Of a DNA stretch of 39,259 nucleotides, positions 1-39,259 are shown piece by piece. Made by a program: the position numbers and the translations under genes. Source of the DNA: an uncultured Bacteroidota bacterium (GTDB lineage: Bacteria > Bacteroidota > Bacteroidia > Bacteroidales > 4484-276). The stretch spans positions 1-39,259 of the forward strand of contig CAJATL010000009.1 of the NCBI GenBank assembly GCA_903944895.1, in the 5' to 3' direction. The notes under the pieces were generated by a model. That model had not been told where the DNA came from. It searched no databases and saw only the letters and a program-made list of their open reading frames with translations. Positions within the stretch are counted from its first letter, which is position 1. Every line of letters starts with the position of its first letter.

Positions 1-1144
1 AACCGCTACGCGGTAAAGAATCATGTTCCATGGTTATGATTTTTACCACAAATATTTGCTTTCCAGTATCCGGAATTTGCCCGTAGGGCATAAAGTATTG
101 TAGAAAAGCCAAAAGAAAGATCGTTAAATACCCAGTAGGGGTTTAACATTTTCGTTTGTTTATCCCCTACGGGGAATTCGGTTGTCTATGCTTTTGTTTT
201 GCTACAATACTCTAACCGCTACGCGGTAAAGAATCAATTTCCGAAGCACTTATTTTCCGATAAATGTTTTTGTTCTCCAAAATTGCCCGTAGGGCATAAA
301 GTATTGTAGAAAAGCCAAAAGAAAGATCGTTAAATACCCAGTAGGGGTTTAACAAATTCGTTTGTTTATCCCCTATGGAGAATTTCATTGTCTGTGTGCT
401 TGTTTTGCTACAATACTTTAACCGATACGCGGTAAAGAAACATTTTCCGAAGCACCTGTTTTACAACAAATATTTTTGTTTTTGTTCTCCAAGATTGCCC
501 TTTGGGCAAAAAGTATTGTAGAAAAACCAAATGAAAGATCGTTAAAATCCCTGTAGGGGCTTAACAAATTCGTTGGTTTATCCCCTACGGGGAATTTCAT
601 TGTCTGAGTACTTGTTTTACTACAATACTTAAACCGCTACGCGGTAAAGAATCATGTTCCATGGTTATGATTTTTACCACAAATATTTGCTTTCCAGTAT
701 CTGGAATTTGCCCGTAGGGCATAAAGTATTGTAGAAAAATCCAAGGAAGATCGTTAAATACCCCGTAGGGGTTTAACAAATTCGTTTGTCTATCCCCTAC
801 GGGGAATTTGTGATTATCATGTTCCGTTTTGCTACAATACTTTAACCGCTACGCGGTAAAAAAAGCAATTCAAAATTAATGTTTCTAAATCAACAGACGG
901 TATTTTACTATCCTGAATTTGCCCGTAGGGCATAAAGTATTGTAGCAATAATTGACTCAAACGTTTTAAATACCCTGTAGGGGTTTAGCAAATTCATTTG
1001 TCTATCCCCTATGGAGAATTTCATTGTCTGTGTGCTTGTTTTGCTACAATACTTTAACCGATACGCGGTAAAGAATCATTTGCCAAAAGAATGATTTCTA
1101 CGACAAATATTTTGTCCAAATTTGCCCGTAGGGCATAAAGTATT
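1..1144. repeat. Tandem array of composite palindromic (REPIN-like) elements
   Basis: Five full elements of 150-151 bp lie at 77-227, 283-433, 495-645, 708-857 and 919-1069. A right-end remnant is at 1-14 and a truncated left end at 1122-1144. Each element is dyad symmetric: hairpin GCCCGTAGGGC, arm AAAGTATTGTAG, hairpin ACCCnGTAGGGGT, hairpin CCCCTACGGGG, arm CTACAATACTTT, hairpin ACCGCTACGCGGT. All four hairpins have a 3-nt GTA or TAC loop, and the right half is the inverted counterpart of the left. Spacers are 52-62 bp; 15-76 and 646-707 are almost identical, and 228-282 resembles 434-494. Period is about 212 bp and the array runs off the left edge. Short ORFs inside it are not credible genes. 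Resemblance to REPIN elements is by architecture only; no RAYT transposase is in the window. Confidence 0.93.
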
Positions 1145-1565
1145 ACATCAATAATGGCCACGAATGTTTTAAATTCGTCTTAGGATTTTTTATTTCAACC
1201 AACAGTAAGCCACCTTTTCAATCGTAAAGATTTTTCTTAGCCTTTTTTTTGAGGATGAGAAAAATTTAATCTTAAGGTAATTGGTTAATTACTATTTTTA
1301 AAAGCAAAAAAATATGGCAAATCAAGTAATAATTCAACGCGTTGAGCGCAGGAAAACAAAGTTAAACGAAGTGAATTTACCAGCTGCGATAGCTGATGCA
1401 GGCGAAAAAATCAAGCGTGAGGAGATGGGATGAATCAATAATGACGGAGAAAAGTACATTTTAAAACGGATAAATAAAAGCAACCTATCGGTTGGAAATG
1501 AGTAATACAAATCAGGTTATCGTTTTTACCTGTCAACGTTAATTTTTAAACAAAAACCCAAAAAT
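1145..1565. other. Intergenic region between repeat array and GH31 gene
   Basis: This 421-bp AT-rich stretch separates the array from the glycosidase gene. The only coding-like content is the short interrupted ORF at 1314-1505. I see no exact TAnnTTTG promoter box immediately before 1566, and no strong terminator hairpin. Confidence 0.6.
1314..1505 (+). pseudogene. Short ORF with in-frame TGA, possible decayed small gene
   Basis: An ATG at 1314 opens a 39-codon frame (starts MANQVIIQRVERRK) that stops at TGA 1431-1433. The same frame continues for 23 further codons (INNDGEKYILKRI...) to TAA at 1503-1505. The combined 63-codon peptide is strongly basic and hydrophilic, with no signal peptide or membrane segment. 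A start just after an A-rich stretch and the unbroken second half suggest a small gene disabled by one substitution. I do not recognise the family. It could also be a functional 39-residue ORF or chance. Confidence 0.25.
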
Positions 1566-4500
1566 ATGAAAGCACTTTTTACCTTGTTGTTTTTAGTTTT
1601 TACGATTGGTTTTACGAACTTAGCCAACGCCCAGTATTCGCTCGAGTTCAACGGCGACAGCGATTACGTGGCACTCAACGGCACCGATTTTGCACCGCCC
1701 TGGACGGTGCAGGTGATGGTAAACAAAACCGAAACCGACAATTACCAACACCTGCTCACCGGCAACGACGGCAACAGCGGAATACGGATCGAGCAATGGT
1801 GGGGAACGAAAATCGGGTTTACGCTTTCGGGAGTCGCTGATTACACCTTCAATTATGCGTTGCCCATTGGCCAATGGGTTCATGTGGCGATGGTAAATAA
1901 CGGCACCAGTACCACGCTTTACGCCAACGGGGTGAGCAAGGGAACCATCAATTCGTCCATTAATTTCCCGTTAAAATGGATCAGCAAAAACACCAACGAT
2001 GCCGCCATGAAAGCTAAGATTGACGAATTGAGCATCTGGAATGTGGCGCTTACGCAGGCAGTCATCCAGCAGTTTATGAACCAGTCCATCGAGCCTTCAC
2101 ATCCTAATTATGAAAACCTAGTGCATTATTATAAATTTGATGAAGGCTCCGGTAATATCTGTTTTGATTCGAAAGGCAGCCTTCACGGAACCATTCACGG
2201 CGCGGTTTATTACACCGAAACCGACACCGATGCGATGATTTCGAAACTGGTTTATCCCGAAACTTTAACAGATAACTTCTCAAGCTCCGAAGTTTTAATC
2301 GTTCGCGTGAAAAATAACGGTCTGCTCAATATTGAGCAGGATTTTAACCTGACTTATGTTTTGAATGAAATCGGCCAGGTTTCGGTTGTTGTTCCCGCTG
2401 CCAGCGATCCATTGGTTTCAGGCGAAAGCATTGACATCAGCTTCCCACCCATCAACCTCAACAACAGCGGCACTTACAATTTTACGTTTTATACTTCCCT
2501 TCCGGGAGATGAAAACCTTTCGAACGACACCTTGAAAAAAACTTTAGTAAGCGTTTCGCAGGTTTTGGGAAATGTCACCAACTTTTCGGCAACCGGGAGT
2601 ACCTTTGATTTTAGCTGTGGAACGCCCAAAGTAAAAGTCGTTTTTTACAAGCATGATATGTTCCGCATCTGGCTTGCGCCGAACGGGACTTTTTCAAATC
2701 CTGCCGGGAACAACATCGTGGTGAGTTACGAATTTCCTTCAATAACCGTAAACTGGAGCGACCAGGGAGATTATTACAAAATCGAAAGTGATTCATGCAT
2801 CTTGCGGGCTTACAAAACGCCGCTAACTTTTGTACTCTACAAAAAAGATAACACCTCGCTCATCTGGGAAGAAACCAATCCTCTGGATTTTGGAACCCGG
2901 ACTTTCCAGGAACTTTCGCGCCAGGAAAACGAATATTTTTATGGTGGTGGGATGCAGAACGGCTATTTTTCCCACAGGGATAAAGTGATAAAAATCTCTA
3001 AAGAAACCGATAACTGGGACGATGGCGCTGTGCCAAATCCTGTCCCGTTTTACATGAGCACAAACGGCTACGGCGCTTTCAGGAATACCTTCGGCCCCGG
3101 CACCTATGATTTCCGGCAGCCGGTAATTACCGGCCACCAGGAAAACCGTTTTGATGCTTTCTATTTTGTCGGAAATTCATTAAAAAGTGTATTAAATCTT
3201 TACACCGAATTGACCGGCCGTTCCATCCTTCCTCCAATCTGGGGGCTCGAACTTGGCGATGCCGACTGTTACAACGACAACGGCCAAACCACACCTGTCG
3301 TCATCACCGAAATTGCCGATAAATATCGGGAATACGACCTTCCGGGAGGTTGGATCCTTCCAAACGACGGCTATGGTTGCGGCTACACCAAACTGGATTC
3401 GGTGGTGACCGAGCTGCACGAACGCGGTTTTTATACCGGCCTCTGGACGGAAAATGGCGTAGCGAATATTCAGTGGGAAGTTGGCACTGCCGGGACGCGT
3501 GCCTGCAAATTGGATGTGGCCTGGGTTGGATCGGGTTACCTGAATGCTTTGAATGCCTGCAAAACTGCTTACCAGGGAATCGAAAACAACTGCAACGACC
3601 GCGGTTATGTGTGGTCGGTGTGCGGCTGGGCCGGGACACAGCGGTATTCCGTGGTTTGGTCGGGCGACCAGAGCGGAAACTGGGAATACATCCGTTTCCA
3701 TATCCCGACAGTTATTGGCTCAGGGCTTTCGGGATACAACCTTGCCTCCAGCGACCTCGACGGAATTTTTGGTGGCAGTTCACTCACCTACACCCGTGAC
3801 CTGCAATGGAAAACCTTTATCCCTGTATTTTACGCCATGTCGGGATGGGCATCGAGCAACAAGCAGCCCTGGGTTTACGGGCAAACCATCACCGACATCA
3901 ACCGGAAATATCTTAAACTTAAAATGCGCCTTACGCCTTACATGTACACCCTTTGCAACGAAGCTTACGAAACCGGCGTTCCTGCTGCCCGTGCGATGGT
4001 TCTCGAATTTCCTGATGATCCCGAAACCTGGGGAACAAGCACCAAATATCAGTTTATGAGCGGGGAATCGTTTTTGGTGGCTCCCGTTTACAAATCGGGC
4101 AGCGACCGCGACAGCATTTATTTCCCACAGGGAAAATGGATTGATTATTGGGATGGCACCGTTTACGAAGGACCGATGACTTTGAACAATTATCCTGTGA
4201 CGATAGATAAACTCCCGGTTTTTGTGAAGGCCGGCGCCATTGTTCCGATGTATCCCGAAATGCTTTACAATGGCCAGTTTCCCAAAGATCCGCTAACTTT
4301 AGATATTTATCCGAACGTTTTTTCTGAGTTTACACTTTACGAAGACGACGGGATTTCAAGAGCGCATCGGGAAGGGGCATTTGCAAAAACGCATATTACC
4401 TGCTTCGGTACCTATTATGGAATCCCTTCACCAGTTCAGATAATCGTAGGTGCCAGCATTGGAGATTTTGAGGGAAAACCGGATTTCAGGGCAAATCTTT

Positions 4501-4967
4501 TAGATGTTCATTTTCCTGCAACGCCAACAGCAGTTTGGTTAAACGGCGGGATGCTGCCGGCTTTTTACACACCCCAGGAATTTGAAACTGCCATCGAAGG
4601 CTACTATTTCGACCCTGCCGACAAGAACGGGATTGTTCATGTAAAAACCCAGCCATTACCTACCGACAGCGAGTTTGTGGTGATGATTGACTACCCGATA
4701 GGAATTGCAGAAAATAATATTGCTGATGAAATCAAGCTATTTCCAAATCCTACAACGGGCTCCGTTAAAATTGAACTTCCCGAAGGAAAAGCTACCGAAA
4801 TCACGGTTTATGATTCCGAAGGAAAAGCGATTTTCACATTTAACACAAATAAAAATACCGGCAAAAATCTGGACATTAATCTTTCGGGAGAGCCATCCGG
4901 GGTTTATAATTTTATGTTTAAAACAGAAAATCGGGTAATCAGCAGGAAGGTTTCTCTGGTAAGATGA
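1566..4967 (+). CDS. Secreted GH31 family glycoside hydrolase with LamG domain and T9SS signal
   Basis: This 1133-residue exoenzyme should cleave alpha-glycosidic bonds outside the cell or on its surface. It has a signal peptide (1 to about 22), a LamG/concanavalin-like domain (about 24-205), a CARDB-like beta domain (about 222-330), a GH31 N-terminal domain with YGGGMQNG near 459, and a (beta/alpha)8 barrel (about 560-890). The likely nucleophile is D650 in KLDVAWVG and the acid/base is D701 in WSGDQSG, both typical GH31 positions. Beta-sandwich domains follow, then a type A T9SS sorting domain from about 1058 (LFPNPTTG). Exact substrate (alpha-glucan, xyloside, galactoside or a transglycosylation) cannot be read from the sequence. 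It is monocistronic and convergent with the next gene. Confidence 0.88.
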   Translation: MKALFTLLFLVFTIGFTNLANAQYSLEFNGDSDYVALNGTDFAPPWTVQVMVNKTETDNYQHLLTGNDGNSGIRIEQWWGTKIGFTLSGVADYTFNYALPIGQWVHVAMVNNGTSTTLYANGVSKGTINSSINFPLKWISKNTNDAAMKAKIDELSIWNVALTQAVIQQFMNQSIEPSHPNYENLVHYYKFDEGSGNICFDSKGSLHGTIHGAVYYTETDTDAMISKLVYPETLTDNFSSSEVLIVRVKNNGLLNIEQDFNLTYVLNEIGQVSVVVPAASDPLVSGESIDISFPPINLNNSGTYNFTFYTSLPGDENLSNDTLKKTLVSVSQVLGNVTNFSATGSTFDFSCGTPKVKVVFYKHDMFRIWLAPNGTFSNPAGNNIVVSYEFPSITVNWSDQGDYYKIESDSCILRAYKTPLTFVLYKKDNTSLIWEETNPLDFGTRTFQELSRQENEYFYGGGMQNGYFSHRDKVIKISKETDNWDDGAVPNPVPFYMSTNGYGAFRNTFGPGTYDFRQPVITGHQENRFDAFYFVGNSLKSVLNLYTELTGRSILPPIWGLELGDADCYNDNGQTTPVVITEIADKYREYDLPGGWILPNDGYGCGYTKLDSVVTELHERGFYTGLWTENGVANIQWEVGTAGTRACKLDVAWVGSGYLNALNACKTAYQGIENNCNDRGYVWSVCGWAGTQRYSVVWSGDQSGNWEYIRFHIPTVIGSGLSGYNLASSDLDGIFGGSSLTYTRDLQWKTFIPVFYAMSGWASSNKQPWVYGQTITDINRKYLKLKMRLTPYMYTLCNEAYETGVPAARAMVLEFPDDPETWGTSTKYQFMSGESFLVAPVYKSGSDRDSIYFPQGKWIDYWDGTVYEGPMTLNNYPVTIDKLPVFVKAGAIVPMYPEMLYNGQFPKDPLTLDIYPNVFSEFTLYEDDGISRAHREGAFAKTHITCFGTYYGIPSPVQIIVGASIGDFEGKPDFRANLLDVHFPATPTAVWLNGGMLPAFYTPQEFETAIEGYYFDPADKNGIVHVKTQPLPTDSEFVVMIDYPIGIAENNIADEIKLFPNPTTGSVKIELPEGKATEITVYDSEGKAIFTFNTNKNTGKNLDINLSGEPSGVYNFMFKTENRVISRKVSLVR

Positions 4968-4983
4968 TTCTGTAAAAAATAAC

Positions 4984-5039
4984 AAAACCTGACAGGTTTT
5001 TTGCCACAGGCATCCCATTGGGAAAAATCTGTCAGGTTT
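4984..5039. terminator. Bidirectional terminator between convergent genes
   Basis: AAACCTGACAG (4985-4995) pairs with CTGTCAGGTTT (5029-5039). The left arm is also self-palindromic (AAAACCTGACAGGTTTT, 4984-5000) and ends in a T-run. It sits between the stops of the GH31 gene (plus) and the M1 peptidase gene (minus), so it can serve both. Confidence 0.7.
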
Positions 5040-5060
5040 AATGCTTTGAATCCGCGTATG

Positions 5061-7007
5061 TTATTGGGTTTTCACAAACTTCCCTGTAAAGGTTCCTTTC
5101 TCAGTAGAAACCTTTAAAAAGTAAAATCCGGTTTTTAAATTTGAAATGTCAATTTCGACAAGTTCGTTTAAATTTGAAATGGATTGTGAAACCATAATCT
5201 GCCCATTGGAATTGAAGATTTCGATGCCTTCGATTTTGATTTCCGGCAACGCAAACTGGATGAAACTATTGGCAGGATTTGGACTGATCGTTATTTTCCG
5301 GCCAACGATACTTTCATCAACGCCCATCGAAACTACGTTTCCTGACGAAATCAGCCGGATATCAGGATCAACTTTCAACGAATCAATCACAAAACCAGGC
5401 GAAATAAAATATTCCTGTCCCGAAAAAGTGTTGTCGAAAACGATGGTTGTGTCTTTTCCATCACCATAAAATGCCACAGGAACCGGCATCTCAAAAAACT
5501 CAACCGAAGGATGCGATTGATCCTGATTTATAGTCACCAAAACCTGACCACCCTGCAACTGGTTTACATTTACACCATACGAAGGATAACCTTCGCCAAA
5601 GTACCAGTCGGCAAAATATTCCGTCAGATCAACACCGCTTACACTTTCAAAATGGGCTTTTATATCCTGAGTTGTGGCGAAACGATAAGCCAGCATCGGG
5701 TCGTTCAGATAATTTCTGACAGCCGTGTAAAAAGCCTCATCACCAATAATCCATCTGATCTGATGAAGCAAAAAAGCAGCCTTGTGGTACGAAAGCCGTG
5801 CATCAAAAATCCGTTCAACCGAGGTGGTGTCTTCAACATACACCGAGCCACCAGGTTGGCTAACGATTGCGTTTCGTGTATTGCTTTTCCAGATGGGCCA
5901 CCAGTATCCTTCTTGCATATTTTCGAAAGAAATCCCGGTCAAATAGGTCGCAAAGCCCTCGTTGAGCCATATTTCGTGCCATGAGTTAAGTGTGATCATA
6001 TTCCCGAACCACGAATGTGCAAGTTCGTGGGCACGAAGGTCGTGGCTGTAATACCCCATAAAAGTCATGGTTTGATGCTCCATTCCTCCTCCCCAGGAAA
6101 ACTGGGCATGTCCGTATTTTTCATTTTTAAAAGGATAGGGTGTAAAAAGCTCGCTGAAAAGCTCAATCATTTCGTTGGTATTTGCCGATTGTTCGACAAT
6201 CGTTGCCGAGTCTTCGGGAAAAACATAATTCAGAATTTCGACAGGTTGCCCCGAAACATTGGCAAATTCGGAGTATTGCGCATAATTGGTTATTGCGATG
6301 GCCACATGATAGTTTGCAATAGGATACCGGTGTTTCCAGTGAAAAGTTTTGTAATTGCCTGCTGCAATTTCCGAAACCAGCATTCCATTGCTGGCAACCC
6401 GATATGCTGACGGGGTTTTAACAAAAATATCAATCGAATCAATTTTGTCGGTGATGTCGTTCTTTCCCGGCCACCAATCCTTCGCTCCGTATGGCTCGGA
6501 CAAAGTCCAGATAATGGGAACTCCGTTATGAACATCTTTGATAAACGAGCCAAAACCTGCGCCCTGAGGCGGAATGCCCTGATAAAAAATCCTGACTGAG
6601 TCTGTTGTTCCAGGAGAAATTGTAGTTCCAAGAGAAATTGTCAAATTTTCATCAGCCGAATGGGTGTAATTTACAGGCGAACCCCTGAAAATCACCGAAT
6701 CAACCTGGAGCGATTGTGCCAGTTCAAAATCGAGTGCCGAAATTTCATTCTTTATTGTCGTAAAACAGGTGCTCACGTTTCCTTTAATGTACAAAACAGC
6801 CGGATCGACCTCCCAATAAAAACGCGAGTAGGTAACATTGAAGTTGGTTCCGGTGGCTCTATGAGTAATAATGCCAGTTTTGTAAAAGGCTTTTTTATCA
6901 GTTTTTGCAATCATCGAAGTATTATCTTCGTAATGCTTAATTTGAGACCAGGCGCTAATAAAAATAAGCTGTAAAAATAATCCAAACAAAAATTTTAACC
7001 TATTCAT
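5061..7007 (-). CDS. Secreted M1 family metallopeptidase with T9SS signal
   Basis: A 648-residue zinc aminopeptidase of the gluzincin M1 family, exported and delivered by T9SS. The signal peptide is about 1-21. The exopeptidase motif is GGGMEH (307-311 region), zinc ligands are H327 and H331 of HELAH, and E350 in NEGFA lies at the usual HExxH-x18-E spacing. All catalytic residues are present. The C-terminal 75 residues from SPNPANS form a type A sorting domain ending GKFVKTQ. The usual C-terminal HEAT-like domain of long M1 enzymes is absent, as in other short bacterial M1 proteins. Peptide specificity is unknown. The gene stands alone. Confidence 0.9.
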   Translation of the reverse strand: MNRLKFLFGLFLQLIFISAWSQIKHYEDNTSMIAKTDKKAFYKTGIITHRATGTNFNVTYSRFYWEVDPAVLYIKGNVSTCFTTIKNEISALDFELAQSLQVDSVIFRGSPVNYTHSADENLTISLGTTISPGTTDSVRIFYQGIPPQGAGFGSFIKDVHNGVPIIWTLSEPYGAKDWWPGKNDITDKIDSIDIFVKTPSAYRVASNGMLVSEIAAGNYKTFHWKHRYPIANYHVAIAITNYAQYSEFANVSGQPVEILNYVFPEDSATIVEQSANTNEMIELFSELFTPYPFKNEKYGHAQFSWGGGMEHQTMTFMGYYSHDLRAHELAHSWFGNMITLNSWHEIWLNEGFATYLTGISFENMQEGYWWPIWKSNTRNAIVSQPGGSVYVEDTTSVERIFDARLSYHKAAFLLHQIRWIIGDEAFYTAVRNYLNDPMLAYRFATTQDIKAHFESVSGVDLTEYFADWYFGEGYPSYGVNVNQLQGGQVLVTINQDQSHPSVEFFEMPVPVAFYGDGKDTTIVFDNTFSGQEYFISPGFVIDSLKVDPDIRLISSGNVVSMGVDESIVGRKITISPNPANSFIQFALPEIKIEGIEIFNSNGQIMVSQSISNLNELVEIDISNLKTGFYFLKVSTEKGTFTGKFVKTQ

Positions 7008-7153
7008 AATGTAATTTTAATGTAAAAATAATACTCCGTAAAATCCTTGATAATCCAGATATCTCGTATCTTTCAAGCCTGTCGGTTTTACAACAAATGA
7101 AAAAAGAATTCGTCCTCTTTGCATTAAATAAAATTAGTTAAAAACAAAATTTG

Positions 7154-7161
7154 TAATTTTG
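7154..7161 (+). promoter_or_regulatory. Putative Bacteroidota -7 box upstream of bactofilin gene
   Basis: TAATTTTG matches TAnnTTTG. It lies about 65 bp before the start at 7226 and no good -33 TTTG is found at 19-21 bp. An alternative pair is TTTG at 7150-7153 with TAAATTTA at 7171-7178. The exact promoter is uncertain. Confidence 0.35.
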
Positions 7162-7225
7162 TAAAATTATTAAATTTACTGCAAATTAATTAACTCTTTT
7201 AAATCACTTTTGAATTAAAGAAAAT

Positions 7226-7846
7226 ATGTATGAAGCAAACCAGAATGGACGTGAGGTAAATCTCACTATCATAATACAAGGGACGGAGGTTACTGGTGAT
7301 TTGTCAACTTCAGATGACATTAGAATTGATGGAAAGTTTTTCGGAAATATCGAAACAAAAGGAAAACTTGTCATTTCCAAACAAGGTTATGTTGAAGGAA
7401 TTGTAAGAGGAACTGATATTCTGATAAATGGAAAAGCAAAGGGGGATTTTCAGGTTGATAATAATTTTCACCTCTCCCCCGAAGGAATTTTTTCAGGATC
7501 GGTCGAAACCAGATTCATTAATATTTCGGAAACCTCTATTTTTGATGGTACTTGTGTTATTTCACAAAACAAAAAGCCTAATCAATTCAAACTTAACAAA
7601 GATAAGGTTTATTCAAAAAAAACAAATCCGTTAGTAAAGAATCAGGACAAATATTTCGATAATGGAATAGCCGGGTCAGACCATCAAACCGAAACAGAAA
7701 ACGACAAAAGGCCCGCTTACTTTCTAAGGGATGAACAAGAAAAGGAGCAAAGTGAAGAACAAATCAAAGAAGCATTGTCTGGAAATGGGGGTAAAAAAAT
7801 ATCCCTCATTAGCAGCAAAATTAGTCAGATAGAATTTATTAAATAA
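7226..7846 (+). CDS. Bactofilin (polymer-forming cytoskeletal protein)
   Basis: A 206-residue bactofilin, a family that polymerises without nucleotide into filaments through a right-handed beta-helix. The core is about residues 12-115, with the expected periodic pattern: TIIIQGTEVTGDL, DIRIDGKFFGNI, ETKGKLVISKQGYVEG, DILINGKAKGD. The tail from about 120 is charged and probably disordered, a likely partner- or membrane-interaction region. It ends 30 bp before the actin-like gene in the same direction, suggesting co-transcription and a joint scaffold role. Bactofilins are known to organise envelope growth, stalks or chromosome-partition proteins in other bacteria; its role here is not shown. 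Confidence 0.88.
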   Translation: MYEANQNGREVNLTIIIQGTEVTGDLSTSDDIRIDGKFFGNIETKGKLVISKQGYVEGIVRGTDILINGKAKGDFQVDNNFHLSPEGIFSGSVETRFINISETSIFDGTCVISQNKKPNQFKLNKDKVYSKKTNPLVKNQDKYFDNGIAGSDHQTETENDKRPAYFLRDEQEKEQSEEQIKEALSGNGGKKISLISSKISQIEFIK

Positions 7847-7876
7847 AGCAAATTATTAATTATTAATTACTTACTT

Positions 7877-8929
7877 ATGGAAAAATCATTTATTTTCCCA
7901 AGCGTGTTTGAAGAAGATTATCGGGATTTTGAAAAAGTAGCTGATAGTTTTTTGGAGGCGATGAGAATTGTTAACTTTAAAGACAAAAGTTTTATTGTTG
8001 GTGAATTGGCATTAAAAGAAGGCCACTCACCACACAAGTTTTTGAATAGCTCTGCTGAAGATATTGATTATCAATTGCTTGGATTGATTGGGCTCATTAT
8101 TGCCACACAAGGAACTTACAATAAATTAATTCTTACAGTCGGCTTTCCTTTTACAACCTACCAACCATACAGAAGTGGTGCTATTGAGTTTTTTAAACGT
8201 TCCCACGAGATAGAATTTGATACCAGAACTCTTGGGGGTACTGGTACCGAAAAAGTTAGCTTCACCGTTCAGGAAGTAGATGTAATGTCGGAGATAGAGG
8301 GATGTGTTAGTTCGATTAGAAACGGCCCTTTGAAAGAAAAGGACAATTTTTTAATTGCCAGTTTGGGTTATGGAACTTTTGAATTAGCACTTTCATCACC
8401 AGGAGGTTTGATTTACCGTACAACACATAGTGCCCCAGGTTTGATGTATGTTGTTAACAGGCTTAAAAGCGACCTTGAGAAAAAATATTATCTTAGTTTA
8501 TTAACTGAACAACAATTAGAACGTGCATTTCAACGCGGCAGCATGATCATAAACCGCAGAGATACCGATTTGCGCGAACTTAGGTCGAAGGCATTAAGAT
8601 CCTACTATAATGAGGTTATTTCGCCATCAATCAGGAAGAAAATCTCGGATGAAGACTTCTACCGTGCACAGAAAATTTACCTGGTTGGCGGTGGTGCAAT
8701 GTACAACGAGATTGTTGAGTTTTTCAAGGAAGAATTTGAAGGCGTGTTAAAAGTAATCGTTAATCCTGATCCAAATCTTGCTGCCAGCAAAGGATATTGC
8801 CAACATTCGGTCGAAATGGCGAACAGCAGAATAAAACCTATGGACGAAAAAAGTAGCTACACATGCGTTGGGCTGGATTTGGGAAACAACAATACTGTTA
8901 TTACAGTAAATAATGAGTTTTTTCTTTAA
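7877..8929 (+). CDS. Actin/ParM-like ATPase-fold protein, apparently circularly permuted
   Basis: A 350-residue protein with the signatures of the ParM/Ta0583-like actin group in a permuted order. The N-terminus begins at the FPS strand (FIFPSVFEED, 5-14), which in this family normally follows the phosphate-1 loop. Next come an ILTVGFPF strand (about 93-100), a phosphate-2-like loop SLGYGTFE (162-169) in which the usual Asp is Ser162, and an adenosine motif LVGGGAM (269-275). A NPDPNLAASKGY segment of the subdomain-2 end follows. Phosphate-1 GLDLGNNNT (332-340) then appears only 10 residues before the stop. The reading frame is clean through this region. The gene lies 30 bp after bactofilin. 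Filament or ATPase activity is inferred, not shown. Confidence 0.8.
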   Translation: MEKSFIFPSVFEEDYRDFEKVADSFLEAMRIVNFKDKSFIVGELALKEGHSPHKFLNSSAEDIDYQLLGLIGLIIATQGTYNKLILTVGFPFTTYQPYRSGAIEFFKRSHEIEFDTRTLGGTGTEKVSFTVQEVDVMSEIEGCVSSIRNGPLKEKDNFLIASLGYGTFELALSSPGGLIYRTTHSAPGLMYVVNRLKSDLEKKYYLSLLTEQQLERAFQRGSMIINRRDTDLRELRSKALRSYYNEVISPSIRKKISDEDFYRAQKIYLVGGGAMYNEIVEFFKEEFEGVLKVIVNPDPNLAASKGYCQHSVEMANSRIKPMDEKSSYTCVGLDLGNNNTVITVNNEFFL

Positions 8930-9302
8930 ACCCCCCTCATTATTACGCAATTCAAACGTTTGAAAATTATGATTTTGAATATTATTAAATTTTTAATTGA
9001 TTGATGATGATTAAATTAGGATGATTTAGCATAAGTAATCCTAATTTGTCATAGCTCAATGAATTCGACATTAAACAACATATTATTAGGACGTTACAAA
9101 ATTACAGTTTTAAGACCTGACAATGCCCGAAAAAAGTTAATCTCAACTTTCCCGGGCATTTTTTAATGCTTAATTGCAAAAATATTTTCTTCATTTCAAA
9201 AGCCATCCATACAACATCGAATCAGAGATTGAAAATGAATTATGTTGCTCATTCTTTAAAACAACTATTTTGGTAAAACCTGAAATACCGAAATACAGGG
9301 AA
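8930..9302. other. Intergenic region after actin-like gene
   Basis: No credible ORF was found before the preferred start at 9303. A strong terminator lies at 9122-9164, about 190 bp past the stop codon. The transcript therefore either has a long 3' UTR or a separate small RNA is made between them. The region is very AT rich, and no second actin fragment is seen after the stop. Confidence 0.5.
9122..9164 (+). terminator. Rho-independent terminator
   Basis: AATGCCCG (9122-9129) pairs with CGGGCATT (9153-9160), with an inner AAAGTT/AACTTT stem and a trailing T-run. It most likely ends the bactofilin/actin-like transcript. Confidence 0.8.
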
Positions 9303-11108
9303 ATGAGTTCATCAATACCCGAAATTTCATCTCCTTTTTTCGCATCTTTGCACAAAATTATACATTCAGATTTGAAACCAGCGATTTTCATTTTCAGGTT
9401 ATTCATTATTTCGACACTTACATGGTTGGCCGTAAGCTGCGCCAATCCTGTCTCTCCAACCGGTGGCCCAAAGGATGAAACTCCGCCTTCGGTGGTTAAA
9501 AGCGATCCGCCAAATTATTCAACCAATTTTGATAAATCATCAATTTCGATAACATTTGATGAATTTGTTAAACTCAAAAATCCCAACCAGCAGGTAATTA
9601 TTTCGCCACCATTGGATGAGCCGCCTGAGTATAAACTCCGCGGAAAGTCGGTGATTGTCGAACTGAACAGCAAGCTCGTCGCCAACACAACCTACTCCAT
9701 TTTTTTTGGTAGCGCCATCGTTGATCTCACCGAAGACAATCCCCTGACAAATTTCGTTTACGCATTTTCGACAGGCAGCTACATCGATTCATTGTCGGTA
9801 GGAGGGGAGGTGCTCAGTGCTTTTGACCATAAACCTGCTGAGGGTGTATTTGTGATGCTTTATCCCGAAAAAAACGACACCATTCCCCAGGACTCGGTGC
9901 CCTGCAAGGTGCGGCCTCTCTATGTTTCAAAGACAGATAAAAACGGGATTTTCCAGTTAAGAAATCTGAGAAATGAACCTTATAAAATTTTCGCACTTAA
10001 AGACGTGAACAGCAATTATCTTTTTGACCAGCCTAATGAGGAAATTGCTTTCATCGATTCGCTGATTATGCCTGAATCGGCGCTTTTCCCTGACATGACT
10101 GTTAAATCAGATGATACATCTAAAAAGGACACCTTAATCGTTGCCAGTCTTTATAAAAATTACATTAAGTTGATGATGTTTCAGCAGGACGATTCGGTGC
10201 AACGAATACTCGCCAGTGAAATGACTACTCCGGGAAGGTATAAAATGGTTTTTAAATATCCTGTAAAAGGCACCCTAAAATTAGATGTAATTAATAAGGA
10301 TGTTGCCGACAACTGGAAAACTGAAGAGTTTAACCGCCGGCGCGATACCTTGCTTGTGTGGCTGCATGATTTATCTTATGACAGTATCCAGGTTAAAGTT
10401 TCGATGAACGATTCGATACTCGACACAACCATGATTGTTTTGAGAAAACAAAAATTGGATAAAAAGAAACGTAAAAATGATGATGAGGTGGTTGCCGAGC
10501 GGATAAAAATAAATCATAACGCAAAGAACCGTAGTTTTGATTTAGGCAACAGGTTAATGATCTATTTTGATGATCCGTTGCGTTCGGCTGATTTTACTCA
10601 CACCCAGTTTATTTCGGGAACCGACACCATCTGCGATCCCCCGTTTCTGGCTACCGACAGCATCCTGCGGCATTTTGTTTTGGATGGTGAAATTGTTGAA
10701 GAAAGAAACTACGACTTCATCTTTCCCGACTCTTCATTTTACTCCATTTATGGCCTTACCAACGACTCGACGCGATTGTCCTTTAAAGCAAAGGCAGCAA
10801 AAGAATATGGAAATATCCTGGTTGATGTTGAACTGGAAACCGGCGAATTTCCTTATCTTCTCCAATTGTTAACGCCGAAAGGTGAGGTTTTGAGAGAGAA
10901 ACTGGTTGCCGAAAGTTCGGTGGTAACTTTTATGAACGTTTTGCCCGGGAAATACATGCTGAAGGCTATCGGTGATAAATGGCACAACCGGAAATGGGAC
11001 ACGGGAAATTACTTCCTAAAAAGACAGCCGGAAAACGTATTGTTTATTCCGGCTGAAATTGAGGTCAGAGCCAACTGGGATATCGAAAAAAGCTGGTTGC
11101 TCCCCTAA
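9303..11108 (+). CDS. Ig-like domain lipoprotein
   Basis: A surface or periplasmic lipoprotein of the family recognised by the sequence after its lipid-attachment Cys, here SCANPVSPTGGPKDETPP. The lipobox is LAVSC. An SbsA-type Ig-like domain follows directly (NYSTNFDKSSISITFDEFV...), then beta-rich repeats with a carboxypeptidase-regulatory-like segment (DKNGIFQLRNLRNEPYKIFALKD). The frame is open from TTG 9174, but that start gives an implausibly long N-terminus. ATG 9303 (602 residues) is chosen, though it still leaves a leader of about 45 residues, and a TTG near 9372 is possible. Function is unknown; such proteins are common single-copy envelope proteins in Bacteroidota. Confidence 0.75.
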   Translation: MSSSIPEISSPFFASLHKIIHSDLKPAIFIFRLFIISTLTWLAVSCANPVSPTGGPKDETPPSVVKSDPPNYSTNFDKSSISITFDEFVKLKNPNQQVIISPPLDEPPEYKLRGKSVIVELNSKLVANTTYSIFFGSAIVDLTEDNPLTNFVYAFSTGSYIDSLSVGGEVLSAFDHKPAEGVFVMLYPEKNDTIPQDSVPCKVRPLYVSKTDKNGIFQLRNLRNEPYKIFALKDVNSNYLFDQPNEEIAFIDSLIMPESALFPDMTVKSDDTSKKDTLIVASLYKNYIKLMMFQQDDSVQRILASEMTTPGRYKMVFKYPVKGTLKLDVINKDVADNWKTEEFNRRRDTLLVWLHDLSYDSIQVKVSMNDSILDTTMIVLRKQKLDKKKRKNDDEVVAERIKINHNAKNRSFDLGNRLMIYFDDPLRSADFTHTQFISGTDTICDPPFLATDSILRHFVLDGEIVEERNYDFIFPDSSFYSIYGLTNDSTRLSFKAKAAKEYGNILVDVELETGEFPYLLQLLTPKGEVLREKLVAESSVVTFMNVLPGKYMLKAIGDKWHNRKWDTGNYFLKRQPENVLFIPAEIEVRANWDIEKSWLLP

Positions 11109-11151
11109 ATTTTCTATTTTTTTTAGGACAAAAAAGACGCCTGTTGTTGCA

Positions 11152-11448
11152 TTAATTATCGTTGCAACGATTGATACATTCAATAATTTCGGTTAGTGTC
11201 TGGTTTTTGAGAGAGTAAAATATTTTCTTTCCGTTGCGCTTTGAGGCAAGAACACCCTTGGTTTTTAAAATATTCAGGTGATGCGAAGCCGAAGCCTGCT
11301 CGATGTCGAGTTTTTCGTAAATCTCGGTAACACTGAGTTGTTTTTCGTGTAATAAATCGATAATTGCGATGCGCATTGGGTGAGCTATTGCTCTTAATTT
11401 GCTGGCTGCCAGCTCAAGTTTGTCGATGTCTAATAATAATTTTCCCAT
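11152..11448 (-). CDS. ArsR family winged-helix transcriptional regulator
   Basis: A 98-residue winged helix-turn-helix repressor. The helix-turn-helix is LSVTEIYEKLDIEQASASHHLNILKTKGVL (in pieces: LSVTEIYEKL then ASASHHLNIL), followed by the wing KRNGKKIFYSL. The ATG at 11448 is preferred over an upstream TTG at 11466. The classic helix-3 metal motif ELCVCDL is missing. The only cysteines are a CxxxC pair at the C-terminus (IIECINRC), so a metal or redox signal there is possible but unproven. It lies 64 bp downstream of the adenine deaminase gene (whose stop is at 11513) on the same strand and could be co-transcribed. Confidence 0.82.
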   Translation of the reverse strand: MGKLLLDIDKLELAASKLRAIAHPMRIAIIDLLHEKQLSVTEIYEKLDIEQASASHHLNILKTKGVLASKRNGKKIFYSLKNQTLTEIIECINRCNDN

Positions 11449-11512
11449 AACTTTAGTTTTGGGCAAAAATAGAAATATTTATACATAATAAGCGAATAAA
11501 TATGTAATTTAT

Positions 11513-13153
11513 TTAATTTTTAAATAAGGAGGTAAATTCAAACTTTGTCCCGTCAAAAAGTCCTTTATCGCTTAGCTTCAATGCCGGAATAACAAGCAAG
11601 GCCATAAATGAAAGTGTCATGTAAGGTGCACCTAACTCCGAGCCTAAACCTTTCGCAAGTTTATCCATTTTATCGTAAGCCATGGCAACTTCAAAACCAT
11701 CGGTTGCCGACATGAGACCGGCCACAGGCAAAGGCAGGATATTATTTTCATCACCTTCAACCAGCGAAACCCCTCCTTTTGCGTCGATCAGCAGGTTTAT
11801 GGCTTGTATAATTTCTTCATCCGAAGTTCCTACAGCAATAATATTATGGCTGTCGTGAGCAACTGTCGAAGCAATCGCGCCTCGTTTGAATCCGAAATTA
11901 TTGATAAAACACACTGCAGGTTTTGCTTTTTGATAGCGATTCAGAACAACCATTTTCAGGATATCATTTTCGGTATCACTGATGATGTTTCCATCACTAA
12001 TCTTTGCTAAAGCAAGGTATTTTTCGGTGATCAGTTGCCCGTCGAAGGCACGGATTACCTCGATTTCGCCGGATGTGGCCGGAACAAAAATATCTTCGAC
12101 CGAAATTTTTACCGCATGGAAATTATTAGGTTCAGCTTCTTTTACTGATGGGATTAAACAATTCCCGTTTTCGGCTACCTTTAATCCGCCGATAAATGTA
12201 TTCAGCACATTAAAATCGTTGAGATTATCGACGATGATAAAATCAGCGTCATCGCCTTGCCGCAATAGTCCAATGTCAAGTTTATAATGGTTTACCGGAT
12301 TTATGATGCAGCTTTTTAGCACAAGCATGGGGTCGAAACCTCTGGCGACGGCACGTCTCACCAATTGGTTGATGTGACCGTTAACAAGGTCGTTTGGGTG
12401 TTTGTCGTCGGAACAGAACAAAACCATTTCGGGGTGGGTTTCGAGCAGGTCGATCAGATCGTCAAAATTCTTAGCCGCGCTGCCTTCCCTAATTTGGATT
12501 TTCATACCCCATTTAATTTTATCAAGCGCCTCTTCGATGGTGAAACATTCGTGATCGGTGGTAATGCCGGCCTGAATATATTTCCTGGCATCGTCGCCTT
12601 TCACGCCCGGAGCATGGCCATCCACAGGTTTATTATACTTTTTCGCGATGGCAATTTTTTCCATCACTTCTTTATCTTTAAACAAAACACCCGGAAAATT
12701 CATCATCTCCGACATGTATTTTATCTCAGGCATTTTGAGCAATTCTTCCATTTCGGCAACGCCAAGGCTGGCGCCTGAAGTTTCGAAAACGGTGGCCGGA
12801 ACGCAGGAAGAAGCCCCGAAGTAAAAATGAAAAGGCACTTTTTTTCCGTTACAGATCATGTACCTGATGCCATCAATACCAAGCACATTGGCGATTTCGT
12901 GAGGATCGGACACCGTGGCGACGGTTCCGTGTACAACGGCAAGCCGCGCAAATTCCGACGGAATCAGCATACTGCTCTCGATGTGAATATGCGCATCAAT
13001 CAGCCCGGGAAGAATATACTGGTTGTCAACATTTTTCATTTCGATAATGGAGGAAATCTTTCCATCCTTAACAGTGACTAATCCCGGGAAAATCCGTTCG
13101 TTGATCAGATCAACAATATTTCCTGAAATCTCAAAACTTGTTGGGTTGGTCAT
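11513..13153 (-). CDS. ade: Adenine deaminase
   Basis: A 546-residue amidohydrolase converting adenine to hypoxanthine and ammonia in purine salvage. The metal-binding motif is HIHIES (55-60), followed by DPHEIAN (83-89), DGHAPG, TDHECFT and SDDKHPND, all diagnostic of the bacterial Ade family. The C-terminal region with TVAHDSHNI and the long domain are complete, so it should be active. It begins 64 bp after the mevalonate kinase stop and may be the distal part of that transcript, although no functional link to isoprenoids is known. Confidence 0.92.
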   Translation of the reverse strand: MTNPTSFEISGNIVDLINERIFPGLVTVKDGKISSIIEMKNVDNQYILPGLIDAHIHIESSMLIPSEFARLAVVHGTVATVSDPHEIANVLGIDGIRYMICNGKKVPFHFYFGASSCVPATVFETSGASLGVAEMEELLKMPEIKYMSEMMNFPGVLFKDKEVMEKIAIAKKYNKPVDGHAPGVKGDDARKYIQAGITTDHECFTIEEALDKIKWGMKIQIREGSAAKNFDDLIDLLETHPEMVLFCSDDKHPNDLVNGHINQLVRRAVARGFDPMLVLKSCIINPVNHYKLDIGLLRQGDDADFIIVDNLNDFNVLNTFIGGLKVAENGNCLIPSVKEAEPNNFHAVKISVEDIFVPATSGEIEVIRAFDGQLITEKYLALAKISDGNIISDTENDILKMVVLNRYQKAKPAVCFINNFGFKRGAIASTVAHDSHNIIAVGTSDEEIIQAINLLIDAKGGVSLVEGDENNILPLPVAGLMSATDGFEVAMAYDKMDKLAKGLGSELGAPYMTLSFMALLVIPALKLSDKGLFDGTKFEFTSLFKN

Positions 13154-13217
13154 GATAAATATTTTTTTAGGATGATTGTTTAAACCTAGCTATCAAACAA
13201 AAACAAAGGTAAAAATA

Positions 13218-14180
13218 CTAATGGAATTTTGAGACTGGCACAATTTCGATATTCTGAAGGTGTAAAATTTTCTGGGCTTTGTCGAAATCCTCAGTAAAAC
13301 CAAGCAGGAAGCCGCCGCCTCCCGAGCCACAAAGTTTAAGGTAATAATCCCCCGACTCGAGTCCTTTTTGCCAGGCATCAAGAAAAGCTGCGGGAATCAT
13401 GGGTTTTAGGTTGGATAGTAAAAACCGCGAGAGTGATTTTAAATGACCAAAAAACTCGTTGATCTCGCCTTTAACGATCGATTGAATACATCCGTTTGTA
13501 AAAGGAATCATTTCATTTTTGATCAGATTAAAAAAGCGGTCTTCTTTACATTGCTCAAAAAACAGGTTTACCAGAGGGCCTGTTTTGCCGGGTTTCCCGG
13601 TATTGATAAGAAAAATCCCACCATTTTTCGAAAATTCGCGCGGTATCCCCACGGTTTCGATGTTGGTTTTTGATTTGATGAGCAGTGGATTTTTGATGTA
13701 GCAGTTCAGCGGGTCCATGCCTGAGCTGACACCATGAAAAAACGATTCCATCTGAGCAAAAATCCTTTTTAAGTGCAGTAAATCTTCGGTCGAAATTTTT
13801 TCATCACCAACAATTTTATTCCGGGAGTATTTCCCGTAAATTGCTGCACATAAAGCGCCCGAACTGCCGATGCCGTAACCCTGTGGAATTGTTGATTCAA
13901 AATACAATCCTGATTCAACATCAATTTTAAACGTGTCGAAATCCATTTCGAAGAGCAGTTCCTTTTTCTCGGCTAAGTTGAGCAAATAAACCTGGTATTC
14001 GCGAAGTGATTTATTCGATTCAGTTGCAAAGTCAAGATCGGTGTATTTATCGTCGTTGATGTAACTCAACTCGCCTTTAAAATGCGTGTAAGGCACTGTC
14101 AGCGCCATCGAATCGCACATGATGCTGTACTCTCCAAACAATAAAATCTTGGCGTAAAATGTTTCGTTTTTCTTTATCAT
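13218..14180 (-). CDS. mvk: Mevalonate kinase (GHMP family)
   Basis: A 320-residue GHMP kinase that should phosphorylate mevalonate. The N-terminal strand is FYAKILLFGEYSI, the ATP-binding motif PQGYGIGSSGALCAA is at 99-113, the active-site segment HGVSSGMDPL is at 149-158 (D156), and the C-terminal glycine motif is CGSGGGGFLLGF. HGxSSGxDP is typical of mevalonate kinases. Its ATG overlaps the end of the decarboxylase gene by 4 nt, indicating translational coupling in the mevalonate operon. Confidence 0.85.
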   Translation of the reverse strand: MIKKNETFYAKILLFGEYSIMCDSMALTVPYTHFKGELSYINDDKYTDLDFATESNKSLREYQVYLLNLAEKKELLFEMDFDTFKIDVESGLYFESTIPQGYGIGSSGALCAAIYGKYSRNKIVGDEKISTEDLLHLKRIFAQMESFFHGVSSGMDPLNCYIKNPLLIKSKTNIETVGIPREFSKNGGIFLINTGKPGKTGPLVNLFFEQCKEDRFFNLIKNEMIPFTNGCIQSIVKGEINEFFGHLKSLSRFLLSNLKPMIPAAFLDAWQKGLESGDYYLKLCGSGGGGFLLGFTEDFDKAQKILHLQNIEIVPVSKFH

Positions 14181-15262
14181 TTCAGTTTTTTAGGGCCTTC
14201 ACCCAGCTTGTCATCAATAATTTTGTTTTCGTCGCAATCGGCCAATAACTCATTTTTTATAAAATCTCTTACCGTTTTTGTTTCACGTTCAGGGTATAAA
14301 AGATGAACATTTGGTCCGGCGTCGAGGGTAAAAACAATGTTTGTTCCGGTTTGTTTGCGAAAATCCCAAATTTTTCGGATAACATTCAGTGTTCCCGGCT
14401 GTATGAGCAAATATCCCGGATTTGAAGCCATCATCAAAGCATGCAAAGTAAGCGCTTCGTTTTCGACAATTTTAACAAAACCATCAAAATTTCCGTCGCT
14501 CAGATAAACCGAAAGTTCATCAAGATTCTGGTAAGCCTGTGTTATCCGTGCCGCGGCAAAAGGATGATTTTCCATCAACCCGTGGCCTGCGCGGCTCGAG
14601 ACTGCTTTTTCATTTTTATTGATGATCAGGATGGTGTCGCGTAAATTTTGAAATATCGGGTGGATGCTGGTTTTTAGCGGAGATGCATAAAAATCGGAGG
14701 TTTCTGGCAATGAATCAATTTTCCCCCAGGTGACAAATCCGCCGTAAATGCTGCGGGAAGCGCTTCCTGAACCAATCCTGGCAATGTTGGAAGCTTTTTG
14801 AAAAAAGTCGTTATTTTCGTTTATGCTGCCTGAAATTTGTTGTTCCATCGAACACAGGCATAACGCCAGTGTACTCATCGCTGATGCCGACGAAGCAATC
14901 CCGGCAGAATGGGGGAAAGTGTTGCTACTGTGAATTTCGAGATCGAAATTTTTCAGAAAAGGAAAAATGTCAAAAACGGCTTCGAGAAAGGTTGAAATTT
15001 TTTGCCCGAATTGTGGCTTTTTCTCACCTTCAAAAAAGAAGTCGAACGAAATATTTCCGGAGTTTTGTGAAGGTCTGCATTTTACAAGGGTTTCGGTGTA
15101 TGAATCCGACAGCGTCATGCTGATCGAGGGATTTGATGGGATCTGAAAACCCTTCTTACCCCAATATTTTATGAGCGCAATGTTGCTTGGACTGCGCCAG
15201 GCAATGGTTCCCGCTGAAAAATCCTCAGTTGGCCGGTTGCCGGTTGTCTCGTTTTTTGCCAT
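14177..15262 (-). CDS. mvaD: Diphosphomevalonate decarboxylase
   Basis: A 361-residue enzyme making isopentenyl diphosphate from mevalonate diphosphate with ATP. Family motifs are IALIKYWGK (28-36), FPHSAGIASSASA (116-128), RIGSGSASRS (162-171) and a late TLDAGPNVHLLYP containing the catalytic Asp. Length and order match the bacterial/eukaryotic decarboxylase. It starts 8 nt after the upstream kinase stop and overlaps the mevalonate kinase start, so it is the third gene of a tightly packed operon. Confidence 0.93.
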   Translation of the reverse strand: MAKNETTGNRPTEDFSAGTIAWRSPSNIALIKYWGKKGFQIPSNPSISMTLSDSYTETLVKCRPSQNSGNISFDFFFEGEKKPQFGQKISTFLEAVFDIFPFLKNFDLEIHSSNTFPHSAGIASSASAMSTLALCLCSMEQQISGSINENNDFFQKASNIARIGSGSASRSIYGGFVTWGKIDSLPETSDFYASPLKTSIHPIFQNLRDTILIINKNEKAVSSRAGHGLMENHPFAAARITQAYQNLDELSVYLSDGNFDGFVKIVENEALTLHALMMASNPGYLLIQPGTLNVIRKIWDFRKQTGTNIVFTLDAGPNVHLLYPERETKTVRDFIKNELLADCDENKIIDDKLGEGPKKLK

Positions 15263-15270
15263 AATTCGAG

Positions 15271-16224
15271 TTATTTTGCAAAAACCACTTGATTAGCATG
15301 ATGGTAAACGATTTCGTCAAACGAAAAAATCGTGAAATATCCTTTTTCGTTCAGGTACTTTTCAAGGTCAGCGCGATCGTTTTGCCAGGTCATCATCACA
15401 AAATCCCCTCCCCAGGCACCCAGCGATTTCACGGAGCCTTCGTATCCAGCAAACCTGATCTCACCAATAGTTTTTCTACTCAGAACCTTCGAAATAATTT
15501 TTTCGTGTTCTTTGATTGCGTAATCAAAATCGCTCAGACTGTGGGCAAAAACGATTTCTTCGGTAAGCTCCGAAATCTGCTCAATTTCTGATTCACGCGA
15601 CTTAAGCAGGTTGTGATAACATTTGATGCTCCGGTCGGATTGCTGTTTTTTGCCGAGATAAACAAAAAAAATCTGGTCTCTGAATTCCGGATCAAAAGTT
15701 ACAGGTGTAATTTTTGCATTTTCGGCGCTAAGCTGATAAAGAATCGGGCCTCCGGCACGGGCACAGGCCACGTCAAAACCTGAGCCTTTGGATGTTTTGT
15801 GGTGCAAAACCATCGGATCTACATCAAACCAGTGCGCGATGTTTGATAATAGCGACGAACTGCTTCCCAGCCCCCAGGCAATATCAAAATTGATGTTCGA
15901 AATAACTTCAAAGCCACTTTGATTCCTGAGTGTTTCTGAATTTAACTGATTTGCGGCAAGCAGAAGCTTGTGTAGAATAGCCGCTTTTTCTTGATCGTTC
16001 GTTTCGATAATTTCGAGATTATCTTGCGAAAAACGAGCCTCGAACCAAAGATTCTCCTTAACAAAACTTTTCCAGTGTATCGTGCCCGTATCGTTGATGA
16101 GCGGCATGACTTGCAGCGACTGTCCGAATTTAAGCGGAATCGCAAAAGCCAATGCTCCTTTTAAAACCAGGTATTCGCCCGAAATTAAAAACTTGCCGTT
16201 TGAATAATATTTTTGGATATCCAA
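15271..16224 (-). CDS. GYDIA family GHMP kinase, candidate phosphomevalonate kinase
   Basis: A 317-residue GHMP kinase. It has the N-terminal YSNGKFLISGEYLVLKGA segment, the ATP loop WGLGSSSSL (117-125) and GFDVA (149-153), the counterpart of the GYDIA motif that names a Bacteroidota family. It sits between HMG-CoA reductase and the decarboxylase, and no standard phosphomevalonate kinase is present, so it probably performs that step; this is inference from position. The start is TTG (16224), 3 nt after the upstream stop; no ATG precedes the conserved NGKFLISGEY. A late GGDFVMMTW replaces the usual glycine-rich GHMP C-terminal motif. Confidence 0.82.
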   Translation of the reverse strand: MDIQKYYSNGKFLISGEYLVLKGALAFAIPLKFGQSLQVMPLINDTGTIHWKSFVKENLWFEARFSQDNLEIIETNDQEKAAILHKLLLAANQLNSETLRNQSGFEVISNINFDIAWGLGSSSSLLSNIAHWFDVDPMVLHHKTSKGSGFDVACARAGGPILYQLSAENAKITPVTFDPEFRDQIFFVYLGKKQQSDRSIKCYHNLLKSRESEIEQISELTEEIVFAHSLSDFDYAIKEHEKIISKVLSRKTIGEIRFAGYEGSVKSLGAWGGDFVMMTWQNDRADLEKYLNEKGYFTIFSFDEIVYHHANQVVFAK

Positions 16225-16227
16225 TTT

Positions 16228-17568
16228 TTAGGTGGTTTCGATTTTTTCTGTCCTGAGGTCAGAAAGAAATCGGGTTACAGAATGATATGAAACTTTGTGT
16301 ATCGCGAAATATTCGGTTGCCAGGGCTTTTTCATTATCAGTGGTATTCATCGAATTGAGGATATTCAGCAGGTGCATTTTCATGTGGCCAACCTGAATCC
16401 CTTTTGTAGTCAGCGATTTGATAGCTCCAAAATTATTTGCCAGTCCAACAGATGCAGCAAGCATCATCAGATCTTGGGCAGATGGATTTCCAAGCAATTC
16501 GAGCGAAAATTTAGCCAGCGGATGCAGCGATGTTAAACCGCCCACCGTTCCCATCGATAGTGGAATTGTAAGGCTATAGTTGAACCTGCCGTTTTCGATT
16601 TTCACCTCGGTGAGTCCGCGATATTTGCCGCTACGCGCGGCGTAAGCGTGCCCACAGGCTTCGATAGCCCTGAAATCGTTTCCGGTGGCAAGAGCCACGG
16701 CATCAATACCATTAAAAATGCCTTTGTTGTGGGTGGCTGCGCGGAAAGTATCAACCTGCGCAATGCGAACAGCTTTCTCAAATTTCCAGGCAAAATACTC
16801 GGGGTCATCAATATCACCGGCTTTTCGAAGGCATTCGATGTCGCATTCAACCTCGGTTTTTACAAGGCATTCCGGCGTGTAATTCGACAAAATGGCCATG
16901 ATAATGTGACACGATTTTTCATCGCCGGTGTAACACTCATTTTCGGCAAAATGTTCTTTCAGGATCAACCCGAATTCTTCGAGGCAGGAATTGATGAAAT
17001 TTGCCCCCATTGCATTTTTTGTATCAAAAGTGGCCTTGAGCTGGTAATAATTCTCGATTTCATCGCTCATTTCGACCAGCTCAACATCGGTGATGCCACC
17101 ACCACGTTTATTCATGTTGGCCGTAATATGCTGCGTTCCGGCAATTAATTCTTCCTTTAAAATGGGGAAAAGTGCGTGTAGCTTTTCGACCTCTCCTTTC
17201 CAGATAAAATGCACCTGGCCGATCTTTTTTGTTGAGATTACCTCGGCTTTAAAACCACCCTTAGGCGACCAATATTTGGCGCTGTTTGATGCAGCAGCCA
17301 CCACCGAACTTTCCTCGATGACCATCGGTACCATGTACATCTTATTGTTGATAAGAAAATTTGGCGCAATGCTGAAAGGAAAATAAAAGTTGGAGATGGT
17401 GTTTTCGCTGAATTCGTCGAAAAGTTTTTGCTTGTCGGGGTCGTGGTGCCAGTAACTCGTTAACTCGGCGATGATGTCGCCCGGTTTGTTAAACCTGTTT
17501 GCAACGACTTCGATTTTCTCGTTTTTGTTAAGTTTTGAAAACCCCGGCAAAATTTTATTTCTGTGCAT
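16228..17568 (-). CDS. mvaA: Class II hydroxymethylglutaryl-CoA reductase
   Basis: A 446-residue reductase forming mevalonate from HMG-CoA, first gene of the operon. Residues below count from an upstream GTG at 17574; ATG 17568 is preferred. Key segments are MVIEESSVVAAAS (catalytic Glu 87/88), NAMGANFIN in the cofactor domain, THNKGIFNGID (Lys284), ATGNDFRA (Asp300) and GIQVGHMKMH (His397), which together mark the class II, degradative-type sequence group. In Bacteroidota the class II enzyme serves biosynthesis. Neighbours supply the following three steps; HMG-CoA synthase and isopentenyl diphosphate isomerase are not in the window. Confidence 0.93.
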   Translation of the reverse strand: MHRNKILPGFSKLNKNEKIEVVANRFNKPGDIIAELTSYWHHDPDKQKLFDEFSENTISNFYFPFSIAPNFLINNKMYMVPMVIEESSVVAAASNSAKYWSPKGGFKAEVISTKKIGQVHFIWKGEVEKLHALFPILKEELIAGTQHITANMNKRGGGITDVELVEMSDEIENYYQLKATFDTKNAMGANFINSCLEEFGLILKEHFAENECYTGDEKSCHIIMAILSNYTPECLVKTEVECDIECLRKAGDIDDPEYFAWKFEKAVRIAQVDTFRAATHNKGIFNGIDAVALATGNDFRAIEACGHAYAARSGKYRGLTEVKIENGRFNYSLTIPLSMGTVGGLTSLHPLAKFSLELLGNPSAQDLMMLAASVGLANNFGAIKSLTTKGIQVGHMKMHLLNILNSMNTTDNEKALATEYFAIHKVSYHSVTRFLSDLRTEKIETT

Positions 17569-17588
17569 GATCACTGAAAATTTAGGCG

Positions 17589-17596
17589 CAAAAGTA
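17589..17596 (-). promoter_or_regulatory. Putative -7 box of the mevalonate operon
   Basis: On the minus strand this reads TACTTTTG, an exact TAnnTTTG. It is 21 bp upstream of the ATG of HMG-CoA reductase, so the transcript leader would be very short. No convincing -33 box was found. Confidence 0.45.
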
Positions 17597-17711
17597 TATA
17601 AAATGAAAGGTTTAAATTTAAATAATCTTGAAAGTCCGATTTAATCGAACATTAAACCTGTAGCTTAAAAACACGGGAAATGAATTTTTGTTTAATAAAA
17701 TAATGCTTTGA

Positions 17712-18407
17712 TTAAACATTATCAGGAAGCTGGCTTTTTCGGTTGATCACTTTTAAGGCCTCTTTCCGGCTCAGTGGTTGGAGTTGATGGGAATTTACGA
17801 ATTCAATGACAACGTCGGGGTCGGTTTTTGAATATTCACGCAAAGTCCAGCCAATGGCTTTGCGGATGAAAAATTCGCGCGAATCCGAGAGTCGTTCAAT
17901 AAACCCGAAAAGTAACCCGAGGTCGGTCTGTTTTTTATATTTTAGCTGGAAAAGCAAGGCAGAACGTTGCAGCCAGAAATTGCCTGAGTTCATCCATTTT
18001 TCGGTGTAAGCCGGAATTAATTCGGGAAACCGCTTAAAATGAGCACCAACAAGATTTGCAGCGATAAAATCAACGGTGTCCCACCACGATTTGGTGACAA
18101 TCATCCATTCGAGGGTTTCGATGAAGCCGGCATCAGTTTTTTTGCTGTATTTATCGGTTAGCGCCATTCCGAAATGTTGAAATTCCCGCTCGGGCTGTTC
18201 CCAAAATTCCCTGATTAATTGTGGTAAATGAGAAATTTCAGGTATTCCCTCAGCTTTTAGAAATCCCTGTCTGATTTGCACCTGAGCAGGAGCATTTATT
18301 CCAAAGAAATCGAACTGATTTCTCATGTAGGCCTTCATTTGCAGCCCGTATGGCGGGTTAGCGTTTTCGGAGAAATTTTGTCGGAGCTTCAGTACAAAAC
18401 CATCCAT
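17712..18407 (-). CDS. AlkD-like DNA alkylation repair protein
   Basis: A 231-residue all-helical HEAT-like protein of the AlkC/AlkD family, which removes alkylated bases from DNA. Recognisable segments are the N-terminal MKAYMRNQFDFFGI, central TKSWWDTVDFIAANL (the Trp/Asp region of the active site) and IRKAIGWTLREYSK near the C-terminus, where family members have the second Trp. ATG 18407 is chosen over TTG 18413. It lies 14 nt downstream of the M1 peptidase stop and is probably co-transcribed with it; I see no functional connection. Confidence 0.85.
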   Translation of the reverse strand: MDGFVLKLRQNFSENANPPYGLQMKAYMRNQFDFFGINAPAQVQIRQGFLKAEGIPEISHLPQLIREFWEQPEREFQHFGMALTDKYSKKTDAGFIETLEWMIVTKSWWDTVDFIAANLVGAHFKRFPELIPAYTEKWMNSGNFWLQRSALLFQLKYKKQTDLGLLFGFIERLSDSREFFIRKAIGWTLREYSKTDPDVVIEFVNSHQLQPLSRKEALKVINRKSQLPDNV

Positions 18408-18421
18408 AAACAAAAAATTAT

Positions 18422-20794
18422 TTAGTTGATTAATACTTTCCTCGTGGCGATGACTTCACCGTTTTTATCAAAAAAATTAAACACATAAACTCCTGCCGGA
18501 AAACCCGCAGCATTCCATTGGTAGCTTTGCCGGTTTACATTTCCGGCAATCGAATCAACCACCTGCCCGGCTGCATTAAAGATTTTGATAAATTCGGGAG
18601 TAAATGGACCGCATTCGATAAAAACCTCTCCGTTAGCCGGATTTGGAAAAACAATGATCTGATTTTCGGGATCTGAAAGTTCAGCACTGGTTCCAACAAA
18701 AGTTTCTTCCCAGACGGCAAGCGTATATTCGCCTTCTTGAACATGAGGCACTTCGATGTAACCGATGTACTGGTTTCCGGTTTTTACAAAATCAACCGCT
18801 TCCCAATTTGCTGCCCTGTCGGGTCGGTACAAAATGATTAACGAATCGTTGTTATTGGTCATGAGCGTATTATCGAGGTAGTTGAATTTGCTGAAATAAA
18901 AACTTCCGGTTGCATCGAAACCCTCCGGAAATATTCCGTCAACGCGCCAATGGCGGTAATCGGACAACCGGAGACCATCGGTTGGAGTTTTTAACGAATC
19001 AGGCGCCACCCAGCGATGGGTAATCCTGACAAGAGCCGAATCGCCTTCAGGCAGCGACAACGTGTTGATTTTGGCGTAAGTATCCGTAAAATTTAACAAT
19101 CCGGTGGCCTTTATTACTTTATCTTCATCAGTGGTGGCATCAGCCACTTTATCGTAAAAATCCATCATGGCCAATTCCGGCTCAAAACCAATTGTAAACT
19201 GGCCAACACCATGCTCATCCGAAAATTCCATTAAAACAGTTTCTTCGTTCCAATCGTTATCCATAAAAGTTACCTCAACTTTGTTGGAATTGGCAAAAGC
19301 CGTGGCTCCTTTTAATTTCTGCTTTGCAAAAACTGTAACCTGGAAATTATTTCCGACCGGCGAAACAGCAAACGAATCCACCGAAAATTCGGGAAATCCG
19401 GGTGCAAAAACCCAGGCATCAAAAAAATCGTTAAGATTAACGCCCGAATGGTTGCTCAAAAAATCTTTTAACTGCACTGTTGTAGCGTCGTTAAACTTGT
19501 AGGTTTCAACATAAGCCTTCACAGCATCAAAAAATAATTCATCACCCAGATAATTTCGCAAAGTGTGTGTTACGATGCCTCCTTTCTGATAAACCGTTGA
19601 GCCATAAGTGTAATTGGTAGGAATTCCGTAAAGAGGCAAATAACCTCCATCCTCAATGTGCGTTACATGCAAAACATCTTTGTGCTTGGCACGCATGTTT
19701 GTGCGATAGGCGGCGGCACCATAAACATATTCGCGGTAAAGCGATTCACAAAAAACCGCCCAACCTTCGTTGAGCCACATATCTCCGGCAGTAGCGCAGG
19801 TTATCAGATCACCAAAATACTGATGAGAAAGTTCATGTGCAAAAAGCCATTCGTTACTCAGATTTCCGGTAATTGAGGAGTGGGGATAAGCAATATTGGT
19901 GGTATGTTCCATCGCACCCAGCGATGTTCCGACATAACCAACGCGTTCCCAGGCGTAAGGGCCGAAATAATTTTCGAAAGCATGTAAAACCGGGATTAAG
20001 GTTTGAAAAGAACCTTCAACTTTGGAACTATCTACCGGCCTCACGAAAATTTCAATCGGAATATCAGCGCCGGTCATCGAAGGAAAAACATCTGAAACCT
20101 GCGCATAATCGCCGATAGCCACCGATGCGAGGTAAGTTGGAATATCATGCTGAAGCTTCCAGTGGTAAGTGTGAGTTCCGTTGCCGTTGTCGATCACCGA
20201 AATACGGGTTCCACCACAAACGGCTTCTTTGGGGTCGGCCAGGGTTACAAAAACCTCATAAAATGCCCTGTCCTGAAAATCATCCACACACGGGAACCAG
20301 GCTTTTCCCAGGTTGTGAGGATCGGACTCAAAACCAACGCCAAGGTTAAAAGCATAAGCCCCGCTAAAATGAAAACCGCCCCAGCCTTCATGGAAAGGCG
20401 CGCCGTGATAAGAAACCTTAACTTCAACCTCATCGCCTGTATTTAGTGGTGTGGATAATGGTACAAAAAGCCACGGGCTGTTGTGGATAAAACCGCTTAC
20501 CTGAATATCGTTTACAAAAACTTCATCAACGGTCAAATCAAGCAATTCCAGCGTGATATGATCAAGGTTTTCAACTTTTGAGGAGAGATGGACAATCGTT
20601 GTCGCATCGATGGTTTTGGCCGTTGTGTTAACTTCGTTCAGATGAATTTCATAATTCAGCGCATCAAGAGTGTCGCTAAGCATCGAACGGCTGAAAGAGT
20701 GAGACCCACTGCATTTATCAGGATTATGCTGAGAAAATGCCGGAAATGAAACAACCAACAAGGCAGTAAGAAATAACGAAAAAAATCGTTTCAT
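18422..20794 (-). CDS. Secreted M1 family metallopeptidase with T9SS signal
   Basis: A 790-residue exported zinc aminopeptidase, distinct from the one at 5061-7007. The signal peptide is about 1-21. GAMEH is at 293-297, HELSH at 320-324 and the third zinc ligand E343 in NEGWA, with the correct 18-residue spacing. An extra beta-rich domain (about 480-690) separates the peptidase from the T9SS sorting domain that starts near VFPNPANG and ends ATRKVLIN. Substrate preference cannot be inferred. It is divergent from the TolC gene. Confidence 0.9.
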   Translation of the reverse strand: MKRFFSLFLTALLVVSFPAFSQHNPDKCSGSHSFSRSMLSDTLDALNYEIHLNEVNTTAKTIDATTIVHLSSKVENLDHITLELLDLTVDEVFVNDIQVSGFIHNSPWLFVPLSTPLNTGDEVEVKVSYHGAPFHEGWGGFHFSGAYAFNLGVGFESDPHNLGKAWFPCVDDFQDRAFYEVFVTLADPKEAVCGGTRISVIDNGNGTHTYHWKLQHDIPTYLASVAIGDYAQVSDVFPSMTGADIPIEIFVRPVDSSKVEGSFQTLIPVLHAFENYFGPYAWERVGYVGTSLGAMEHTTNIAYPHSSITGNLSNEWLFAHELSHQYFGDLITCATAGDMWLNEGWAVFCESLYREYVYGAAAYRTNMRAKHKDVLHVTHIEDGGYLPLYGIPTNYTYGSTVYQKGGIVTHTLRNYLGDELFFDAVKAYVETYKFNDATTVQLKDFLSNHSGVNLNDFFDAWVFAPGFPEFSVDSFAVSPVGNNFQVTVFAKQKLKGATAFANSNKVEVTFMDNDWNEETVLMEFSDEHGVGQFTIGFEPELAMMDFYDKVADATTDEDKVIKATGLLNFTDTYAKINTLSLPEGDSALVRITHRWVAPDSLKTPTDGLRLSDYRHWRVDGIFPEGFDATGSFYFSKFNYLDNTLMTNNNDSLIILYRPDRAANWEAVDFVKTGNQYIGYIEVPHVQEGEYTLAVWEETFVGTSAELSDPENQIIVFPNPANGEVFIECGPFTPEFIKIFNAAGQVVDSIAGNVNRQSYQWNAAGFPAGVYVFNFFDKNGEVIATRKVLIN

Positions 20795-21005
20795 AGCTTT
20801 GATTTTTTAATCGACCAAACTTTTTAAACCTTTGTATTTATCGGGAAATATTCAGATTTGGAGGCACAAAACTACAAGAAGTTTTCATGTCCACAATCGA
20901 ACAACCAATGTATTTATCTGGACACAAAATTAACACATATTTTTAAGGGTTACAATTGCCTGTTGATTTACAAATCATTACAACAGTGGCATATTTTTAG
21001 ATGAA

Positions 21006-21035
21006 TTGGTGCACCAAATAAAAATAATACTTTTG
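21006..21035 (+). promoter_or_regulatory. Bacteroidota-type promoter of the TolC gene
   Basis: -33 TTG at 21006-21008, 19-bp spacer, -7 TACTTTTG at 21028-21035. It lies 44 bp before the ATG at 21080. This is the best complete promoter in the window. Confidence 0.6.
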
Positions 21036-21079
21036 CAATTCACCATTCTCAGCGATAAGCTAACAAAAAGCGACATAAC

Positions 21080-22462
21080 ATGAAAAAAGCAGGAATTTTC
21101 GGAAAACCCATTACAGCAATTGTTTTTGCTGTGTTAATGATCCTCAGCATCGGTTCGTTTGGCCAGGGCAGGATTTGGACGCTTGAAGATTGCGTTTACT
21201 ACGCCATCGAAAACAACATTCAGATCAAACAGACCGAGCTTGGCATCAAAAATTCTGAAATCAACATGCTTGAAGGCAAAATGAACCTTCTTCCCAATCT
21301 GAATGGAAGCGCTAATTACAGCTATTCCTGGGGAAGGGTTCTCGACCGCAGTAATTATGTTTACATCAACCGCGAAACAAAGCAATCGAATTTTGGATTA
21401 GATGCAAATGTGCTCTTGTGGGGCGGTTTTCAGAATTTAAATACCATCAAAAAGAATAAGATCGATTTCATGTCGAGCCAGTTTGCCGCTGACAAGATGA
21501 AAGATGATATTTCGTTGCTTATCGCCCAGGCCTATCTTTCGGTGCTTTTTAACAAGGAACTTCTGGATGTGGCGCGTAAACAGGCACTCATTACCCAGCA
21601 ACAGGTCGATCGGACCAATAAACTTGTTGAAGCAGGCACGCTTGCCAGAGGCAGTTTGCTGGAAGTCCAGGCACAGCTTGCCCGCGAGGAAATCACCATT
21701 ATCAACTATGAAAATTCGCTTGGACTGGCTTATCTGGATTTGCTGCAAATCCTTGATCTTCCTTCAAATTCTGATTTTGATATTGATATTCCTGAATTAG
21801 ATATCGAACTTGCATTAAAATTAATGCCGGTTTCGGAAGTTTATGAATTTGCTGTAATGAACCAGCCGGACATTAAAAGTGGTGAACTGAATGTTGAGAG
21901 TGCCTACAAAAGTGTTGCCATCGCAAAAGGTCGGTTAAGCCCGACAATCAGCATGGCCGGTGGCTGGAGCACAAATTATTCGAATCAGTATTTCAAGTAC
22001 GATCCGATTACCGGGCAAATTATCGGAAAAATTCCTTTCGATGATCAGTTTAAAGATAACCAGAGCAGTTATCTGGGATTTTCGCTTAACATCCCGATTT
22101 TTAATGGATATCAGGTTTCTTCAAATATCAGCCGGGCAAAAGTTGCAGCCGCTAACGAGGATTACAATTTTCAGCTCACCAAAAATACTTTGCGCAAAAA
22201 CATCGAAATGGCTTACAACGACGCACAATCAGGTTTTAAAACATACGTTGCCACCGAAAAATCATTAAAATCATTCGAAGAATCCTACCGCTACACCGAG
22301 CAAAAATTTAATGTTGGCATGGCAAACTCGGTGGATTATAATTTATCAAAGAGCCAGCTTACTGCCGCAGAATCAGAACTTTTAAGGGCAAAGTACGATT
22401 ATATCTTCAAGTCTAAAATTCTCGATTTTTACATGGGAGTTCCGATAACTTTGAAAAATTAA
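21080..22462 (+). CDS. TolC family outer membrane efflux protein
   Basis: A 460-residue outer-membrane channel protein. After a signal peptide (about 1-28) it has the hallmark start WTLEDCVYYAIENNIQIKQ and two outer-membrane-efflux repeats with long coiled-coil helices (KQALITQQQVDRTNKLVEAG; TEKSLKSFEESYRYTEQKFN). It should pair with the adaptor at 23279 and an inner-membrane pump to form a tripartite exporter. The adaptor is separated from it by a toxin-antitoxin pair, and no pump gene follows. Substrate is unknown. Confidence 0.92.
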   Translation: MKKAGIFGKPITAIVFAVLMILSIGSFGQGRIWTLEDCVYYAIENNIQIKQTELGIKNSEINMLEGKMNLLPNLNGSANYSYSWGRVLDRSNYVYINRETKQSNFGLDANVLLWGGFQNLNTIKKNKIDFMSSQFAADKMKDDISLLIAQAYLSVLFNKELLDVARKQALITQQQVDRTNKLVEAGTLARGSLLEVQAQLAREEITIINYENSLGLAYLDLLQILDLPSNSDFDIDIPELDIELALKLMPVSEVYEFAVMNQPDIKSGELNVESAYKSVAIAKGRLSPTISMAGGWSTNYSNQYFKYDPITGQIIGKIPFDDQFKDNQSSYLGFSLNIPIFNGYQVSSNISRAKVAAANEDYNFQLTKNTLRKNIEMAYNDAQSGFKTYVATEKSLKSFEESYRYTEQKFNVGMANSVDYNLSKSQLTAAESELLRAKYDYIFKSKILDFYMGVPITLKN

Positions 22463-22531
22463 CTTTAAAAAATGACTTTGCCAATGGTCGCTCTTTAGAG
22501 CAGTCATAAAGGTTTTCCTGAGGTATTTGGA

Positions 22532-22562
22532 ATACAAATCATGCAATTAATTTGTATCTTGC
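22532..22562 (+). promoter_or_regulatory. Putative operator/promoter of the toxin-antitoxin operon
   Basis: A perfect inverted repeat ATACAAAT (22532-22539) and ATTTGTAT (22550-22557) overlaps a near -7 box TATCTTGC (22555-22562). It lies 20 bp before the antitoxin start. This placement fits autorepression by the antitoxin or the complex. Confidence 0.4.
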
Positions 22563-22582
22563 CAACTTAAAAATGATAAGAA

Positions 22583-22795
22583 ATGAAAACTAACGAGATA
22601 ATTCAGGAAATTCAAAAACTGCCAATTCAAAAACGAATTTTTGTGATCGAAAAGGCCCTTCAAACGTTGCGTCGGCAAAGCAATACAAACCAAATGAACC
22701 TTGCTGCAGATGATTTATTTGCTGAATATCATTCGAATAAAGAATTAACGGTATTTACAAATCTTGATTTTGAAGATTTTTATGAAGCAAGGTGA
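22583..22795 (+). CDS. MazE-like antitoxin of a type II toxin-antitoxin pair
   Basis: A 70-residue protein beginning MKTNEIIQEIQKLPIQKRIFVIEKAL, the helical N-terminus common in short Bacteroidota antitoxins paired with MazF. It has an acidic C-terminus (NLDFEDFYEAR) suited to bind and neutralise the toxin. Its stop codon overlaps the toxin start by 14 nt. The DNA-binding fold is not obvious, so family assignment is by partner and context. Confidence 0.7.
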   Translation: MKTNEIIQEIQKLPIQKRIFVIEKALQTLRRQSNTNQMNLAADDLFAEYHSNKELTVFTNLDFEDFYEAR

Positions 22796-23129
22796 AGTAT
22801 GGTTAATAAACTTAGACCCAACCATAGGAGCTGAGATAAAAAAGACAAGACCTGCAGTAATTGTAAATGCAGATTCCTTAGGAAAATTACCTCTCAAAAT
22901 AATAGTTCCGATAACCGATTGGAAGGACAAATATAGCGTCGCCCCCTGGATGGTCAAGATTGAACACGATTCCTCCAACGGATTGGCAAAAGATTCCGCT
23001 GCAGATTGTTTTCAGGTTCGGTCAGTTTCTCAGGAGCGCTTCGTAATAAAATTGGGTAATATTTCTGAGGAAATTATAGAAGAAATAAAACTGGGTTTAT
23101 TATTAGTTTTATCAATTGAAAATGAATAA
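22782..23129 (+). CDS. MazF/PemK family toxin (endoribonuclease)
   Basis: A 115-residue toxin of the CcdB/MazF fold, expected to cleave mRNA at short sequence motifs. MKQGEVWLINLDPTIGAEI is the typical N-terminus, followed by KKTRPAVIVNAD, IIVPITDW, the DSSNGLAKDSAADCFQVRSV block and a helical end. ATG 22782 is chosen over a TTG at 22764 because conserved GEVW follows it. It is complete and presumably active, with the antitoxin translationally coupled upstream. Confidence 0.88.
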   Translation: MKQGEVWLINLDPTIGAEIKKTRPAVIVNADSLGKLPLKIIVPITDWKDKYSVAPWMVKIEHDSSNGLAKDSAADCFQVRSVSQERFVIKLGNISEEIIEEIKLGLLLVLSIENE

Positions 23130-23213
23130 ATTACTTACATAGCTTTTCTTTTTAGTGAAGTCAATTTTAAGAGACCTGGTAAAATAATTGCCATCAACTC
23201 TAACATTTCTTTA

Positions 23214-23265
23214 TACTTTTGAACCTAAATTTTACCCATCGGTTTTAATAGTTAAACTACCGATG
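23214..23265 (+). promoter_or_regulatory. Putative promoter and leader stem of the adaptor gene
   Basis: TACTTTTG (23214-23221) matches the -7 box, with a loosely spaced TTG at 23188-23190. An inverted repeat CATCGGT (23237-23243) and ACCGATG (23259-23265) lies in the leader just before the ATG at 23279, as an operator or RNA stem. Confidence 0.4.
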
Positions 23266-23278
23266 AAATTTGCATAAA

Positions 23279-24634
23279 ATGAAGAAAAAACAAATCATCT
23301 GGATCGCCGCCATTGCCGGTGTAATTATCATCGTTCTTGCGATACTCAAAACAAAAGGTGTTATCGGGGCTGAGGAAAAAATCAAAGTCACCACCGAACA
23401 GGCCACTGTGCGCACACTCATTGAAACTGTTTCGGCCAATGGAAAAATCCAGCCCGAAAGGGAAGTTAAAATCACTCCCTACATTTCGGGTGAAGTTGTG
23501 CTGTTAAATGTTAAAGAAGGCGACGAAGTGACCGAGGGAACCTTGCTGGCCAAAATTGATCCGGAAATCTATCGTTCAAATTATGAGCGCACCGAAGCCG
23601 GTCTTCAATCCCAGAAGGCCAGTCTGGCAAATGCCAAAGCCCGCCTGGCGCAGTCGCAGGCCCAATTTACCAATGCTGAGCTTTCGTACAAACGAAGCGA
23701 TCAGCTCTGGAAGCAAAAAGTAATTTCTGACGCCGACTTCGATGCAGCAAAATCGCAGTATGAAGTAGCAAAAGCTGAAGTAATAGCTGCCCAAGAAACC
23801 ATCAAAGCTGCCGAATTCCAGGTTGCCAGTGCCGAGGCATCGTTGCGCGAAGCCAAAGAAAATCTTACAAAAACCGCCATTTATTCTCCGGCCAACGGTA
23901 CCGTTTCAAAACTCATCGTCGAAAAAGGCGAGCGTGTTGCCGGTGCTTCCCAGTTTTCGGCGGGAACTGAATTGATGCGCATTTCAAACCTCAACTCGAT
24001 GGAAGCCGTAATTCAGGTTAACGAAAACGACATTGTGAGGGTCAGCCTTGGTGACACCAGCCTCATCGAAGTTGACGCCTATCTGAACCGCAAATTCAAA
24101 GGCCTGGTTACCGAAATTGCGACTTCGGCAGATGTTGCAGGCGTTAGCGCCGATCAGGTTACTAATTTTCAGGTAAAGATCAGGCTGCTGCGCGAGTCGT
24201 ACCAGGATTTGATCCCTGCTGATAATCCTGCTTACTCGCCATTCAGGCCTGGCATGTCAACAACGGTTGATATTCAGACCGAAACCGAGGACAACGTTTT
24301 AACCATTCCTATTCAAGCCGTCACAACCCGCAGCGATAGTACCGGTAAGATTATCTCTAAAAAAATTGATAAAGATCGCAACGCCGAGAATAAAGATGAA
24401 AATGAAAAGGTTGACACCAAAATTATCGAGTATGTTTTTTTGTATGACAACGGAGTTTCTAAAATGATTCCTGTAAAATCTGGGATTCAGAATAACACCT
24501 ACATCCAGATTCTTGAAGGTCTGGAAGCCGGACAGGAAGTAATCGTTGGGCCTTACCGCGCCGTTTCGAGAACGCTTAAAAATGGCGAAAAAATTGAAAA
24601 GGTTTCCAAAGAAGAACTTTTTACTGAAGAATAA
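23279..24634 (+). CDS. Periplasmic adaptor (HlyD/MacA-type membrane fusion protein)
   Basis: A 451-residue adaptor anchored by one N-terminal membrane segment (about 5-24). It has a split lipoyl domain (GEVVLLNVKEGDEVTEGTLLAKID and YSPANGTVSKLIVEKGERV) around a long coiled-coil hairpin rich in Ala and Gln (about 105-200), then beta-barrel and membrane-proximal domains (PFRPGMSTTVDIQ; GLEAGQEVIVGPYRAVSRTL). ATG 23279 is preferred over TTG 23270. It would bridge TolC to a MacB-like ABC or RND pump, which is not encoded next to it. A charged insertion (about 360-390, KKIDKDRNAENKDENEK) is unusual in length. Confidence 0.9.
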   Translation: MKKKQIIWIAAIAGVIIIVLAILKTKGVIGAEEKIKVTTEQATVRTLIETVSANGKIQPEREVKITPYISGEVVLLNVKEGDEVTEGTLLAKIDPEIYRSNYERTEAGLQSQKASLANAKARLAQSQAQFTNAELSYKRSDQLWKQKVISDADFDAAKSQYEVAKAEVIAAQETIKAAEFQVASAEASLREAKENLTKTAIYSPANGTVSKLIVEKGERVAGASQFSAGTELMRISNLNSMEAVIQVNENDIVRVSLGDTSLIEVDAYLNRKFKGLVTEIATSADVAGVSADQVTNFQVKIRLLRESYQDLIPADNPAYSPFRPGMSTTVDIQTETEDNVLTIPIQAVTTRSDSTGKIISKKIDKDRNAENKDENEKVDTKIIEYVFLYDNGVSKMIPVKSGIQNNTYIQILEGLEAGQEVIVGPYRAVSRTLKNGEKIEKVSKEELFTEE

Positions 24635-24656
24635 AACGTAATACGATTTTTAATGC

Positions 24657-24697
24657 AGGTGTTCGATGATAAAAAGTTGAACACCTTTATTTTTTTA
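24657..24697 (+). terminator. Rho-independent terminator before tsaB
   Basis: AGGTGTTC (24657-24664) pairs with GAACACCT (24679-24686), followed by a T-rich run. It ends only 3 nt before the tsaB ATG, so it overlaps the leader of that gene as well as ending the adaptor transcript. Confidence 0.75.
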
Positions 24698-24699
24698 CT

Positions 24700-25410
24700 A
24701 TGACCAAAATTCTACATATCGAGACAGCCACACAGATTTGCTCGGTGGCGCTGAGTGAAAATGATGAAATAATTTCATCGCGCCAAAGCGATGAAAAAAA
24801 TGCGCATTCCAGCATTTTGACGGTTTTTATTGATGAGATTTTCAGGGAAACCGGCGTCAACGTGCATAATCTTGATGCAGTTTCGGTGAGCATGGGGCCA
24901 GGTTCCTACACCGGTCTGCGCATTGGAGTTTCGGCAGCCAAAGGTCTATGTTATGCCGGCGATAAGCCGCTGATTGCGATAAATACGCTTGAAGCAATGG
25001 CTTTTGGTATGATTAAAATGGCAGCCGGTAAAATTGAAAAAATTGCTGATTGCCTTTTCTGTCCTATGATTGATGCCCGCCGGATGGAAGTTTATTCGGC
25101 TATTTTTAATTTCGATTTGGGGAAGATACGAGCGGTTAAAGCTGAAATTATTGACGAACAATCTTTTGCTGAATTTTTAAATCAAAGCAAAATCGTGTTT
25201 GCAGGAGATGGAGCCGAAAAATGCAAAACCCCGCTCAGCGCCTCACAAAATGCCATATTTCTGGATGATTTTACGCCTTCGGCTAATTATCTTGTCAGCC
25301 TTGCAAACCGCAAGTTTAATGAAAATGATTTTGAAAATGTGGCATACTTCGAGCCTTTTTATCTGAAAGATTTTATTGCCGGGCCACCAAAAGTAAAGGG
25401 ATTGATTTAA
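24700..25410 (+). CDS. tsaB: tRNA threonylcarbamoyladenosine biosynthesis protein TsaB
   Basis: A 236-residue ASKHA-fold protein that dimerises with TsaD to make the t6A37 modification of ANN-decoding tRNAs. The N-terminus is ILHIETATQICSVALSEN, then AHSSIL and the diagnostic MGPGSYTGLRIGVSAAKGL (about 65-83). The C-terminal half is divergent, as usual in TsaB. It ends 2 bp from the convergent gene on the minus strand. Confidence 0.93.
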   Translation: MTKILHIETATQICSVALSENDEIISSRQSDEKNAHSSILTVFIDEIFRETGVNVHNLDAVSVSMGPGSYTGLRIGVSAAKGLCYAGDKPLIAINTLEAMAFGMIKMAAGKIEKIADCLFCPMIDARRMEVYSAIFNFDLGKIRAVKAEIIDEQSFAEFLNQSKIVFAGDGAEKCKTPLSASQNAIFLDDFTPSANYLVSLANRKFNENDFENVAYFEPFYLKDFIAGPPKVKGLI

Positions 25411-25412
25411 AC

Positions 25413-26852
25413 CTACAGTTTGTAGGTAATCCCTGTAAACCACGAAATCGAATAAGGATGGTATTTTATCCCGCTGTTGCTGTTAATCGGCGACAAGGAA
25501 TATTTGAAAAGCGGGTCAAGGTTGATGGAGAGTTTTGTCGAAATCGAATATTCGATTCCCAGACCCATCACGCTGTTGTAAATTACCGGTTTAATATTCT
25601 CGGTGTAGCCGGTTTGAACTTTTTCGCCATCAACACTAAAATAAGATCTGTTGTTTACTAAAATCCCAGGACTAAGCCCACCTGATAAATTCACCGACAA
25701 TCTGCTCTGGAGCATTTTGTACTTTAAAACCAAAGGAACTTCGAGGTAATCAAGGTTCTGGACAAACGTGCCACTTACGATATAATCACCAGGAACCGAA
25801 TCTTTGGTATTATCAATTTCGCGTACCATTACTTTCTCAAATTTCTGAGGATTGATGGTTACGGTGCCACCTGAACTGGCAAGATTGTAAAGATAAGGAC
25901 TGTCGGGGCTGTCGTAGGCAACTACATCGTCATTTTCCTGCCCGATTCGCGAAAGATACAACCCTGAAGCCAGGCTCAGCCTGTCATTAAATCCATAATT
26001 CAGGCTGATACCTCCCGCATAAGCCATCAACCCATTTTCGGTGTTGTTAAAATAATCCTGTTCAACCTGTTCATCCGGAGTCGAAAAACCATCCCCGCTC
26101 AGGTTGCGGTAAGAATAAACCGGCGAAAACTGGGCGCCAACACTCCATTGTTGTGAAAGCTGTTTGTTTGATTTCGGAATAATTTCGTCTGCGTAGGCTT
26201 CATCATTGCCAACGAGCAATTGGTGAAGCATTTCCGGAGACATTTTTTCAGGTTCGCTGGTGTTTTTGCCCTGATGATCAATCTGGTTTGCCAGGTCATC
26301 AGTTCTCTCTGACTCCGCGGTAGTTATAACAACTGTATTTTCAGTGGGTAAAGCTGTTTCAGCTAAAACTTCTTTATTTTCAGATAAAGCCATTTCATTT
26401 TGAACAGCCGGTTGTTTTTGACTTTCAGGATCAGGATTTACAGCATCCTGCGCCAGAGGAGAAGATTCAATTTTTCCGGCATCGGTTTTTGCAATTTGTT
26501 TTTTGGAAGTTTGAGGAATACTGTTTTCCAAACTTTCTGCGGCTGATCCCTTAAGGCTATTATTGTGGATAACATTTTCGGGTGTAGCCACTTGCTGAAT
26601 ATCATTTGGTATTTCTGAAACCAGCGGACTGTTATCAGTATTTTTAAATTCTGACCAGAAATAGCCTGCCGAAAATGCGATTAACAACAAAATTGCAGCA
26701 GCAGCAAGCCTCAGATACATCAAAGGCAACTGCTTTTTTTTCGGTTGCATTTCTGCCTGAAGCCGCTCCCACGCACCTTTTGGTGCCGGTGCTTTGTAGC
26801 CGGATAAATAATCCTTAAAAAGTTGATCAATATGCTTTTTGTCGTCAGCCAT
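25413..26852 (-). CDS. Membrane-anchored protein with C-terminal outer-membrane beta-barrel, sigma-factor partner
   Basis: A 479-residue protein translated from an ATG overlapping the ECF sigma stop by 8 nt. Residues 1-39 form a short cytoplasmic helical region (IDQLFKDYLSGYKAPAPKGAWERLQAEM), about 46-66 a single membrane helix, about 70-235 a low-complexity periplasmic linker rich in Ser, Glu, Asn and Gln, and about 240-479 a PorT-like/OMP_b-brl beta-barrel region ending in aromatic-alternating FTGITYKL. The layout suggests an anti-sigma-like regulator spanning both membranes; this is inferred from context. The anti-sigma activity is unproven, and no zinc-binding HxxxCxxC motif is visible. 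Confidence 0.7.
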   Translation of the reverse strand: MADDKKHIDQLFKDYLSGYKAPAPKGAWERLQAEMQPKKKQLPLMYLRLAAAAILLLIAFSAGYFWSEFKNTDNSPLVSEIPNDIQQVATPENVIHNNSLKGSAAESLENSIPQTSKKQIAKTDAGKIESSPLAQDAVNPDPESQKQPAVQNEMALSENKEVLAETALPTENTVVITTAESERTDDLANQIDHQGKNTSEPEKMSPEMLHQLLVGNDEAYADEIIPKSNKQLSQQWSVGAQFSPVYSYRNLSGDGFSTPDEQVEQDYFNNTENGLMAYAGGISLNYGFNDRLSLASGLYLSRIGQENDDVVAYDSPDSPYLYNLASSGGTVTINPQKFEKVMVREIDNTKDSVPGDYIVSGTFVQNLDYLEVPLVLKYKMLQSRLSVNLSGGLSPGILVNNRSYFSVDGEKVQTGYTENIKPVIYNSVMGLGIEYSISTKLSINLDPLFKYSLSPINSNSGIKYHPYSISWFTGITYKL

Positions 26853-27399
26853 TATGTGTTTTAGACGAAATATAAAAATACTCTTTTACTTTTTTCTGAA
26901 GTATCGCCCTGGCCCTTGCCAGGTTTGATTTCGACGTTCCTTCAGATATTTTCATCATTTCAGCGATTTCTTTGTGTGAGTAGCCTTCGAGGGCGTAAAG
27001 GTTAAAAACCATCCTGTATTGTGGCGAAAGTCCCTGGATAAGCGTAATCAGATCGTCGGCAGAAATATTACTGATAATATTTTCGCGGTCAACATCGCCG
27101 ACAGTTTCGTAGCCGTCATTATCGAGGACGTAAAGCGGGCTTTTTTTCCGGAATTTTTCAAGGGCAGTATTCACCATGATTCTCCGGATCCAACCTTTTA
27201 GCGAGCCTTCTCCTTTAAAACTTGCAATATTATTGAAAACTTTTAAGAAGCCCTCGTGCAGCGTATCCTCTGCCTCCGACCGGTCGGGCGAATAATAGAG
27301 GCAAACTCCAAACATATCATCAGCAAAAAGATTGTACAAAGCCTGTTGAGCCTTGTTGCTTCGATCGATACAACCTTTTATGATTTCCTGCTGATTCAA
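26845..27399 (-). CDS. ECF RNA polymerase sigma factor
   Basis: A 184-residue sigma-70 family factor with only regions 2 and 4. Region 2 is ALYNLFADDMFGVCLYYSPDRSEAEDTLHEGFLKVFNNIASFKGEGSLKGWIRRIMVNTALE in order; region 4 is LSPQYRMVFNLYALEGYSHKEIAEMMKISEGTSKSNLARARAILQKK (quoted in parts: GYSHKEIAEMM, GTSKSNLARAR). The start appears to be TTG at 27399, as no ATG precedes the conserved QQEIIKGCI. The partner protein overlaps its stop, the usual sigma/anti-sigma arrangement. Target genes are not evident. Confidence 0.9.
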   Translation of the reverse strand: MNQQEIIKGCIDRSNKAQQALYNLFADDMFGVCLYYSPDRSEAEDTLHEGFLKVFNNIASFKGEGSLKGWIRRIMVNTALEKFRKKSPLYVLDNDGYETVGDVDRENIISNISADDLITLIQGLSPQYRMVFNLYALEGYSHKEIAEMMKISEGTSKSNLARARAILQKKVKEYFYISSKTHNG

Positions 27400-27448
27400 A
27401 TTGAGATAAATTTTGCCTGAAGTTTTAGCCTTATTAACCGACTTAACA

Positions 27449-27456
27449 CAAAGTTA
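27449..27456 (-). promoter_or_regulatory. Putative -7 box of the ECF sigma operon
   Basis: Reads TAACTTTG on the minus strand, an exact TAnnTTTG, 49 bp upstream of the TTG start. No clear -33 element at 19-21 bp. Confidence 0.4.
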
Positions 27457-27669
27457 GTCAAATCACTCAAAGAACGTTTTGCATTGTACAATATTAGACG
27501 GTGAAATAAAAAAAATGGTTGCGTTTGCACGGAGGATGAATGAAATTAAGCGTAAATATTGCCGGCTGGCATCACAACATCATCAATCCTGATGAAGGAT
27601 TTTTAAATAATTCTATCTTTGACGACGTTGCCACTTTTAATGGTTGACGTTTTAAACGATAAAATTCCA

Positions 27670-28647
27670 ATGAAAATAGCTGTAACCGGAGCAAGCGGGC
27701 ATGTTGGGGTTACCCTGTGCAAACAACTGATCGGTCAGGGAGACGAAGTCAGCGTCCTGGTTCATCAGCATAAAAGCAGGTTACCCGAAAACGGGGTTGA
27801 GGTTATCCGGGGAAATATTCTCGACAAAGAAACCCTCATCCCGTTGTTTACCGGTGTGGATGTGGTTTACCACCTCGCTGCACAAATCTCAATCGATCAA
27901 AACGACAACAAACGCGTGTATGACACTAACGTCAGAGGAACAGGCAACGTAATTGAAGCATGCAAGGAATCTGGCGTAAAAAAACTCATCCATTTTAGCA
28001 CCATTCACACGCTAAAATCCTTTGGGGACGGGCAGATCATGAATGAAACCAATCCTTTGATTCCGACCTCAAAAATAGCTTATGAAAATTCTAAAGCTGA
28101 AGCTGAAAAATTGGTAATTGACGCATCCGCAGAAGGTTTGGATGCAGTGATTTTAAATCCTACAGCCATTATCGGCCCTAATGATTATCAGCCTTCCTAT
28201 CTTGGGCAGGCGCTGATTAAAATTTTCAAAAACCAGTTGCCGATGCTCGTGCCGGGAGGTTATAATTTTGTTGACGTGAGAGATGTTGCCGATGCTGCGA
28301 TTCAGGCTGCAAAAAAAGGGCGAAGCGGCGAGCGCTATATTTTATCAGGGCACTGGCTAAGCCTGAAAGATCTGTCTCTGACGATCGGGCAACTCACAAA
28401 CCGGAAAACACCCGAATTTCTGGCGCCAACCTGGCTTACGAAAGCCGGGCTACCTTTTATCAGGAGCTGGGCAAAACTCTCGGGCCAGCATCCGCTTTAC
28501 ACTGCCGAATCGCTCGAAATCCTCAAAAATTCGAGTAGAAATATTTCAAACCAAAAAGCCATGGATGAACTGAACTTTAATCCGCGTCCCATCAGGGAAA
28601 CACTTAAAGACACTTTTACCTGGTTTGAAGAAAATAATTTAGTTTAG
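27670..28647 (+). CDS. Extended SDR, NAD-dependent epimerase/dehydratase (3-beta-HSD-like)
   Basis: A 325-residue Rossmann-fold oxidoreductase. The dinucleotide motif is TGASGHVG (about 6-13), the catalytic YENSK motif corresponds to YxxxK (YENSKAEAEKLV), and NPTAIIGPNDYQPS is the substrate-side loop typical of dihydroflavonol reductase/3-beta-hydroxysteroid dehydrogenase-like enzymes. ATG 27670 gives a standard N-terminus (MKIAVTGAS), whereas TTG 27619 would add 17 unrelated residues. It is 4 bp upstream of a steroid 5-alpha-reductase-family gene, hinting at a hydroxy/keto-sterol or isoprenoid substrate; the real substrate is unknown. Confidence 0.85.
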   Translation: MKIAVTGASGHVGVTLCKQLIGQGDEVSVLVHQHKSRLPENGVEVIRGNILDKETLIPLFTGVDVVYHLAAQISIDQNDNKRVYDTNVRGTGNVIEACKESGVKKLIHFSTIHTLKSFGDGQIMNETNPLIPTSKIAYENSKAEAEKLVIDASAEGLDAVILNPTAIIGPNDYQPSYLGQALIKIFKNQLPMLVPGGYNFVDVRDVADAAIQAAKKGRSGERYILSGHWLSLKDLSLTIGQLTNRKTPEFLAPTWLTKAGLPFIRSWAKLSGQHPLYTAESLEILKNSSRNISNQKAMDELNFNPRPIRETLKDTFTWFEENNLV

Positions 28648-28651
28648 CCCC

Positions 28652-29413
28652 ATGATTTCAAAAGAAATATTCGACATCGTTGTGCTGGCCTGGATTGGAA
28701 TTGCCGTTCTGCTATTTCCTGTGCTTCTCAAAATAACTGCGCCTTATGGCCGCCATACCCAAAAAAACTGGGGACCAATGATCGACAACCGGCTGGGATG
28801 GTTCCTGATGGAATTTCCAGCGCTTGCAGTTTTTTCGTTTTTTGTTTTTTCCGGAGATAACTTCGGTGAAATGATTATCACGATCGCTTCATTTTTATGG
28901 ATAACACATTATGTGAACCGCACACTCATTTTCCCGATGCGCATCAAAACGAACCGTAAAAAGATGCCGTTAAGCATCGTGGGGATGGCGTTCTTCTTTA
29001 ACATCATCAATGGCTTCATCAATGGCTACTGGCTTGGAAGTTTGTCGTTGCCTTATCCAGAATCATGGTTTTACGACATCCGGTTTATCGCCGGATTGAT
29101 GCTGTTTATCGCCGGATTTTTCATCAATCAATACCACGATCATTTACTCATCCGGTTAAGAAAAAGTAATGGTGCGGATTATAAAATTCCTTTCGGGGGC
29201 TTGTTTCGATTTGTTTCGTGCCCTAATTTTTTTGGTGAAATTATCGAGTGGGGTGGCTTTGCGCTGCTCACCTGGTGTTTGCCGTCGTTTTCATTTTTCC
29301 TCTGGACTTTGGTCAATCTGTTGCCACGGGCCATTGACCACCACCGCTGGTACAAAAAAACTTTTGCGGATTATCCCAAAAACCGGAAAGCTATAATTCC
29401 TTTCCTGCTTTAA
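28652..29413 (+). CDS. Steroid 5-alpha-reductase family membrane protein
   Basis: A 253-residue polytopic membrane protein with about six hydrophobic helices. The C-terminal half carries the family signature: NQYHDHLLIRLRK, IPFGGLFRFVSCPNFFGEIIEWGGFALLTW and HHRWYKKTFADYPKNRKAIIPFLL. In known members, these residues bind NADPH and a 3-oxo-delta-4 steroid or an enoyl lipid. The conserved Asn-Tyr/Phe, Glu and Tyr positions look intact. Coupling with the SDR upstream suggests two-step reduction of a hydrophobic ring or enone substrate. Its last 4 bp overlap the end of the TonB receptor gene. Confidence 0.87.
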   Translation: MISKEIFDIVVLAWIGIAVLLFPVLLKITAPYGRHTQKNWGPMIDNRLGWFLMEFPALAVFSFFVFSGDNFGEMIITIASFLWITHYVNRTLIFPMRIKTNRKKMPLSIVGMAFFFNIINGFINGYWLGSLSLPYPESWFYDIRFIAGLMLFIAGFFINQYHDHLLIRLRKSNGADYKIPFGGLFRFVSCPNFFGEIIEWGGFALLTWCLPSFSFFLWTLVNLLPRAIDHHRWYKKTFADYPKNRKAIIPFLL

Positions 29414-31842
29414 AGATTCAGCGAATATTGCAGCATAATGCTTCTCACGGCCTCAGCTTTCAGTGGCCGCAAGGAGTACCACCGGTTTGTGAGATTATTG
29501 ACGGTTAGAGCAATTTTGTGTTTTTCGTTGAAAGCATAATTCAACCGAAAATCGATAACCAGATTGCCATTGTTGTTGTTGTAAAAATAATTCATGTACT
29601 CGATGGGTTGAACCGAGCCTCCCGTTGCGTTGGTTGCACGCTCAAAATCGGCAATGGCTTTATCGAGATTTTCGATTTTGCTAAAATATTTTATACTCAA
29701 ACCCGGAGTGAACTTCCTGTACTCAAATTCGATATCGCCTTTTAAAGTGTGCAAAAACCTGTATTTTAAGATATCGCCTTCCGGATTTACGCTGGTATTT
29801 GTAAAAGTGAAATCGGTATGTCCGGTGGGATTGTAATCGTTGGCAAAAATATAATCGGGTTCGAGCGACCGGGGCAGGATGTAATTATAGCCAATCAACG
29901 TATTCATTACGAGATTATCGCTGATTTGAGCCTTTCCGTTTAGCGAAACATCAACACCCACAATTCTGGATTTGCCGGTATTTAAAAACTTGAAACCGCC
30001 AATTGCAAAGGTGTAAGTAGGATCCCAGAACCCGAAAAGGTACTCGATGGTGTTTTTGTAGTCCTGTTGAAAAACAGCAATATCAAAATAGCCCAGGAAG
30101 TTGGCAAATTTCAAACCGCGTCTCAGTCCGATTTCAGCATTAATGCTGGTTTCCGGCACCAATTCCGGGTTGTCGAAAACCCCAAAAGTTCCCAGGTTGA
30201 TTTTTACAAAACGTTCGGCTATGGTTGGATAACGATAACCCTGTCCGATGGACATCCTCAGGTAGGTTTCCTGCATCATCTTTAAAGAAGCCCCTGCCCG
30301 GAAAATGGTTTTTACGTCGCCGGCAAAACCGTTGAGCGAGTTGTAATCAAACCTGACGCCAGCAGAGAAATTAATTGTTTTGCGGATTTCGTCTTCAATT
30401 TCGGCATAGCCTGACAAATTAAAAAGTGTATTGTCATCATCCCCGGAGGCATTATAAATCTTTGCATGGGTCATGGTGTATTGTGTCGAAAAGCCACCGA
30501 TAAAATGAAATCCATTCAGGTTGGGATAATCCCTCCGGTAGTTGTAATCAGTAAAAATCACGGTATTGCGAACCGACTGGTTATTTGTCATCTCATTATT
30601 ATTGTACATCATGCGGGCTTTGAAACTGTGTTTAAATCCCATTTTGGAATAATAGTTTACAAAGGGGTCGAGATAATAAATGAAATGGTCCTGGAGGACA
30701 ACTGCGCCGGGATAAGCCCGGTAAAAACCTGTCGAATCGTCGAGCCAGGCCAGCATCATTTTTGTTTTTTCGTACATGATGTTGCCATTCAGCCCATAAT
30801 TCAATCCCGGAAATTTCTGATTCCTGTGCCGGATATTGAAGTTCAGCCCGATTTTTTTCTCGGTCAGTTGTGATTCGCTGAATTTTGTAATCGTATCAAC
30901 AACGTTAGGCAGTGTTACGGGTGGTCCTTCGTAACCATGGTCGTATTTTACCCTGGCACCGATGATGATGTCGGTATTTTTTACTATACGCGAATGAAGA
31001 TAGCTGGCGCCACCGATCACGGGAGACTGCTCCCACCATTTCATATAGCTGTATTTTGGATTATTGTAAAAACCACCGTAAACTTTAACCTTTGTCACTG
31101 GCTCAAGGCCGGGAAATGCCGTACGGACGTAAATGGCCCCGCTCAGCGATGATGAACCTGAAAGTACCGAAGAAGCACCCTTGACCACTTCGATCTGCTT
31201 GATGTTGTCAACCGGGATAAAATCCCAGTAGGGTCTGTTGGCATCGCCGGATAACACGGGCATATCATCGACAAACACGCCAACTTTGCTGCCAACGCCA
31301 AAGGTAAATCCGCTGCCTCCTCTGATCTGTGGCTCATCGTCGAGAATATTTAGCCCGGGGGTTTGATCCAGTATTGTTTCGATTTTTGTGATATTCTTTT
31401 TCTCGATTTGCTCGAGTTGCACGACCTCCATCGAAACCGTAAGTTTTTCCATTTTCTGGTCAAGTCTTCCAACTTTAATTTCAACACCCGAAAGTTTTGA
31501 AGTATAAGCCTTTAAGGTGATGACCCTTTCGATGGTTTGCCCGGCATTAATTATTTCGATAATCGTATCAGAGCGCATGCCAGTGAAGGATACTACAAAT
31601 TTGTAGTTACCGGCAGGAAGTTCAAGCAAAAAGCGGCCACTTATATCAGATGCTGCACCCAAAGTGGGATTTTTCTGCACCTTGATGCTTGCGCCAACCA
31701 AAGATTTTCCATCCTCCTCACTCAGCACCATGCCACTGAAATACCCATTATTTTGTGAAATGGCCGATCCAGCAATCAGAATAAAAGAAAGGATAAAGAA
31801 AATCTCCTTCAGATTTCGCAAATAAGCGGATATCATTTTCAT
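29410..31842 (-). CDS. TonB-dependent outer membrane receptor
   Basis: An 810-residue active-import receptor. It has a signal peptide (about 1-29), a carboxypeptidase-regulatory-like domain (about 33-112; SGMVLSEEDGKSLVGASIKV), a plug domain (about 135-240; TPGLNILDDEPQIRGGSGFTFG, VDDMPVLSGD, IEVVKGASSVLSG) and a 22-strand barrel to the C-terminal aromatic IMLQYSLNL. It is not a SusC type, because no SusD partner follows and the length is shorter. The plug resembles siderophore/cobalamin-type receptors; the ligand is unknown. It is preceded by a T9SS cargo gene 65 bp upstream. Confidence 0.92.
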   Translation of the reverse strand: MKMISAYLRNLKEIFFILSFILIAGSAISQNNGYFSGMVLSEEDGKSLVGASIKVQKNPTLGAASDISGRFLLELPAGNYKFVVSFTGMRSDTIIEIINAGQTIERVITLKAYTSKLSGVEIKVGRLDQKMEKLTVSMEVVQLEQIEKKNITKIETILDQTPGLNILDDEPQIRGGSGFTFGVGSKVGVFVDDMPVLSGDANRPYWDFIPVDNIKQIEVVKGASSVLSGSSSLSGAIYVRTAFPGLEPVTKVKVYGGFYNNPKYSYMKWWEQSPVIGGASYLHSRIVKNTDIIIGARVKYDHGYEGPPVTLPNVVDTITKFSESQLTEKKIGLNFNIRHRNQKFPGLNYGLNGNIMYEKTKMMLAWLDDSTGFYRAYPGAVVLQDHFIYYLDPFVNYYSKMGFKHSFKARMMYNNNEMTNNQSVRNTVIFTDYNYRRDYPNLNGFHFIGGFSTQYTMTHAKIYNASGDDDNTLFNLSGYAEIEDEIRKTINFSAGVRFDYNSLNGFAGDVKTIFRAGASLKMMQETYLRMSIGQGYRYPTIAERFVKINLGTFGVFDNPELVPETSINAEIGLRRGLKFANFLGYFDIAVFQQDYKNTIEYLFGFWDPTYTFAIGGFKFLNTGKSRIVGVDVSLNGKAQISDNLVMNTLIGYNYILPRSLEPDYIFANDYNPTGHTDFTFTNTSVNPEGDILKYRFLHTLKGDIEFEYRKFTPGLSIKYFSKIENLDKAIADFERATNATGGSVQPIEYMNYFYNNNNGNLVIDFRLNYAFNEKHKIALTVNNLTNRWYSLRPLKAEAVRSIMLQYSLNL

Positions 31843-31907
31843 TAAAAGGGTTGTTTTTTTTTTACTGATTAGGTTAAATTTCGCTGTACCAAAATCCCTG
31901 TAAATGA

Positions 31908-32849
31908 CTAATTGAGGTACAACTTCTGTGAGTAGCTGATTTCCTGTCCGGATATTCTTACGACATAAAGCGCAGGTGTCATATGTAGTTTTCCGATGTT
32001 GACTTCATTGCTGATAATAGCTGATTTGAAAACAACTGCACCCCGAAGATCAATAATTTCAACTGTTGCCTGATCTGACACATGATTTGCAAACCTGTCA
32101 AATCTTAACGACTGATCGGATAAATAAATCAGATTTTTATTTTTTGCCACATCATCGCCGATGCTGTTTGAACCATAAATCAGCTCGAAGTCATCATAAA
32201 ACACTTTGCTTCCTTCAACGGCTAATGTGCCGGCTCCTGCGGTGAGCACTGTAAGCAGGTATTCAGGATTGTCGTCTGACGAATAAGTAAACGGAGCAGA
32301 AAACCGGGTCCATTCGTTTACCTGAGCGGTAATGTTGATCTGGGCAAATCCAACCCTGTTTTCCTGATTTTCAGGTTTTGGAGGCAAGGTGCCAGCCCCT
32401 TTATGAAGCAAAACTTTTACCTGTGCAGTATCGCCGCCCTGTGGTGTATACTTTGCCCAGATAACCACGCTGTCGGGACGTGAGGTCATCACCATGTGCC
32501 ATTTTTCGTCGGCAGGGTCGGTAAAAACATAGCCATTGGCAGGAGTAACTTCGGCGTGAACCCTTCCATTGGTTAGGGTGCCGGTTGCCATGACGATCGA
32601 CATCACATTGGTGATTTCAACCGAATAACTGCCACTGTGGGCGTCGGAACTCTGGCCCCAGACAACAGGCGCAAAATTGTTGATGAAGTCGCCGGCATCC
32701 GACGTTTTTATCGAACTCCATTTTACAGGTTCATCTGCCACGGTTCCTGCATCTTCCCATGCCTCAAATCCTGGATTCGACAACTGCTGGGCAACAAGAC
32801 TGAAGGCCACAGCGAAAAATAATATTCCTGTAAGTAAAAAATGTTTCAT
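31908..32849 (-). CDS. Secreted PCMD-like protein with T9SS signal
   Basis: A 313-residue exported protein. The signal peptide is about 1-20, and QLSNPGFEAWEDAGTVADEPVKWSS starts a beta-sandwich of the PCMD or carbohydrate-binding-module type, continuing to YDDFELIYGSN near 230. The end (about 240-313; VEIIDLRGAVVFKSA, ALYVVRISGQEISYSQKLYLN) is a T9SS sorting domain. It likely binds a ligand at the cell surface and is in the same operon as the TonB receptor, so it may capture substrate for it. The fold and ligand are inferred. Confidence 0.72.
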   Translation of the reverse strand: MKHFLLTGILFFAVAFSLVAQQLSNPGFEAWEDAGTVADEPVKWSSIKTSDAGDFINNFAPVVWGQSSDAHSGSYSVEITNVMSIVMATGTLTNGRVHAEVTPANGYVFTDPADEKWHMVMTSRPDSVVIWAKYTPQGGDTAQVKVLLHKGAGTLPPKPENQENRVGFAQINITAQVNEWTRFSAPFTYSSDDNPEYLLTVLTAGAGTLAVEGSKVFYDDFELIYGSNSIGDDVAKNKNLIYLSDQSLRFDRFANHVSDQATVEIIDLRGAVVFKSAIISNEVNIGKLHMTPALYVVRISGQEISYSQKLYLN

Positions 32850-33311
32850 AATAAATTGTTTATTAATTTTTTGATTGTCAATGATTTTTGATTAAATTGA
32901 AGTTTTAAACATATAAATAAGTGTTGGATTGAAAATTTCCTTCATTTATTTTTGATCAATGGCAAAAGTAAAAAAAATCTCATACAAACTAATCCGCAAT
33001 TCCGCAAACATTTGATTTTACAAGGCATAATCTAATATGGCTAACAAAAGATATCTAATGTTAATTGTTTCGTTATCATTGATTTTCCGACAGTGATAAA
33101 GCCCTATTCACAAAGCCATTTTGCGGGTAATTTTCAGGCCATTTACCTGATATTGGCTAAAGGCTTCAAGTGAATGAATATAAACCGGATTGTAGTTATT
33201 ATTGGATTTTTTTAAGCACTTCTGCCGGAAATATGTAAAACCGATTTTTTAACCGGAATAAAACATTTCAATTACTATTTTTGCACACGACTAAATCAAA
33301 TACTTTTTATT
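32850..33311. other. Divergent intergenic region
   Basis: This 462-bp region separates the TonB operon (minus) from the MMPL gene (plus). Minus-strand TACTTTTG at 32963-32970 is a candidate -7 box for the T9SS cargo/TonB operon, about 110 bp from the start. Plus-strand TATTTTTG at 33276-33283 is a candidate for the MMPL gene. No ORF or hairpin of note was seen. Confidence 0.45.
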
Positions 33312-35579
33312 GTGAAAACAATTACCGGGAAAACGCTGACTTACCGATGGCTGATCATCTTGTTTGTCATATTTTCGACCATTTTTGCAGGTTATGAGCT
33401 TAAAAATCTCGGCATCGATGCAGATATTCTACGGTCGCTGCCTGATGATGACCCGGATGCAGCATTGCTGAAACGTATCGGCAAAAATTTCGGCGGAAAC
33501 AGCATGGGGATCGTCATTCTTGAAACTGAGGATGTTTACCGCACCGCAGTGCTGGAACACGTAAGAGCGATCACCGATTCACTGGGTCAAATTGAAGGGA
33601 TTTCTTCGGTAACAAGCCTTACCAATATTATCAATATTAAAGGTAAAGAATCCGGCTTTGAAGTCGGTAGGCTGGTTGATGAATATGATTTGCCGGAAAC
33701 ACCTGAGGCCCTGGAAAAATTAAAAAATAATGTGAAGGCCAACGAAATGTACCGGGGATCGATTGTTTCGGAGGACGGCACATCTACAATAATTATTTTT
33801 ACACTGAGCGACAGCGCTGATGTGCGAACTGTCGCACAAACGGTTCTTGCGAAAACACAGGCACTCAACATTCCTGAAAAGCTTTATTATATCGGTTCTC
33901 CGATGCTCGTCAACTATATTTCCGATCTGATGCGGCGAGATCTGATGCGGCTCCTTCCCATTGCATTTATACTGATTGCGCTAATCCTGCTGATAAGTTT
34001 CAGATCGGTTGAGGGCGTGATTTTGCCAATATTAACGGCAGTTATTGCCATTGTCTGGACTTTGGGCGTCATGTCACTTTTGGATTATAGAATGTCGATG
34101 ATTTCAAACAACATTCCCATCATCTTACTCGCAGTTGGGAGTGCCTACACCATCCATGTGCTGAACCGGATTAACCAGCTCAGGATAACCAATCGCGATG
34201 AAGCCATTCGCAAAGCCGTCGAATTTGTTATGATTCCCATTCTGCTTGCAGCAGTAACCACCATGATCGGTTTCGTTTCGTTTATTTTTGGTTCATACCT
34301 GAATATGATCATGGCTTTTGGAATTTTCACGGCACTTGGAACCTTTTTTGCCAGCATGTTATCCATATTTTTTGTGCCCGCCCTGCTTGATGTCACCACC
34401 TCCAAAATAAGAAATAAAAACCTTTTTACCGGAAAAATCAAAAAATCGTTTTTATCGGAGAAACTCCTTCTCAGGCTGAATGTGTTATTGTTCAAACATC
34501 CAAAATATGTGCTGACTACCTGGACTGTTCTTATCCTGATAAGTATCGTTGGCATGTTTTTTATCAGGCGGAGTGTCGATATTCAGGATTATTTTGAAAA
34601 GGGAAATCCCACCCGTGAAGCCGAACGCATTATGGTTGAGAAATTTGGAGGGACCAAACCTGTTTTCGTCCTTTTTGAAGGCGATATGCAAAATCCTGAA
34701 GTTTTAAAAACCATGCTCGAAGCCGGCGAGTACATGGAGCAAAGCCCCGATATTTACACCACACAATCCCTGGCCGATCTTATCGCTCAGTTAAACGAAG
34801 CCGTTTCTGATGAAATGGGCATACCCGATGATCAGGAAAAAATTGAACAGTTATGGTTTCTGCTGGATGGAAATGATGCTTTGAAGCGTTTTGTAAATGA
34901 AGATCTTACCGAAGGCATTATTATATCGAAGTTCAAATCGCCGGATAATAACTCCAAAAAGGTTTTTGCCGGATACATGAATACATTTATTGAGCAACAC
35001 TCCCGGGAAGGTTGCCGGATAAGCATCACCGGAATGCCCTTTGTTGATATTACCATGGACAGGAGCCTGATCAACAGCCAGATTGCCAGTATCACCATTG
35101 CAGTTATTTTTTCGATCCTGTTGGTTTCGCTGATTTTACGATCGCTATCCAGCGGGTTTTTTTCGGCCATCCCGATTATCGCCACCATTACCATACTTTT
35201 TGGAGTGATGGGATTTACCGGGATTCCGCTCAATATTGCCACAGTTCTTGTTGCAAGCGTGGCTCTTGGAATCGGCATCGATTATTCGATTCACATCATT
35301 TCACATTTTAACAGCACTTTAAAAATTACCGGCAATGCCAGGCTGGCTATCGAAGATACGATTATCGTCAGTGGTAAGGCCATTATTATCAATGTGATTT
35401 CGGTTTCAACCGGTTTTCTGATCCTGGTATTTTCTGAAATGGTGCCGCTACAATATTTTGGCTTACTTCTTACGCTCAGCATGGTTGGCTCAAGCCTTGG
35501 CGCCATGACCTTGCTACCCGTAATTCTGATTTTGGCACACCGGAAAAAAAATAAAGATCATTTTAATCCAAGCTTATGA
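33312..35579 (+). CDS. MMPL/RND family transporter
   Basis: A 755-residue inner-membrane exporter of the hydrophobe/amphiphile efflux type. One N-terminal helix (about 11-29) and a periplasmic loop (about 30-205) are followed by a five-helix cluster (about 210-365). A second half repeats this, with a helix at about 395-415, a second periplasmic loop, and a cluster near 615-745 containing ALGIGIDYSIHII. The first cluster has LLAVGSAYTIHVLNRI, where the second has the GxxxDY signature. Start is GTG at 33312. It is translationally coupled (ATGA overlap) to a LolA-like protein, so it probably moves a lipid or lipoprotein. Confidence 0.88.
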   Translation: MKTITGKTLTYRWLIILFVIFSTIFAGYELKNLGIDADILRSLPDDDPDAALLKRIGKNFGGNSMGIVILETEDVYRTAVLEHVRAITDSLGQIEGISSVTSLTNIINIKGKESGFEVGRLVDEYDLPETPEALEKLKNNVKANEMYRGSIVSEDGTSTIIIFTLSDSADVRTVAQTVLAKTQALNIPEKLYYIGSPMLVNYISDLMRRDLMRLLPIAFILIALILLISFRSVEGVILPILTAVIAIVWTLGVMSLLDYRMSMISNNIPIILLAVGSAYTIHVLNRINQLRITNRDEAIRKAVEFVMIPILLAAVTTMIGFVSFIFGSYLNMIMAFGIFTALGTFFASMLSIFFVPALLDVTTSKIRNKNLFTGKIKKSFLSEKLLLRLNVLLFKHPKYVLTTWTVLILISIVGMFFIRRSVDIQDYFEKGNPTREAERIMVEKFGGTKPVFVLFEGDMQNPEVLKTMLEAGEYMEQSPDIYTTQSLADLIAQLNEAVSDEMGIPDDQEKIEQLWFLLDGNDALKRFVNEDLTEGIIISKFKSPDNNSKKVFAGYMNTFIEQHSREGCRISITGMPFVDITMDRSLINSQIASITIAVIFSILLVSLILRSLSSGFFSAIPIIATITILFGVMGFTGIPLNIATVLVASVALGIGIDYSIHIISHFNSTLKITGNARLAIEDTIIVSGKAIIINVISVSTGFLILVFSEMVPLQYFGLLLTLSMVGSSLGAMTLLPVILILAHRKKNKDHFNPSL

Positions 35580-36313
35580 AATATCAAAACCTAATTCCAA
35601 CAGTACTATTTTTTTTATTGTTGAATTGCAGCCCTGTAACCGCACAAAATGCCGATTCTCTGCTTAAATACATGGACAACCTGATGTCGGCGCCAAAGGA
35701 TAAAGTGGCCACAATGCAGATGACGCTGACTGAAAAGGATGGAAAAGTAAAAACCAAAGAAGCTTTGTTGAAGCAAAAGGGTAAGGACCGGAAGATGTAC
35801 AAATATACCAAACCCGAATCGCAGGCCGGAGTTTCCACATTGTCGCTGCCCGGAGATGTGATGTGGCTTTTTATGCCAGCATTTGACGAACCTGTAAAAA
35901 TTACTTTTCTATCGAAAAGCCAGGCATTTACCGGTACCGATTTCTCTTACGAGGATATGGATAGCCGTTCGTACACCGAAAAATACGCACCTTCGTTAAA
36001 GCCTTCGGCCGATCCCGAAAACTATACGCTGGAACTGGTCCCCAGAACCAAAAAATCAAATTATTCCAAAATTATTGTTACACTCAACAAAGCCAACAAT
36101 TATCCCATTAAAATGGAATATTTCGACACAAAGGGCACCTATTTCAAATTGGCTACCTACCAATACGCCAAAAAAGGAAAATACTGGTACGCAAAAGAGG
36201 TGCTGATGAAGGATTTGAAAAAGGGATCTTCAACCAAAATTGTAATGGCCGAAATTAGTTTTGATCAGGGATTAAAGGACGACGAGTTTACCGTTAAGAA
36301 AATGATGGAATAA
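35576..36313 (+). CDS. LolA-like outer membrane lipoprotein-sorting protein
   Basis: A 245-residue exported protein with a signal peptide (about 1-23) and a half-open beta-barrel of the LolA-like type, whose family name derives from carrying lipids or lipoproteins across the periplasm. Typical blocks are MQMTLTEKDGKVKTKEALLKQKGKDRKMYKYTKPESQAGVSTL (in parts), VMWLFMPAFDEPVKI, GTDFSYEDM and KIVMAEISFDQGLKDDEFTVKKM. It overlaps the transporter end by 4 bp. RND transporters linked to such proteins are known in hopanoid and lipid trafficking; whether that applies here is inference. Confidence 0.88.
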   Translation: MKYQNLIPTVLFFLLLNCSPVTAQNADSLLKYMDNLMSAPKDKVATMQMTLTEKDGKVKTKEALLKQKGKDRKMYKYTKPESQAGVSTLSLPGDVMWLFMPAFDEPVKITFLSKSQAFTGTDFSYEDMDSRSYTEKYAPSLKPSADPENYTLELVPRTKKSNYSKIIVTLNKANNYPIKMEYFDTKGTYFKLATYQYAKKGKYWYAKEVLMKDLKKGSSTKIVMAEISFDQGLKDDEFTVKKMME

Positions 36314-36334
36314 CCTGTTTTTTCTGAACTCTCC

Positions 36335-36985
36335 TTAATTGATGAATTCATATTTCCGCTGCCGGTATTCCGGCTTTTTCATCATCTCCCTGATATTGAC
36401 CATCGTTTCGTAAGGCGTTTCGTCGATAAACATGTTCACAAGCCAGGCTGGGATTTCGCCTCCGGGATCAACCTGCATCCTGAAAATCATTTCCAGGCTG
36501 CCATCCTTGAGTACATTGACGAGCCATTCGCCATTTCCTTTAACTCTAACCAGTTTTTCCTTTTCTTCGAGGTAATTATGCAGCAGTTCGATGTCAACTT
36601 TTAGTTGTCGGGTTTGTCTATTCCAGATGAAGCGGTTCAGGTAAATTCCGTCACGATTGGCAAAGGGGAATGGCACGGATGCTTCAGAATAATAGATTTG
36701 CAGGGTGTCGCCGGATTTTTCGAGCAACCGGGCATATTCGATATTGTAGCCCCAATTGGGCATGTGGTCCAAATCCTGCAAAACAGCAACAAATGCGCCG
36801 ACCGATCCCTGTATCGTCATCCTGGCTTTGAAGGCCATAAAAGCCGAAGTGTCGGTTGCGGTGGTAAATATTTCGATACCATTTTTATTCTTTTTCAATT
36901 TCCAGTTGCCTTCGTCCTGGCCAAATGCAGTAAAGCCGGCGAGGAATAAAAGCGTAAAAACATAGCATGTGAAAAATTTATTCAT
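36335..36985 (-). CDS. Secreted START-domain lipid-binding protein
   Basis: A 216-residue protein with a signal peptide (about 1-22) followed by a START/SRPBCC helix-grip domain that binds hydrophobic ligands. Recognisable parts are NWKLKKNKNGIEIFTT, the FKARMTIQGSVGAFVAVLQDLDHMPNW block, EASVPFPFANRDGIY and the long C-terminal helix INIREMM-like segment (MVNIREMMKKPEYRQR). ATG 36985 is preferred over 37015 because it directly gives a signal peptide. It overlaps the sulfotransferase gene by 8 bp and should be co-translated with it. Confidence 0.86.
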   Translation of the reverse strand: MNKFFTCYVFTLLFLAGFTAFGQDEGNWKLKKNKNGIEIFTTATDTSAFMAFKARMTIQGSVGAFVAVLQDLDHMPNWGYNIEYARLLEKSGDTLQIYYSEASVPFPFANRDGIYLNRFIWNRQTRQLKVDIELLHNYLEEKEKLVRVKGNGEWLVNVLKDGSLEMIFRMQVDPGGEIPAWLVNMFIDETPYETMVNIREMMKKPEYRQRKYEFIN

Positions 36986-38123
36986 TTGTAATTCCGATGT
37001 TTTCGGGAACGGCATAGTTGAAATGTTTCATGGCAAAACCCCATTCATGTCGGATTTTCTCCAACAAATCAGAGCTGATGGTATGTTTGTTCTTTTCGTA
37101 GCTGTCCATACTTTGCCTGTAATTGGTAAAAGCGGGTAAAGCATCTTCAAATCCGGGCAAATCAAGCTTTTCGTAAATATGCTTCAGATTATTCAACGGG
37201 TCTTTTTCGAGATCATCAAAGGCGATCTCAACAAAGTTAGCGGCTGGAATAAGCGTTTTCTGTTCCAGAAAATCGCTCATCAGTTTTTTATAGATATCAA
37301 AAATATGGTAGTCGATCTCTTCCTGTGTAATCGAATGTAATTGAAGATAGGGAAGCATTTTTGAATAAAAATGCCGGGTCGAGAGGAACACCTCCACCGG
37401 GTTACGGTGAATGTGGATGAATTTAGCATTCGGAAACATTTCGAGCAAAACCTTAATGCGTGCGGTATTCGGAGGATTTTTTGAGAGAAACTGAACCCTG
37501 CCTGTGTTTTTCAGCGCCTTTTTGATCAGCAGTTTGTAATCGTTTTTCCAGGATTGAAGTTGTGAATCCGGAATTCCCCGAAACCTGATGAAGCGGTCGT
37601 AATAATTCCTGATATTTTTAGGGAACATCCAGAAATAGTAAAAGCAAACAGGAGTTTTGTCGCCAAGTGCAAATTCTTCTTCCTGCGGATTGGCGGTATC
37701 CAGCTTAACATTGTCGCCTTTGCGGGTGCCCGGGATGAGCAGTTTTGTAAAACCGCCAAAAATAAACCGCCCCAATCCGGCAAGCAGCGTATCAGGAAAA
37801 ACGCTTTGATAGGTGGTGACAAACCCGAGCCTTTCATCCTGACAAAGCAGATTATGAAGGTGAGTAGTGCCACTTCGCCAGTGCCCGACGATAAAAACCG
37901 GATCATTTTTGATGGCTTCGTTTTTAAATCCGGGGTTTATCAGCAGGCGCTCCCAGGTTCTGAATGGATAGTTAATCAGGTTGATCAGCGTAATGATGAC
38001 AAGACGGGGATAATACCTTGCCGAAACTTGATTTCTGGTAAAAAGACCGGCCATTATTTTTAGGGAATACCCAACAGCAGGTGGTAAAAGGACGCCTTTT
38101 TTTTGCTTTTTTGCTAACGACAT
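36978..38123 (-). CDS. PAPS-dependent sulfotransferase family protein
   Basis: A 381-residue enzyme expected to transfer sulfate from PAPS to an acceptor hydroxyl or amine. The 5'-phosphosulfate loop is FIVGHWRSGTTHLHNLL (about 77-93). NPQEEEFALG (about 145-154) is typical of the Sulfotransfer_3 subgroup, SKNPPNTARI is near 214-223, and the 3'-phosphate motif IHIHRNPVEVFLSTRHFY (R240, S248) is intact. A hydrophobic patch near 41-50 may make membrane contact. The acceptor is unknown; the START partner downstream points to a lipophilic acceptor or product. Confidence 0.88.
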   Translation of the reverse strand: MSLAKKQKKGVLLPPAVGYSLKIMAGLFTRNQVSARYYPRLVIITLINLINYPFRTWERLLINPGFKNEAIKNDPVFIVGHWRSGTTHLHNLLCQDERLGFVTTYQSVFPDTLLAGLGRFIFGGFTKLLIPGTRKGDNVKLDTANPQEEEFALGDKTPVCFYYFWMFPKNIRNYYDRFIRFRGIPDSQLQSWKNDYKLLIKKALKNTGRVQFLSKNPPNTARIKVLLEMFPNAKFIHIHRNPVEVFLSTRHFYSKMLPYLQLHSITQEEIDYHIFDIYKKLMSDFLEQKTLIPAANFVEIAFDDLEKDPLNNLKHIYEKLDLPGFEDALPAFTNYRQSMDSYEKNKHTISSDLLEKIRHEWGFAMKHFNYAVPENIGITNE

Positions 38124-38496
38124 GTATCCGAATGTTTTTTTATGTTTATGGTTTGCATGTTAAATCGATGGTTTGAATGTCTTTCCTTTTGGGATTATTT
38201 TATCCATCAAATCAGCAATTTAATATTCAGGACCGATTTTACAGTAGCCCCAAACTTTGGGTGCAAACTTAGTAAATTATGGCCTTTCAGGAAATAAAGG
38301 AAGAATTTTTTGGAGTCATGTTGTCGGTTGAAGAACTCCGGACTGCCTGGAAAATGATGGGTCGTTACATCTTGAAAAATGAAGGGCTGTAAGGGGTTTT
38401 AGCTGAAGAGAAAAAAAATAAACGAAAAAAACACAAAGTGGCGCAACCTTTTTTTTGACTTTTTCATCTTATCAACACAGCAACAAATTAAATAAT
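38124..38496. other. Divergent intergenic region
   Basis: 373 bp upstream of the sulfotransferase (minus) and a small membrane ORF (plus). Minus-strand TAAGTTTG at 38264-38271 is a candidate -7 box for the sulfotransferase operon with a leader of about 130 nt. A small plus-strand ORF at 38279-38392 is described separately. The rest shows nothing recognisable. Confidence 0.4.
38279..38392 (+). CDS. Possible small protein of 37 residues
   Basis: ATG 38279 to TAA 38392 encodes a 37-residue peptide starting MAFQEIKEEFFGVMLSV. It is mostly helical and amphipathic, with Met, Phe and Trp on one face and Lys/Glu on the other. Codon use is like neighbouring genes. No promoter or partner is obvious, and I do not recognise it. 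It could be chance. Confidence 0.28.
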   Translation: MAFQEIKEEFFGVMLSVEELRTAWKMMGRYILKNEGL

Positions 38497-38649
38497 ATGG
38501 CAACTTTACGATACTTACTTTTAAGCTTTACACAAAAGAACAGGGTTCATGTTAATCCAAAGGTTTCTTTTTACATTTTACTGGTAGCTTTTGTGATTTT
38601 GTTGCTGGCTACCGAAAGCATCATCAAGCAAACTTTCGTACCGCTATAA
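38497..38649 (+). CDS. Small single-pass membrane protein
   Basis: A 50-residue protein (starts MATLRYLLLSFTQ) with one membrane helix at about 24-40 (FYILLVAFVILLLATE) and a basic N-terminal side (KNRVHVNPK), so the N-terminus is probably cytoplasmic. ATG 38497 is preferred over a TTG at 38455. A terminator follows 59 bp later, supporting a real short transcript. I do not recognise the family. Confidence 0.5.
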   Translation: MATLRYLLLSFTQKNRVHVNPKVSFYILLVAFVILLLATESIIKQTFVPL

Positions 38650-38707
38650 GTTTTTAAGTTTTTTCATGGTTTTTGTTTAAGTTTATTAACTGTTTTGATT
38701 TTGAAAT

Positions 38708-38742
38708 AAAGCCGCCAAACTGGGAAGATGGCGGCTTTTCTA
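38708..38742. terminator. Terminator, probably bidirectional
   Basis: AAAGCCGCC (38708-38716) pairs with GGCGGCTTT (38730-38738), with T-rich flanks on both strands. It lies between the small membrane ORF (plus) and the HMA gene (minus). Confidence 0.8.
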
Positions 38743-38762
38743 TTGTTTAAAAATCTGTCGTT

Positions 38763-39038
38763 TCATTCGCCGGAAACCCGGCCAATGGCGCAACTCACGT
38801 AAGAAACCACGGTCGATTTTATTGAGTTTTCGCCCTGTTCGGGATACCCAAGTTTTGTGAGCCGGTTAATAACGTGCTCTTTGTTTTGAACGGCCTCATC
38901 AAAATCAACGGTCACACAGGCATTTTCAACATCAACCTCTACTTCCTTTACGCCATCAAGTTTGGCGATTTCTTTGCGGATGGTGTTTGCGCATCCATGG
39001 CATTTGATATTTTCGACATTAATTTTTTCTTTTGTCAT
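38763..39038 (-). CDS. Heavy-metal-associated (HMA) domain protein
   Basis: A 91-residue copper-chaperone-like protein. The metal site is CHGC (C13, C16) after INVENIK, in a beta-alpha-beta-beta-alpha-beta fold (GVKEVEVDVENACVTVDF; VINRLTKLGYP). The domain ends by about 67, and the remaining 24 residues (STVVSYVSCAIGRVSGE) add a third Cys (C83) seen in related Bacteroidota proteins. It probably delivers or senses Cu(I) or a similar soft metal in the cytoplasm. No ATPase or regulator is adjacent. Confidence 0.9.
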   Translation of the reverse strand: MTKEKINVENIKCHGCANTIRKEIAKLDGVKEVEVDVENACVTVDFDEAVQNKEHVINRLTKLGYPEQGENSIKSTVVSYVSCAIGRVSGE

Positions 39039-39177
39039 CTTAGCTTCCTTCCTATAAATTTAAAACAACATTAAAACAGTTTAAGCACCCTGTTTGTTTT
39101 ACCCGGGACAAAAGTATCCACTTTCCGGATTGTACCCTTAAATTGTGACCTAATATGATTGAGTGTCCGGTTATACT

Positions 39178-39259
39178 TTTTAGATTTCTCCCTACGGTCG
39201 AAATGACAAGGTATTTGGCGTATTTTGGGAGGGTGGGGGTTGGTGGCGGCTTCGCTGCC
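39178..39259. repeat. Possible dispersed intergenic repeat at the window edge
   Basis: TTTCTCCCTACGGTCGAAAT (39184-39203) resembles a short element found repeatedly between genes in Bacteroidota. GGCGGCTTCGCTGCC (39245-39259) is a hairpin with a 3-nt loop, reminiscent of the array at the left end. Only one copy of each is seen here, so this is weak. Confidence 0.25.

Follow-up and report, generated by a model that had tools for sequence, protein, structure and literature searches.

The gene and its layout

The locus described here raises the question of whether an actin can be circularly permuted in nature: does its actin-like protein truly carry at the C-terminus the phosphate-1 segment with which such proteins usually begin, or has an error of gene calling or assembly made an ordinary actin look that way? 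To our knowledge, actin-fold proteins have been described with the phosphate-1 hairpin first. The window (the whole stretch of 39,259 nucleotides that was analysed, from an uncultured Bacteroidota bacterium) contains an ORF, starting with ATG, whose product (cp-actin) has the motif FPS at residues 7–9 and the phosphate-1 motif GLDLGNNNT at residues 332–340, with 10 residues between the latter and the stop. This layout, including the bactofilin gene 30 bp to the 5' side, is just as the original prediction had read it. The features are as follows, counts out of 40 referring to the full-length members of the family described below.

7226–7846, + strand: bactofilin gene, directly upstream of the cp-actin gene with a 30 bp gap (Pfam Bactofilin, PF04519, E 1.6e-22)
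7877–8929, + strand: circularly permuted actin-like protein (cp-actin), 350 aa (ORF; Pfam ALP_N 9.1e-09; PHROG 691 1.2e-29; actin fold)
7880–7900, + strand: first strand, residues 2–8, running into the FPS motif; strand 3 of the canonical order, now N-terminal (P8 and S9 invariant in 40/40; model residue 1 on residues 19–23 of Ta0583, pCBH ParM and Dh-cParM1)
8291–8293, + strand: Glu139, candidate catalytic Glu (invariant in 40/40)
8360–8383, + strand: phosphate-2-like loop SLGYGTFE, residues 162–169, without the usual Asp (HMMER alignments against the Asp of MreB and DnaK; S/G/N in 40/40)
8687–8695, + strand: adenosine-loop motif GGG271–273 (invariant in 40/40; aligned to the GGG of MreB)
8831–8860, + strand: linker, residues 319–328, between the helix that closes the canonical order and the relocated hairpin (lower-confidence stretch between helix 299–318 and strand 329–335)
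8861–8911, + strand: relocated strand pair, residues 329–335 and 339–345 (DSSP on the AlphaFold2 model; block pLDDT 65 for 321–330, 91 for 331–340 and 74 for 341–350)
8870–8896, + strand: phosphate-1 motif GLDLGNNNT, residues 332–340, C-terminal (G332, D334, G336, N337 and T340 invariant in 40/40)

Upstream of the ATG the frame remains open for only 10 codons, and no D.G...T is present in these. The native family profile, run against the window's genome at E up to 1, gave the cp-actin gene as its single match, that is, no second family member or remnant, in agreement with the earlier claim that no actin remnant comes after the stop. A Pfam ALP_N search of the same genome gave no match at E up to 1; it is insensitive here, since the protein itself passes the cut-off. 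The genome also encodes its own MreB (E 1.2e-126).

Predicted fold

An AlphaFold2 model of cp-actin, made from an alignment of 27 rows (A1), has the two-domain actin fold (pLDDT 89.1, pTM 0.89), and the top Foldseek ranks are occupied by pCBH ParM, Ta0583 and Alp7A. With VIA-align the best match is Dh-cParM1 of Desulfitobacterium hafniense (PDB 8x1i; Z 28.9, rmsd 2.6, 311 residues, model 1–326 on chain 23–369). The same fold is found in pCBH ParM (6ixw and 6izr, Z 26.6–27.1) and in archaeal Ta0583 (2fsj; Z 25.5, rmsd 2.6, 290 residues, model 1–314 on chain 19–325). MreB, MamK, CorM and BeeR share the superfamily fold at Z about 21–25, and their colinear matches run from model residue 1 to no further than about residue 320. 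A homologue (L016) modelled without an alignment reached only pLDDT 40 and pTM 0.32.

The model superposes colinearly on the ParMs, Ta0583 and MreB from about their residue 17–23 onward (the first aligned residue in CorM and BeeR is 59), and the chain starts that are left out of these alignments correspond to the stretch which the C-terminal hairpin would supply. According to the original prediction this hairpin should fill the place of the first strand pair. Strands were indeed predicted at 329–335 and 339–345 and the remainder of the chain is colinear, as anticipated; the position of the modelled hairpin (329–345) in the S1–S2 place of the actin fold is our inference, the coordinates not having been inspected. 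Confidence in the hairpin is also uneven, pLDDT being 91 at 331–340, only a moderate 74 at 341–350, and 65 at 321–330. Among the 27 rows of alignment A1 the linker (319–328) is longest in the window and in two other loci, L028 and L029.

Rotation tests against family models

The permuted order was assessed by placing residues 325–350 before residues 1–324 (rotated cp-actin), with a control, made for the window's protein alone, in which the same 26 residues were reversed. In its native order cp-actin is matched by Pfam ALP_N (PF17989) above the cut-off (36.1 bits, residues 3–139) and by PHROG 691, a partition protein family (104.5 bits, E 1.2e-29, residues 4–313), but these matches begin only at columns 17 and 25 of the respective profiles. 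The first 16 and 24 columns, which are thereby missed, are those in which canonical members have their first strand pair and phosphate-1 loop. The rotated protein scores 46.1 bits with ALP_N and is matched from column 1, as against 36.7 bits (+0.6) from column 16 for the reversed-tail control. With PHROG 691 the rotated protein scores 115.7 bits (+11.2) from column 5, and the control 107.7 bits (+3.2).

Five further members, for which no controls of their own were made, behaved similarly with ALP_N (48.5 to 59.1, 40.7 to 44.4, 50.8 to 60.0, 34.7 to 42.8, and 39.7 to 47.7 bits). All six members tested thus gained 3.7 to 10.6 bits on rotation and their matches started at column 1 rather than at columns 17–21, so that the rotated order is preferred by this model, as had been proposed.

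Other comparisons were less informative. When rotations were scanned with hhalign against three proteins, namely the genome's own MreB and two others that match MreB_Mbl (by eye DnaK- and FtsA-like), none was preferred. In profile searches of the PDB the rotated order improved the matches to DnaK (8w1m, E 0.021 to 0.003) and MreB (7zpt, 0.0086 to 0.0036) and worsened that to Dh-cParM1 (0.00063 with the native profile, 0.0035 with the rotated one); this comparison is not clean, the rotated profile having nine rows and the native one 27. A phmmer search of the PDB with the single cp-actin protein gave one weak match.

A family with the permuted order

The family was collected at 42 loci, which are spread over 39 genomes or MAGs and specify 40 full-length proteins, the window's included; these proteins are 34% to 99% identical to one another. 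The two nearest named relatives of cp-actin lie on MAG contigs and are 55% identical to it. Within an even draw of the phylum, 22 of 394 other genomes possess relatives; the figure is 31 of 244 for the class of G205, and 1 of 58 for close relatives of the window's genome. A single-sequence scan of genome contigs, the one search that went beyond the phylum, confirmed two loci, those on the MAG contigs. Fragments in two genomes, G394 and G541, were excluded from the set.

In all 40 full-length members the motif G.D.GN..T is C-terminal, lying no more than 30 residues from the stop in 39 of them and 49 residues from it in the other. The stop-to-stop frames contain no D.G...T within their first 250 residues in any member (0/40), although three members of genus g112 have a second string of this kind near residues 261–268. 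Two shorter sequences, an interrupted copy (G041) and a contig-edge fragment (L131), likewise have the motif near the C-terminus. The recurrence of the same C-terminal motif in 40/40 members means that it cannot be put down to chance, and the expectation that homologues would keep the permuted order, without an N-terminal phosphate-1 motif of their own, was met throughout the family.

Three members or loci deserve separate mention. The exceptional protein L121 (G561) has a longer C-terminal tail, its motif ending 49 residues before the stop as compared with 6–23 in the others. The interrupted copy, L049 (8420–9459, G041), which is the one relative found among the 58 close-relative genomes, comes from a genome of the same order as the window's; it has no bactofilin nearby and its genome gave no bactofilin match. 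Thirdly, a region in G121 (L075, G121:C1:1707098-1707226), in an open frame of 352 residues, matches only columns 290–334 of the rotated profile, and might belong to another actin-fold protein.

This rotated profile, built from nine sequences (A2), gave 25 strong matches in 23 of the 395 Bacteroidota genomes searched, all of them starting at columns 12–26. The low starts among these reach into DNA upstream of the gene, in some cases through a stop, and in seven genomes the missing first columns were matched separately, where the gene ends on its 3' side. Among the best five candidates per genome (A2, E 0.001), none of the 395 genomes gave a relative in canonical order. The contig-edge fragment of G394 and the short match in G121 are further A2 matches.

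Outside chromosomes, tblastn (E 0.01) revealed no relatives in plasmids or phages, and a motif scan of viral contigs yielded none that could be confirmed. Matches in a viral structure library were to actin-like and Hsp70 folds; their aligned ranges are not given, and they carry no information on order.

The family, then, is one of ParM-like, ALP-type actin-fold proteins in which the phosphate-1 segment (S1–S2) is C-terminal in every full-length member and whose genes are usually linked to a bactofilin gene.

Active site

The phosphate-1 residues D334, G336, N337 and T340, together with Glu139 and GGG271–273, are invariant in 40/40 members. We take Glu139 to be the equivalent of the ParM/MreB Glu. 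Where MreB and DnaK have their phosphate-2 Asp in the HMMER alignments, the family has Ser in 35 members, Gly in four and Asn in one. Mutation of the corresponding Asp of ParM, D170, is said to block ATPase activity and to stabilise filaments. The absence of the phosphate-2 Asp suggests that ATP hydrolysis is altered and slow.

The bactofilin neighbour

Bactofilins are nucleotide-independent, non-polar and typically membrane-associated polymers, according to the part of the source available (PMC12448750), and their genes often adjoin those of functional partners, for example M23 peptidases (PMC10945521, likewise available in part). Beside the permuted actins a bactofilin gene on the same strand occurs within 1.5 kb in 32 of the 42 loci, representing 19 of the 22 groups (20 genera and two MAGs). 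It lies upstream in three loci (the window, L028 and L029) and downstream in 29, and in L030 the stop of the actin gene overlaps the start of the bactofilin gene (TAATG). No linked bactofilin was found in groups g112 (0/3), g147 (0/6) and g35 (0/1, the broken G041 copy); at one of these loci without a linked bactofilin, L047, just 1,454 bases of downstream sequence could be inspected.

An all-against-all comparison of ORFs of at least 80 aa from 23 loci showed bactofilin to be common to ten groups, and three other clusters to be common to three groups each. The ORF picking had missed genes in L032, L033 and L037, which are high in G+C, and bactofilin was found there later. Five other neighbours identified through Pfam have no common theme: a TPR protein (L048), pirin, an aldehyde dehydrogenase, a Tyr-tRNA synthetase and a sortilin-like protein with a secretion-sorting tail. 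The TPR-repeat protein of L048 (10513–11643, family f65) is encoded in the interval that separates the permuted actin from the bactofilin, a place taken in L046 by an ORF of about the same size.

Two bactofilin matches were obtained in the 7.17 Mb genome of the window, one of them being the cp-actin neighbour. Each of the five genomes with linkage that were searched (this one, G378, G360, G308 and G205) has at least one further, unlinked bactofilin; the last four have two or three bactofilin genes apiece, G205 giving four matches in three frames, two of them linked. The partnership of actin and bactofilin is not obligatory, because in seven of the g112 and g147 genomes the only bactofilin is an unlinked one, and in G041 there is no match at all.

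Three genomes of genus g159 possess two permuted actins, each with its own downstream bactofilin: L033 and L037 (G205), L129 and L130 (G253), and L122 and L123 (G569). Between the two sets the actins are 0.56–0.60 identical and the bactofilins only 0.15–0.32; the bactofilins of the second set are down to 0.30 identical among themselves. Over 496 pairs the identity of the actins correlates with that of the linked bactofilins (r 0.81), a correlation which common descent alone could give. To our mind the persistence of the linkage despite a differing gene order, upstream or downstream, is the stronger sign of selection.

A partition system?

The resemblance to ParM brings to mind a type II (ParMRC) partition system. 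The 470 small ORFs near the 42 loci formed no BLAST cluster present in more than three groups. ParR evolves fast and could escape BLAST. Repeats in window positions 7000–9300 comprise two two-copy families only, both inside the two genes, and no iteron-like or parC-like array was seen there or in L028 (5200–7400), the only two loci inspected for this purpose. As no widely common small neighbour gene emerged and, in these two loci, no repeat array, the cp-actin locus has little of the appearance of a type II partition system, with the reservation that a fast-evolving ParR could be missed by such tests.

Interpretation and alternatives

That cp-actin is a true circular permutation of an ALP/ParM-type actin we regard as very nearly certain. 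There is strong support for the new termini lying in the strand 2–3 turn, and for the old ones being bridged by a linker of about 10 residues. The permutation likely arose by duplication, fusion and trimming; no intermediate was found.

Our reading of the function goes further and is put forward with less assurance, as the somewhat favoured one: the permuted protein would be a chromosomal, ATP-binding actin that forms a stable polymer and works with a dedicated bactofilin, where ATP binding, polymerisation and partnership are all inferred. Presumably ATP would be bound in the customary way, by the phosphate-1, phosphate-2 and adenosine loops. Without the phosphate-2 Asp hydrolysis may be slower, which would give polymers that are stable instead of dynamically unstable, and the new termini would point outward from another face of subdomain IA. 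The dedicated bactofilin might then anchor or organise cp-actin in a two-polymer scaffold for positioning or for work at the cell envelope. The conserved bactofilin neighbour fits the proposal that the permuted termini offer a new face for attachment, although there are no data on attachment itself. A more specific version, in which the two proteins together build one composite cytoskeleton of two polymers, the bactofilin is docked by the free ends in the strand 2–3 turn, and the loss of the Asp made a dynamic actin long-lived, is offered as a conjecture that may well prove wrong.

How far do the same observations permit other explanations? One, that a mis-called start, a frameshift or an assembly error lends a normal actin a permuted appearance, has nothing in its favour; no motif precedes the start codons in their frames, all 40 full-length proteins (42 loci, 39 genomes or MAGs) have the same order, and on the strength of this uniformity we reject it, as the original prediction had already done from the one gene for a mis-called start and a frameshift. 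We give it practically no credence. Alternatively the hairpin, free-ended and on a linker of lower confidence, could in principle swap into the empty S1–S2 site of a neighbouring subunit, such that polymerisation would proceed by strand exchange. The monomer was predicted with a pTM of 0.89, which speaks against such donation in trans, and we know of no precedent for it in actins; it seems highly improbable.

If the permutation is accepted, the protein might still not form long filaments. Like FtsA or PilM it could be an ATP-switch adaptor, a nucleotide-binding protein by which the bactofilin polymer is recruited or regulated, in keeping with the loss of the phosphate-2 Asp from 40/40 members, with bactofilin being the most widely common neighbour, and with the failure to see a common small ParR-like gene (BLAST, 42 loci) or a parC-like array (two loci). 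Such a role sits less well with the invariance of Glu139 and the GGG loop, or with the best structural matches, which include proteins solved as filaments (pCBH ParM, CorM and BeeR by entry title, and Dh-cParM1 by the abstract of a paper available in part, PMC12270681). We consider the adaptor unlikely without dismissing it. The changed termini could also be a neutral accident in an otherwise ordinary chromosomal actin-like filament: the fold and most key residues are canonical, and a uniform order is what a single ancestral event with subsequent descent would leave. Against this, the order has been kept down to 34% identity and no canonical sister was found in the phylum sample, but neither point proves that the permutation matters, and we are left thinking such an accident rather improbable.

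Comparison with known proteins

The preferred reading, a permuted and polymer-forming actin with a bactofilin partner, may be set beside what has been described. Dh-cParM1 resembles cp-actin in being chromosomal and in its ParM fold; it differs in having the canonical order (first aligned residue 23) and in sitting with ParR, as far as the accessible part of its description shows (PMC12270681). The main text of that paper, to the extent available, has no mention of permutation, Bacteroidota or bactofilin. In pCBH ParM and Ta0583 model residue 1 falls on chain residues 21 and 19, so that their first strands come first; also unlike cp-actin, the former is plasmid-borne and the latter archaeal. 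The operons of bactofilin and the M23 peptidase LmdC are alike in uniting a bactofilin and a functional partner in a two-gene unit, but there the partner is a peptidoglycan hydrolase and here it is an actin-like protein (PMC10945521, in the part available).

No natural permuted actin was present among the matches listed in the open-access literature, by which subscription papers are mostly not covered. In CIRPIN the permuted pairs reported from predicted structures number in the thousands (PMC12667903, available in part). The word 'actin' does not occur in the available portion of its main text, and its data could contain the cp-actin family unnamed.

Implications

A natural and widely inherited permutant would show that the actin fold and, presumably, its nucleotide cycle tolerate a cut beside the phosphate-1 loop, and would in this sense be an experiment by nature on which segments of actin have to be contiguous. 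A search that relies on an N-terminal DxGxxxT will overlook the permuted members. By inference, the bactofilin neighbour suggests a direct link between the nucleotide-driven and the nucleotide-independent bacterial cytoskeletons.
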